Below are positions 1 through 50,523 of a stretch of 50,523 nt of DNA, in pieces. Under the pieces are notes generated by a model, which saw only the letters and a list, made by a program, of their open reading frames with translations, made no database searches and was not told where the DNA came from. The translations under genes were made by a program, and so were the position numbers. Source of the DNA: Mycobacterium colombiense (GTDB lineage Bacteria; Actinomycetota; Actinomycetes; Mycobacteriales; Mycobacteriaceae); assembly GCF_001953985.1 (NCBI RefSeq), contig NZ_MBEI01000040.1:1-50523 (forward strand), given 5' to 3'. Position 1 is the stretch's first letter. Each line of letters begins with the position of its first letter.

Positions 1-1
1 G

Positions 2-655
2 CCCGCGCCGATCCCACCCGCCGCGCCCGCGACGCTCTCGGCGCCGGCACGGGCCTGGTCGGCCACCGGGCACAACTCGCGGGTGGCCGGCGGCGGGTAC
101 TCCGGGCCGGACCCCGACGCGGCGACCGGTGCGGCCGCGGCGGCGCCTGGGTCGGCCGCGGCCGCGCCTGAAACCGTCAAGCGCGAGCGGCTGGTGTCTC
201 GCTGGCATCTGCTGCCGGCGGCGGCAATCATCATCACCGTCGCGGCCGTGCTGCTGGTGGGAACCGCCGTGGCGATCGGGCTGACCGCGCAGAACAAGTC
301 GGCGACCACGCCGACGTTGAGTACCACACCTGCGGTCCCACCAGTGGCGCCCAACAGCGCGACGGCCGAACCCGCCCCGCCGCCGCCGGACGTTCCGGTG
401 CCGTCAACCTCCGACACCACTCCGCCGGCCGAGACCGAGACGCCGATGACCACCACGCCCCGGGCGACTCCTCAGGCGGCTCCACCACCCGCGCCCGCCA
501 GTCCGGCGGCTCCGCGCAAAGTGGCGGCCCCGCCGATCCCACCCGTTCCGGGCGTCAATGAACCCATTCCCGGGCTCGACCGCGTCAACCAGATCATTCA
601 GGAGATCGAGGGCAACCTGGGCATCAGCGCCCTGGGGCCGATACCCGCTCACTGA
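2..655 (+). CDS. Pro/Thr-rich single-pass membrane protein, C-terminal part (5' truncated by window edge)
   Basis: The reading frame is open from the first bases of the window, so the true start lies upstream; a GTG at 83 is only an internal candidate. What remains has a Pro/Ala/Gly-rich stretch, one clear hydrophobic segment (roughly HLLPAAAIIITVAAVLLVG, encoded near 205-265), then a long Pro/Thr/Ala-rich tail ending with a short structured piece (VNEPIPGLDRVNQIIQEIE). This suggests a cytoplasmic N-terminal domain (not in the window), a membrane anchor and an extracytoplasmic flexible tail. Position next to the Rv2263-like SDR fits a homologue of the Pro-rich M. tuberculosis protein Rv2264c; this is inferred from synteny and composition, as the diagnostic N-terminal domain is absent. 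Function unknown. Confidence 0.7.
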   Translation, partial: PAPIPPAAPATLSAPARAWSATGHNSRVAGGGYSGPDPDAATGAAAAAPGSAAAAPETVKRERLVSRWHLLPAAAIIITVAAVLLVGTAVAIGLTAQNKSATTPTLSTTPAVPPVAPNSATAEPAPPPPDVPVPSTSDTTPPAETETPMTTTPRATPQAAPPPAPASPAAPRKVAAPPIPPVPGVNEPIPGLDRVNQIIQEIEGNLGISALGPIPAH

Positions 656-682
656 GTCCGACGTTCTCAATTCCGGTTCGGC

Positions 683-1249
683 TCAACCTTTTCCGCCCTT
701 TTTACTCTTTTCGCCTTTGTTCTCTTCCTTGGCGGCCTCTCTGAGGACCTCGTTGAGGGCCTTGTCCTTTTCGATCTGATCCTTCAAGGCCTGCTCGTGA
801 CGCTCGTCGTCATCGGCCTTCGACTCGTCATCGGACTTCGACTCGGCATCGGACTTCGACTCGGCATCGGACTTCGACTCGGCATCGGACTTCGACTCAG
901 CGTCGGACTTCGACTGGGCATCGGCTCCCTCGGGCTCTTCGTGCTTGGGATTGCCCTCATCGTCCAGCCACTCGTTGACCGCGGTGCCGGACACGCTGCC
1001 GCCGGTGCCGGGCAACACGATCGTCGGCTTGTCCTTGTAGGCCTCCATCATCTTGGCGGCCTCTTTTTTGTCGTCCTCGTCGGGCTCTGGCTTCTCGGTC
1101 AGCGGTTGCTCATCATCCCGACCACCGGTTTGATCAGCCTGTTGGGCTCGATCACTCGCCCGATCGTCCTTGGTCTCGTCCTTGGGCGCCTTATCGTCCT
1201 CGGCAGTCCTCTTGTCGTCCTCAGTCCCTTTATCGTCCTGCACGCTCAT
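683..1249 (-). CDS. Highly charged, repeat-containing hypothetical protein (188 aa)
   Basis: Not recognised as a named family. The protein is dominated by Asp, Glu, Lys and Ser. Residues 1-65 are acidic with several DDK steps. Residues about 66-105 form the only non-repetitive core (MMEAYKDKPTIVLPGTGG, then TAVNEWLDDEGNPK). After that come tandem SKSDAE hexapeptides, and the tail is Lys-rich and probably helical. There is no signal peptide or membrane segment, so a cytoplasmic, largely disordered protein is expected. The ATG at 1249 is preceded by AAGGGGG with a 7-base spacer, which supports both the start and real translation. It runs convergently toward the upstream membrane-protein gene. 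A second acidic Ser/Asp/Lys-rich protein lies at 12657-13022. Function unknown. Confidence 0.6.
   Translation of the reverse strand: MSVQDDKGTEDDKRTAEDDKAPKDETKDDRASDRAQQADQTGGRDDEQPLTEKPEPDEDDKKEAAKMMEAYKDKPTIVLPGTGGSVSGTAVNEWLDDEGNPKHEEPEGADAQSKSDAESKSDAESKSDAESKSDAESKSDDESKADDDERHEQALKDQIEKDKALNEVLREAAKEENKGEKSKKGGKG
813..920. repeat. 18-bp tandem repeat, about six copies, inside the acidic protein gene
   Basis: A unit TCGGACTTCGACTCGGCA (plus strand) repeats with an 18-base period at 831, 849 and 867, with near-copies at 813, 885 and 903. On the coding minus strand each unit gives a hexapeptide of the type SKSDAE. The period is a multiple of three, so copy-number changes keep the frame. 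Such a repeat is a likely variable-number locus between strains. Confidence 0.85.
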
Positions 1250-1323
1250 GCGTCTACCCCCTTGCGGTCGCAGGTTGACGGTTGCTAGGGGTTACCCGCT
1301 GCGCCGATGTGCCAAAACTCTCA

Positions 1324-2418
1324 TCAGCGCAGTGCGTCGCGCTTGACCAGCACGACCACGGCCTGCGGGATCCGCATCGGCTCGGGAGCGCTGGACAGGC
1401 GTTCGGCGAGCCCGCCCTCCAATCGCTCAACGAAGTTAGCCGCGCGCTCGTCGTGGATTCCACCGTCGAGCGCGGCCACCAGGGAGGGGAACAGCGCGAA
1501 ACGAGCGAAGGCCGCCCACTGCGCGCCGAAAGCCTCTGCGTCGTGGTCTAACTGGTAGCGAGCCCAGAACCGGTCCTCGGCGTTGAACATCTCGAGGTGC
1601 TCGATCATCAGGCCTTCGAACCGCCCCTTCGGCGCGAACGGGGCGCGAAAGTCCTTCTCGGCACGGGCGAAGGTGGGGATCGTCATGCGCCGCAACTCAT
1701 CTGGGTGCAGCAGGCCGTCGCGCCCCTGATCGTCCAGGGCCTCGACGATTGCGTCGAGCAGCGGGGCGAAGCCGGCCGAGTCATCCTCGTCGGCGGCCAG
1801 TGTCAACACCACCAGCCGGCCCTCGGGGGCCAACTCGCGGCCGCGGAAGGCGACGAAGTTGTGCCAGTCCAGGGCCGCCTGGTCGGCATAGGCCGAGTGC
1901 ACGGCATCGTCCTTGCTGCGCGAGACGTGCACGTGATCGTGCACCTCGCAGGGAGTTCGGCTCAGCCACTGCGTCGCCCACGACGTCCAGCCCAGGTTGA
2001 CCGTCTTGGACGGCACGATCTGGTCGTAAAACGAACGGCCGACCGCCGAGGTGAACGTCGCCGTGTCGGAGTGCAGGTAGCTCTCCGGGTCGTCGTGCAC
2101 CGTCTCGAACAGCGCAGCGAAGTCGTTGCCCGGTACATCGGTGTGCGCCACCAGGATTGCGTGATCGTGCCGGGTGCGGCGACGCAGCACTGCGATGGCC
2201 GCCGACAGCGGCTTCAGTGAATTGTGGCCGTTGGCCGCGCCGTAGTCGGCGATGACGATCGGCTGCGGAGCCCTGGGCAGCGTCACCTGTTCGGCGGCCC
2301 GCTCGAACGCCGCCGTCGCCTGCGCCAACCCGGCGGCGCGCAGACGCGACGCCTCGGTGTAGGTAGGCTCGGGCCGCACCACAATGCTCGATTCGGGCAT
2401 TTGGGGTTCAGGCCGCAT
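1324..2418 (-). CDS. SABATH-type SAM-dependent carboxyl methyltransferase
   Basis: This 364-aa protein has the layout of SABATH (salicylic acid/benzoic acid/theobromine) carboxyl methyltransferases. It has a SAM-binding stretch ADYGAANGHNS near residues 58-68, NDFAALFETV, then SFYDQIVPS and WTSWATQWLSRTP, which correspond to the family's NDFN-LF, SFY-LFP and SS-LHWLS blocks. The expected reaction is methyl-ester formation on a small carboxylic acid; the substrate cannot be read from sequence. The ATG at 2418 shares its A with the TGA of the upstream SDR (TGATG), so translation is probably coupled; an ATG at 2400 is an alternative. SABATH enzymes are best known from plants, and bacterial members are less studied. 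Family call fairly sure, substrate unknown. Confidence 0.75.
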   Translation of the reverse strand: MRPEPQMPESSIVVRPEPTYTEASRLRAAGLAQATAAFERAAEQVTLPRAPQPIVIADYGAANGHNSLKPLSAAIAVLRRRTRHDHAILVAHTDVPGNDFAALFETVHDDPESYLHSDTATFTSAVGRSFYDQIVPSKTVNLGWTSWATQWLSRTPCEVHDHVHVSRSKDDAVHSAYADQAALDWHNFVAFRGRELAPEGRLVVLTLAADEDDSAGFAPLLDAIVEALDDQGRDGLLHPDELRRMTIPTFARAEKDFRAPFAPKGRFEGLMIEHLEMFNAEDRFWARYQLDHDAEAFGAQWAAFARFALFPSLVAALDGGIHDERAANFVERLEGGLAERLSSAPEPMRIPQAVVVLVKRDALR

Positions 2419-3374
2419 CAGTTCGCCGTTGGAAAGCCCACGCCGGTGAGCTGCGCGGAGAGCTCCCACAGTCGCCGGCAGTCGTCCTCGTTGCGCGCGC
2501 GTTGGGGCACCTTCGCCAAAGCCACCCCGCCGCCGGCGGCCTCGAAGGGTCCGCGGGGTCCATAGAACGCGCCACCTTCGGCCTGCGGCGCGGCGGCCGC
2601 GTACAGCGCCGGCAGAATCCCCTCGTCGATCTCCTGCCACAGGAACGGCGTGAAACGCCAGGATGCCTTGTACAACCGCTCCATCAGCGCGGGCTTCTCG
2701 CGGCCGTGCGAAGGTCCGGCGATCTGCAGGTTGGTCTTGGTCAAGCCGGGGTGTGCGGCATTGGACACGATGCCCCAGCCGGCCGCGCGGCTGCGCCGGT
2801 CCAACTCGAGGGCGAACATCAACACCGCCAGCTTTGATTGGCCGTAGGCCGACATCGCGCTGTAGGACTTTTCGAATTGCGGGTCTTCGAAGTGGATCTT
2901 GCCGCTTTGACGCGCCGCCAGGCTGCTCAGCGAAACCACCCGCGCACCCTTGGCGGCCCGCAGCAGCGGCAGCAGGCGGGCGGTGAGCGCGAAGTGTCCG
3001 AGATGATTACTGCCGAACTGCAATTCAAATCCGTCGGCGGTGCTGGCGCGTTCCGGCGGCGTCATGACGCCGGCGTTATTGATCAGGATGTCGAGCGGGC
3101 GGCCCTCGGTGTTGAGTTCCTCACCCAGCGCGGCGACGGATTCGAGCGACGACAGGTCGAGGGATTTGATGGTCAGCTTGGCCCCGGGAACCGTGGAGCG
3201 GATTTCGTCGATCGCCGCCTCACCCTTGGCGCGGTTGCGGATGGCCATGACGACATCGGCGCCCGCGGCCGAAAGTCGCCGAGTCAGCCCGAACCCCAGA
3301 CCGCTGTTCGCGCCGGTGACGACCGCCCGTTTTCCAGACAGATCGGGCACGGTGGCCACCAGGTTGCTAGCCAT
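2418..3374 (-). CDS. Short-chain dehydrogenase/reductase (Rv2263-like)
   Basis: A 318-aa SDR of the retinol dehydrogenase/WW-oxidoreductase type. It has the NAD(P)-binding TGANSGLG motif near the N-terminus, NNAGVM, a catalytic Ser in VVSLSSLAA, and the YGQSK active-site Tyr/Lys. The substrate is unknown; relatives act on lipophilic alcohols or ketones. The ATG at 3374 is chosen because AGGAG sits 8 bases upstream; the GTG at 3383 would lie directly against that Shine-Dalgarno sequence. It is the first gene of a two-gene operon with the SABATH-type methyltransferase, which suggests the two act on related intermediates (inference). The 144 bases upstream to the metallo-hydrolase stop should hold the promoter; no clear -35/-10 was found there. 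Confidence 0.85.
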
Positions 3375-3518
3375 GCGTATCACTCCTTACCGCCGGTACA
3401 GTCCGGGTCCCAGTGTGCGCTTTTGGTCGCGGTCAGTGAACCCGGGCGGCAGTCTTCGCTGGCATCGTCCGCCTTGGGGCACCCGAGTTCCTCGACGGCG
3501 CTGCGGGATTCCGGCTAC

Positions 3519-4142
3519 CTAGCGTCCGCGGGCCACCCACTCCTCGTAGTGCACGATCTCGTCGCCGATCGTGGTGCTGTCGCCGTGTCCGGTGTGCACG
3601 ACGGTGTCGCCGGGCAACGTGCCGAGCCGACCGGAAATCGACTGCAGGATGGTGGGGAAGTCCGAATACGAGCGCCCGGTCGCGCCCGGGCCGCCGGAGA
3701 ACAGGGTGTCCCCGCTAAACACCACGCCTAGCTCCGGGGCGTACCAGCACACCGATCCGGGGGAGTGGCCCGGCGTGTGCAGCGCCAGCAGCTCGGTGCC
3801 GGCGACGTCGAGCGTGTCACCGTCGGCGATCGTGCGGAAGTCCTTGTCCGGGTGAGTCATTCGCCACAGCACGTCATCGCCGGGATGCAGCAGCACCGGG
3901 GCGTCCAGCGCCGCGCCCAGTTCGGGTGCGACGGTGACGTGGTCGTTGTGGCCGTGGGTGCACACCACCGCGACCACATTGCGCTTACCCACCGCCTGCA
4001 GGATCGGCTCGGCGGAATGCGCGGCGTCGAACACCACCACGTCGGAATCGTCGCCGACGATCCAGATGTTGTTGTCGACTTCCCAACTGCCACCGTCGAG
4101 TTCGAAGGTGCCGTGGGTGACGATTTTGTCGATGGTGGCCAT
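3519..4142 (-). CDS. Metallo-beta-lactamase-fold hydrolase (Rv2260-like)
   Basis: A 207-aa MBL-fold protein of the glyoxalase II-like group. It has the metal-binding THGHNDH motif (HxHxDH) near residue 66, a second metal His in LHTPGHSPGS, the bridging Asp in VVFSGDTLF, and a final VHTGHGD. The start ATG at 4142 shares its A with the TAA stop of mscR (TAATG), so the two genes are translationally coupled. Pairing with a formaldehyde/S-nitrosomycothiol reductase suggests it hydrolyses a thioester made in the same pathway, such as S-formylmycothiol. That is an inference from context; sequence alone shows only an MBL hydrolase. Confidence 0.85.
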   Translation of the reverse strand: MATIDKIVTHGTFELDGGSWEVDNNIWIVGDDSDVVVFDAAHSAEPILQAVGKRNVVAVVCTHGHNDHVTVAPELGAALDAPVLLHPGDDVLWRMTHPDKDFRTIADGDTLDVAGTELLALHTPGHSPGSVCWYAPELGVVFSGDTLFSGGPGATGRSYSDFPTILQSISGRLGTLPGDTVVHTGHGDSTTIGDEIVHYEEWVARGR

Positions 4143-5227
4143 TACAGGATCACCACCGAGCGCAGCACCTCGCCGCCGTGCATCCGGTGGAACGCCTCTT
4201 CCACGTCGCCGAGCGCGATGCGCTCGGAGACGAACTGCTCGAGCGGCAGCCGGCCCTGCAGATACAGGTCGATCAAGGTGGGGAAGTCGCGTTCGGGCAG
4301 GCAGTCGCCGTACCACGACGACTTCAACGAACCGCCGTGGCTGAAGAAGTCCACCAGCGGCATGTCCAGTCGCATGTCGGGGGTCGGAACACCAACCAGC
4401 ACAACGGTTCCGGCGAGGTCACGGGCGTAGAAGGCCTGCTTCCAGGTTTCCGGCCGGCCCACCGCGTCGATCACCACGTTGGCGCCGAACCCGTCGGTGA
4501 GGTCGGCAATGGTCTTGACCACGTCGAGTTCGCGGGCGTTGACGGTGTGTGTGGCGCCGAACTTGCGGGCCCAGTCCAGCTTGGTGTTGTCGGTGTCGAC
4601 GGCGATGATCCGACGCGCGCCCACCAGCGCCGCGCCGGCGATCGCGGCGTCGCCCACGCCGCCGCAACCGATGACCGCGACGGTGTCGTCGCGGGTGACC
4701 GCGCCGGTGTTGATCGCCGCGCCCAGCCCGGCCATCACCCCGCAGCCCAGCAGGCCCGCGACCGCGGGGTCGGCATCGGGATTGACCTTGGTGCACTGGC
4801 CGGCGGCCACCAGCGTCTTGTCGGCGAACGCGCCGATGCCCAGCGCGGGCGTGAGTTCGGTGCCGTCGGTCAGCGTCATCTTCTGTGTGGCATTGAAGGT
4901 GTCGAAGCACAGGTGCGGCCTGCCGCGCTTGCAGGCCCGGCACTGCCCGCACACCGCACGCCAGTTCAGGATGACGAAGTCGCCCGGAGCGACGGCGGTC
5001 ACGTCCGGGCCGACGGCCTCGACCCGCCCGGCGGCCTCGTGGCCGAGCAGGAAGGGATACTCGTCGTTGATGCCGCCTTCGCGGTAGGTCAGGTCGGTGT
5101 GGCACACCCCGCAGGCGATGACGTCGACCAGAGCCTCCCCGGGCCCGGGATCCGGGACGACGATGTCCACCAGTTCAACGGGTTCGCCCTTCTTGCGTGA
5201 AATCACGCCGCGCACTGTCTGACTCAT
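4142..5227 (-). CDS. mscR: S-nitrosomycothiol reductase / mycothiol-dependent formaldehyde dehydrogenase
   Basis: A 361-aa zinc-dependent class III-type alcohol dehydrogenase, the length of M. tuberculosis MscR (Rv2259). Catalytic zinc ligands are visible in CGVCHTD and [12 protein letters not shown]. The four structural-zinc cysteines are in [15 protein letters not shown], and the NAD-binding turn is [10 protein letters not shown]. The family oxidises S-hydroxymethyl-mycothiol (formaldehyde detoxification) and reduces S-nitrosomycothiol using NADH. The start at ATG 5227 gives [18 protein letters not shown]; upstream in-frame codons run into the divergent gene's promoter. It is cotranscribed with the MBL hydrolase and divergent from the methyltransferase at 5331, with a 103-base shared control region. 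Confidence 0.92.
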
Positions 5228-5330
5228 GGGCTCCAACCTACTGACCGCCGCCATACATCTCGCGGCGGGTTGTCCACCCATCCGCGCTGGGCAACCATCC
5301 GGTCATCAACCGGGTGTAGCGTCCCTGGGC

Positions 5331-6389
5331 GTGACGGCTTTGGAGACCACCGAAGAGTTCACCGAACGAATCACCGCGGCCATCGACGGCGCCAGCCTGA
5401 CGCTGTTGCTCAGCATCGGGCATCAGACCGGGCTGCTGGACACGATGGCCGGACAGGCACCGGCCACCAGCCAGCAGATCGCCGAGGCGGCCGGGCTCAA
5501 CGAACGCTACGTCCGGGAGTGGCTGGCCGGCATGACCACCGGACGCGTCGTCGACTACGACCCCGGCACCGGGACCTACTCGTTGCCCGCGCAGCGCGCC
5601 AAGGTGCTGACGCGTGAGGCCGGGCCGGACAACTTGGCCCTGGTGACCCTGCTCGTTCCGGTGCTCGCCGAGGTCGAACAGAAGATCATCGGGTGCTTCC
5701 GCGCCGGGGGCGGGCTGCCGTACAGCGAGTTTCCCCGCTTCCACGCGTTGATGGCCGAGCAGAGCGGCGTCGTGTACGACACCGCGTTGGTCGACGTGGT
5801 GTTGCCGTTAGTGGACGGCCTCGTGGAGCGGCTGCGGTCCGGAGCCGACGTGGCGGATTTCGGCTGCGGCAGCGGACACGCCATCAACGTGATGGCACAA
5901 GCGTTTCCGGCCAGCCGCTTCACCGGCATCGACTTTTCCGAGCAGGCCATCGCCACCGGAATCGCGGAAGCCGCCGAGCGGGGCCTGTCCAATGCCGCCT
6001 TCGAAAGCCACAATCTCGCTGATTTGGACAAGGCAGACGCCTACGACGTCATCACCGTCTTCGACGCCATCCACGATCAAGCGCAGCCGGCGCGAGTCCT
6101 GGAGAACATCTATCGCGCGCTGCGCCCCGGCGGTGTGCTGCTGATGGCCGACATCAAGGCGTCGAGCCGGCTCGAGGAGAACGTCGGCGTCCCGATGAGC
6201 ACCTACCTCTACACGACGTCGCTGATGCACTGCATGACGGTGTCGCTGGCGCTGGACGGCGCCGGGCTGGGCACCGCCTGGGGGACGCAACTGGCGGTCT
6301 CGATGCTGGGCGATGCCGGGTTCGGCGACGTGAGCGTGGCCGAGATCGAGTCGGACCCGATCAACAACTACTACATCGCCCGGAAGTGA
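5331..6389 (+). CDS. SAM-dependent methyltransferase with winged-helix N-domain (Rv2258c-like)
   Basis: A 352-aa protein. The N-terminal ~90 residues form a winged helix typical of O-methyltransferases ([14 protein letters not shown], then [15 protein letters not shown]). The SAM-binding motif [14 protein letters not shown] and the acidic [11 protein letters not shown] follow in the middle. Length and layout match M. tuberculosis Rv2258c. The substrate is unknown. The GTG at 5331 begins [10 protein letters not shown]; further in-frame upstream sequence would overlap the divergent mscR start. The stop TGA overlaps the ATG of the next gene (TGATG), so the two are coupled. Confidence 0.85.
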
Positions 6390-7207
6390 TGGCGGCCCTC
6401 GACGCCCTGAACGACTGGCCGGTCGGGGCCGCCGCCGCAGCGGTCGTTGGTCCGGGAGGCGTGCTCGCCAGCCACGGCGACACCGAGCGGGTGTTCGAGT
6501 TGGCATCGGTGACCAAGCCGCTGGCGGCCCGGGCCGTGCAGGTCGCCATCGAGGAAGGCGCGGTCGAGCTGGACGCGCCAGCCGGCCCGCCCGGCGCCAC
6601 CGTCCGCCACCTGCTGGCCCACACCTCGGGTCTGTCGATGCACAACGACCAGGTGCTGGCCGCGCCCGGCGCCCGGCGGATCTACTCGAACCAGGGCTTC
6701 ACCGTGCTGGGCCAGACCGTGGAGCAAGAGACCGGCATCGAGTTTGCGCGCTACCTGACCGAGGCGGTGTGCGAGCCGCTGGGCATGGCGGCGACCCAGC
6801 TGCACGGCGGCGCGGTGGCCGCCGGCTTCGGGGCCAGGTCGACGGTGGCCGACCTGGCGGCGTTCGCCGGGGACCTGCTGCGCCCGGCCACGGTCTCGCA
6901 GGGCCTGCACGCCGAGGCGACGACGGTGCAGTTTCCCGGTCTGGACGGCGTTCTGCCCGGTTACGGGGTGCAGCGGCCCAACGATTGGGGGCTCGGTTTC
7001 GAGCTCCGGGACACCAAATCGCCGCACTGGACGGGCGCGCAGAATTCCGCGCGGACGTTCGGCCATTTCGGCCAAGCAGGCGGTTTCATCTGGGCAGATC
7101 CCGAAAACGACCTGGCGCTGGTGGTCCTCACGGACCGGGATTTCGGGGAGTGGGCGCTGCGGCCGTGGCCGGCGATTTCGGACGCCGTGATAGCCGATTA
7201 CAGCTAG
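6389..7207 (+). CDS. Serine beta-lactamase-like / penicillin-binding-fold protein (Rv2257c-like)
   Basis: A 272-aa protein of the class C beta-lactamase/esterase superfamily. It has the SxxK nucleophile as SVTK (in ELASVTKP), the second motif YSN (YSNQGFTV), and a terminal HFGQAGG standing in for KTG. There is no convincing signal peptide, so it is probably cytoplasmic, which argues against a resistance enzyme and for an esterase or peptidase role. ATG 6389 overlaps the upstream stop; a GTG at 6386 is an alternative adding one residue. Function beyond the fold is not known to me. Confidence 0.82.
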   Translation: MAALDALNDWPVGAAAAAVVGPGGVLASHGDTERVFELASVTKPLAARAVQVAIEEGAVELDAPAGPPGATVRHLLAHTSGLSMHNDQVLAAPGARRIYSNQGFTVLGQTVEQETGIEFARYLTEAVCEPLGMAATQLHGGAVAAGFGARSTVADLAAFAGDLLRPATVSQGLHAEATTVQFPGLDGVLPGYGVQRPNDWGLGFELRDTKSPHWTGAQNSARTFGHFGQAGGFIWADPENDLALVVLTDRDFGEWALRPWPAISDAVIADYS

Positions 7208-7359
7208 TGGGAAATGCACACTAGCGCAACAGGGGTATCACAAGGCACAATAGACACGCACGACACACAAAAAATCGAAGATTTCAAGCAAGCTGCCCTG
7301 TTTGTCGGGTCCGCAGGTCGTTGGGGAAGACGTCCCTCGTGGAACCGAAGGAGCAGGAA

Positions 7360-7872
7360 ATGCGAGCGTCGAATCAATTCGCCGACGTGACGACCGGCGT
7401 GGTGTACGTGCACGCGTCGCCCGCGGCGGTTTGCCCGCATGTCGAGTGGGCGTTGTCGTCGTCCCTGGGTGCCAAGGCGAATCTGAACTGGACGCCCCAG
7501 CCGGCGATGCCCGGACAGCTGCGCGCGGTCACCAATTGGGTCGGACCGGTGGGCACCGGCGCCAAACTGGCCAACGCGCTGCGGTCCTGGTCCGTGCTGC
7601 GGTTCGAGGTCACCGAGGACCCCAGCCCCGGCGTCGACGGCCACCGGTTCAGCCACACCCCGCAGCTCGGCTTGTGGAGCGGGGCGATGAGCGCCAACGG
7701 CGACATCATGGTCGGGGAGATGCGGCTGCGGGCGATGATGGCCCAGGGCGCCGACACCCTGGCCGCGGAGTTGGACTCGGTGCTCGGCACCGCCTGGGAC
7801 GAGGCGCTCGAGGCCTACCGCGACGGCGGCGACGTCGGCGAGGTGACCTGGCTCAGCCGGGGCGTCGGTTAG
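7360..7872 (+). CDS. Conserved actinobacterial protein, DUF3145-like (Rv2256c-like)
   Basis: A 170-aa soluble protein beginning MRASNQFADVTTGVVYVHASP, with conserved-looking blocks CPHVEWALSS, RFEVTEDPSPGVDG and HTPQLGLWSGAMS. I associate this pattern with the DUF3145 family and M. tuberculosis Rv2256c; no biochemical role is known to me. ATG 7360 is chosen because GGAG lies 7 bases upstream; an in-frame TTG at 7321 is a weaker option. The 152 bases between the beta-lactamase-like gene and this start are AT-rich around 7230-7290, plausible promoter DNA with no box I can defend. Confidence 0.8.
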   Translation: MRASNQFADVTTGVVYVHASPAAVCPHVEWALSSSLGAKANLNWTPQPAMPGQLRAVTNWVGPVGTGAKLANALRSWSVLRFEVTEDPSPGVDGHRFSHTPQLGLWSGAMSANGDIMVGEMRLRAMMAQGADTLAAELDSVLGTAWDEALEAYRDGGDVGEVTWLSRGVG

Positions 7873-7928
7873 TCGATCGGCTTGCGGCGGGTTCCCGCCG
7901 CGTCTCTGGAGGCAATGAGCGACTCTCA

Positions 7929-7956
7929 AACGCGCTAGCGGATCCGCTAGCGCGTT
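7929..7956. terminator. Perfect 28-bp palindrome between convergent genes
   Basis: AACGCGCTAGCGGA is followed immediately by its exact reverse complement, giving 14-bp arms with no loop. It lies 57 bases after the DUF3145-like gene and 36 before the end of the convergent lipid kinase gene, as expected for a bidirectional terminator. There is no clear U-tract, common for mycobacterial terminators. A palindromic protein-binding site is the alternative. Confidence 0.6.
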
Positions 7957-7971
7957 CGAGCACGCGGTAAT

Positions 7972-7992
7972 GGTCCCTGGAGACCAGGGACC
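7972..7992 (-). terminator. Second hairpin touching the lipid kinase stop codon
   Basis: GGTCCCTGG, a 3-base loop AGA, then CCAGGGACC: a perfect 9-bp stem whose right edge enters the kinase stop codon. Together with the palindrome at 7929 it forms a two-hairpin block between convergent transcripts. Confidence 0.55.
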
Positions 7993-8918
7993 TATCGGTT
8001 GGCCGGGCGCAGAATCTGCAGAGCGCCCGGAACCGCCGAGATTTCGGCCGGCAGCGCGCAGGCGAAGTCGCCGTCGGCGTAGACGTTGATGCCGGGGCAT
8101 TCGACGTGGATGGATTTGGCCCGCGCGGTGGTCACCGCGTCGAGGTCGACGTGGGTGCCTTTCATCAGGGTGGGGAAGAAGCGGACCAGCTTGGTGCGCG
8201 ATGCCTCGTGCACCATGGTGATGTCGAGCAGACCGTCGGCGTGGTCGGCGCCGGGGCAGATCTGCAGCCCGCCGCCGTAGCTGCGGGTGTTGCCGAAGGC
8301 GGCGAGCGTGATATCCGCGTCGAGCTCTTTGGTGCCGTCGAGCACCAGGCGAAAGGGCAAGAGCCGCAGCTGTGACAGCTCGGCGAGCATCGCCACGTAA
8401 TAGCGCAGCCGGCCGTGCGGCCAGCTCATCCGGTTGGCGCGATCGGTGACCAGCGAATCGAAGCCGGCGGCCGCCACGGTGCCGAACCATTTCTCGGCCC
8501 CGCCGCTGTCCCGAATCAGGCCCAGGTCAATGCATTCCGTGCAGCCGTCGGCGACGATGTCCGCGGCGGCCTCGGCGTCCTTGGTGGGGATCCCGAATTC
8601 GCGGGCGTGGTCGTTGCCGGTGCCGGCCGGAATCACGCCCAGCGGAATGTCGGTGCCCGCCAACACCTGCAGGGCGTTGGAGACGACGCCGTCGCCGCCG
8701 GTCACCATGACCGCGTCGGTGCCCTTCTCCAGGGCCGCGCCAACCAGGTGACGGGCGTCTTGCGCGTCGTCGCCGATGATTTCGACGACCTCCACGCCGC
8801 GGCGGTGCAGCCGGGCGATCGCCAGCTGCGCGGCTTGGATCGCGGCGCCGTGGCCCGACACCGGATTGGTCAGCGCGATCACCTTGCCGATCTCTCGACG
8901 GCGCAGCTCGGCCGTCAC
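7992..8918 (-). CDS. Diacylglycerol/lipid kinase (Rv2252-like)
   Basis: A 308-aa DAGKc-family kinase. The ATP-binding motif is in VTGGDGVVSNALQ with VIPAGTGNDHAREF following, and an N-terminal ALTNPVSGHG corresponds to the family's NP-SG start. It should phosphorylate diacylglycerol to phosphatidic acid; M. tuberculosis Rv2252 does this and its loss alters phosphatidylinositol mannosides (established for that protein). GTG 8918 overlaps the TGA of the upstream FAD oxidase by four bases (GTGA), so the two are coupled. The length agrees with the ~309-aa homologue. Confidence 0.9.
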   Translation of the reverse strand: MTAELRRREIGKVIALTNPVSGHGAAIQAAQLAIARLHRRGVEVVEIIGDDAQDARHLVGAALEKGTDAVMVTGGDGVVSNALQVLAGTDIPLGVIPAGTGNDHAREFGIPTKDAEAAADIVADGCTECIDLGLIRDSGGAEKWFGTVAAAGFDSLVTDRANRMSWPHGRLRYYVAMLAELSQLRLLPFRLVLDGTKELDADITLAAFGNTRSYGGGLQICPGADHADGLLDITMVHEASRTKLVRFFPTLMKGTHVDLDAVTTARAKSIHVECPGINVYADGDFACALPAEISAVPGALQILRPANR

Positions 8919-10525
8919 GGAATCAGCTTGCCGGGATTGAGAATTCCGGCCGGATCCAGTGTCGCCTTGACCGCGCGTAACACCTGCACTCCCAGCTCGC
9001 CTATCTCCTCGCGCATCCACGGCCGGTGGTCGGCACCGACCGCATGGTGGTGGGTGATGGTCCCGCCGGAGGCCATGATGGCATCCGACGCGGCCTTTTT
9101 GGCGGCTTTCCACTGCTCGATCGGGTTGCCCCGCTGCCCGGCGACGACGGTGAAGTACAACGATGCACCGGTGGGGTAGACGTGGGAGATGTGACACATC
9201 ACCAGGGAGGGCGTTCCGGTCGCGGCGAGCGCCTCGGTAAGTGCTTGGGTGACAGCGGCTTTCAGTGCCCGGACGTTGGACCAGTCGGTCGCGGTCTCCA
9301 GCGTTTCGCACAGCGCGCCCGCCGCGAGCAGCGAATCACGCAGATACGGAGCGCCGAATCGGCCGCGCTCCCAGGCCTGCGCCGGACCGTCGCCCAGCGA
9401 GGTTCCGCCCTGGGCCGCCAGCAGCGCGCTGGTTTCGGCGTGCCGGCTGTCGACGTGTTCCCCGGTGCCCTCGAACATGGTGATGGCCAGGCATCCGCCG
9501 GTGATCTGAGATTCGCCGATCGCCTCGGTGGTGGCCAGGTTGACGCCGGTCTCAGCCTCGTCGGAGAGCCGAATGACGGTGGGGCCGGTGGCATTTTGGG
9601 TGACGGCGCGCAGGGCCGCGGCCCCGGTCGCGAAGTCGGGGAACGACCACGCCTCGTAACGGACGGCTTCCGGCGCGCGGTGCACGCGCAACCGCACCTG
9701 AGTGATGACGCCCAGGGTGCCCTCCGAGCCGATCAACAGCTGGCGCAGGTCGGGGCCCGCGGCGGATTCCGGTGCGCGGCCCAGATCCAGGGTGCCCACC
9801 GGAGTGACCACGCGCAGGCCGCGCACCATGTCGTTGAACCGGCCGTAGCCCGCCGAGTCCTGACCGGACGAGCGGGTCGCGGCGAAGCCGCCGATGGTGG
9901 CGTACTCAAAGCTCTGCGGGAAGTGGCCGAGCGAAAAGCCTTGTGCGCCAAGGAGGCGTTCGGCCTCCGGTCCGGTGACCCCGGCCCCGAAGACGGCCTG
10001 TCCGGACACGTCGTCCAGCGAGATCAGTTGGTCGAAGCGGCGCAGATCCAGCGAGACGACGGCGGCGAACTCCCCGCGGTCGGGGTCGAGTCCACCGACC
10101 ACGCTGGTGCCCCCGCCGAAGGGTACGACGGCGATGCGATGCTGCGAGCAGTAGCGCAGGATCGCGGCAACGGCGTCGTCATCGCCGGGCAGCAACACGG
10201 CGTCGGGAGCATCCTGGACCCCTTGGTCGTTGCGACGCAGCAGGTCGATGGTGGATTTGCCGCCCGCGTGCAGCAACCGATCGGAGTCCGTCGTGCGGCA
10301 GTAGTCGGCGCCGACGATGGCGGCCAGCGCGTCCCGATCGGACTGCGACAACGCCGAGGGGCGCAATTGAACCTGGTCGGGTCGCAGGTCGGCCGTGCGG
10401 GACCCCTCGACCCCCACGGCCTGCTGCAGCAACGACCGGATCCCGTCCGAGAGCGGCTTGGCCGCGGCGGGGTCTCCCCACGCGTTCCATTTCATCGGCG
10501 GCAGCAGCCCCTGGGGATCGGTCAT
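8915..10525 (-). CDS. FAD-binding oxidase, alkyldihydroxyacetonephosphate synthase-like (Rv2251-like)
   Basis: A 536-aa protein of the VAO/FAD_binding_4 flavoenzyme class. The FAD-PP loop is VVPFGGGTSVVGG near residue 154, the substrate domain ends with a His-rich GTITHHHAVGADH, and the C-terminus is LDPAGILNPGKLIP. These are hallmarks of alkyl-DHAP synthases and related D-2-hydroxyacid or glycolate oxidases. With a diacylglycerol kinase downstream and glpD divergent, a role in glycerolipid or ether-lipid-like chemistry is reasonable (inference). ATG at 10525 is only 17 bases from the divergent regulator's start, so the transcript must be leaderless or nearly so. Confidence 0.82.
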   Translation of the reverse strand: MTDPQGLLPPMKWNAWGDPAAAKPLSDGIRSLLQQAVGVEGSRTADLRPDQVQLRPSALSQSDRDALAAIVGADYCRTTDSDRLLHAGGKSTIDLLRRNDQGVQDAPDAVLLPGDDDAVAAILRYCSQHRIAVVPFGGGTSVVGGLDPDRGEFAAVVSLDLRRFDQLISLDDVSGQAVFGAGVTGPEAERLLGAQGFSLGHFPQSFEYATIGGFAATRSSGQDSAGYGRFNDMVRGLRVVTPVGTLDLGRAPESAAGPDLRQLLIGSEGTLGVITQVRLRVHRAPEAVRYEAWSFPDFATGAAALRAVTQNATGPTVIRLSDEAETGVNLATTEAIGESQITGGCLAITMFEGTGEHVDSRHAETSALLAAQGGTSLGDGPAQAWERGRFGAPYLRDSLLAAGALCETLETATDWSNVRALKAAVTQALTEALAATGTPSLVMCHISHVYPTGASLYFTVVAGQRGNPIEQWKAAKKAASDAIMASGGTITHHHAVGADHRPWMREEIGELGVQVLRAVKATLDPAGILNPGKLIP

Positions 10526-10561
10526 GCGTTACAGTATTACATATGTTGTCAATCCGTAACG
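10526..10561. promoter_or_regulatory. Compact divergent promoter/operator with inverted repeat
   Basis: Only 17 bases (10526-10542) separate the two divergent start codons. CGTTAC (10527-10532) and GTAACG (10556-10561) form a 6-bp inverted repeat, the second half lying inside the TetR coding region. On the minus strand a perfect TTGACA (10552-10547) could serve the FAD oxidase. This fits autorepression by the TetR protein controlling both sides. Confidence 0.45.
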
Positions 10562-11112
10562 AAAAGTTGGACACCGGCGAGCGCATCCTCGCGGCGGCCG
10601 CCAGCTGCGTGGTGGATTACGGCGTCGACCGGGTGACCCTCGCCGAGATAGCCCGGCGCGCGGGCGTCAGCAGGCCGACGGTGTACCGGCGATGGCCGGA
10701 CACGCCGTCGATCGTGGCGGCGCTGCTGACCCAGCACATCACCGAGGTGATGCGCGACGCCCCGTTGCTCGGGAACGATCGGGAATCGCTTGTGCGACAA
10801 ATAGTTACGGCGACCGACCGGTTGCGGGCGGACCGATTGGTGATGTCGGTGCTGCACTCGGATCTCGCGTCGACCTACATCACCGAACGCCTGGGGACCA
10901 GCCAGCGCATGTTGATCGACGCCCTCGCCGCCCGGCTGCGAGTGGCCCAGCGGCACGGCAGCGTGCGCCTCGGCGATCCCGTCCAGATGGCGACCATGGT
11001 GCTGCTGATCGCCCAGTCGACCATCCAGTCGGCGCGGATCGTCGAACCGATGCTCGACGCCGACGCGCTGGCCACCGAGCTGGCCTACTCGCTGAACGGA
11101 TACCTGTCGTGA
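10543..11112 (+). CDS. TetR/AcrR-family transcriptional regulator (Rv2250c-like)
   Basis: A 189-aa TetR-type repressor. The helix-turn-helix is VTLAEIARRAGVSRPTVYRRW near residues 31-51, and the rest is the variable ligand domain. The start ATG 10543 has no Shine-Dalgarno sequence upstream and sits 17 bases from a divergent start, which suggests a leaderless mRNA. It overlaps glpD1 by GTGA. Its likely targets are itself, glpD1 and the FAD oxidase/lipid kinase operon; the ligand is unknown but could be a lipid or glycerol-derived metabolite. Confidence 0.88.
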   Translation: MLSIRNEKLDTGERILAAAASCVVDYGVDRVTLAEIARRAGVSRPTVYRRWPDTPSIVAALLTQHITEVMRDAPLLGNDRESLVRQIVTATDRLRADRLVMSVLHSDLASTYITERLGTSQRMLIDALAARLRVAQRHGSVRLGDPVQMATMVLLIAQSTIQSARIVEPMLDADALATELAYSLNGYLS

Positions 11113-12650
11113 TACCCGATCCGACCGCCCTGAACGCCGCCCGCCGCGCCGGCGACCTGACCGCGCTCGCCGGCGGCGAGGCGCTGGACCTCGTCGTGAT
11201 CGGCGGCGGTATCACCGGCGCCGGCATCGCGCTGGACGCCGCGGCGCGCGGCCTGCGGGTGGCGCTGGTGGAAAAACACGATCTGGCATTCGGCACCAGC
11301 CGCTGGAGCTCCAAACTCGTGCACGGCGGGCTGCGCTACCTCGCGACCGGCAACGTGGGCATCGCCCGGCGCAGCGCCATCGAGCGCGGAATCCTGATGA
11401 CGCGCAACGCCCCCCACCTGGTTCATGCGATGCCCCAGCTGGTTCCGCTGCTGCCGTCGATGAGCCCGGGCAAGCGGGCGCTGGTGCGCGGCGGGTTCCT
11501 GGCCGGTGACGCGCTGCGGTTCCTCGCCGGGACCCCGGCGTCGACCCTGCCCCGCTCGCGCCGGGTTTCGGCCCAGCGCGTCGTGGAGATGGCACCGACC
11601 GTACAGCGCGACGGCCTGGATGGCGGCTTCCTGGCCTACGACGGTCAGTTGATCGACGACGCCCGACTGGTCACCGCGGTCGCGCGCACCGCGGCGCAGC
11701 ACGGCGCGCGGATCCTGACCCGGGTGTCGGCATCGCGGGCCACCGCCACCGCGGTGCGGCTGACCGACCTGCGCGCGGGGGAATCGTTCGACGTGTCGGC
11801 GGGCGCGGTCATCAACGCGGCCGGGGTGTGGGCGGGCGAGATCGACGGTGCGTTGCGGTTGCGGCCCAGTCGCGGCACGCATCTGGTCTTCGATGCCCAG
11901 GTCTTCGGCAATCCGACTGCGGCGCTGACCATTCCGATTCCCGGCGAGCTCAACCGCTTCGTGTTCGCCATGCCCGAACAACTGGGCCGGGTTTATCTGG
12001 GGCTGACCGACGAAGCGGCTCCCGGTCCCATCCCGGATGTGCCCGAGCCGTCGGTCGAAGAGATCACCTTCCTGTTGGACACGGTGAACACCGCATTGGG
12101 CACCGGGCTGTCCGCCACCGACGTGATCGGCGCCTACGCCGGGCTGCGGCCGCTGATCGACACCGGCGAAGGCCGCACCGCCGACGTCTCCCGCGAGCAT
12201 GCCGTGGTGGAATCGGCGTCCGGGGTGATCAGCGTGATCGGCGGCAAGCTGACCGAATACCGTTACATGGCGCAGGATGTGCTGGATCGCGCGATTCGGG
12301 TGCGGCGCCTGCGCGCGGGAAAATGCCAGACCCGCAACCTGCCGCTGATCGGGGCGCCGGCCAATCCCGGTGTTGTCGCGGCGTCGGATACCGAACTGCC
12401 GACGTCGCTGGTGCAGCGCTACGGCGCCGAGGCCCCCAAGGTTGTCGCCGTCGCGGCCTGCGACCGGCCGACCGAGCCGGTCGTGGAAGGCATCGACGTC
12501 AGCAGAGCGGAATTCGCCTACGCGATAACCCATGAGGGCGCGCTGGATGCCTCCGACATCCTGGACCGGCGGACCCGGATCGGATTGGTCGCGCGCGATC
12601 GGGAGCGGACTGTCGCCGTCGCCGAGGAGTTCCTGGCGCGCTTCGGCTAG
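11109..12650 (+). CDS. glpD1: Glycerol-3-phosphate dehydrogenase, FAD-dependent
   Basis: A 513-aa GlpD. The FAD-binding Rossmann motif is VVIGGGITGAGIALDAAARG near residue 30, followed by the family signature SRWSSKLVHGGLRYL and the C-terminal ISVIGGKLTEYR. It oxidises sn-glycerol-3-phosphate to dihydroxyacetone phosphate, passing electrons to the membrane quinone pool. Length matches M. tuberculosis GlpD1 (Rv2249c). GTG 11109 overlaps the TetR stop by four bases, so the regulator and enzyme are one operon. Its stop is 6 bases from the stop of the convergent acidic protein. Confidence 0.93.
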   Translation: MIPDPTALNAARRAGDLTALAGGEALDLVVIGGGITGAGIALDAAARGLRVALVEKHDLAFGTSRWSSKLVHGGLRYLATGNVGIARRSAIERGILMTRNAPHLVHAMPQLVPLLPSMSPGKRALVRGGFLAGDALRFLAGTPASTLPRSRRVSAQRVVEMAPTVQRDGLDGGFLAYDGQLIDDARLVTAVARTAAQHGARILTRVSASRATATAVRLTDLRAGESFDVSAGAVINAAGVWAGEIDGALRLRPSRGTHLVFDAQVFGNPTAALTIPIPGELNRFVFAMPEQLGRVYLGLTDEAAPGPIPDVPEPSVEEITFLLDTVNTALGTGLSATDVIGAYAGLRPLIDTGEGRTADVSREHAVVESASGVISVIGGKLTEYRYMAQDVLDRAIRVRRLRAGKCQTRNLPLIGAPANPGVVAASDTELPTSLVQRYGAEAPKVVAVAACDRPTEPVVEGIDVSRAEFAYAITHEGALDASDILDRRTRIGLVARDRERTVAVAEEFLARFG

Positions 12651-12656
12651 CCGAAC

Positions 12657-13022
12657 CTAGTCCGATGACTTATCGGAGGCCTCGTCGTCTTTGGAGTCCT
12701 CGTCTTTGGAGTCCTTATCGTCCTCGGAGTCTTCGTCGTCGCTGGAGTCCTCATCGTCCTTGGACTCCTTGTCGTCCTCAGAGTCTTCGTCGTCCCTGGA
12801 TTTCTTGGATTCCTTGGACTCCTCGGACTCCTCGCTGGTGTCGGAATCCGCGGACTCCTCGAGCTTGGTCGCGAACTTGGTCAGTAGGCCAGCAAGATCA
12901 CGGGCCTCTTCCGGTGATATCGAATCGTCGAATATCCGTTTGTCGCTCTCCGATATGCGTGCGACGTAAACCGCGTTGTTCTGGATGCCGACGTCCCACC
13001 GGCCCCCTTCTTCACGAACCAT
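12657..13022 (-). CDS. Small protein with a conserved-looking N-domain and acidic disordered tail
   Basis: About 121 aa from the ATG at 13022; an upstream ATG at 13085 would add a Lys/Arg-rich piece that looks non-native. Residues 1-57 look folded (WDVGIQNNAVYVARISESDKR, then SPEEARDLAGLLTKFATKL). The remainder is almost only Asp, Ser, Glu and Lys in DDEDS/KESKDD patterns, clearly disordered and strongly acidic. There is no signal peptide or membrane segment. I recognise no named family; the N-domain resembles small mycobacterial hypothetical proteins. It shares its tail composition with the repeat protein at 683-1249. Function unknown. Confidence 0.6.
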   Translation of the reverse strand: MVREEGGRWDVGIQNNAVYVARISESDKRIFDDSISPEEARDLAGLLTKFATKLEESADSDTSEESEESKESKKSRDDEDSEDDKESKDDEDSSDDEDSEDDKDSKDEDSKDDEASDKSSD

Positions 13023-13156
13023 TCGATGCCGCCTTCTGATTAGGAGCTGATTCCACTGACGCCCGCTGGTGCGTTGTTTACCCACTCCAGCCGAAGCGGC
13101 AACGAGCCCTTAGCCGGAATTTCTGGATGCCCTCAACTAGTTTATGGCAGTCAATG

Positions 13157-13176
13157 TATAATGACAGTTACTATCA
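13157..13176 (+). promoter_or_regulatory. Perfect -10 box and quasi-palindromic operator before the FAD monooxygenase
   Basis: TATAAT at 13157-13162 is a consensus -10 element; the -35 region (about CAACTA) is poor. Directly over and after it, TGACAGTTACTATCA (13162-13176) matches its own reverse complement at 12 of 15 positions, a typical size for a TetR or MarR operator placed to block initiation. GGAGGT at 13193-13198 then serves the GTG at 13204. Confidence 0.5.
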
Positions 13177-13203
13177 CTTTGGCTCTGGCTTCGGAGGTGT
13201 GCG

Positions 13204-14757
13204 GTGGCTCCACGTGTTCCGGTACTGATCGTCGGAGCCGGTGTCGGCGGGCTGGCCACGTCGGCGCTGCTGGCCCAGCACGGGGTCCGCTCGCTGCTGG
13301 TCGAGAAGCGACGGGAACTCTTCCTCTATCCGAAGGCCCGCAATCTGAGTTTCCGCAGCTCGGAAGTGCTGCGCGGCCTCGGGCTTCGCGACGAGGTGCG
13401 CGCGGTCGCCGAGCACGTCTCGGCGATGGTGGTCAGGCCTACGCTGAATAGCGCCGTGGAAGAACCGGCGCTCGACGTCGAGGCGATCTTCGCCGGCCTG
13501 GACAAGCTGAGCCCTGAGCCGGCGGCACAGTATTGCCCGCAGAGCCGGCTCGAGCCGATCCTGCGCGATGCGGCGCGGCGAGGCGGCAGCGACGTGCGCT
13601 ACGGCACGGAGCTGTCCTCGATCGAGATGGACGAGGCCGGTGTCACCGCGGTGCTGCGCGACGCGGAGTCGGGGAAGTCGGAGACCGTCCGCGCCGGCTA
13701 TCTCGTCGGAGCCGACGGCGTGCACAGCCCGATCCGTGATTGGCTGGGCATCACCACGTCCGGCTATGGCGCGCTGCCGATCTATGTCGTCTTCGTCTAC
13801 TTCCGGGCGCCATGGCGACGGTTCATCGCGGAGTTGCACGACGGTGACGGCGTGCAGGTAAAGAACGACGACGTGGACGGCATCTTCCTGGTCGTGAAGG
13901 ACGATTTCGGCATGTTCATCACCACCTACTTTCCCGGCGCGGGCGAGACGGCCGAGCAGTTCACCCCGCAGCGCTGCCGCGACGTGCTGACCAAAGCCTT
14001 CGGCGAGCCGATGGACATCGAGATCATCGAGGTGGCGGCGTGGCAACCGTACGAGCGGGTGGCCGACCAATTCGATTGCGGGCGAGCATTTCTCGTCGGA
14101 GATTCGGCACACACCATGCCGCCGTTCAAGGCCGGGGGAGCCAACACCGCCATTCAAAGCGCACACAACCTGGCATGGAAACTCGCAGCGGTACTGCACG
14201 GGACGGCCGCGCCCGAACTGTTGGCGACCTACCACGCCGAGCGCCATCCGGTGGGCCGATTCGCCGCGCGCCAGTCGCTCACCGGGCCGTCGGTGGCGTT
14301 GCTGCGGGCGGGTGGCGAGGTGCCGCAGTTGCCGGCCGACGAGGAGTGCTCGATGTTCGCCGTGCTCATCGGATACCGATACCGCTCGGCCGCGGTCGTG
14401 ACACGCGATGCGGACGGCGACGGCCTGGTGGAGGAGTTGCGCGCCCAACCCGGCACCCGGGTGCCGCACGTCTGGGTGCGCGAGGGCGTCTCGACGCTCG
14501 ACCTGCTGGGGCCCCGCTTCACCGTGCTGTCCGGAGACGAACGATGGTGTGCGGCGGCGGCTTCGGCGTCGCTGGCCGCGCATCGCTTCTACAGTGACGA
14601 GTGGGCAACGGTCACCGGACTGCCGCCGGACGGGGCGCTGCTGATCCGCCCGGACGATTTCGTCGGGTGGCGCGCCGACGAACTTCCCGGTGACCCCGAA
14701 GGGGCGCTGCGGCAAGCGCTTTCGGCGATCCTGGGCCCGCTGCCTCCGCGGGCGTAG
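13204..14757 (+). CDS. FAD-dependent aromatic hydroxylase-type monooxygenase
   Basis: A 517-aa class A flavoprotein monooxygenase of the phenol hydroxylase/rifampicin monooxygenase type. It has the dinucleotide fold VLIVGAGVGGLATSALLAQHG at the N-terminus (GxGxxG), the DG motif in YLVGADGVHSPIRDWLG, and the GD motif in FLVGDSAHTMPPFKAGGANTA. A thioredoxin-like C-terminal domain follows, typical of the PheA/TfdB/MhpA group. It should hydroxylate an aromatic or polyketide-like substrate with NAD(P)H and O2. GTG 13204 has GGAGGT at a 5-base spacing. It is monocistronic, with its own strong -10, and ends 6 bases from the convergent accD6. It interrupts the block next to FAS-II and may be an accessory gain. 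Substrate unknown. Confidence 0.85.
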   Translation: MAPRVPVLIVGAGVGGLATSALLAQHGVRSLLVEKRRELFLYPKARNLSFRSSEVLRGLGLRDEVRAVAEHVSAMVVRPTLNSAVEEPALDVEAIFAGLDKLSPEPAAQYCPQSRLEPILRDAARRGGSDVRYGTELSSIEMDEAGVTAVLRDAESGKSETVRAGYLVGADGVHSPIRDWLGITTSGYGALPIYVVFVYFRAPWRRFIAELHDGDGVQVKNDDVDGIFLVVKDDFGMFITTYFPGAGETAEQFTPQRCRDVLTKAFGEPMDIEIIEVAAWQPYERVADQFDCGRAFLVGDSAHTMPPFKAGGANTAIQSAHNLAWKLAAVLHGTAAPELLATYHAERHPVGRFAARQSLTGPSVALLRAGGEVPQLPADEECSMFAVLIGYRYRSAAVVTRDADGDGLVEELRAQPGTRVPHVWVREGVSTLDLLGPRFTVLSGDERWCAAAASASLAAHRFYSDEWATVTGLPPDGALLIRPDDFVGWRADELPGDPEGALRQALSAILGPLPPRA

Positions 14758-14763
14758 GCGGAC

Positions 14764-16185
14764 TTACAGCGGGATGTTCTTGTGGCGGCCGCGGCGCGCG
14801 GGCGCCTGGGCCAGCGCCTCGGTGAGCTTGCTGCGGGTGTGCGACGGGTCGATCTTCTCGTCGACCACGCCGATCTCGATGGCGCTGTCCACGCCGCCCG
14901 CGATCCGCTCGTGCTCAGCGGCCAGCTGGTCGTGCAGCGCTTCGCGCTCGTGATCCGCCGCGGCGGCCAGCTTCTTCTTGTGCAGAATGCCGACGGCGGC
15001 CTTGGCGCCCATCACCGCAACCTCGGCGTCCGGCCAGGCGTACACCTTCGTCGCGTTCAGCGACCGCGAGTTCATCGCAATGTAGGCCCCGCCGTACGTC
15101 TTTCGGGTGACCAGCGTGACGCGTGGAACCGTGCACTCGCCGAACGCGTGCAACAGCTTGGCGCCGCGGCGCACCACGCCGCCCCACTCCTGGTCGACAC
15201 CGGGCAGATAGCCGGGCACGTCGACGACCACCACCAGCGGAATGCCGAACGCGTCACACAGCCGCACGAAACGCGCTGCCTTCTCGGCGCTTTCGGAGTT
15301 CAGGCAACCGCCCAGACGCAGCGGGTTGTTGGCCAGCACGCCGACCGTGCGGCCGGACAGCCGACCCAGACCGATCACCATTGACGGCGCCCAGTTGGCC
15401 TGGAACTCGTCGAACGGCGTCTCGTCGTCGAGGATTGCGGTCACGATCGGGCGCACGTCGTAGGCCCGTCGCGCCGACTCCGGCAGCAGCGCGTGGATGT
15501 CGGTGTCACCGGCCTCGGCCTTGTTGCGGTCGAAATGCCCCTGCTGGCAGAACAATCCGACCAACCGGCGACCACGCTCGTACGCGTCGAGCTCGTCGTC
15601 GGCCACGATGTGGCACACCCCGGACTTTTTGTGGTGGGTTTCCGGGCCACCGAGCGAGCACATGTCCACGTCCTCGCCGGTGACGCTGCGCACCACGTCG
15701 GGCCCGGTGACGAACACCCGGCTCTCCGGCGCCATCACGATTACGTCGGTGAGGGCCGGCCCGTAGGCGGCGCCGCCGGCCGCGAAGCCGACGACCACCG
15801 AGATCTGCGGGATGTAGCCGGACGCCCGGATCATCGCCTCGAAGACCAAGCCCACCGCGTGGAGCGCCTTCACGCCCTCGGCCAGTCGCGCACCGCCGGA
15901 GTGCCAGATGCCCACGATCGGGCTCTGCTCCTCGATCGCGGTGTCGTAGGCGTTGACGATGTGCGTGCAGCCCTCGATGCCCATCGCGCCGCCCATGACG
16001 GTGCCGTCGGTGCAGAACGCGATGGTGCGCACACCGTTCACGGTCCCTGCGGCGGCAAGGACGCCGGAACGATCGCGCTCGTGCAGCAGCTCGACGGTGT
16101 CGTCGTCGAAGAAAGTGCTCAAGCGCAACAGCGGGTCGCGAGGGTCGAGCGACTCGCCAACCGTCTCGGGGGCCGTGATAGTCAT
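14764..16185 (-). CDS. accD6: Acetyl/propionyl-CoA carboxylase carboxyltransferase subunit AccD6
   Basis: A 473-aa biotin-dependent carboxyltransferase beta subunit, the length of M. tuberculosis AccD6 (Rv2247). The N- and C-terminal crotonase-like halves are visible: GGARLAEGVKALHAVG and VVVGFAAGGAAYGPALTDV in the first, VDVPGYLPGVDQEWGGVVR and TRKTYGGAYIAMNS in the second. With AccA3 (encoded elsewhere) it makes malonyl-CoA, the extender for FAS-I and FAS-II. It is the last gene of the fabD-acpM-kasA-kasB-accD6 operon, 32 bases after kasB. Confidence 0.96.
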   Translation of the reverse strand: MTITAPETVGESLDPRDPLLRLSTFFDDDTVELLHERDRSGVLAAAGTVNGVRTIAFCTDGTVMGGAMGIEGCTHIVNAYDTAIEEQSPIVGIWHSGGARLAEGVKALHAVGLVFEAMIRASGYIPQISVVVGFAAGGAAYGPALTDVIVMAPESRVFVTGPDVVRSVTGEDVDMCSLGGPETHHKKSGVCHIVADDELDAYERGRRLVGLFCQQGHFDRNKAEAGDTDIHALLPESARRAYDVRPIVTAILDDETPFDEFQANWAPSMVIGLGRLSGRTVGVLANNPLRLGGCLNSESAEKAARFVRLCDAFGIPLVVVVDVPGYLPGVDQEWGGVVRRGAKLLHAFGECTVPRVTLVTRKTYGGAYIAMNSRSLNATKVYAWPDAEVAVMGAKAAVGILHKKKLAAAADHEREALHDQLAAEHERIAGGVDSAIEIGVVDEKIDPSHTRSKLTEALAQAPARRGRHKNIPL

Positions 16186-16217
16186 CGCAGGTCTCCTGAT
16201 GTTCGGTGTTGCTCGGT

Positions 16218-17471
16218 TCAGTACCGCCCGAAGGCGATGGCCACGTTGTGTCCGCCGAAGCCGAACGAGTTGTTGATCGCGTACTCGTAGTTGCCGGGAC
16301 GCGGCTTGCCGGCCACGACGTCCAGGTCGATTTCGGGGTCGAGGTTTTCCAGGTTGAGCGTGGGCGGGACCACCTGGTCGCGCAGAGCGAGCACGGTCAG
16401 GATGGATTCCACCGCGCCGACCGCACCCACCGAGTGGCCGAGGGCGGACTTGGGCGCGTACACCGCGGGCTTGTGGCCACCCAGGGCGTTGTTGATCGCC
16501 TTTCCCTCGGCGAGGTCACCCACCGAGGTGCCGGTGGCGTGGGCGTTGACGTGGTCGATGTCGCTGGGGCTGAGGCCCGCGAGCTGAATCGCCCGGCTCA
16601 TCGCGTGCCCGGCGCGTTCGCCGTTGGGGTCCGGCGCCACCATGTGGAACCCATCCGAGGTGATGCTGGCTCCCATGATCCGGGCCAGGATGTTGGCACC
16701 ACGCGCCTTGGCGTGCTCCTCGGTCTCGATCACCATCAAAGCAGCGCCCTCGCCGAACACGAAGCCGTCGCGGTCCCTGTCGAAGGGCCGACACGCGCCG
16801 GCGGGGTTGTCATTGTTAGTGGACAACACGATGCGCATGTTGGCGAACCCGGCGATCGGCACCGCCTCGATCTTCGTTTCCACGCCGCCGCAGATCGCCA
16901 CGTCGGCCTCGCCGAGCACGATCTGTTGCCACGCCCGGGCGATGCCCTCTGAACCGGACGCGCACGCCGATATCGGCGTCATCACCCCGGCCTTGGCGTG
17001 CCGTTCCAGCCCGACCGCCGCGGCGGCACCGTTGGGCATGTACTTCTGCACGGTTAGCGGAGACACTGCCCTGAACCCGCGAGTGCGCATTTCGTCATAG
17101 CTGAAGACCAGTTCTTCGGCCGAGCCCAGGCCGGTGCCGATGGATACCATCAATCGGCGCGTGTCGACCTCCGGCGAGCCCGCGTTCTCCCATACCCGCC
17201 GGCCCAGAACGGTGGACATCCGCTGCAGGTATCCCGACCGGCGCAGCTCGATGCGAGTCAGCTGGCTGTCGAAGTCCTCCAACAGATGGCCGCCGATGCG
17301 GACCGGCAGGTCGTATTCCTCGACGAACGGATCGTCGAGGGTGCGGATGCCGCTTTGACCGTCTTGCAACAACTTCCAGGTGTTCTCGGCATCGGTTGCC
17401 AGGGCGGTCGTCATGGCGATGCCAGTGACGACCACGTTCGGGAGCGCTTTCCCGGTAACCAGCTCTGTCAT
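16218..17471 (-). CDS. kasB: Beta-ketoacyl-ACP synthase KasB
   Basis: A 417-aa FabF-type condensing enzyme. The catalytic Cys is in [12 protein letters not shown] (about residue 170), the first His in [11 protein letters not shown] and the second His in [16 protein letters not shown], with the Gly-rich SFGFGGHN at the C-terminus. KasB extends meromycolyl-AcpM chains to full length; its loss in M. tuberculosis shortens mycolates and removes acid-fastness (established). Gene order distinguishes it from KasA: in the known operon kasB follows kasA and precedes accD6. ATG 17471 gives [15 protein letters not shown], 36 bases after the kasA stop. Confidence 0.95.
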
Positions 17472-17507
17472 GGGTCTTGCGAATGTTCCTTCCGTGCTTG
17501 GCAGCGC

Positions 17508-18758
17508 TCAGTAACGCCCGAAGGCGAGTGCCACGTTGTGGCCGCCGAACCCGAACGAGTTATTGATCGCATAACGGAAGTCGCCGTAGCGGGGTTCGCC
17601 CGCGACAACGTCCAAATCGATCTCGGGATCGGGGGTTTCGTAGTTGAGTGTTGGCGGTATCACGCCGTCCCGAAGGCTCAATACCGTAAGAACAGATTCC
17701 AGAGCCCCGACGGCACCGATGGAGTGCCCCAGAGCAGACTTCGGTGCGTACACGGCCGCCTCCTGGCAACCCGCGACGCGAATGGCGTTGGCCTCGGCCG
17801 TATCACCGATCGGAGTTGCCGTCCCGTGGGCGTTGACGTGGTCGACGTCCTTGGGGGACAACCCCGCCAGCTCCAGCGACCGGGTCATGGCGCGACCCGC
17901 CCGCACGCCGTCCGCCGCCGGTGCCACCATGTGGAACGCGTCCGACGTGATGCCGGCACCCATCAACCGGGCCAGCGGCTTGGCGCCACGAGCCTTGGCG
18001 TGCTCTTCGGTCTCGATGATCATCATCGCCCCGGCTTCACCGAACACGAAGCCGTCGCGGTCCTTATCGAACGGCCGCGATGCGCGCTCGGGCTCATCGT
18101 TGCGCGTCGACATCGCCCGCATCATCGAGAACGCCGCGATGGGCAGCGCTTCGATGGGGCCCTCGACCCCACCGCAGACGGCGAAGTCCGCGTCACCCAT
18201 GACGATCTGACGCCACGCGTGGGCGATGGCCTCCGAACCCGACGAGCAGGCCGAGACCGGCGTGATGACCCCGGCGCGGGCACCGAGCTGCAGGCCGACC
18301 ACCGCCGCGGCGCCGTTGGGCATGATCATCTGAACGGCGAGCGGCGACACCTTGCGGGGGCCACCCTCGTTCATCAGGTCGTAGGTCTCCACGATCCGCT
18401 CGGCGCCGCCGAGCCCGGTGCCGACCACGACCGAGAACCGGTCGGGGTCGACCTCGGGGCTACCGGCGGTCTCCCACAGCTGACCGCTGAGCACCTTGGC
18501 CAACCGCTGGACGTACGACATGCGCCGCATGTCCAGCCTGCTCATCTGCTCGTCGATGGGCTCCTTGAGGTGACCGCCGATCTTGACGGGCAGGTCCCAC
18601 TTCGTGACGAACTCGTCTTCGAGGACGTGGATGCCGCTTTCGCCGGCCAGCAATCCCTTCCACGTGCTCTCGATGTCCGGCGCGATCGAAGTCGTTGCCG
18701 CGACAGCGGTTACCACAACGTTGGGGTAACCGCCGTTAGCAGTGGAAGGCTTGCTCAC
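17508..18758 (-). CDS. kasA: Beta-ketoacyl-ACP synthase KasA
   Basis: A 416-aa condensing enzyme, the exact length of M. tuberculosis KasA (Rv2245). Catalytic Cys171 is in [12 protein letters not shown], His in [11 protein letters not shown], Lys/His in [13 protein letters not shown], and SFGFGGHN lies near the end. It carries out the early FAS-II elongation rounds on AcpM-bound acyl chains and is essential in mycobacteria. The GTG start at 18758 overlaps the acpM stop by four bases (GTGA), which keeps carrier and synthase stoichiometry coupled. Confidence 0.97.
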
Positions 18759-19102
18759 TTGGTGTCCGCTTCCAGCCTCGCCTTGACGTTGGCCACGGCC
18801 TCGGGGTTCTCCGACTCGAGCTTCGCCCGCAGTGCTGCGGCGGCCTCGGGGTCTTCTTCCTCGAGCTTCTGGATGTAGGCGACGACGTCACCGACGGTAC
18901 GCAGACCGGCGAGGTCCTCGTCCGGGATCTTGACGCCGTACTTGTCTTCGGTCTGAACGGCGATCTCGACCATCGACAGCGAGTCGATGTCCAGGTCGTC
19001 GACGAACGACTTCTCCGGGGTGACCTCGGAGGGCTCGATACCGGTGACCTCTTCGATGATCTCGGCGATACCGGCGATGATTTCTTCCTGGCTGACAGCC
19101 AC
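18755..19102 (-). CDS. acpM: Meromycolate extension acyl carrier protein AcpM
   Basis: A 115-aa acyl carrier protein. The phosphopantetheine Ser is about residue 41 in [13 protein letters not shown]. It has the long C-terminal extension (Glu/Ala-rich, [17 protein letters not shown]) that sets mycobacterial AcpM apart from the ~80-aa bacterial ACPs. It carries the growing meromycolyl chain between FabD, KasA/KasB and the reductases. The GTG at 19102 is chosen because AAGGGAA precedes it and it gives the known start VAVSQEEI. Confidence 0.97.
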
Positions 19103-19187
19103 AGCGTTTCCCTTCGTGATGTGTTGCGTGTTAGTCGAATTGACTTGATATGCGGTTGTACTGGTTGTGCAACTGGTCGAGCTGGCT

Positions 19188-20096
19188 TTAGAGCTCGGCC
19201 AAAGCGTCCAGGTCTGCGGGCGACTTGACGGCACGAGCCGTCACCCCCCGAAGTTCTCGTTTGGCGATGCCGGTGAGAGTGCCCGCGGGCGGGAACTCCA
19301 CGGCCGCAGTGACTTCCAGGTCACGCAGCGTCGCGGTGCACAGGTCCCAGCGGACCGGCTGGGTCAGCTGGGCGACCAGCGCCTCCATCGCCGCGGCCGC
19401 CGAGGCGACCGGCTTGCCGTCGCGGTTCGACAGCAGCTTGGCGGTGGGCTCGGACGTCTGAACGGCGGCCGCCGCGGCGGCGTAGCCGTCGAGCGCCGAC
19501 GCCATGTACCTGGTGTGGAACGCTCCGGCCACACCGAGGGCACGCACCCGGGCCTTCTCCGGCGGGTCTTCGGCCAGCTTCTCCAGCGCGGTCAACGCGC
19601 CGGCCGCGACGATCTGCCCGGCCGCGTTGCGGTTGGCCGGGAACAGGTCGAGCTGCTCGAGGCGGGCGAGGACCTCGCCCTCGTCGCCGCCGAGCACCGC
19701 GGACATGCCGGTCGGCTCGATGGCGCAGGCCTTGGCCATCTCGGCGCCGCGGGTGGCGGCCAGCGCGACGGCGTCGTCGGCGGCGATCACGCCGGCGATC
19801 GCGTAGGCGGCGATCTCTCCGACGGAGTGGCCGGCGACGACCAGGTCGGCGTCCGACAGCAGGCCGCGCTTGGTCAGCTCCTGGTGGGCCAACAGCGTGG
19901 CGGCCACCACCAGCGGCTGGGTGACCGCGGTGTCGGTGATTTCTTCGGTCGATGCGGTGGTGCCCAGGCGCACGAGATCGAGGCCACTGGCCTTGGACCA
20001 CAGCGCCAACTGGTCAGCGGCGCCGGCGAGCTCCAGCCATGGCGAGAGCATCCCCTCGGTCTGCGAACCCTGTCCGGGCGCAAGCAATGCAATCAC
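19188..20096 (-). CDS. fabD: Malonyl-CoA:ACP transacylase
   Basis: A 302-aa FabD. It has the N-terminal LLAPGQGSQ oxyanion region, nucleophile Ser91 in VVAGHSVGEIAAY, and the catalytic His in VAGAFHTRYM. It transfers malonyl from CoA to AcpM for the FAS-II cycle. It is the first gene of the operon; the GTG at 20096 is the first in-frame start giving the conserved N-terminus, though no good Shine-Dalgarno sequence is seen. An 85-base gap separates it from acpM. Confidence 0.95.
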   Translation of the reverse strand: MIALLAPGQGSQTEGMLSPWLELAGAADQLALWSKASGLDLVRLGTTASTEEITDTAVTQPLVVAATLLAHQELTKRGLLSDADLVVAGHSVGEIAAYAIAGVIAADDAVALAATRGAEMAKACAIEPTGMSAVLGGDEGEVLARLEQLDLFPANRNAAGQIVAAGALTALEKLAEDPPEKARVRALGVAGAFHTRYMASALDGYAAAAAAVQTSEPTAKLLSNRDGKPVASAAAAMEALVAQLTQPVRWDLCTATLRDLEVTAAVEFPPAGTLTGIAKRELRGVTARAVKSPADLDALAEL

Positions 20097-20242
20097 GTGT
20101 TTAAGAGAACACTGTGGAAACGGTTTTGGCGGGTGTAACAGATTATGAACCTCGTCTTAGCTTTTTGTGCACACCCTACAAAACGGCTCCTTAAGCTACT
20201 GGTTTGATATCGTGCCGCGATCTGTTGCCTGGGTCACTATCA
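20097..20242 (-). promoter_or_regulatory. FAS-II promoter region with a candidate MabR operator
   Basis: This 146-base gap precedes fabD. TTTTGT (20163-20168) and ACAAAA (20178-20183) form a perfect 6-bp inverted repeat with a 9-base spacer. On the minus strand CATAAT (20147-20142) is a good -10 candidate, placing the inverted repeat over the -35 area and giving a leader of about 40 bases. MabR is known to bind upstream of fabD in M. tuberculosis; that this inverted repeat is its site is an inference. Confidence 0.6.
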
Positions 20243-21562
20243 TCAGGATTGCCCCGCGACAGCCCCTTTGACCGGCAGCGGAACCGCCGGCATGGCACTG
20301 ATGGATGGGCTGGATGGAGCGGTCGGGTAGTTGAGCTGGCCGACCGTCGCCGCCACTCGCAGCACATATGCGTCACGAGGCTGCATGGGATCCCGGCCGG
20401 TGAAGTCGGTGATCCGCTTGAGTCGGTAGCGCACGGTGTTTGGATGAACGAACAACTTTCTGGCACAAGCCTCAATGGCGCCGCCACAATCTAAGTAAGC
20501 ATCAAGAGTCTCGATCAGCGTAGGACCCGCGTCGGCCAGCGGGCCCATCACGTCGGTGTGCAGCGCCACGATCGCCGACGCATCACCCATCAGGGCCCGT
20601 TCGGGCAGCAGTTCGCGGGCCGGAACCGGACGTGGCGCTCCACGCCAACCACCGACGGCGTTCATGCCGGATATCGCCTCGCTGGCGCTGTGATAGGCCG
20701 CCGTCAGCATGGGCGCGGTGGGTCCGACGACCACGGGGCCGTCGGCGAACGCGACCAGCAGATCGCCCAGGAATTTGTCGGTTGGCGACAGTTGGCCGGA
20801 CACGATCGCGACCAGCCAGGTGCCGTGCACGTCGGTGAGGGCCGCGCGCCCGTGCTGTGCGGCGATATCGCGGACGTGCTGGCTCGCGCGCTCGCTGTCG
20901 TCGGGACCGGTCGACCCGTCGCGCCCGGGGGCCGGGGTGCCGACCACCACCGTCGCCGGGGCGGTGGTGTCCCAGTTCAGCGCCGCTGCGCGCGACAGCA
21001 GCTCGGGGCCTGTGTCGCCGCGGACCACCGCGTCGACGACGCTGGCCTCCATCCGGCTGTCCCAGGTTCCGCGGGCCTCGGCCGCGTTCGCGTAGGCGGT
21101 CGCGGCGGTGAACGCCAGGTCGCGGCTGTACTTGAGGATGCCCACCGTCAGCGCGGTCAGCTGGTCCTCGGAGCGGGCCAGCAGCGGGACGACCTCTTCG
21201 AAGAAGTCCATGGTCACGCGCGCCATGTCGACGCTGTGGCGCAGCGCGATGCGGCGGGCGAGGTCCTGGGGCACCAGTTCAAATGCCTGCGCGGTGTGGC
21301 TGACGTTGCTGTGCGGGTCCTGCATCCACTCGGCGAAGTTATTGATGGCCGTCTGCACCACCAACGCCATGCTGGCCCGCTGCGACGCTTCCAGGTCGGC
21401 GAAGAACGGCAACCGATCGCCCATCACCGAGACCGCCTCGGTGGCCAGCCGGCCGGAGTACTGCTTCAGCCGCCGCAGGACCGAATCCGGCACCGTGTCC
21501 AGCAGTTCGAGCGGGGATCTGGGCTGCTTGGCGAACGGACCGGCGAAGGGGTTGTCATTCAC
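20243..21562 (-). CDS. mabR: PucR/CdaR-type transcriptional regulator of FAS-II (MabR-like)
   Basis: A 439-aa regulator. The C-terminal helix-turn-helix of the PucR/CdaR type is clear: TLDAYLDCGGAIEACARKL then FVHPNTVRYRLKRITDFTG. The long N-terminal part is the sensor region and the middle is GGDEF-like in layout. Its position directly upstream of fabD on the same strand matches M. tuberculosis Rv2242 (MabR), an essential regulator of the FAS-II operon. The extra C-terminal tail (about 20 residues, Pro/Ser-rich) looks like a species extension. GTG 21562 gives VNDNPFAGPF; AGGG abuts it, so the start may be used from a leaderless or short-leader mRNA. Role by synteny is well supported. Confidence 0.9.
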   Translation of the reverse strand: MNDNPFAGPFAKQPRSPLELLDTVPDSVLRRLKQYSGRLATEAVSVMGDRLPFFADLEASQRASMALVVQTAINNFAEWMQDPHSNVSHTAQAFELVPQDLARRIALRHSVDMARVTMDFFEEVVPLLARSEDQLTALTVGILKYSRDLAFTAATAYANAAEARGTWDSRMEASVVDAVVRGDTGPELLSRAAALNWDTTAPATVVVGTPAPGRDGSTGPDDSERASQHVRDIAAQHGRAALTDVHGTWLVAIVSGQLSPTDKFLGDLLVAFADGPVVVGPTAPMLTAAYHSASEAISGMNAVGGWRGAPRPVPARELLPERALMGDASAIVALHTDVMGPLADAGPTLIETLDAYLDCGGAIEACARKLFVHPNTVRYRLKRITDFTGRDPMQPRDAYVLRVAATVGQLNYPTAPSSPSISAMPAVPLPVKGAVAGQS

Positions 21563-21654
21563 CCCTAAAACCTACGCGCCTTTTCTAGAAGTTTCCGCCA
21601 AAGGCGGCGCGTGGCGTCCTTAAGAATGCCTCAACATAGCGCGCCGGGAGTGGT

Positions 21655-21710
21655 CGAGTGTGCGGCCAGCCGCACGCTCGGCGACCACTGTGCGGCTGGG
21701 CGCACACTCG
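21655..21710. terminator. Long near-perfect hairpin between aceE and mabR
   Basis: CGAGTGTGCG (21655-21664) pairs with CGCACACTCG (21701-21710), and CCAGCCGCAC (21666-21675) pairs with GTGCGGCTGG (21690-21699). Only one G-G mismatch and a 14-base loop interrupt 20 paired bases. It starts 19 bases past the aceE stop. No U-tract follows on either strand. It is probably a terminator for aceE or a dispersed palindromic repeat; either way it insulates mabR. Confidence 0.65.
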
Positions 21711-21728
21711 TCAGGGCTGCCTTCGGGG

Positions 21729-24518
21729 TCAGGCCACGCCGGGGTCGGACGTCTGCTCCGGGGCGGCCAGCACGTCGTCGATCTTGTACTGGCGGGCGGC
21801 CGCGACCGGCACCGACGGGTCGATCTCGCCGTCGCGGGCCAGCGCCTCCAGCACCGCCACCACCTGCGACTCGGCGTCGGTGTTGAAGTACCGGCGCGCC
21901 GCGGGCCGGGTGTCGGAGAAGCCGAACCCGTCGGTGCCCAGGGTGACGTAGGTGCCCGGCACCCAGGGCCGGATCTGCTCGGGCACGGCACGCATCCAGT
22001 CGGACACGGCGACGACGGGCCCGGTGGCGTTCGACAGGGCCTGGGTGACGTACGGGACGCCGGCCGGCCGGTCCGGATGGCGCAGCCGCGCCCGGTCGGC
22101 GGCCACGCCGTCGCGGTTCAGCTCGCCCCAGCTGGTCACCGACCACACGTCGGCGGCGACGTCCCACTCCGCGGCCAGCATCTGCGCGGCGTTGAGTGCC
22201 GATGGCATCGCCACCCCCGACGCCAGGATCTGCGCCTTGTTGGCCCGCTGATCGGTGGCGGCGTGGTAGCGGTACAGGCCGCGCAGCACGCCCTCGGGAT
22301 CGAAGTTCTCCGGCTCGGGCGGCTGCACGTACGGCTCGTTGTAGATGGTGATGTAGAAGTAGACGTCCTCGGGGTTCTCCCCGAACATCCGCGCCAGCCC
22401 GCTCTCCACGATGTAGGCGATCTCGTAGGCGAAAGCCGGATCGTACGCGACCACCGCCGGGTTGGTGCTGGCCAGCAGCAGCGAGTGACCGTCGGCGTGC
22501 TGCAGGCCCTCGCCGGTCAGCGTGGTGCGCCCGGCGGTGGCTCCGAGTAAGAAGCCGCGAGCCATCTGATCGGCGGCGGCCCATAGTCCGTCACCGGTGC
22601 GCTGGAAGCCGAACATCGAATAGAAGATGTAGATCGGGATCATCGGCTCGTTGTGCGTCGCATAGGACGTGCCCGCCGCGATGAACGAACCGACCGATCC
22701 GGCCTCGTTGATGCCCTCGTGCAGGATGTGGCCGGCTTCGCTTTCCTTGTAGGCGAGCATCAACTCGGCGTCCACGGCGGTGTACAGCTGACCGTTGCGG
22801 TTGTAGATCTTCAGCGACGGGAACCACGAGTCCATGCCGAAGGTGCGCGCCTCGTCGGGAATGATCGGCACGATGCGGGGGCCAACTTCCTTGTCCCGCA
22901 ACACTTCCTTGAAGGTCCGCACCGTCGCCATGGTGGTGGCGACCTCCTGGGTTCCCGACCCCTTCTTCAACGCGGCGTAGATGTCGCGACCGGGCAGCCG
23001 CAGCGCCTTCGTCTTGGTCCGCCGCTCGGGCAGGAAGCCGCCGAGGGTGCGCCGGCGGTCAACCATGTAGCGGATCTCCTCGGCGTCGGAGCCGGGGTGG
23101 TAGTAGGGCGGCAGGTAGGGATCCTCTTCCAGCTGGGCATCGCTGATCGGAATCCGGATCGCGTCGCGGAAGTCTTTAAGGTCTTGCAGCGCAAGCTTTT
23201 TCATCTGATGGGTGGCGTTGCGGCCCTGGAAGTGCGCACCCAGCGAGTAGCCCTTGATGGTCTTGGCCAGGATCACCGTGGGCTGACCCTTGTGGTCGAC
23301 GGCGGCCCGGTAGGCGGCGTAGACCTTGCGATAGTCGTGGCCGCCGCGCTTGAGGTTCCAGATCTCGGAATCGCTCATGTTCTCCACGAGCGCCTTGGTG
23401 CGCGGATCGCGGCCGAAGAAGTGGTCGCGCACGTACGCACCGTCGTTGGCCTTGTACGTCTGGTAGTCGCCGTCCGGGGTGGTGTTCATCAGGTTCACCA
23501 GCGCGCCGTCGCGGTCGGCGTGCAGCAGGGCGTCCCATTCGCGTCCCCAGACGACCTTGATGACGTTCCAGCCGGCGCCACGGAAGTACGACTCGAGCTC
23601 CTGGATGATCTTGCCGTTGCCGCGCACCGGGCCGTCCAGGCGTTGGAGGTTGCAGTTGACGACGAAGGTCAGGTTGTCCAGACCCTCCAGCGCGGCGACG
23701 TGTGCCAGGCCGCGACTCTCCGGCTCGTCCATCTCGCCGTCGCCCAGGAAGCACCACACGTGCTGGTCGGAAGTGTCCTTGATGCCCCGGTCGTGCAGGT
23801 AGTGGTTGAACCGCGCCTGGTAGATCGCGTTGAGCGGGCCCAGGCCCATCGAGACGGTGGGGAACTCCCAGAACTCGGGCATCAGCCGCGGGTGCGGGTA
23901 GGAGGGCAGCCCGCCGGCGGCGTGGCTGTGCTCCTGCCGGAAGCCGTCCATCCGGTCGGCGGTCAGGCGGCCTTCCAGGAAGGCGCGCGCATAGATGCCG
24001 GGCGACGCGTGGCCCTGGATGAACACCTGGTCCCCGCCGCCGGGGTGGGACTTGCCGCGGAAGAAGTGGTTGAAGCCGACCTCGTAGAGTGCCGCGGACG
24101 ACGCGTAAGTCGAAATGTGGCCGCCCACACCGACTCCCGGACGCTGGGCGCGGTGCACCATGATCGCGGCGTTCCACCGGATCCATGCCCGGTAGCGCCG
24201 TTCGACGTCCTCGTCGCCGGGGAACCACGGCTCGAGTTCGGTCGGAATGGTGTTGACGTAGTCGGTTGACGTCAGCGACGGGAGGGCGACTCGCTGCTCG
24301 CCGGCCCGTTCCAGCAATCGCAGCATCAGATAGCGCGCCCGCGACGGGCCGGAGCGCTCCAGCAATTCGTCGAAGGACTCCAGCCACTCCGACGTCTCTT
24401 CCGGATCGATGTCGGGTAGGTAGGAGGCCACCCCCTCGCGGATCACCCGAACGCGGTCGGGTTCGGTTGCGCCGGTGGGGTTTGTGGCCAGATCGTGGCG
24501 CACGAACTCAGTTGTCAA
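21729..24518 (-). CDS. aceE: Pyruvate dehydrogenase E1 component (homodimeric type)
   Basis: A 929-aa homodimeric PDH E1, the normal length for actinobacterial AceE. The thiamine-diphosphate motif is visible as [14 protein letters not shown] followed by [35 protein letters not shown] and the transketolase-like central part ([16 protein letters not shown]) are intact. It decarboxylates pyruvate and acetylates the lipoyl E2, feeding acetyl-CoA to the neighbouring fatty-acid genes. The TTG at 24518 is chosen because AGGAG lies 7 bases upstream and it gives the known N-terminus [10 protein letters not shown]. It is divergent from the lipoprotein gene, with 184 bases between them. Confidence 0.96.
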
Positions 24519-24702
24519 CGCACTACTCCTGTTGTGTGGCGGAATGTGTGCCGTAACGGGTGGGTCGCACCCTGCCACCATCGTGCCGCACCGGTGTTTC
24601 GCGCGGATAGCCGACGTCGGGTAGGCGAGGGGGCTTTACCTGGCGAACCACAATTCGGCGGGTCTGGGGCAAGTACGGGGGCCACCCGGTAACGTCGGGC
24701 GT

Positions 24703-25290
24703 GTGCTCATCGGGTGGGGTGCCGTCGCTCAGACGCAGGTGAAGGCTGTGCCCCGGCGAGGGGCGTTGGCCCTCGGGTGTGTCGCCGTGACGTTGATGGG
24801 CATCGTCGGGTGCACCTCGGTCACCAACGGCACGGCAACGCCGGACACCAAAGTGGCGCCGGCCTACCGGCAGTCGGTGTCGGCCTCGGTGTCCGCGTCG
24901 TCGGTGACTTCGAGCGTCCGGGAGTCTCAGCGGCAACAGTCGCTGACCACCAAGGCGGTGCGCACCGCCTGCGCCACGCTGATCACCACCAGCAAGAACG
25001 CGATCGACAAGACCAACGAATTCGTCAAGGCGTTCAACGCCGGTAGCGGCACCGGCCCGACCGAGGGCCCGGCCATCGACGCCCTCAACGACAGCGCCAC
25101 GACGGTGGGCAACAGCTTCAGCGATGCGATGTCGCAGCAGATCAAGGACGCCTTCAACGCCTACATCGACGCCGCCCGCGCGGTGGCCAACGCCATCGGC
25201 ACCCACGCGGGGACCGGGGAATTCAACAAGCGGGTCGATCAACTCAACGACACGAAAAAGAACGCGGTGAAACTGTGCCTGGCAACGTGA
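24703..25290 (+). CDS. Putative lipoprotein (Rv2240c-like)
   Basis: A 195-aa protein. An N-terminal hydrophobic stretch ends in a lipobox GIVGC with Cys37, so it is probably lipid-anchored after signal peptidase II cleavage. The mature part is Ser/Thr-rich ([15 protein letters not shown]) and then helical with two further cysteines ([10 protein letters not shown] and VKLCLAT). No enzyme motif is visible. Its place divergent from aceE matches M. tuberculosis Rv2240c. The start is uncertain: GTG 24703 gives a long n-region; a GTG about 12 codons later would give a more usual signal peptide. Function unknown. Confidence 0.75.
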
Positions 25291-25303
25291 TGATGCGGAA
25301 GTA

Positions 25304-25333
25304 TGGACCAGGTTCTGGCTGTGCGACGATAAT
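25304..25333 (+). promoter_or_regulatory. Candidate promoter of the DUF3052-ahpE operon
   Basis: TGGACC (25304-25309), an 18-base spacer, then GATAAT (25328-25333) resembles a SigA-type promoter. It is 40 bases before the GTG at 25374, and AGGAGG lies at 25361-25366. Confidence 0.4.
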
Positions 25334-25373
25334 CCCCAATCGCATAGCGCGCGGACGTTAAGGAGGCTCCACG

Positions 25374-25796
25374 GTGGTCGCGGCGGATCACGCCCCGAGC
25401 TACGCCCGCAAATTGGGCATCCAACGGGACCAAGTTGTCCAGGAGTGGGGCTGGGACGAAGACACCGATGACGAGATCCGCGCCGCGGTCGAGGAAGCCT
25501 GCGGCAGTGACTTGCTCGACGAGGACACCGACGAGGTGGTCGACGTCGTGCTGCTGTGGTGGCGAGACGGTGACGGCGATCTGGTGGACACCCTGATGGA
25601 CGCGATCGGCCCGCTGGCCGAAGACGGCGTGATCTGGGTGCTGACGCCCAAGACCGGCAAGCCGGGTCACGTACTGCCGGCCGAGATCGCCGAGGCCGCC
25701 CCCACCGCCGGTCTGATGCCGACCTCGTCGGTCAACCTGGGTGACTGGAGCGCCAGCCGGTTGGTGCAGCCCAAATCCCGTGCCGGGAAGCGTTGA
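25374..25796 (+). CDS. DUF3052-family protein (Rv2239c-like)
   Basis: A 140-aa small acidic protein with blocks SYARKLGIQRDQVVQEWGWD, DVVLLWWRDGDGDLVDTLMD and GVIWVLTPKTGKPGHV, the pattern I associate with actinobacterial DUF3052. There is no signal peptide. GTG 25374 follows a strong AGGAGG (7-base spacer). Its TGA overlaps the ATG of ahpE (TGATG), so it is translated together with the peroxiredoxin. This pairing is conserved in M. tuberculosis, but its role in peroxide defence, if any, is not known to me. Confidence 0.85.
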   Translation: MVAADHAPSYARKLGIQRDQVVQEWGWDEDTDDEIRAAVEEACGSDLLDEDTDEVVDVVLLWWRDGDGDLVDTLMDAIGPLAEDGVIWVLTPKTGKPGHVLPAEIAEAAPTAGLMPTSSVNLGDWSASRLVQPKSRAGKR

Positions 25797-26257
25797 TGCT
25801 GCCCGTCGGCACAACCGCCCCGGATTTCACTTTGCGCGACCAGAACCAACAACGCGTCACGTTGAGTTCCTATCGGGACGCCAAGAACGTTCTGCTGGTG
25901 TTCTTCCCGCTGGCCTTCACCGGGATCTGCCAGGGCGAGCTGGACCTGTTGCGTGACCACCTGCCCGAGTTCGAAAACGACGAGAGCGCGGCGCTGGCCA
26001 TCTCGGTGGGCCCGCCGCCCACGCACCGGGTCTGGTCGCTGGACAGCGGCTTCACCTTTCCGGTGCTGTCGGACTTCTGGCCGCACGGCGCGGTCAGCCA
26101 GAGCTACGGCGTGTTCAACGAGGACGCCGGCTACTCCAACCGTGGGACGTTCGTCGTCGATCGGTCCGGGATCATCCGCTTCGCCGAGATGAAGCAGCCC
26201 GGCGAGTCCCGCGACCAGCGGCTCTGGACGGACGCCCTGGCGGCCTTGCGGGCCTGA
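25796..26257 (+). CDS. ahpE: One-Cys peroxiredoxin AhpE
   Basis: A 153-aa peroxiredoxin, identical in length to M. tuberculosis AhpE (Rv2238c). The peroxidatic Cys45 is in FPLAFTGICQGELD, and the active-site Arg is in NRGTFVVDRSG. It reduces H2O2, peroxynitrite and lipid hydroperoxides, with mycothiol/mycoredoxin-1 as the recycling system (known for the family). ATG 25796 overlaps the DUF3052 stop; a TTG one codon earlier is less likely. tRNA-Val follows 54 bases later. Confidence 0.96.
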   Translation: MLPVGTTAPDFTLRDQNQQRVTLSSYRDAKNVLLVFFPLAFTGICQGELDLLRDHLPEFENDESAALAISVGPPPTHRVWSLDSGFTFPVLSDFWPHGAVSQSYGVFNEDAGYSNRGTFVVDRSGIIRFAEMKQPGESRDQRLWTDALAALRA

Positions 26258-26311
26258 GGGGGCTGAGAATTTTGGGAAGTTGGCCTTCGGGCAGGTAGCC
26301 TGCCCGGGCAC

Positions 26312-26386
26312 GGGCGCGTAGCTCAGTGGTAGAGCTCTGGTTTTACACACCAGCGGTCGGCGGTTCGATACCGTCCGCGCCCACCA
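26312..26386 (+). tRNA. tRNA-Val (anticodon TAC)
   Basis: A full cloverleaf is visible: acceptor GGGCGCG/CGCGCCC, D-arm GCTCAGTGGTAGAGC, anticodon stem CTGGT/ACCAG around loop TTTACAC (anticodon TAC, Val), T-arm with TTCGATA, discriminator A, and encoded CCA at 26384-26386. An M. tuberculosis Val tRNA is known near ahpE, as best I recall. The DNA immediately downstream is accessory, consistent with tRNA-linked insertion. Confidence 0.95.
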
Positions 26387-26514
26387 ACGTTGTTGCAGTT
26401 CAGCGTCGCAAGACGAGTCGGCCGGGTTTGGCGGGCAAACCCTGTGAACTGTTCGGCCTTGACTGAATTCTTCGAATGTGGTGGCGCCGAGCTTCCCAGA
26501 GTTACTCTTTGCCC

Positions 26515-27480
26515 ATGATCGCGGGCGAGAAGGCGCCTGACTTCACTCTTTACGATCACACCGGTCGGCCCCAGGCGCTGTCGGCGCTCCTGGCCGACGG
26601 GCCGGTTGTCCTATTCTTCTTCCCACTGGCCTCCTCACCGATCTGTACGGCCCAGGCCTGTCATTTTCGGGACCTGAGCAACGAATTCGTCACCGTGGGC
26701 GCCCAGCGGGTGGGCATCAGCACCGACACCGTCGACAGGCAGGCCCACTTCGCCCAACAGCGCTCGTTCGACTATCCACTGCTCTCCGACGCGGACGGCG
26801 TGGTGTCCGAGCTGTTCGGGGTGCGCCGGGGCAGGCTCGCCAAGCTGAGTAGATCCGTCGTGGCGCGTGAGGCGGCCCGGCGAGGCCGGCACACTCGGCG
26901 CCGCGGCCTGCTGGCCCGGCTGCTGCCGGTCAGACGGACCACGTTCGTCATCGACACCGATCGCACCGTACTCAAGGTGGTTTCCAACGAGCTTCGAGCA
27001 TCCGTGCACGCCGACCAGACCTTGTGGTTCCTGCAGCACCGCAAGGGACTGCATAGTTCGCCGCACGCCGGCGGAAAGGATTCCGACGCACACCAGCGGC
27101 CGGGGGACGAGGGCAGCGAGCGGGAAGCCGCGGGCGAGGCGAGCCTGGTGCGGCCATACACGCTGACGGGAGGCCACACCGACTCTGGTGTCGAACTGCC
27201 ACTCGAAGCTCCGGTCGAAGCGCTCAACACCACATCGAAGCCGCCGCGCTGGCCGAGAAACGATGTGCGGGGCCAGATCCTGGCGTTTTGCGTGCAGAGC
27301 CCTTCGGTCGCAGAGATCGCCGCTCGGCTCTCCTTGCCGCTCGGTGCGACGCGGTTCCTGGTCGGCGAACTGGTGTCACAAGGTTATTTGCGGGTGCACG
27401 CCCCCCTCGGTGACTCGATGACGATCGACCAACGGCGTGAACTGATAGGCAGGACCCTAGGTGGCCTGCGAGCGCTCTGA
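26515..27480 (+). CDS. Peroxiredoxin (BcpB/PrxQ-like) fused to a DUF742-like C-terminal domain
   Basis: A 321-aa two-domain protein. Residues 1-177 are a PrxQ/Bcp peroxiredoxin: APDFTLYDHTGRPQ, peroxidatic Cys44 and a second Cys49 in SPICTAQACHFRD (the C-x4-C spacing of atypical 2-Cys PrxQ), SDADG, and RTTFVIDTDR with the active-site Arg. An Arg-rich insert of about 30 residues (108-138) splits the usual fold. A hydrophilic linker (178-210) leads to residues 211-298, which match DUF742 as I know it: LVRPYTLTGGHTDS, VELPLEA, SVAEIAARLSLPLGATRFLVGELVSQGYLRVH. DUF742 proteins are the CvnC part of roadblock/DUF742/GTPase 'conservon' operons, and this fusion is unusual. ATG 26515 is preferred over an upstream ATG at 26476. 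No partner conservon genes lie nearby. Confidence 0.8.
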   Translation: MIAGEKAPDFTLYDHTGRPQALSALLADGPVVLFFFPLASSPICTAQACHFRDLSNEFVTVGAQRVGISTDTVDRQAHFAQQRSFDYPLLSDADGVVSELFGVRRGRLAKLSRSVVAREAARRGRHTRRRGLLARLLPVRRTTFVIDTDRTVLKVVSNELRASVHADQTLWFLQHRKGLHSSPHAGGKDSDAHQRPGDEGSEREAAGEASLVRPYTLTGGHTDSGVELPLEAPVEALNTTSKPPRWPRNDVRGQILAFCVQSPSVAEIAARLSLPLGATRFLVGELVSQGYLRVHAPLGDSMTIDQRRELIGRTLGGLRAL

Positions 27481-27501
27481 GGGGTCGGGGACCTGCCTCG
27501 G

Positions 27502-27526
27502 CGAAACTTGTTGTACACGTGTTTCG
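27502..27526. repeat. Inverted repeat after the Prx-DUF742 gene
   Basis: CGAAAC (27502-27507) and GTTTCG (27521-27526) are separated by 13 bases. It sits 22 bases after the stop and could be a weak terminator or an operator. The rest of the 148-base gap to the kinase remnant holds nothing I can name. Confidence 0.35.
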
Positions 27527-27628
27527 TAATCTGGACAGGCGTTCGCTAGTCGGATAACAGCTAACCCGCAGTACACACCCAGGTAATGCGTATGTCGCCT
27601 GACAGCGTGCTGAAAGTACGATTTTTTC

Positions 27629-27930
27629 ATGCCGTTGGCTAACGGCAACCTGTTTGCTGGATATGTCATCCTGCGGTTGTTGGGATGTGTCGGGAAGGGC
27701 GAGGTCTACTTCACCCGGCGTCCCCGTTTGGCCTGCGGTGAAGCGCTCAAAATATTGAGCGCCGGCGTCTGCGCGGACGACCCCTACCCTCTGGCGACCC
27801 AGACGGATCCGGCGACCGCGCATGGGCGTCTCACGTGGTGCGCGTCAACGACCGTGCGCTCCACTTCCACCGGCGATATCCCCATCGCGAACTTGCGTTG
27901 GGGACGCGCTGGCGCGCAGGCGATTACGCC
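27629..27930 (+). pseudogene. Degenerate Ser/Thr protein kinase remnant (PknF/PknI-like N-terminus)
   Basis: The first ~65 residues read MPLANGNLFAGYVILRLLG, then CVGKGEVYFTRRPRLACGEA and LKILSAGV, closely following the N-terminus of mycobacterial Ser/Thr kinases ([27 protein letters not shown], as I recall it). The Gly-loop has lost one Gly (LGCVGKGEVY), while the ATP-binding Lys in ALKIL survives. After about codon 65 the match continues in another frame (W-A-S-H-VVRVNDR, near 27823-27849), so there is at least one frameshift. No HRD, DFG or activation loop is present. It is a truncated, frameshifted remnant and not a functional kinase; an internal deletion must have removed most of the gene. 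Confidence 0.62.
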
Positions 27931-27994
27931 TGCGGCATAAGTGATTATCCAAAGTCCGCGCGGGGACGGGCTCTCGCAGAACGGAAATCCTGTC

Positions 27995-28867
27995 ATGTTC
28001 ACCACCACCAGGTGCACCGGCGTCACCAGCCATGCCGGCGTTCTGGTTGCCACCCTTGTTTTGCTGAGCGGCGCCGCAATTCTGCGCGGCGGCGCGGCAA
28101 CGGCTGACTCGAACGAAGACGACCAATTCCTGGCGCTGCTCGCTCAAGAAGGCATCCCCGCCCTCGAAGGCGTGCCGAGCCTCGTCGACGTCGCTCATAA
28201 AGTGTGTCGCGCACTGGATGCCGGCATTCCGGCGGACCGCGTACTGGACGCGATGGTCGAGTATGCGGGAAGCAACGATCCACCCGAGCGCTTCTACGCC
28301 CCGGGCCGTCTCGCGCGTACCGAAGCGCGGTTCATCACCGCGTCGGTGGGTGCCTACTGTCCATACGACCGCAGCAAAATCACCTTCCTGGTCACCGATG
28401 CCGCATCGCGACAGAACGATCCGACGCGCCCGACGGCGGACAACATCCGCAACGCGGTCAACTCACGCTCCGCCGGCGAGCGGCTGGACTTCGATGTGCA
28501 TCGCGCGGTGCTCGCCTCGTCGACCGGAGCGGTTCCCGCCGGAGAGGTAACCCAGCCGAACCCGCCGCAGCTTCCGGCGCCACCACCGCCATTGGCGCAC
28601 CAGGCGCCGCCCCAGCCGATCGCGGCACCGCCTCGGCCGCAACGGGTGCCGCCGCCACCACAACAGTCGCCGCCTCCTCCCAGGGTTGCCCCGCAGCCGG
28701 GGGCCGCACCAGGTAATGACGGCGGTGGAGGCACGGGTGGTGATCTGCCAGCGGCGCCGCCGCCGGCACCACCGGTTGCGCCGCCGCCGGCACCATCCGA
28801 GGCGCCACCGCCACCAGCGCCGCCCGCGCCACCCATGGCACCGGGATTTGTCAGGCTCGCACCCTGA
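27995..28867 (+). CDS. Secreted DUF732-like protein with long Pro-rich tail
   Basis: About 290 aa from the ATG at 27995; an ATG at 27941 would add 18 residues before the signal peptide. The N-terminus is a signal peptide (GVLVATLVLLSGAAILRGGA, then ATADS). The folded core, EDDQFLALLAQEGIPALEG then DVAHKVCRALDAGI, matches the DUF732 pattern of small exported mycobacterial proteins, with a second Cys in VGAYCPYD. From about residue 180 on it is Pro/Ala/Gln-rich with PPPPAP runs, suggesting an extended cell-wall-facing tail. Function unknown; DUF732 proteins are numerous in mycobacteria. It belongs to the islet beside tRNA-Val. Confidence 0.72.
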   Translation: MFTTTRCTGVTSHAGVLVATLVLLSGAAILRGGAATADSNEDDQFLALLAQEGIPALEGVPSLVDVAHKVCRALDAGIPADRVLDAMVEYAGSNDPPERFYAPGRLARTEARFITASVGAYCPYDRSKITFLVTDAASRQNDPTRPTADNIRNAVNSRSAGERLDFDVHRAVLASSTGAVPAGEVTQPNPPQLPAPPPPLAHQAPPQPIAAPPRPQRVPPPPQQSPPPPRVAPQPGAAPGNDGGGGTGGDLPAAPPPAPPVAPPPAPSEAPPPPAPPAPPMAPGFVRLAP

Positions 28868-28969
28868 GAGAGTGACGACGCTCGACGCCCCGCGGGACCA
28901 TTCGTGCGCACGCATGCGACAGCGGGGGGCGTGCGCGGTGCCGATTGCGCTCGGGAGCACTATGAACGC

Positions 28970-30088
28970 GTGAAACCGTTCCGCATCGACGTTCCCGACG
29001 ACGTTCTCGACGATCTGCGATCGCGGCTGGCCCGCACGCGTTGGCCCGAGGCCGAATGCGTGGACGACTGGAGCCAGGGCGTGCCGCTGGCCTACACCCG
29101 CGAACTGGCCGACTACTGGGCCAGCGGCTACGACTGGCGTTCGCGGGAGGCCGCGCTCAACCGCTTCGATCAGTTCACCACCGAAATCGACGGGCTGGAC
29201 ATCCATTTCATCCATCAGCGGTCCCCGCACGCCGACGCCTTCCCGCTGGTGATCACGCACGGCTGGCCGGGCTCAATCGTGGAGTTCCACAAGGTGATTG
29301 AGCCGTTGACCAACCCCGCCTCGGGCCGCGCCGAGGACGCCTTCCACGTCGTGTGCCCGTCGCTGCCGGGCTACGGCTTCTCGGGCAAGCCCAGCCACAC
29401 CGGCTGGGGCGTGGAAAAGATCGCCGACGCGTGGGAAACGCTCATGCTGCGCCTGGGCTACGACCGCTACGGCGCCCAGGGCGGCGACTGGGGTGCCGCG
29501 GTCACAACACAGATCGGCCGCAATGTCGGCCACTGCGTAGGCATCCACCTGAACATGCCGGTCGGCCGGCCCACCAAGGACTCGCTGACCAACCCGACCG
29601 AGGAGGAGCAACGAGCGCTGGCCGGGTTGGCCAACCACCGCAAGTGGGGCACCGGCTATTCCAAGCAACAGTCCACCCGACCCCAAACACTGGGCTACGG
29701 CCTGGCCGATTCTCCCGTCGGACAGCTGGCCTGGATCGTCGAAAAGTTCTGGGATTGGGCCGATTGCGACGGGCACCCCGAGAACGCGGTGAGCCGCGAC
29801 GAGCTGCTCGACAACGTGATGGTCTACTGGGTCACCAACACCGCCGCGTCCTCGGCCCGCCTGTACTGGGAGAGCTTTGCGGTGTGGGGCGGCGGGGACC
29901 GCGTCGAATTGCCCACGGGCGTAGCGGCTTTCCCCGGGGAACTGCTCAAGGCGCCGCGCAGCTGGTGCGAGCCGGTCTACAACATCACCCACTGGACGGA
30001 CATGCCGCGGGGCGGACATTTCGCGGCGTTCGAACAACCGGAGCTGTTCGTCGAGGACCTGCGCGTGTTCTTCGCGACCCTGCGCTGA
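28970..30088 (+). CDS. Epoxide hydrolase, alpha/beta-hydrolase fold
   Basis: A 372-aa protein with the N-terminal lid domain typical of microsomal-type epoxide hydrolases (FRIDVPDDVLDDLRSRLARTR, WxxRE). The core has HGWPGS as the oxyanion hole, the nucleophile elbow GGDWGAAV (Asp), and the C-terminal catalytic His in GGHFAAFEQP. It should open an epoxide to a vicinal diol; xenobiotic or lipid epoxides are likely substrates. GTG 28970 follows GGAG; the alternative upstream ATG at 28904 would overlap the previous gene's terminator region. It is convergent, with a 4-base gap, to the VOC protein. Confidence 0.88.
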   Translation: MKPFRIDVPDDVLDDLRSRLARTRWPEAECVDDWSQGVPLAYTRELADYWASGYDWRSREAALNRFDQFTTEIDGLDIHFIHQRSPHADAFPLVITHGWPGSIVEFHKVIEPLTNPASGRAEDAFHVVCPSLPGYGFSGKPSHTGWGVEKIADAWETLMLRLGYDRYGAQGGDWGAAVTTQIGRNVGHCVGIHLNMPVGRPTKDSLTNPTEEEQRALAGLANHRKWGTGYSKQQSTRPQTLGYGLADSPVGQLAWIVEKFWDWADCDGHPENAVSRDELLDNVMVYWVTNTAASSARLYWESFAVWGGGDRVELPTGVAAFPGELLKAPRSWCEPVYNITHWTDMPRGGHFAAFEQPELFVEDLRVFFATLR

Positions 30089-30092
30089 GCGA

Positions 30093-30488
30093 TCAGCCGG
30101 GCGGGGCGAAGAACTCCAGCGCGATGCCGTCGGGGTCGCGGAAACTCAGCCCCGAGCCGTACGGCGCATCCACGATGCCGCCGTGCTCGATGCCCAGTTC
30201 GCCCAGCCGGGTGACCCACTTCTCCAGCTCGGCGCGGCTCGCGCAGCCGAAGCCGACGTGGTCGAGGCCAACGCGGTGTTCGCTGAACTGTTCCTCGGGC
30301 GCCGCTCGGTCGTGCTGATGAATGCCGAATACGGTGCCGCCGTCGAGCATCCACACCTGGTGGTGGAAGCCGGCATCGGTGTGCTCATCGAGGATCGGGT
30401 CGGCGCCGAGCAGGTTGCGATACCACGGGCCGCTGACTTCGAGGTCGCGCACCGTGACCGCGACGTGGTTGAGCGCTGGAAAGGTCAT
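30093..30488 (-). CDS. VOC (glyoxalase/dioxygenase) family protein
   Basis: A 131-aa single-unit vicinal-oxygen-chelate protein with the paired beta-alpha-beta modules. The metal-site candidates are His in LNHVAVTVRDLEVS, HQVWMLDGG, LDHVGFGC and the C-terminal Glu in DPDGIALEFF. Members isomerise, dioxygenate or bind small molecules. It is the third gene of the MpaB-like/SDR/VOC operon, suggesting that it processes a product of the SDR or oxygenase (inference). ATG 30488, 11 bases after the SDR stop. Confidence 0.82.
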   Translation of the reverse strand: MTFPALNHVAVTVRDLEVSGPWYRNLLGADPILDEHTDAGFHHQVWMLDGGTVFGIHQHDRAAPEEQFSEHRVGLDHVGFGCASRAELEKWVTRLGELGIEHGGIVDAPYGSGLSFRDPDGIALEFFAPPG

Positions 30489-30499
30489 GCCTTGCCACG

Positions 30500-31279
30500 C
30501 TAGTCCGCTTTGCGCGGTTTGCCGACCATCGGGCCGCTGGCCGAGTACCCACCGTCCACGGCCAGCGCGGCGCCGGTGACGAAGGATGCCTCGTCGCTGG
30601 CGAGAAACAATGCGGCGGCGGCCAATTCGGCGGGTTCGCCCCACCGGGCCATCGGCGTCGGCAGGTAACCACCGGGCGGCACGTCGTCGTCGGGTTTGGC
30701 CCCGGCCAGGCCGGTGTAGGTCATGCCGGGGCAAATCGCGTTGATGCGCACGTTCGTCTTGGCGTAATCCAGCGCGGCGGATTTCGTCATCTGCACCACC
30801 GCCGCCTTGGCTGCGGCATAGCAGGACAAGCCTTTCCAGCCGACCAGCCCGGACGCCGACGCGGTGTTGACGATGGCGCCGCCGCCCGCCTCGAGCATCG
30901 CGGGGATCGCGTATTTCATGCCGAGGAACACGCCTTTGAGATTGATGGCCAGGATCTTGTCGAACATTTCTTCGTCGGTATCGGCCAGGGCCGCGTGCGG
31001 CCCACCGAATCCCGCATTGTTCAGCAGCACATCCACCCGGCCGAAGCGGTCCACGGCGGTGGCGACCATGCGCTCGACATCGGCGGCGTCGGTGACGTCG
31101 ACGTGCACCGGCAGCGCGACATCGCCGAGCCGGGCGGCGATCTCGCGCTCCTGCCCGCTGACGTCGGCGCAGACGACGCGCGCACCCTCGTCGGCGAACC
31201 GGCGGGCCGCGGCCCACCCGATACCGGATCCCGCGCCGGTGATGATGGCGACCTTTCCCGCGAGACGATCCTGCGCCAT
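30500..31279 (-). CDS. Short-chain dehydrogenase/reductase
   Basis: A 259-aa classical SDR. It has the cofactor motif TGAGSGIG at residue ~15, NNAGFGG, Ser in VNTASASG, and the catalytic Tyr/Lys in SCYAAAKAAVVQ. The downstream GMTYTGLAG loop and the PAELAAAALFLASDEASFVTGA end are also normal. Cofactor is probably NAD, from the Asp after beta-2 (VVCADVSG). The substrate is unknown. The ATG at 31279 directly abuts the stop of the upstream MpaB-like gene, so it is certainly in the same operon. Confidence 0.86.
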   Translation of the reverse strand: MAQDRLAGKVAIITGAGSGIGWAAARRFADEGARVVCADVSGQEREIAARLGDVALPVHVDVTDAADVERMVATAVDRFGRVDVLLNNAGFGGPHAALADTDEEMFDKILAINLKGVFLGMKYAIPAMLEAGGGAIVNTASASGLVGWKGLSCYAAAKAAVVQMTKSAALDYAKTNVRINAICPGMTYTGLAGAKPDDDVPPGGYLPTPMARWGEPAELAAAALFLASDEASFVTGAALAVDGGYSASGPMVGKPRKAD

Positions 31280-32152
31280 CTAGACGATCCGCCGGCCCTG
31301 GCGCGCGCGGGATCGCATGTCCCACAGGTAGAGCCGGTATCCGAAGATCCAGGCCCGGTGCGGGATCAGGCGGTCGGCCAGCCGCAGTGCCGTCAGCAGC
31401 CAGTCGAAGCGGCGCTGTTGGCCCGGCGACCAGTCCAGCCGCATCAACTCCCGGAACTCGGGAGGCAGGAATCCCGTCGTCGCGAACAGGTTGAACGGTC
31501 CCGCCAGCACCCGCAACGGCCACGGCAGAAACGCCAACGACGCCACGCCGTGCAGGTGCTCGCGCACCGGAGGATCGATGCGCAGCTCGTCCAGCGTGCG
31601 TTTCCAGTACTCGTCGAACGCGGCCCGATCCGGCGGCCACATCGGCTCGGGCACTTGCAGTGTCGTGCCCAGCTTGCCGGCGTCTCGGTAGACCGCATCG
31701 GCCGTCGCTTCATCCAGCGGGCCGTGCAGGAACTCGTGCTGATCGACGAAGTACCGATACAGGCACGCCGCCACCCACAGCTGCAACTTGGGGTCAAAAG
31801 CGTTGTAGGACACCGGGCTCGACGACGTCGACCGGACCTGCCGGTGGGCGACGTCGACGGCCGCGCAGATCAACGCCCGGTCGTACTCGGTCCCGATGGT
31901 CGCGGCCGCCAGATAGGTGCCGGTGGTGCGGGCGCGCTTGAACGGATGCTTGTAGACATTGCCGCTGTCCACCGGGCTCTCCAGCACGCCATAGCCCACG
32001 CCGGGCAACGACAACTGCATGATGACGTTCGCGGCGGGAATCAACGCCGCCGCCGGGTTCAGCAGGTCGGCGACCCGGGTCGCGGGCCGCTTCACCGCGG
32101 ACCTTGCCTGCTGGGCCTCATGCCTTCGAGTAGACCATCGCCGGATCGGCAC
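31280..32152 (-). CDS. MpaB/DUF2236-like oxygenase family protein
   Basis: About 290 aa. The sequence has the DUF2236/MpaB (latex-clearing-protein-like heme oxygenase) pattern: [58 protein letters not shown] and the C-terminal [20 protein letters not shown] end. The family includes rubber oxygenase and meroterpenoid oxidases that use heme; the conserved His of the VxAHRQVRxxS block and the YDRxL region suit that role. The substrate is unknown. GTG 32152 is supported by GGAG at a 10-base spacing; a GTG nearer the conserved core is possible. It is the first gene of the operon with the SDR and VOC protein. It may correspond to M. tuberculosis Rv2237 by position. Confidence 0.68.
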
Positions 32153-32250
32153 GATCAATGATCTCCGCGTTATATCCGCCCGAGAATGGGCACGCCTGGC
32201 CGGATGAGCGCCTAGTCGGCCGGGGCGCAAGCGTGTGAGACGCTGCCGAG

Positions 32251-33207
32251 GTGGTTGCGAGGCGAACCCGGATCGCGGGCGTGGCGATCGGTTATCTGGC
32301 CGACCGCGCGCTGGGCGACCCGCGCCGCGGCCATCCGGTCGCGCTGTTCGGCGGGGCCGCGGCGGCGCTGGAGAACGCGACGTACCGCGACAGCCGAGTC
32401 GCCGGGGCTTTCCACGTCGGCGCGCTGATCGGGGCGCTGGGCCTGCTGGGCCTGGCGGTGCAACGGGCCGCGGCGCGGGGCGGCCGGGCGTGGTCGATCG
32501 CCGCGACCGCCGTGGCCACCTGGGTCGCGCTGGGCGGAACCTCGCTGGCGCGCACCGGCCTGCACATGTCGGAGCTGTTGGAACGCGGCGACGTCGACGC
32601 CGCGCGCGGGCTGCTGCCGTCGCTGTGCGGGCGCGACCCGGCGTCGCTGGACGAAGCCGGCCTGGCCCGCGCGGCACTGGAATCGATCGCGGAGAACACC
32701 TCCGACGCCCAGGTGGCGCCGCTACTGTGTGCGGCGGCCGGCGGCGTGCCCGCGGTGCTGGTGTATCGCGGCGTCAACACCCTGGACTCGATGGTGGGTT
32801 ACCGCTCGCCGCGCTACCTCCGATTCGGTTGGGCCGCAGCGAAATTGGATGACGTCGCCAACTATGTCGCCGCGCGGGTGACCGCGTCGCTGGCGGTGCT
32901 GCTGGCGCCGCTGGTCGGCGGATCACCGTCGGGCGCGGCGCGGGCCTGGCGCCGCGATGCGGCCCGCCATCCCAGCCCCAACGCCGGCGTCGTCGAGGCG
33001 GCCTTCGCCGGGGCGCTGGGCGTGCGCCTGGGCGGCCCCACGCAGTATCGCCACGAGCTGCAGATCCGGCCCACCCTCGGCGACGGCCGGGTCCCGGCGG
33101 TGACCGACCTGCGGCGCGCGGTGGCCCTGTCGTCGCTGGTGCAAGCGGGCACCGCAGTGTCGGTGGGGCTGGTGGTGTACCTGTCGGATTACCGCCGCCG
33201 GCCGTAG
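32251..33207 (+). CDS. cobD: Adenosylcobinamide-phosphate synthase (CobD/CbiB)
   Basis: A 318-aa CobD/CbiB integral membrane protein (Rv2236c). The family signature begins [19 protein letters not shown] and the conserved [14 protein letters not shown] and [15 protein letters not shown] are present. It attaches aminopropanol phosphate to adenosylcobyric acid in B12 synthesis, at the membrane. GTG 32251 lies close behind GAGG. Its last 19 bases overlap the 3' end of the convergent SURF1 gene. Confidence 0.93.
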
Positions 33208-34031
33208 CGGTCGGCGAGTTTGGCCTCCACGGACTGCGGGATTTCGGGCGCTTCGGGAGTGGGCGGCGCCTCGGGCGACGGCCGGTGTTGCTTCTCCTGG
33301 CGGCGGGCGCGGATCTCCGAGTAGGCGAAGTAGCCCAACCCGATGGGGGCGAGGATGCCGAACGCGATCCACTGGATGCCGTAGGACAGGAACGGACCGG
33401 CGTCCAGCTGCGGCACGCCGACCACGCCGAGCCCGCCGGGCTGACCGTCGATCAGTTGCAGGTACGACCCGGCCAGCGGGACCTTTGTCAACACCGCCAC
33501 CTGTTCGGTGTCGATCGAATACACCTGCTGCACACCGTCTCCCACGAACGGATCCTTGTTCACGGCGGCGGCCTCGGAGTTGCGCAGCCGCGCCGTGATG
33601 GTCACCGTCTGCGTCGGGGGGCGGGGGATGGGCGGGACATGGGACCCCTCCAGGGGCCGCACGTAGCCGCGGTCGACCAGTACGGTCGGTCCGTCATCGA
33701 CGACGAACGGCGCCAGCACCTCGAACGCCGGCTTCGAATTGATCACCCGCAACCGGGCCAGCACCTGCACTCCGGGCAGGTAGTGTCCGGTGGCGGTGAC
33801 CTGGCGCCACTGCGCGTCGGGAGCTGCCGAATTCTGCTGCGGCAGCAGCGTTTTCAGCGGGACGGGCGCGGTGTTCAGCGAGGATTCGATCTGGTGGTTC
33901 TCCTGCGAGGTCCTGCTGTGCTTGCCGAGCTGCCAGGGCGCGAGCACCGTGAAGCACAGGTAGGCGAAGGCGGCGACCACCAGGGCCAGCACGATCCAGC
34001 CCGGGCGCAGCGGAAAGGGCAGGCGGCGCAT
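33189..34031 (-). CDS. SURF1-family cytochrome oxidase assembly protein (Rv2235-like)
   Basis: A 280-aa SURF1 homologue with two membrane segments (WIVLALVVAAFAYLCFTVLAPW at the start and a second, ending FGILAPIGLGYFAYSEI, near residue 230). The periplasmic core carries the family blocks PFVVDDGPTVLVDRGYV and ATGHYLPGVQVL. A Pro/Glu-rich cytosolic tail follows. SURF1 helps build cytochrome c oxidase by delivering heme a. ATG 34031 shares its A with the ptpA stop (TGATG). Its 3' end overlaps cobD by 19 bases. Confidence 0.9.
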   Translation of the reverse strand: MRRLPFPLRPGWIVLALVVAAFAYLCFTVLAPWQLGKHSRTSQENHQIESSLNTAPVPLKTLLPQQNSAAPDAQWRQVTATGHYLPGVQVLARLRVINSKPAFEVLAPFVVDDGPTVLVDRGYVRPLEGSHVPPIPRPPTQTVTITARLRNSEAAAVNKDPFVGDGVQQVYSIDTEQVAVLTKVPLAGSYLQLIDGQPGGLGVVGVPQLDAGPFLSYGIQWIAFGILAPIGLGYFAYSEIRARRQEKQHRPSPEAPPTPEAPEIPQSVEAKLADRYGRRR

Positions 34032-34522
34032 CACGTGGATCCGTTCTGGGCGAGCCGCTCGTCGACCCAGTCGTGCAGGCCCGGCAGCGCGGCCTCGATG
34101 ACCGTGTACACGCGCTCGAAGTCTCCGGTGTCGCCGTAGTACGGGTCGTCGACGTCGGGGGTGTGGGCGCCGGTGCGCGGATCGAAGGACCGCAGCATCC
34201 GGACGCGGTCTTCGTCGGCGCCCAGGTGCCGCAGCATGCGGGCGTGGTTGCGGTCCAGGGCCACCACCAGGTCGGCGCCCAGGTGCTCGGCGTCGACCTG
34301 GGTGGCGCGGTGCTCGCATGAGTAGCCGTGGGCGCGCAGCACGCCGGCGGCGCGCTCGTCGGCACACTCACCGACATGCCAATTGCCGGTGCCGGCGCTG
34401 CTCACCCGCACCGCGTCGGCCAGGCCGCGCCGGCGCAGCTGGTCGGCGAACATCTTCTCGGCCATCACCGAACGGCAGATGTTGCCGGTGCAGACGAACG
34501 TGACGTGCAGCGGATCAGACAC
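34031..34522 (-). CDS. ptpA: Low-molecular-weight protein-tyrosine phosphatase PtpA
   Basis: A 163-aa LMW-PTP, the exact size of M. tuberculosis PtpA (Rv2234). The P-loop VCTGNICRS has Cys11 as nucleophile and Arg17, and the general acid Asp126 is in DVDDPYYGD, with the Tyr128/Tyr129 pair present. In M. tuberculosis it is secreted and blocks phagosome acidification by acting on host VPS33B (established). GTG 34522 overlaps the 3' end of ptkA by 8 bases, and PtkA is its cognate kinase, so the pair is encoded as a unit. Confidence 0.96.
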   Translation of the reverse strand: MSDPLHVTFVCTGNICRSVMAEKMFADQLRRRGLADAVRVSSAGTGNWHVGECADERAAGVLRAHGYSCEHRATQVDAEHLGADLVVALDRNHARMLRHLGADEDRVRMLRSFDPRTGAHTPDVDDPYYGDTGDFERVYTVIEAALPGLHDWVDERLAQNGST

Positions 34523-35216
34523 CGAGCGCCCTCCGTAATTCGTCGATGGTCGCAGCGTGCGTCACGCCGGACGCGGCGGCGCGGTCGGGAAAGTCGGCCT
34601 TGCCGTAGCCCCAGCCGACCACCACGGTGTCGATGCCGTGGGCGGCCGCGCCGTGCACGTCGTGGCTGCGGTCACCGACCATCAGCACCCGGTCGGGCAG
34701 CGGTTCCAGCTGCGACAGGGCGTGCGCCAGCACCTCGACCTTGGTCTTGCGCGAACCGTCGGGGCTCGCGCCGGCGATGACCTCGAAGTGCTGGTCGAGC
34801 CCGAAGTGGGCGAGGATGCGCCGCGCCGTCGGCTCCAGCTTGGAGGTGGCCACCGCCAGCCGGATACCGGCGGCGCGCAGATCGACCAGCAGCGCCTCGA
34901 TCCCGTCGAAGAGCGCGTTCATCGCCCAGCCCCGGGCGCCGTACTCGGCGCGAAAGGCCGCGATCGCCTCCTCGGCGTCGTCGCCGAGCTCCATGGCGCG
35001 GAAGGTGTCGTCCATCGGCGGGCCCACGATCTGCGCGACGAGGTCGCCGGGCGGCACCGGGGCGCCGATGTGCTCGAGCGCGTGCAGGAAGCTGGCGACG
35101 ATGCCCTCCGCGGAGTCGGTCAGCGTGCCGTCGAGATCGAAGATCACCAGCTGCGCCCCACCCGGGGCGGTGGCGTCGCCGCGGGCCTGGCGATCGGCTG
35201 ACGTTGTGCCTGTCAC
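34515..35216 (-). CDS. ptkA: HAD-superfamily protein tyrosine kinase PtkA
   Basis: A 233-aa HAD-fold protein. Motif I is IFDLDGTLTDS, motif II/III are ATSKLEPTARRIL and MVGDRSHDVHGAAAHG, and the sequence resembles a phosphoglycolate phosphatase. M. tuberculosis Rv2232 (PtkA) with this layout autophosphorylates on Tyr and phosphorylates PtpA (established). This copy lacks most of the N-terminal disordered extension I recall in M. tuberculosis PtkA (about 290 aa). The only in-frame start is GTG 35216, preceded by a short open stretch with no ATG or GTG before a stop. Divergent from cobC with an 81-base gap. The symbol follows synteny. Confidence 0.85.
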   Translation of the reverse strand: MTGTTSADRQARGDATAPGGAQLVIFDLDGTLTDSAEGIVASFLHALEHIGAPVPPGDLVAQIVGPPMDDTFRAMELGDDAEEAIAAFRAEYGARGWAMNALFDGIEALLVDLRAAGIRLAVATSKLEPTARRILAHFGLDQHFEVIAGASPDGSRKTKVEVLAHALSQLEPLPDRVLMVGDRSHDVHGAAAHGIDTVVVGWGYGKADFPDRAAASGVTHAATIDELRRALGV

Positions 35217-35297
35217 CTCACCATTGTCCTCGATGGGTGCGGCCGGGTGTGACGGTGTTGCTCCGCCCGGCCCGCACGGCGCACTAGTGTTTCACGG

Positions 35298-36350
35298 ATG
35301 GCGAGTCTGAACCTGAGCCCGCCAGCGGCGCGCTACCACGGTGATCAGGCCGTCGCGCCCGGGATGCTGGATTTCGCCGTCAACGTCCGGCACGGCCAAC
35401 CGCCGGAGTGGCTGCTGCGACGGCTGGCCGAGCGGCTGCCCGACCTGGCGCGCTACCCGAGTCTGGACGACGTCCACCGGGCGCAGGACGCGGCCGCCGA
35501 GCGGCACGGCCGGGCCCGCGACGAGGTGCTGCCGCTGGCCGGGGTGGCCGAGGCGTTCGCCCTGCTGGGCAACCTGCGTCCGCGGCGGGCGGCGATCATC
35601 GCGCCGGCGTTCACCGAGCCGGCCGTCGCGCTGACCGCGGCCGGGGTGCCGGTGCACCACGTCGTGCTGGAGCCGCCGTTCGGCCTGGCGGGTGCGGCCG
35701 TCCCCGATGACGCCGACCTTGTCGTGGTGGGTAACCCGACCAACCCCACCTCGGTACTGCACACCCGCGAACAACTGCTGGCGTTGCGACGGCCCGGACG
35801 GATCCTGGTTGTCGACGAGGCGTTCGCCGACTCGATCCCGGGTGAGCCTCAATCGCTGGCCGGTGACGCGGCGCCCGACGTGCTGGTGCTGCGCAGCCTG
35901 ACCAAGACGTGGGCGCTGGCCGGGTTGCGGGTGGGCTACGCGCTGGGTTCCCCGGAGGTGCTGGCGCGGCTGACCGCGCAGCGGGCGCACTGGCCGGTGG
36001 GGACGCTGCAACTGACGGCCATCGCGGATTGCTGCGGGCGCCAAGCCGTCGCCGAGGCGGCGGCCGGGGCGGCGGGACTGGCCAGGCTGCGCGCCGAGAT
36101 GGTGACCGGCCTGGCATCGGTGGGCGCCGAGGTGGTCGACGGCCGGGCTCCGTTCGTGCTGTTCCGCACGCCTGACGCGGTGCACATACGAAAGACTCTG
36201 CATGACAGGGGAATTGCCATTCGCCGCTGTGATACGTTCGTCGGCTTGGACGAGCGGTATCTGCGGGCCGCGGTGCGCCGCGAGTGGCCGCAGCTGGTGC
36301 AGGCGATTTCGGAGGCGGTCACGCCGGAGAGCATCGGGGGGCAGCGGTGA
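35298..36350 (+). CDS. cobC: PLP-dependent aminotransferase (CobC-like, Rv2231c)
   Basis: A 350-aa class I/II fold enzyme. The PLP Lys is in [20 protein letters not shown], with NPTNPTSVL and VVDEAFADS contacting the cofactor. It is annotated as CobC (threonine-phosphate decarboxylase/aminotransferase in B12 synthesis) by its cobD neighbour. A histidinol-phosphate aminotransferase-like activity is the alternative and cannot be excluded. ATG 35298. The stop overlaps the Nif3-family start (GTGA). Confidence 0.82.
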
Positions 36351-37495
36351 GCGTGCAGCTGGCTGACGTCATCGCGGCGCTCGACGAGGCCTACCCGCCC
36401 CGGCTCGCCGAATCCTGGGATTCGGTGGGCCTGGTGTGCGGTGACCCCGATGACAAGCTCGAGTCGGTGACCGTCGCCGTCGATGCGACGCCGGCGGTCG
36501 TCGACGAGGTTCCCCAAGCGGGTCTGCTGTTGGCCCATCATCCGCTGCTGTTGCGCGGGGTGGACACCGTGGCGGCCAGCACCCCCAAGGGGGCGCTGGT
36601 GCACCGGTTGATCCAGAGCGGGCGCTCGCTGTTCACCGCGCACACCAATGCCGATTCGGCCCGCCCGGGTGTGTCCGATGCGCTGGCCGAGGCGCTGGGC
36701 CTCACCGTCGAGGGCGTGCTCGAACCGGCGTCGGACGTACAAGATATCGATAAGTGGGTTGTCTACGTGCCCGCCGAGAACGCCGAAGCGGTGCAGGCGG
36801 CGGTGTTTGCGGCCGGGGCCGGCCACATCGGGGACTATTCGCACTGCAGCTGGACCGTCAGCGGCATCGGGCAGTTCCTGCCGCACGACGGCGCCACGCC
36901 CGCCGTGGGTAGCGTCGGGAATGTCGAGCGGGTGGCCGAAGACCGGTTCGAGGTCGTCGCGCCCGCGCGTTCCCGGGCCGCGGTGCTGGCGGCGATGCGC
37001 GCCGCCCACCCCTACGAGGAGCCCGCGTTCGACATCTTCGCGATGGTGCCCCCGCCCGGCGACGCCGGATTGGGCCGCGTCGCGACACTGGAACGCCCGG
37101 AACCGTTGCGCGACTTCGTCTCCCGCGTCAACGCGGCGTTGCCGCGCACGTCCTGGGGAGTGCGGGCCGCGGGCGACCCGGACATGCCGGTGTCAAGGGT
37201 CGCCGTGTGCGGCGGCGCCGGGGATTCGCTGCTGGCCGCCGCGTCCGGTGCCGGCGTGCAGGCCTACGTCACGGCCGACCTGCGCCACCACCCGGCCGAC
37301 GAACACCGCCGCGCCTCCGATGTGGCTTTGATCGATGTGGCACATTGGGCAAGTGAATTCCCTTGGTGTGGACAGGCGGCCGGCGTGCTGCGGTCGCGTT
37401 TCGGTGCGGAGCTCCCGGTGCGGGTGAGCTCGATACGCACCGACCCTTGGAATGTCGAGTGGGTTGGCAACGAGTCCGGGGGTGACGGGTCATGA
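36347..37495 (+). CDS. Nif3-like dinuclear metal-center protein (Rv2230c-like)
   Basis: A 382-aa Nif3/DUF34 protein with an inserted middle domain (PII/CutA-like), as in other long members. The dinuclear metal ligands are His in LLAHHPLLL and FTAHTNAD and the C-terminal Asp/His in [14 protein letters not shown] 36347 overlaps the cobC stop by four bases; ATG of the next gene overlaps this stop (ATGA). The family has been linked to GTP cyclohydrolase I-like folds, but its reaction is unsettled. It is part of a coupled four-gene operon. Confidence 0.9.
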
Positions 37496-38229
37496 AAGCC
37501 GAAGTGGCACAGCAGCGTTCGCTGCTCGAATTGTCGAAGTTGGATGCCGAGCTGTCCCGCATCACGCACCGGGCCACGCATTTGCCCGAGCAAGAGGCCT
37601 GCGAGCGGCTGCAGGTGGAATTCGAGGCCGCCGGCGACCGGCTGGCCACGCTGCGCATCGCGCTGGAGGACATCGACGCCCAGGTGGCGCGGCTGGAGGC
37701 GGAGATCGACGCGGTGCGCCAGCGCGAGGACCGCGACCGCTCGCTGCTGCAGTCGGGGGCGACCGATGCCAAGCAACTGTCGGATCTCCAGCACGAGCTG
37801 GAGACCCTGCAGCGCCGTCAGACCAGCCTGGAGGACTCCCTGCTCGAGGTGATGGAGCGTCGCGAGGAGCTGCAATCCCAGCTGGACGGCGAGCAGCAGA
37901 CACTCACATCGCTGGAGGCCGAGATGGCCGCCGCGCGTGAGGCGCTCGACGCCGCGGTCGCCGAGATCAGCGAGGCCCGCGAGCAACAGTCCTCGCGGCG
38001 TGCGTCGCTGAGCGCCGCCCTGGACCCGGCGCTCGCCGCCCTCTACGAACGCCAGCGCGCCGGGGGAGGCGCGGGGGCCGGGCAGCTGCTGGGACGCCGA
38101 TGCGGGGCCTGCCGACTCGAGATCGACCGCGGCGAGCTGTCCCGAATCTCGGCGGCCGCCGAAGACGATGTGGTGCGCTGCCCGGAATGCGGCGCGATTC
38201 TGTTGCGGGTCAAGGGGTTCGATCAGTGA
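37492..38229 (+). CDS. Coiled-coil zinc-ribbon protein (Rv2229c-like)
   Basis: A 245-aa protein. Residues 1-180 form a long charged coiled coil (heptads such as [19 protein letters not shown] and [18 protein letters not shown]). The C-terminus carries a zinc ribbon [14 protein letters not shown] ... [10 protein letters not shown], with four cysteines (the C4 zf-RING_7 type). Such proteins are often encoded with Nif3 and RNase H and are suspected nucleic-acid binders; the exact role is unknown. ATG 37492 and both ends overlap neighbours (ATGA and GTGA). Confidence 0.9.
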
Positions 38230-39347
38230 AGGTCGTCATCGAGGCCGACGGCGGATCGCGCGGCAACCCCGGTCCGGCCGGATACGGCGCGGTGGTGTGG
38301 ACCGAGGACCGCGCGACCGTGCTGGCGGAGGCCAAGCAGGCCATCGGCCGGGCAACCAACAACGTTGCCGAATACCGGGGCCTGATAGCCGGTTTGGACG
38401 ACGCCCTGAACCTGGGAGCCACCGAGGCGGCGGTGTACCTGGATTCCAAGCTGCTGGTGGAGCAGATGTCCGGGCGGTGGAAGGTCAAGCACCCCGACCT
38501 GATCGAACTGCACGCCGAAGCCCGAAACCGGGCGCGACGCTTCGAGCGGATCAGCTACTCGTGGATTCCGCGGGAGCGCAACACCCACGCCGATCGGCTG
38601 GCCAACGAGGCGATGGACGCCGCCGCCGAGGCCAGCGGGGTGACCGAAAAGCCCGAGCCGGCACAACAATCCGCCCCGGTGGAGAAGCCCACGCCGTCCC
38701 CGGCCCCGTCGGCGCCCGGCTGGACCGGCGCGCGCGGCACCCCGACCCGGCTGCTGTTGCTGCGCCACGGCCAGACCGAGCTGTCGGTGCACCGCCGCTA
38801 TTCGGGCCGCGGCAACCCGGCGCTCACCGAGGTGGGGCGGCGGCAGGGCGACGCGGCGGCGCGCTATCTGGCGCAGCGCGGCGGCATTTCGGCGGTGTTC
38901 GCCTCCCCGCTGCAACGGGCTTACGACACCGCGGCGGCCGCCGCCAAGGCGCTGGGGCTGGACGTCTCCGTCGACGACGACCTGATCGAGACCGACTTCG
39001 GGGCATGGGAGGGGCTGACGTTCGCCGAGGCCGCCGAGCGCGATCCCGAACTGCACGGCCGCTGGCTGCGCGACACCAGCACCGCCCCGCCGGGCGGGGA
39101 GAGCTTCGACGCGGTGGCCGAGCGGGTGTCGAGGGTTCGCGACCGGATCGTCGCCGCACACCAGGGCACCACGGTGCTGTTGGTATCGCACGTGACACCC
39201 ATCAAGATGCTGCTGCGCGAGGCGCTGGACGCCGGGCCCGGCATCCTGTACCGCCTGCACCTCGACCTGGCGTCGCTGAGCATCGCCGAGTTCTATTCCG
39301 ACGGAGCGTCTTCCGTGCGCTTGGTCAACCAGACGGCGTATCTGTAA
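38226..39347 (+). CDS. Bifunctional RNase H / histidine phosphatase (Rv2228c-like)
   Basis: A 373-aa fusion. Residues 1-140 are RNase H type I: Asp in IEADGGSRGNPG, Glu in NNVAEYRGLI, Asp in VYLDSKLLVEQM and the C-terminal NTHADRLAN. A Pro-rich linker (about 142-170) leads to a histidine phosphatase domain with LLLRHGQTE and the second His in LVSHVTPIK. M. tuberculosis Rv2228c is a known RNase H with an alpha-ribazole phosphatase (CobC-type) domain, which fits the cobalamin genes upstream. GTG 38226 overlaps the previous stop (GTGA). Confidence 0.93.
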   Translation: MKVVIEADGGSRGNPGPAGYGAVVWTEDRATVLAEAKQAIGRATNNVAEYRGLIAGLDDALNLGATEAAVYLDSKLLVEQMSGRWKVKHPDLIELHAEARNRARRFERISYSWIPRERNTHADRLANEAMDAAAEASGVTEKPEPAQQSAPVEKPTPSPAPSAPGWTGARGTPTRLLLLRHGQTELSVHRRYSGRGNPALTEVGRRQGDAAARYLAQRGGISAVFASPLQRAYDTAAAAAKALGLDVSVDDDLIETDFGAWEGLTFAEAAERDPELHGRWLRDTSTAPPGGESFDAVAERVSRVRDRIVAAHQGTTVLLVSHVTPIKMLLREALDAGPGILYRLHLDLASLSIAEFYSDGASSVRLVNQTAYL

Positions 39348-39350
39348 ACG

Positions 39351-41303
39351 TCATTCCTGCTCTTGGTTGAGTCGGGGAATCAGCCCGCCGGCCAACACAT
39401 CCTTGACTTGTCGTGGCGAGAGTCGATGCCGCACCGCGAATGACGATTCCTTGCCGACATTGTCGACCTGCAGGACATCCTCTTTGTCGAGCGCCTGCAG
39501 ATTCTGGATGCGGAGGATGTCGTCCTGGTCGACCGAGTCATAGTCGTCGGGATTTTCGAATTCCAGCGCCAGGATTCCGTAGTTGGCCAGGTTTTGCCAG
39601 TGGATGCGAGCGAAGGACTTGGCGATGACGACACGCAAACCGAGGTAGCGCGGTGCGATCGCGGCGTGCTCACGCGAGGAGCCCTGGCCATAGTTGTCCC
39701 CGGCGACAATGATGTGCCCGCCGTCGCCGGCCTCTTGAGCCCGCTCAGGGTAGGAGTCATCGACCCGGGTGAAGCTGAACATCGCGAGCTTCGGGATGTT
39801 GGACCGAAGCGGAAGGGCCTGCACGCCGGCCGGTGAGATTTCGTCGGTGGAGATGTTGTCGCCGACTTTGAGCAGCACCGGCGCCTCGATTTCGTCTGGG
39901 AGCGGCGACAACTCGGGCAGGCTGGAGATGTTGGGCCCCTTCACGGGTTCGACGCGTTGTGCCTCCTCGGCGTCGAGCGGGGGCACCAGCATTGCGGTGT
40001 TGACGGAATTGCGCTCGGGCAGACTGAGTTTCGGATACTCCATCCCCTCCTGCTTGGCCCAGTCGCGCGGATCGGTGATCACTCCCGTCAGCGCCGACGC
40101 CGCGGCGGTCTCGGGCGAGCACAGCCACACCGCATCCTCCTTGGTGCCGGACCGGCCGGGAAAGTTGCGCGGCATCGTGCGCAGCGAGTTGCGACCGACC
40201 GCGGGCGCCTGGCCCATGCCGATGCACCCCATGCAGCCCGCCTGGTGGATGCGCGCGCCGGCCACCACCAGGTCCAGGGTCGCGCCCATCTTGGTCAGGT
40301 CGGCCAGGATTTCGCGCGACGTCGGGTTGATGTCGAAGCTGACCTGGGGGGCCGTCTGGCGCCCCGCCACCATCGCGGCCGCGATCGCGAAATCGCGCAG
40401 CCCGGGGTTGGCGCTCGAACCGATCACCGCCTGGGCGATCTCCTCGCCGGTCACCTCGCGAACCGGTACCACGTTGCCCGGCGACGACGGTTTGGCGATC
40501 AGCGGCTCGATCTGCGACAGGTCAATGGTGTCCTCGACGTCGTAGGTCGCGTCGTCGTCGGCCAGCAACTCCGTCCAGTCGTCCTCGCGCTCTTCGGCGC
40601 GCAGAAATTCGCGCACGGCCTCGTCGCTGGGAAACACCGTCGTCGTGGCGCCGAGTTCGGCGCCCATGTTGGCGATCACGTGGCGGTCCATCGCCGTCAG
40701 CGTCGCCACGCCGGGGCCGTGATACTCGATGATCCGGTTCACCCCGCCCTTGACGTCGTGGCGGCGCAACATCTCCAGGATCACGTCTTTGGCCGAACAC
40801 CACTGGGGCAGCTCACCCTCGAGCCGCACCCCCCATACCTCGGGCATGCGGATGTGCAGTGGCCGCCCGGTTATCGCCAGCGCCACCTCGAGGCCGCCGA
40901 CACCGATCGCGAGCATGCCCAGCGATCCGGCTGCCGGAGTGTGGGAGTCGGAGCCCACCATCGTCTTGCCGGGGATGCCGAAGCGCTGCATGTGGGTTGG
41001 GTGCGAGACTCCGTTGCCCGGTTTGGAGAACCACAATCCGAAGCGTTGCGCCGCGGTGCGCAGGTACTCGTGATCCTCGGCGTTCTTCTCGTCGCCCTGC
41101 AGCAGGTTGTGGTCGACGTACTGCACGCTGACCTCGGTGCGGGCGTGATCGAGCCCGAGCGCCTCGAGTTCCTGCATCACCAGCGTGCCGGTCGCATCCT
41201 GGGTCAGCGTCTGATCGATGCGGAGCGCGATCTCTTCTCCCGGGGACATCTCCCCGGACTCCAGATGCGAGCTGATCAGCTTGTGAGCGACATTCATGGC
41301 CAT
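39351..41303 (-). CDS. Aconitase/isopropylmalate isomerase-family hydro-lyase
   Basis: A 650-aa aconitase-family protein with an N-terminal catalytic domain and C-terminal swivel fused in one chain: VGSDSHTPAAGSLGMLAIGVGG, CMGCIGMGQAP, RNFPGRSGTKEDAVWLCSPETAAASA, then swivel GDNISTDEI and GDNYGQGSSREHAA. These are typical of monofunctional aconitases near 640-660 aa. Two cluster cysteines are seen in GCMGC. At the place where aconitases have the third Cys (SCTN) it reads IGSSANPGLRDF, so one Fe-S ligand appears absent. Start ATG 41303 (or 41297). It is not part of the M. tuberculosis block I recall, so likely accessory. Substrate open. Confidence 0.8.
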   Translation of the reverse strand: MAMNVAHKLISSHLESGEMSPGEEIALRIDQTLTQDATGTLVMQELEALGLDHARTEVSVQYVDHNLLQGDEKNAEDHEYLRTAAQRFGLWFSKPGNGVSHPTHMQRFGIPGKTMVGSDSHTPAAGSLGMLAIGVGGLEVALAITGRPLHIRMPEVWGVRLEGELPQWCSAKDVILEMLRRHDVKGGVNRIIEYHGPGVATLTAMDRHVIANMGAELGATTTVFPSDEAVREFLRAEEREDDWTELLADDDATYDVEDTIDLSQIEPLIAKPSSPGNVVPVREVTGEEIAQAVIGSSANPGLRDFAIAAAMVAGRQTAPQVSFDINPTSREILADLTKMGATLDLVVAGARIHQAGCMGCIGMGQAPAVGRNSLRTMPRNFPGRSGTKEDAVWLCSPETAAASALTGVITDPRDWAKQEGMEYPKLSLPERNSVNTAMLVPPLDAEEAQRVEPVKGPNISSLPELSPLPDEIEAPVLLKVGDNISTDEISPAGVQALPLRSNIPKLAMFSFTRVDDSYPERAQEAGDGGHIIVAGDNYGQGSSREHAAIAPRYLGLRVVIAKSFARIHWQNLANYGILALEFENPDDYDSVDQDDILRIQNLQALDKEDVLQVDNVGKESSFAVRHRLSPRQVKDVLAGGLIPRLNQEQE

Positions 41304-41368
41304 ACCCGGGGTTACCCCGCGACGGCGTGTTCTAGCGCGATTCGATGGCCGACGTATGTCGCCGGCGG

Positions 41369-41563
41369 TCAGCGCGACAGCGTGATGGCGCTCTCCGGGC
41401 AGTTCTGTTCGGCGGTCACGGCCTGCGCTTCCAGCTCGCCGGACACCTCGTCGACGAGCACCAGGCAGTGTCCGACCTCGTCTGCGTCGAAGACGTCGGG
41501 GGCCAGGGTGTAGCAGCGCCCGTGCCCGGCGCACCGGTCGGGGTCGACACCGACGCGGCTCAT
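41369..41563 (-). CDS. Ferredoxin, [3Fe-4S] type, P450 partner
   Basis: A 64-aa ferredoxin, MSRVGVDPDRCAGHGRCY then ALAPDVF-like spacing, and NCPESAI near the C-terminus. The cluster motif is CxxHxxC(n)CP: His stands where 4Fe-4S ferredoxins have the second Cys, a known feature of mycobacterial P450 ferredoxins. ATG 41563 overlaps the P450 stop (ATGA), so it is coupled as the electron donor for that P450. Confidence 0.9.
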   Translation of the reverse strand: MSRVGVDPDRCAGHGRCYTLAPDVFDADEVGHCLVLVDEVSGELEAQAVTAEQNCPESAITLSR

Positions 41564-42738
41564 GACACCGGAAAGACCAGCGGCAGCGACTCCACCGAAC
41601 GCAGCGCGGCGGTGTAGGTCAGCTCGGTGCCGGGCTTGATCTGGTAATCGGGTATGCGACGGTGGAATTCGCGCAACGCCACCCGCAACTCCATGCGGGC
41701 CAGGTGCGAGCCGAGGCAACGGTGCGGTCCGCCGCCGAACGCCCGGTGCCGGTTGGGGTTGCGGGTGAAGTCCACCAGCTCCGGGTCGGGGAACTCGGCG
41801 GGGTCGGTGTTGGCCGCGCCCAGTAACGGGCTGACCCGCTCGCCCTTGCTGATCGGGCACCCGCCCACCTCGACGTCCTGGATGGCGACCCGGGCGACGC
41901 CTGGCACCGGTGTCTCCCAACGCAACAACTCCTCGACCGCGCTGGGCAGGACGTCGGGCTGCTCGACGAGTTGATGACGGTGATCGGGGTGACGCGCCAG
42001 GTACACGAAGAAGCAGTCGAGCGAGTCGGTGACCGTGTCCAGTCCGGCAATCAGGAACAGGAAGCAGATGTCGAGCAGCTCCTCGCGCGACAGTGGTTGG
42101 CCGGCACCGTCTTTGAAGTTCGCCGCAATCATCGCCGACAGCACGTCGTCGCGCGGGCTGGCGATGTGGTCGTCGATCGCGCGGTCGAAGTATGCGTAGA
42201 TCTGCTGGGCCACGCCGGCGGAGCTCTCGTGGCGGCGGTCGTAGCCCGAGTCGCCCTCGGGGCGGATGACGCCGTCTTTCCACACCAGGAATTGGTCGAG
42301 GTCGCCCAGCGGCAGGCCGAGCAGCTGCAGAAAGACGGTGCAGGGCAGCGGCACCGCGAACTCGGTGTGGAAGTCGCATTCGCCCCGGCCGGCGAATCGG
42401 TCGATCATCTCGTTGACCAGCTCGGTGACCCGGGGTTCGCGCCGGGCCATCTCCCGCGGCGTGAACAGCGGATCGAGGATCCGCCGATACTTCGCGTGCT
42501 CGGGCGGGTCGATCTGCAGCGGGATCAGCGGCCGCACGTTACCCAGGTCGACCGCATCCATGTTCGACGAGAACAGCTCGGTGTGTTTCAGCGCCATTTC
42601 GATGTCTGCCAGGCGGCTGAGAACGACCGCCTGCGGCGACCGGAACACGGGGGTGGTTTCGCGCAGCGCCTTGTACATCGGTTGCGGCTCCGCGAGCCCC
42701 GTGACCGTTTGGTCGACGAAACTTTCGGCTTCTGTCAT
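41560..42738 (-). CDS. Cytochrome P450
   Basis: A 392-aa bacterial P450. Heme ligand Cys is in FGGGPHRCLGSHLAR, the I-helix in FLIAGLDTVTD (Thr for O2 activation) and the ExxR in EELLRW. It lacks a membrane anchor, so it is cytosolic and class I, with the adjacent 3Fe-4S ferredoxin. The subfamily cannot be named from the sequence alone; mycobacterial P450s of this size oxidise terpenoid, steroid or fatty-acid-like molecules. ATG 42738. The XRE-cupin regulator lies 49 bases upstream on the same strand and probably regulates it. Confidence 0.92.
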   Translation of the reverse strand: MTEAESFVDQTVTGLAEPQPMYKALRETTPVFRSPQAVVLSRLADIEMALKHTELFSSNMDAVDLGNVRPLIPLQIDPPEHAKYRRILDPLFTPREMARREPRVTELVNEMIDRFAGRGECDFHTEFAVPLPCTVFLQLLGLPLGDLDQFLVWKDGVIRPEGDSGYDRRHESSAGVAQQIYAYFDRAIDDHIASPRDDVLSAMIAANFKDGAGQPLSREELLDICFLFLIAGLDTVTDSLDCFFVYLARHPDHRHQLVEQPDVLPSAVEELLRWETPVPGVARVAIQDVEVGGCPISKGERVSPLLGAANTDPAEFPDPELVDFTRNPNRHRAFGGGPHRCLGSHLARMELRVALREFHRRIPDYQIKPGTELTYTAALRSVESLPLVFPVS

Positions 42739-42787
42739 GCGGTCAGCCTGGCACCGGCGTGCCTGTTGGGCAATGGGCTGACGCGGA

Positions 42788-43366
42788 TCAACTATGCAGG
42801 TGGAGCCGTTCGCCGTGCGCTCCGAAGATCACGATGGCCTCCACCGGCCCGTCCACCACCCCGAACCAGTGCGGCGTCCAGGTCGAGAACTCGACGGCTT
42901 GGCCAGGGTCGATGGTGAAGTCGCGCTCGCCCAGGATGAGCCGCATCCGGCCGGAAAGCACATACATCCAGTCCTGGCCCTCGTGCACCGGCAGCTCGGC
43001 CGGCGGGGTGCGGCGACGCGCGCTGACCCGGACCTTGAACGCGTGCAGGCCACCGGCGGGGCGCTGGCGGGTCAGCGGCCAATAGGTGACGCCGTGGTGG
43101 GTGTGCGCGGCGCCGCGCACCCGCGGGTCGGGAGTGGGCGGCGTCTGCAGCAGCTCGTCGGTGCTGACCGACAGGGCCCGGGCCAGCCGGGGCAGGTGAT
43201 CCAGGGCCAGCCGGCGTTTTCCGGACTCGAGGCGGCTGAGCGTCGAGACGTCGATGCCGGCGCGCTCGCCGACCTCCTGCAGCGTCAAGCCTCGCTGCAC
43301 CCGCAGTTCGCGCAGCCGCCGGCGCACCAGGAGGTCGATGTCGGGGGTGGTGGTTTTTGCCTGCAT
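42788..43366 (-). CDS. XRE-family regulator with C-terminal cupin domain
   Basis: A 192-aa regulator. Residues about 13-66 are an XRE helix-turn-helix (LRELRVQRGLTLQEVGERAG then IDVSTLSRLESGKRRL). Residues about 100-190 are a small cupin (VHEGQDWMYVLSGRMRLILG, WTPHWFGVVDG) that would sense a small ligand. XRE-cupins often control P450s or catabolic genes. ATG 43366 is 46 bases from the divergent methyltransferase, with an inverted repeat between the genes. It is likely autoregulatory and controls the P450/ferredoxin (inference). Confidence 0.87.
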   Translation of the reverse strand: MQAKTTTPDIDLLVRRRLRELRVQRGLTLQEVGERAGIDVSTLSRLESGKRRLALDHLPRLARALSVSTDELLQTPPTPDPRVRGAAHTHHGVTYWPLTRQRPAGGLHAFKVRVSARRRTPPAELPVHEGQDWMYVLSGRMRLILGERDFTIDPGQAVEFSTWTPHWFGVVDGPVEAIVIFGAHGERLHLHS

Positions 43367-43412
43367 GGCAATTCAGCTTGGCAAAATCGTATCCGGTAGG
43401 CAAGCTCGCGGT
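43367..43412. promoter_or_regulatory. Divergent control region with inverted and direct repeats
   Basis: AGCTTG (43375-43380) and CAAGCT (43401-43406) form a 6-bp inverted repeat spaced by 20 bases, and GGCAA occurs three times (near 43367, 43380 and 43399). TACGAT on the minus strand (43391-43386) is a possible -10 for the regulator. It is a candidate XRE operator. Confidence 0.45.
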
Positions 43413-44045
43413 GTGGACAATTCGTGCAAACCTGATGACGCCCAGCGATTCTGGGAGGAGCGCTACCGCTCGGTGGAGCGAGCGTGGAGCGGACGGGTCA
43501 ATCCCCGCCTGGCCGAGGTGGCCGCCGGCCTGCCGGCGGGCCGGGCGCTGGACCTGGGCTGCGGTGAGGGGGCCGACGCGCTGTGGCTGGCCGAGCGCGG
43601 CTGGCAGGTGGTGGCCGTCGATATCTCGGCCACCGCGTTACAGCGCGCCACCGAGGCCGCGTCGGCGCGGAACTTGCTCGCACACATTGACTTTCAGCGG
43701 CACGACCTCAACGAGAGCTTTCCCGAAGGGGCCTTCGACCTGGTATCCGCGCAGTATCTGCACTCCCCGGCGCGACTGGAACGCGACGGGGTGCTACAGC
43801 GGGCGGCCGAGCGAGTGGATCGTGGTGGGGTGCTGTTGATCGTCGACCACGGGGCGCCACCGCCGTGGGCGGAGCATCACGATCACCACTTCGCCGGCAT
43901 CGAGGAGGTCCTCGGGTCCCTGGACCTCAACCCGCCGCGGTGGACCCGGCTGCGGACCGAGGCCGTCGACCGCGAAATGGTCGGCCCGAACGGGGAAGTC
44001 GGAACGATGGCCGACAACATCATGGTGTTGCGGAAAACGGGATAG
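43413..44045 (+). CDS. Class I SAM-dependent methyltransferase
   Basis: A 210-aa small methyltransferase. The glycine-rich SAM motif is ALDLGCGEGADALWLA, the acidic post-motif VVAVDISATALQRA and motif II FDLVSAQYLHSP. The size and WxxRY start (FWEERYRSVERAW) match the tellurite-resistance TehB-like/thiopurine methyltransferase group. The C-terminal portion has an odd His-rich WAEHHDHHF. GTG 43413. The substrate is unknown; its place beside the P450 cluster suggests it may modify the same product. Confidence 0.82.
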   Translation: MDNSCKPDDAQRFWEERYRSVERAWSGRVNPRLAEVAAGLPAGRALDLGCGEGADALWLAERGWQVVAVDISATALQRATEAASARNLLAHIDFQRHDLNESFPEGAFDLVSAQYLHSPARLERDGVLQRAAERVDRGGVLLIVDHGAPPPWAEHHDHHFAGIEEVLGSLDLNPPRWTRLRTEAVDREMVGPNGEVGTMADNIMVLRKTG

Positions 44046-44051
44046 TCCCGC

Positions 44052-44771
44052 CTATGCCGCGTCGTGAAAGATCAGCCCCATCGCGTAGCGCTCGCCGGAG
44101 CGAACGACCGAGACGCCGTGGCGCACCGGAGCCGCGGACCAGCCCCGGGCCGAGGGCACCGGTCGCTCCCGGGTGGTGAAGACATACCCGTGTCCCTGCG
44201 GCAGTTGCGTTGCCATGCCGCGGGATTGGGCCCGCAGCCGTTGTTCGACGAGCAGGAATTCGCCGCCGGTGTAGTCGGTCTCGGGGTTGCTCAGGTTGAT
44301 GACGACCTGGAGCGGGAAAACCAAGTCGCCGTAGAGATCCCGGTGCAACGCATTCCAGTCGCCCGCACCGTATTTCAGCATCAGGGCGGTCGACCTGTTC
44401 TGACCGGCGGCGTGACAGGCGGCCAGCCAATCGTCGAGGCGGTCCGGCCAGGGTGCGTCCCGGCCAAGCTTGCCCCACCAGTCGCGCGCTATCGGCAGCA
44501 GCCGGGGATACAGGGCCTGTTTGAGCTCTTCGATCGGTGCGGGGTAGGGCGCGTCAAAGTAGCGGTATTGCCCGGCGCCATAGCGTTTGGGCGCCATGTC
44601 GATGGTCGACCGAAACAGGTCGTCGTCGGCGTAGAGCTTGCGCAGCCGGGCGGCTTCACCCGACGTGACCAGCCGCGGCAGCAGCGCGCCGCCGTACTCG
44701 TCGACCTCGGCGGCGATGGCGTCCCAATCGCCGGTGTCGACACGCTTTGCCCATCGGTCCATCAGGTCCAC
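44052..44771 (-). CDS. 2-oxoglutarate/Fe(II)-dependent oxygenase-like protein
   Basis: A 239-aa double-stranded beta-helix protein. Iron ligands are His and Asp in ALHRDLYGD and the distal His in PVRHGVSVV, with Arg in SGERYAMGLIFH for 2-oxoglutarate binding. The layout matches the 2OG-Fe(II) oxygenase superfamily (prolyl-hydroxylase-like). ATG 44771; its stop is 6 bases from the convergent methyltransferase stop. It lies next to rnpB, where M. tuberculosis has Rv2227, a conserved protein of similar size; they may be the same gene. Substrate unknown. Confidence 0.78.
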   Translation of the reverse strand: MDLMDRWAKRVDTGDWDAIAAEVDEYGGALLPRLVTSGEAARLRKLYADDDLFRSTIDMAPKRYGAGQYRYFDAPYPAPIEELKQALYPRLLPIARDWWGKLGRDAPWPDRLDDWLAACHAAGQNRSTALMLKYGAGDWNALHRDLYGDLVFPLQVVINLSNPETDYTGGEFLLVEQRLRAQSRGMATQLPQGHGYVFTTRERPVPSARGWSAAPVRHGVSVVRSGERYAMGLIFHDAA

Positions 44772-44837
44772 GATAGAGCCGCGCGAGCCATAGTTGCTGG
44801 CAACAGCATGCCGCAGGTAGTACCGTGGATCGTCGCG

Positions 44838-45238
<401 letters not shown>

Positions 45239-45244
45239 CGCCTT

Positions 45245-46783
45245 CTAATGCCCCGCCTTGCGGACCGCCTTGGCGAGTTCGCGCAGGGTGTCGTCGAGTT
45301 CGTCGCGGCAGCGGTCGGCCAGGTCGGCCTCGCGCTGATACAACAGCCCGTAGGTGAAGGTGTCCTCGCCGGCGGCGTGCGCGATCTCGGCCTCCTGACG
45401 CAGATGCTCGCGGCTGACGACGCTGTCTTGATGGTCACCGAGCAACGACTGGACCGCCTTGGCCTGTTCGGACACCTTCGCGGCGCCGGTGGCGGAGGCG
45501 GTGTAGCGAAGTCGCTTGGCGCGCTTGCGGATCCGGTGGATCGCCTCGTCGCGTTGATGTTGGTCGTCGGGGTGCTCGCGGTCGACCTGGGCGGCGGCCT
45601 TCTGGGCCTTGCGGACCTTCTTGTAGGCGGCCTCGATGGTCACCGGCGGCTGTTCCTCGGCCGTGGCGGCGCCCGGGGTTTCGGCCGCTATCAGGTCGAG
45701 GGAGTCCAGCAGGCGGAAGTACCGCTGCGAGCGCATGGCGATCAATGACCGGCGCAGCCCGGTCTGGTAGCGCCGCTGGGCGCCCCCGACCAGACGCTCG
45801 CGCACCGGCCCGCGCACCAATTCCGGTGCGAGCCCGTCCAATTCGCGCTCGTATCGCTCGGCGAGCACCTCGGCGTCGCGCGCCACGCCCAGAATTGCGG
45901 CCAGCTCACGCAACTCGTCCAGGACCCACCCGTCCTCGGGCAGCCCGAAGGACTCCTGGTAGTCGCGCAGCAGGCTGCGCAGCTTGCGGGTGGTCACCCG
46001 CATCTGGTGGATGGAGTCGTAGGCGTCGGCGCGTACCGCGCGATCCCACACCACCAGCTCGCGGACCTGCTCGGCGATCGCGCGCTGCAGCGGATCCCCG
46101 GGCGGCGTGGCGCCGTTGGGCGGCGTGCCGAGCACCCGCGCCAGCTTTGAGCCGTGACCCGCCGGCGCGGCCCCGGCGTCCAGCAGCCGGTTGCTCAACC
46201 GGTTCAGCAGCTCGACACCGGCCGTCCCGTTGGAGAGCCCGCTCGCTTCGAGGAGCTCCAATTCCCACTCGCGCCACTCCTGTTCGGTCGGCGAGTCGGT
46301 GTCCTCGGATCCCCGCGTCGACCACGCGGTGACATGGTCGTTGCTGAACTCGGCCAGCGCGGTGCCCGCGGCGTCGTAGAGCACCTGGCTTTCGCGCCGG
46401 GTGGTGATGCGCGCGACGGGCTGCAGCGGGCGGTCGCGCACGATCGCCAGCACCACGTCCGTCAACTCATCGGGCACCGAGTCGTTTGCCTCCGATGCGT
46501 CCAGCGGTAGGCGGACCTCGGTGCGGGCGTCGGGACCGGACGGCAGCTTCAGGTGCCATCCCGCGTCCGAGCCACCGGTGCGGCGGCGCAGGGTGACCTT
46601 GTTGCGCGCCAAATCGTGTATGGGCGTATCGAAGTACGTCGCATCCAGGGTTTGCATTGGTGACTTCTCGACGTGGGCGACCGCGGCGATCCCCTCGAAC
46701 GAGGGGGACACGGTGGACTCGACTACGTCGAACTTGCGCTCGACCTCGAGATGACGCGAGGGTTGCGGCGCTTTTGCAGGCAT
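45245..46783 (-). CDS. CYTH-CHAD domain protein (Rv2226-like)
   Basis: A 512-aa protein. The N-terminal CYTH (triphosphate tunnel) domain carries the ExExK motif in LEVERKFDV and a set of basic/acidic strands (NKVTLRRRTGG, TEVRLPL). The C-terminal CHAD domain is all-helical with the conserved His in SIHQMRVTTRKLRSLL and AIHRIRKRAKRLRY. CYTH acts on triphosphates and CHAD binds polyphosphate, so a polyphosphate-linked role is likely. ATG 46783 is preferred since GGAG lies 7 bases upstream; ATG 46795 adds four residues. The length matches Rv2226. Confidence 0.92.
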   Translation of the reverse strand: MPAKAPQPSRHLEVERKFDVVESTVSPSFEGIAAVAHVEKSPMQTLDATYFDTPIHDLARNKVTLRRRTGGSDAGWHLKLPSGPDARTEVRLPLDASEANDSVPDELTDVVLAIVRDRPLQPVARITTRRESQVLYDAAGTALAEFSNDHVTAWSTRGSEDTDSPTEQEWREWELELLEASGLSNGTAGVELLNRLSNRLLDAGAAPAGHGSKLARVLGTPPNGATPPGDPLQRAIAEQVRELVVWDRAVRADAYDSIHQMRVTTRKLRSLLRDYQESFGLPEDGWVLDELRELAAILGVARDAEVLAERYERELDGLAPELVRGPVRERLVGGAQRRYQTGLRRSLIAMRSQRYFRLLDSLDLIAAETPGAATAEEQPPVTIEAAYKKVRKAQKAAAQVDREHPDDQHQRDEAIHRIRKRAKRLRYTASATGAAKVSEQAKAVQSLLGDHQDSVVSREHLRQEAEIAHAAGEDTFTYGLLYQREADLADRCRDELDDTLRELAKAVRKAGH

Positions 46784-46927
46784 CTTCGGCTCCATTGAGG
46801 GCGCGTTGGGCGCGTCGCCGCGGCCGTGAACGGATCGGATGGGAAATGAGCACCCATAGCCTGCCATACCGAAGCGACGAGGCCGTCGCGGATCGGCGGG
46901 TGCGTGGAGCGCCCGGCGCGGCCGCCG

Positions 46928-47173
46928 TTACGGCGGCGGGGGCGGAGGAGGCGCGTCGTCCTCGGGCAGCGGCGCATATGCGGCGGGCGGCGGGACATAG
47001 CGTTCGATGTTGTCGGCGATGTTGGTGCACCCGCTGACCGAGATGCGCCGGCCCGCGTTCACACACACGGTTGCCTCGGCCCGATCGGCGGAATGCGCGG
47101 CAACGACAATTGCGGGAGTTACGGCCAAGCCGGAGAACACCAGCACTGCGGCAAACCAGCGGCGCCGAATCAT
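46928..47173 (-). CDS. Small secreted protein with Pro-rich C-terminus (81 aa)
   Basis: Signal peptide MIRRRWFAAVLVFSGLAVT then PAIVVAAHSADRAEA. The mature part is short: two Cys in VCVNAGRRISVSGCTN can form a disulfide, followed by a Tyr/Pro-rich stretch ending in a run of Pro. GGAAGGAG with a 7-base spacer precedes ATG 47173, supporting real translation. I do not recognise the family. It is divergent, over 185 bases, from the hemophore-like gene, so they may share regulation. Likely exported; function unknown. Confidence 0.72.
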   Translation of the reverse strand: MIRRRWFAAVLVFSGLAVTPAIVVAAHSADRAEATVCVNAGRRISVSGCTNIADNIERYVPPPAAYAPLPEDDAPPPPPPP

Positions 47174-47358
47174 CTGCGGTCTCCTTCCTGCCACCCGTAC
47201 AGCATTCTGCCGTCGCGGCGCGACCGGCGGGCCGAGATCGAAGAATGGCTCCATATTCCTTTGCCGGTGATTAGCCCATGCGCGGCGAGAAAACCACTTA
47301 TGGTTTGCGGTACCGATAACGGCCGCGGTTGCGGATGCGGAGATGAAGGAGCGTTTCC

Positions 47359-47739
47359 ATGGTGTCTTTTGTTCGCCCGGCGGCCCGAATTGTTGCCGGC
47401 GCAATGGCGGCCGGCGCGGTCAGTGTGGCAATGCTTTTCGGGACGGCGGGTTCGGCCGCCGCGGACTGGCCGATGGACGACCCGGAACCGGCGCCTTCGT
47501 CGCAACCGAATTGCACGGCGGCCGATCTTGCCCAGGTCTCGTCGGGCGTTGCCGCGGCGACGTCGGCGTATTTGTTCACCCACCCCGACGTCAACGCGTA
47601 CTTCACCAGCTTGAAGGGTCAGCCGCGCGACGACATGCGTGCGCAGTTGAAGCAGTACATGGACGCCAACCCGCAGACCCACACCGACCTCGAGGGCATT
47701 CGCCAGCCGTTGACCGACTTCCAGAATCGGTGCCGCTGA
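47359..47739 (+). CDS. Secreted hemophore-related protein
   Basis: A 126-aa secreted protein. The signal peptide runs to about residue 35 (GSAAA-D). The mature part contains LAQVSSGVAAATSAYLFTHPDVNAYFTSL and ends DFQNRC, with Cys52 and Cys125 able to form one disulfide. This is the pattern of the mycobacterial hemophore-related family (Rv0203-like heme-binding proteins). ATG 47359 follows AAGGAG. It probably binds heme or another small ligand in the cell envelope; heme-binding residues are not identified here. Confidence 0.8.
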   Translation: MVSFVRPAARIVAGAMAAGAVSVAMLFGTAGSAAADWPMDDPEPAPSSQPNCTAADLAQVSSGVAAATSAYLFTHPDVNAYFTSLKGQPRDDMRAQLKQYMDANPQTHTDLEGIRQPLTDFQNRCR

Positions 47740-47749
47740 CCGATCGCCC

Positions 47750-48976
47750 TCAGCCGGCCGGTGGTGGCGGCCGCTGTTGCATGTGCATCGCCAGGTCGCT
47801 CAGCTCCAGAATCGTCTGGATCTCGGTGTCGCGGAATGGCCGTCCGTCGGGGCCCAGCAGGTCGTGAAACCACTCCCGCGGCATCGCGGGGTCCGGGTTC
47901 GGGTGGTCCCAGGAATCCCACGGGAAGAAGGTCTGCGTCTTCCCGGTGACCAGTCCCCAGTTGAACGCGCCGACGTTGGCCCGCTTCGCGATCGGCAGGA
48001 TGGACTGCACCGTGCTGCCCAGCGGCCGGGCCATGTACTCGGTGCACAGGATCGGGCGGCCCAGCGGGACGAGCTCGGCGATGCGTCTCTCGAACTCCTC
48101 CGGGCCGGCGTAGGAGTGGAACGTGATGACGTCGGAGTTGTCGAGCTGGATGCCGCTGATGACGCTGCGGCGTCCCGGGTCGGCCCACTCGCCGTGCCAG
48201 ACGCCGCTGGTCAACGGCTGGCAGGGATCGACCCGCCGCGCCCACTCGAACACCTGGGGCAGCAGCTGGGCGACCAGGTCCACCTTGTCTTTGCGCTCGA
48301 CCGAGGCGTAGGCGTTGGCCGGGTTGTCCGGCTCGTTCCACAGATCCCAGCCCAGGATGCGGTCGTCACTGCGGAACTGCGTCAGCACCCCGGTGACATA
48401 GCCGCGCATGGTGTGCAGGTAGCCGTGATCGTCGAGGCGCGCCGCCCCCGGACTCTGCACCCAGCCGGAGTTGTGGATGCCCGGGCGCGGTGCCCGCTGC
48501 GGGCCGGCCTTGGGGAAGGGGTCCCAGCACGAATCGAACAGGACGAACAGCGGTTTGATGCCGTGGCGGGCGGCGATGTCGACGAACTGGGCGAGCCGGC
48601 CCTGAAACCCGCGGTAGTCCTGCGCCCAGAGCTGGTCGTGCAGGAAGACCCGTATCGCGTTGAACCCGTTGGTCCGCGCCCAGCCCAGCTCGGTATCGAT
48701 GCGCCGTGGGTCGAAGGTTTCGCGCTGGAACATCTCCAGCTGATTGATGGCGTTGGAGGTGATGTAGTTCGCGCCGACCGGCCAGCCCTGCGCCTGATAC
48801 CAGCGGTTGGCCCGCTCGGGCGACCACCGGCTTGCCTGCGGCGAGGTGTTGGGCGGTCGCGCCGACGCGCGTGGTGTCTGGGCCAAAGCCATGCCTCCCG
48901 CTACTAGCAGCGGCAGCGCCAGCACGGTTCGACGGTGCACGAAGTCACCGCGATTCCCCCGGTCGATGTGGTCCAC
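47750..48976 (-). CDS. Secreted glycoside hydrolase, GH5-like (cellulase superfamily)
   Basis: A 408-aa protein. The N-terminus carries a signal peptide with an Arg pair (VHRRTVLALPLLVAGGMALA). The core is a (beta/alpha)8 hydrolase: RVFLHDQLWAQD, the acid/base Glu in ILGWDLWNEPDN, HSYAGPEEF and the nucleophile Glu in ILCTEYMAR. The family is GH5-like endoglycanase/xylanase/mannanase type; the substrate is unknown. GTG 48976 is used; a GTG at 48940 (V-HRR start) gives a more usual signal peptide and may be right. It may act on the bacterium's own or a host glycan. Confidence 0.82.
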   Translation of the reverse strand: MDHIDRGNRGDFVHRRTVLALPLLVAGGMALAQTPRASARPPNTSPQASRWSPERANRWYQAQGWPVGANYITSNAINQLEMFQRETFDPRRIDTELGWARTNGFNAIRVFLHDQLWAQDYRGFQGRLAQFVDIAARHGIKPLFVLFDSCWDPFPKAGPQRAPRPGIHNSGWVQSPGAARLDDHGYLHTMRGYVTGVLTQFRSDDRILGWDLWNEPDNPANAYASVERKDKVDLVAQLLPQVFEWARRVDPCQPLTSGVWHGEWADPGRRSVISGIQLDNSDVITFHSYAGPEEFERRIAELVPLGRPILCTEYMARPLGSTVQSILPIAKRANVGAFNWGLVTGKTQTFFPWDSWDHPNPDPAMPREWFHDLLGPDGRPFRDTEIQTILELSDLAMHMQQRPPPPAG

Positions 48977-49020
48977 CCCTGCTCGTCAGAGTTCAGATCT
49001 TCTCCGCGAGGCTATCGTAC

Positions 49021-49066
49021 ATCCCTGTACCGCAACGCTTTTCAGCGGTTTCATGGTGACAGGGAT
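49021..49066. repeat. Nested inverted repeats upstream of the glycoside hydrolase
   Basis: ATCCCTGT (49021-49028) and ACAGGGAT (49059-49066) form perfect 8-bp outer arms. Inside, ACCGC and GCGGT pair (5 bp), and overlapping GTACA/TGTAC (49017-49030) form a third palindrome. It lies 45-90 bases upstream of the hydrolase start and downstream of panB, so it could be an operator or a panB terminator. The rest of the 167-base gap (48977-49143) shows nothing else. Confidence 0.45.
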
Positions 49067-49143
49067 AACGCGTCGACCAGGCATGTACCTCAGACCCGCG
49101 GCGTGACCGCGCAAAACACCGCGCGGCTCCCCCAGCGGGCGGA

Positions 49144-49992
49144 TCAGAAGCAGTGCTCGTCGGCGGGAAAGACCCCGCCGGCCACCTCTTGCGCATATTG
49201 CGTTGCGGCCCGGCGCAATTCCCCGCCGATGTCCGCGAACCGCTTGACGAAGCGGGCGGCTTTGCCACTGCTCATACCGGCCATGTCCTGCCAAACCAGG
49301 ACCTGGCCGTCGCAGTTGGGTCCGGCGCCGATGCCGACGGTCGGGATGGTCAGCTTGCCGGTGATCTGGGTGGCCAGTTCGGCCGGCACCATCTCCATGA
49401 CGACGGAGAACGCGCCGGCCTCGGCGACCGCGATCGCGTCGTGCACGGTCTGCTCGGCGGCGTCGCCGCGGCCCTGCACCCGGAAGCCGCCCAGGCCGTT
49501 GACGCTCTGCGGGGTGAAGCCGATGTGCGCCATCACCGGAATGCCGGCGGCGGTCAGGCAGGCGATCTGCTCCGCCACCCGCTCACCGCCCTCGAGCTTG
49601 ACCGCGTGCGCGCCGCCCTCCTTCATGAACCGGGTGGCGGCGGCCAGCGCGGCGGCCGGCCCGGACTCGTAGCTGCCGAACGGCAGGTCGGCGACGACCA
49701 GCGCGTGCGGGGCACCCCGCACCACGCCGCGCACCAATGGAATCAACTCGTCGATCGAGACGGGCACGGTGGTGTCGTAGCCGTACACCACGTTGGCCGC
49801 CGAGTCGCCGACCAGCAGCACCGGGATGCCGGCCTCGTCGAAGATGCGGGCCGTCGAGTAGTCGTAGGCCGTGAGCATGGCCCACTTGTGGCCTTCGGCC
49901 TTCATCTTCTGCAGGTGGTGGGTGCGAATCTTGGTCCGCGGCCTTTCGGGCTGCGCAGGCGAGTTGGCACCGTAAACGTTGTGCTCAGACAT
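49144..49992 (-). CDS. panB: 3-methyl-2-oxobutanoate hydroxymethyltransferase
   Basis: A 282-aa PanB with intact metal-binding and catalytic regions: [21 protein letters not shown] (Mg ligand Asp), [13 protein letters not shown] (catalytic Glu) and [13 protein letters not shown]. It transfers a hydroxymethyl from 5,10-methylene-THF to 2-oxoisovalerate, the first committed step of pantothenate/CoA synthesis. ATG 49992 fits AGGG at a 6-base spacing better than ATG 49995. The length agrees with M. tuberculosis PanB (Rv2225). It is divergent from the DGAT-like gene (131 bases). Confidence 0.96.
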
Positions 49993-50123
49993 CATTGTCC
50001 CTAAAGGTGGTCGGTTCGATCCTCGTGGCCGTTGCAGGTCCCCGGGTTCGTTGGACTACTCGATTCTGCCATTTCTTTTGCGCAGTTGCATCGCCGTGAC
50101 GGTGTGAGACATACCATGCGCGC

Positions 50124-50523
50124 ATGCAGCGGCTGAGTGGACTGGACGCCAGCTTCCTGTACCTGGAGAGCTCGGCACAGCCCATGCATGTGTGTTCGAT
50201 CATCGAGCTGGACACGTCCACGGCGCCGGGCGGCTACAGCTTCGACCGGCTGCGTGACGCCCTTGCACTACGCATCAAGGCGATCCCGGCGTTCCGCGAA
50301 AAACTTGCGAACAGTCCGCTGAATCTCGACCACCCGGTCTGGGTGGACGACGAGAAGTTCAACATCGATCGGCACCTGCACCGCATCGCGGTGGCCCCCC
50401 CCCGGGGGGCGGGCGCGCGGTGGGAGAGAAGGGGCCCCAAACCCCACCCGCCGCCGGGCCCCCCCCCCGCCCCCCGGGGGGGGTTGGGGGGGGCCCGGGG
50501 AGGGCGGGCCGAGCGCCCCCGCC
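50124..50523 (+). CDS. Wax ester synthase/diacylglycerol acyltransferase, N-terminal part (3' incomplete)
   Basis: The reliable part reads MQRLSGLDASFLYLESSAQP then MHVCSIIELDTSTAPGGYSF, up to NIDRHLHRIAV. This is the N-terminus of the bifunctional WS/DGAT (Tgs) family, which makes triacylglycerol or wax ester from acyl-CoA; the HHxxxDG active site lies beyond the window. ATG 50124 has no strong Shine-Dalgarno sequence. From about 50396 on the sequence is homopolymer-rich and does not match the family, so the frame there is not to be trusted. Confidence 0.82.
   Translation, partial: MQRLSGLDASFLYLESSAQPMHVCSIIELDTSTAPGGYSFDRLRDALALRIKAIPAFREKLANSPLNLDHPVWVDDEKFNIDRHLHRIAVAPPRGAGARWERRGPKPHPPPGPPPAPRGGLGGARGGRAERPR
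50396..50523. other. Low-complexity, probably erroneous sequence at the window end
   Basis: The last ~128 bases are almost all G and C in long runs (such as nine Cs and eight Gs), unlike the rest of the genome, and they break a clear coding region. The coding homology stops sharply at about 50395. An assembly or sequencing artefact at a contig end is the simplest explanation. Confidence 0.75.

Follow-up and report, generated by a model that had tools for sequence, protein, structure and literature searches.

In the window, by which we mean the whole stretch of 50,523 nucleotides analysed here, an open reading frame on the + strand (26515..27480; 321 aa plus stop, no internal stops) encodes a PrxQ-type peroxiredoxin that is followed, in the same polypeptide, by a linker and a DUF742 domain of the MfpC (CvnC) type, the peroxiredoxin itself carrying a strongly basic insert. 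This is one real protein carrying both domains. Our reading, to which we give a little less than an even chance, is that the fusion is a partner of a G-protein switch of the MfpB type and responds to peroxide; the coupling itself is something we infer. Neither the enzyme family nor the signalling domain is new; what we have not found described is the architecture that joins them.

The peroxiredoxin domain comprises residues 1-177, insert included (26515..27045, + strand), and was delimited by Pfam, a PDB sequence match, the structure model and Foldseek. Residues 4-152 match the AhpC-TSA family (E 5.6e-28, 97.8 bits against a cut-off of 26), an RTTFVID motif occupies residues 141-147, and the stretch from the C44 codon to the C49 codon (26644..26661, + strand) specifies two cysteines that are invariant in 35/35 fusions and that we take, as in the PrxQ family, to be the peroxidatic (C44) and the resolving (C49) residue. 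BcpB/PrxQ of M. tuberculosis (5epf), which has the same peroxiredoxin fold, is the best PDB match both by sequence (E 1.6e-49) and by fold (Foldseek E 3.1e-20, TM 0.93 on the target). The NCBIfam equivalog for thioredoxin-dependent thiol peroxidase (NF006960) scored the fusion at 84.6 bits, under its cut-off of 140. A previous reading made from the sequence only had named residues 1-177 a PrxQ/Bcp peroxiredoxin with an Arg-rich insert, and both parts of that description are borne out: the segment preceding RTTFVID has 36 residues and a net charge of +12 in the fusion versus 11 residues and +3 in the stand-alone BcpB, which amounts to a basic insert of 25 residues. The basic arm as a whole (residues 104-141; 26824..26937, + strand) has a net charge of +14 by charge count and stays between +12 and +16 across 35/35 fusions, and its residues 107-134 are predicted to be disordered.

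A linker of residues 178-208 (27046..27138, + strand), also predicted to be disordered and varying from 4 to 38 residues in length among relatives, leads to the DUF742 domain at residues 209-321 (27139..27477, + strand), of which residues 245-321 form a winged helix; this domain was assigned from Pfam, a tree and the structure model. Its match to PF05331 (residues 209-321, E 5.4e-26, 91.1 bits against a cut-off of 27) is complete, covering profile positions 4-114 of 114, and residues 205-321 of the fusion are 61% identical to the MfpC of the same genome. The DUF742 domain that the sequence-only reading had seen at the C-terminus was thus recovered over nearly the whole profile and in one frame with the peroxiredoxin. 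Within it lie the codon of C259 (27289..27291, + strand) and a recognition-type helix at residues 276-288 (27340..27378, + strand), placed by the alignment and the structure model. The structure prediction proposed earlier modelled both domains, with confidence for the winged helix and for the peroxiredoxin outside the insert, and did not give them a fixed relative orientation (pTM 0.54; pLDDT <50 at residues 107-134 and 182-222). In a structural search with the DUF742 model all matches were at E 0.001 or worse; a winged-helix fold in common with the NPRL2/Npr2 type (GATOR1/SEA) is at most a candidate resemblance.

As for its distribution, the single-frame fusion was found in 34 of 297 genomes of the genus, in 32 of them as one match and in two (G066 and G028) as two matches in-frame, and carriers include M. 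colombiense, M. shimoidei, M. fragae, M. moriokaense, M. tusciae, M. septicum, M. agri and Mycolicibacter longobardus; four further genomes (G129, G005, G257 and G148) have broken or partial copies. The search for the same architecture in actinobacteria, which had been suggested beforehand, therefore showed a fusion conserved within Mycobacterium, and in the 298 sampled genomes of the order (76 genera) and the 396 sampled genomes of the phylum every full-length match belonged to this genus, the protein searches at all three levels scoring the 5-7 best candidates per genome. In a database search that scored 7997 candidates and gave 1296 matches, both domains were present in 120/120 of the best 120. 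Spread by plasmid or phage was considered and rejected, as 0 records cover 80% of the protein, the matches that were obtained (2 plasmid and 4 phage records) being restricted to the peroxiredoxin part.

At the 36 loci taken from genome contigs (L007-L042) the gene is in one frame in all except L041 (positions 1-970), where two frames are used and the break falls within the peroxiredoxin domain; L023 lacks the first residues at a contig edge. The alignment of 35 fusions used throughout consists of 34 of these loci plus the window; L041 was left out for its two frames and L023 because its 5' end runs off the contig. Elsewhere, the two domains are in separate frames in L043 (7848-8965), and the M. 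kyorinense locus L045 (5911-6795) keeps the peroxiredoxin half with no DUF742 match. An interruption of the frame in related strains, anywhere from residue 178 to residue 210, had been named beforehand as an observation that would speak against a true fusion; it was seen in L043 and in none of the 35 aligned fusions. The possibility that assembly or annotation has spliced two genes into one, for which the different frames of the L043 halves and the two frames within the L041 peroxiredoxin could be cited, is nevertheless ruled out for practical purposes by the occurrence of both domains in one protein in those 34 genus genomes and in the best 120 of 1296 database matches, and by the selection that acts on both domains, so that we assign it a vanishingly small probability.

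The ATG at 26515 is the start codon, and not the upstream alternative of the ORF caller (ATG 26476), because an in-frame stop is present at -12..-10 in 20 of the 35 aligned fusions, which supports the start chosen in the earlier reading. A putative -10 element, TACTCT, is located at -12..-7 relative to the ATG (26503..26508, + strand) and conforms to TAnnnT in 35/35 fusions; TANNNT is given as the mycobacterial -10 motif in PMC3898074. The four Shine-Dalgarno-like 4-mers tested were absent from -16..-4 in 35/35 fusions, and the mean top-base frequency upstream of the ATG is 0.91 in the last 20 bases, 0.50 at -60..-21 and 0.39 at -150..-61. The promoter is predicted to be leaderless, leaderless transcription itself being suggested by the placement of the -10 element.

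The genomic surroundings of the fusion, GTPase aside, vary between species groups. A tRNA-Val gene (26312-26386) ends 128 bp upstream of the fusion ATG, as had been pointed out; it has no bearing on the fusion, since this setting recurs in only 4 of 80 loci (L007, L009, L010 and L043, among L007-L086) and relatives hold other genes there. The 3' end of the tRNA is not repeated anywhere in the window. NmrA-like and DUF899 genes lie between tRNA-Val and the fusion in L010 (1510-4700), and ABC-transporter genes lie upstream of the fusion in L008 (4079-7651). Just upstream of the tRNA, the window encodes another AhpC-TSA protein (25793-26257, 111.7 bits), presumably AhpE to judge from gene order, and the tRNA has a different peroxiredoxin on either side in the window as well as in L007, L009, L010 and L043. 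The idea of a common operon partner besides the GTPase was discarded after a look at nine neighbour-cluster proteins, none of which is a conservon protein; their domains are kinase-propeller, DUF6542, YchF-type GTPase, enoyl-CoA hydratase, LGFP, hydrolase-cyclase and dehydrogenase, and two have none.

The two halves of the protein have separate histories. In the DUF742 tree (105 rows, 119 columns, inner forks weak), the tails of 43 fusions come out, with the split one of L043, as a single clade (100/99); mycobacterial MfpC joins it (99/98), with the other sampled DUF742 proteins left outside, which places the tails in common descent with the conservon DUF742 proteins, and a position inside MfpC rather than beside it would have a support of only 87/21. 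In the peroxiredoxin tree (94 rows; midpoint drawn via one very long row, L004; bootstrap not settled), the fusion heads are united in one clade (99/91) that also takes in the broken or cut copies of L043, L044 and L045, and since these three copies sit among the fusions the label 'fusion' requires 4 changes. The nearest relatives of the fusion peroxiredoxins are stand-alone, insert-bearing enzymes of Antrihabitans (99/82), followed by those of Rhodococcus KRD197 and of G442 (99/92), whereas mycobacterial BcpB is separated from them by a 99/93 branch. The Antrihabitans and Rhodococcus enzymes (L046:8001-8555, L047:8001-8543 and L050:8001-8516) carry a strongly basic insert (+8 to +12) at the same place as the fusion, and so does that of G442 (L119); unlike the fusion, these proteins end after the peroxiredoxin domain, and the loci of these Nocardiaceae-type enzymes gave no DUF742. 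Because the nearest peroxiredoxin relatives are insert-bearing and free of DUF742, it is likely that the basic insert was acquired first and DUF742 second, once, in Mycobacterium.

The most direct trace of a G-protein connection is an mfpB-like gene beside the fusion. When 39 loci and the window were searched directly for the four mfp proteins, no mfpD or mfpE turned up beside the fusion, and an mfpB-like gene turned up in two loci, intact in L041 (= G005:C712) and as a remnant in L016. The L041 gene has a GTG start at 954, a frame that stays open past 1520, the P-loop GGFGAGKT and 72% identity to MfpB. With the fusion stop at 971-973, the two genes overlap by 20 bp, which is likewise the overlap in the conservon of the window's own genome, where mfpB begins at L123:5791 and mfpC runs to 5810. 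L016 has the same GTPase start, after which a short piece can be read before a deletion and a stop. We also looked for vestiges of the GTPase start downstream of the fusion in 35 fusions including L016, with the shuffle counts uncorrected for the 35 tries; they were detected in L009 and L025 (0/200 shuffles as good) and, more weakly, in L040 (1/200) and L018 (3/200), and no vestige was detected downstream of the fusion in the window (84/200). In a GTPase tree of 62 sequences the linked GTPase falls within mycobacterial MfpB (99/98; placement inside loose), which parallels the grouping of the fusion tails with MfpC. The GTPase is next to the fusion in 1 of 38 fusion or partial genomes (G005), and this sole intact pair comes from a metagenome assembly with its fusion gene in two frames; second MfpB copies in G272, G290, G090 and G028 are located near a second roadblock gene. 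Most likely, we infer, the fusion arose in a copied mfpC-mfpB pair, the GTPase being lost later in most lineages, that of the window included.

If so, the partner of the fusion would now have to be encoded elsewhere, as the sequence-only reading had supposed for a conservon GTPase, and the genome of the window does hold a single mfp conservon with MfpB. Besides the fusion there is a single gene each for roadblock, MfpB and DUF742, and the conservon runs in the order kinase-like, roadblock, DUF742, GTPase, the last three of which were checked with Pfam; the kinase-like ORF, and a pentapeptide-like ORF after mfpB, bear names that we assume from order and letters. This single MfpB is the one obvious partner in the window's genome. 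Roadblock and MfpB genes are present in 38/38 fusion or partial genomes, and the co-occurrence check proposed earlier nonetheless gives no contrast: MfpC-like proteins were found in 54 of 60 sampled mycobacteria, so co-occurrence by itself carries no signal. Position 116 of MfpB (L123:5791-6378), after VVLVD, is Cys in 20/37 mycobacterial loci and in 0/26 loci of other Mycobacteriales.

Both domains are under purifying selection. From uncorrected counts in 35 fusions, pN/pS is 0.18 in the peroxiredoxin core, 0.43 in the insert, 0.31 in the C-terminal part of the peroxiredoxin half, 0.74 in the linker, about 0.57-0.58 in the N-terminal segment (first third) of DUF742 and 0.32 in the winged helix; the corresponding uncorrected values for 36 MfpC are 0.41 for the N-segment and 0.35 for the winged helix, the first third of DUF742 being less constrained in the fusions than in MfpC. 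This third is shortened in L038. Among 60 positions conserved at >=90% in the 36 MfpC proteins, 32 keep their residue at >=90% in the 35 fusions, and in the recognition helix the V (100%), A (86%) and V (100%) of MfpC are replaced in the fusions by A278 and T279 (35/35 each) and F281 (91%). By these figures, part of the partner surface is kept and part rebuilt. The cysteines common to most fusions are C44 and C49 (35/35) and C259 (32/35). The last was considered as a fusion-specific relay cysteine and discarded, since it is ancestral, being Cys in 36/36 mycobacterial MfpC proteins. Cys is likewise found at C103 of MfpD in 36/36 mycobacterial loci.

With regard to what is known of the mfp proteins, PMC13015309 and PMC13343842 state, after Huang 2024, that MfpC acts or likely acts as GEF of MfpB, although a figure legend of PMC13015309 has MfpC as the GAP and MfpD as the GEF, contrary to its own text; in PMC9769811, MfpD acts on MfpB as its GAP, and deleting mfpC gives a phenotype of its own. 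DUF742 has been proposed to bind DNA, according to PMC8510531.

Given a peroxiredoxin and an MfpC-type domain that once travelled with an mfpB-type gene, the simplest supposition is that peroxide is brought to bear on the GTPase. The DUF742 tail, as predicted, would dock on the GTPase, nowadays probably the MfpB of the conservon, and the peroxiredoxin head would sense or remove peroxide there, C44 reacting with peroxide and pairing with C49 as expected of the family. Because the tether is floppy and variable, we favour an oxidised head that would act by proximity, through a redox relay, over rigid allostery in which a conformational signal is passed on. Oxidation could, for example, be handed to C259 in the tail of the same protein or to MfpD, the roadblock protein, at its conserved C103; the former relay is weakened by the fact that C259 predates the fusion and is absent in three fusions. 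Several observations also weaken the reading of the fusion as a GTPase partner: the GTPase adjoins it in 1/38 genomes, there with a fusion gene in two frames, and has left no vestige in the window, so that the tail may have lost its function too; mfpD and mfpE are missing beside it in the 39 loci and the window; the disordered linker of variable length gives no fixed orientation in the model; and constraint on the initial third of DUF742 is lower than in MfpC, with three residues of the recognition helix switched. A more specific version, in which an oxidised C44 head switches the MfpC-type tail and thereby affects the GTP loading of a Ras-like GTPase (formerly, one presumes, its own linked partner and now MfpB), making the fusion a redox-gated exchange factor, seems to us possible and rather unlikely.

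Other functions have to be weighed against the GTPase-partner reading. The head could be a plain peroxidase for which the MfpC-like tail is an address to the GTPase or its conservon complex, with a protective role and no signalling. Such a role would sit well with the flexible, length-variable linker, the lack of predicted interdomain contact, a peroxiredoxin core that is the most constrained part of the protein, and the presence of a free BcpB-type enzyme in the same genome, but it leaves the fixed changes in the recognition helix unexplained, and MfpC-type genes are widespread in the sampled mycobacteria, mostly without the fusion; we hold it to be somewhat improbable. The basic arm and the winged helix could instead tether the peroxidase to nucleic acid, or make a peroxide-responsive DNA- or RNA-binding regulator in which the peroxiredoxin protects or gates. 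The constant positive charge of residues 104-141, the rebuilding of the recognition-type helix in the fusion clade, the published DNA-binding proposal for DUF742 (PMC8510531) and a yeast nuclear thiol peroxidase (2a4v) among the structural matches would be in keeping with this, and the isolated DUF742 part narrowly exceeds the HTH_IclR cut-off (23.0 versus 22 bits). Yet all five full-length fusions scanned fall below that cut-off (21.7 bits for the window's protein and 15.8-20.5 bits for four others, MfpC itself scoring 15.8 bits), the winged helix is merely mildly basic (mean +3.4), the basic insert also occurs in stand-alone Nocardiaceae enzymes without DUF742, and both the linked GTPase and the published work on MfpC point to a GTPase and not to DNA, which makes a nucleic-acid role unlikely in our estimation.

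It is also conceivable that DUF742 is a passenger, a folding or dimerising tail whose function was lost along with the linked GTPase, as the disappearance of the GTPase from most lineages, the relaxed N-terminal third of DUF742 with its shortening in L038 and the occasional broken copies might suggest. However, the winged helix is held under purifying selection across the 35 fusions about as in MfpC (0.32 vs 0.35), and we consider a mere passenger quite improbable.

The fusion can be set beside several known systems and differs from each. It shares its peroxiredoxin fold with BcpB, which stands alone, has the shorter segment before RTTFVID and belongs to a different branch from the Nocardiaceae enzymes with which the fusion's peroxiredoxin groups. 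It resembles MfpC in sequence and in being followed, in one relative, by an mfpB-like gene with the same overlap, whereas MfpC is a free protein of 122-124 aa within the mfp operon and the fusion is preceded by a promoter element of its own, adjoins no kinase or roadblock gene and shows an altered recognition helix. A peroxiredoxin-nitroreductase (PDB 4eo3) likewise joins a Bcp-type peroxiredoxin to a second domain, which is there a second enzyme and here a signalling-type domain without known enzyme activity. The head can be classed as PrxQ/Bcp by its fold and cysteines and the tail as DUF742 by profile and descent, not as a conservon member by location, since sensor kinase, roadblock and GTPase genes do not adjoin the fusion gene together as in a conservon operon. 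A full-text literature search, with most subscription papers outside its scope, returned no paper on a peroxiredoxin with a conservon, on one fused to a helix-turn-helix in a mycobacterial domain architecture, or on one combined with a GTPase and an exchange factor in actinobacteria, and no such fusion is named in the titles or listed abstract openings of the 6 papers found to contain DUF742.

The fusion shows a stepwise assembly, in which a basic insert, as in the Nocardiaceae-type enzymes, would have been followed by an MfpC-type tail in Mycobacterium. In PMC13343842, the sensory input side of actinobacterial G-protein systems was called largely unexplored as recently as 2026, and the fusion, together with the mfpB-like gene still attached to it in one relative, offers a gene-encoded clue that redox state can be an input to a G protein. 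Should the fusion be a redox-gated exchange factor, it would, as a soluble protein, feed a sensory signal into an actinobacterial G-protein system without passing through the sensor kinase, and would be an instance of bacterial peroxide signalling via a Ras-like GTPase.
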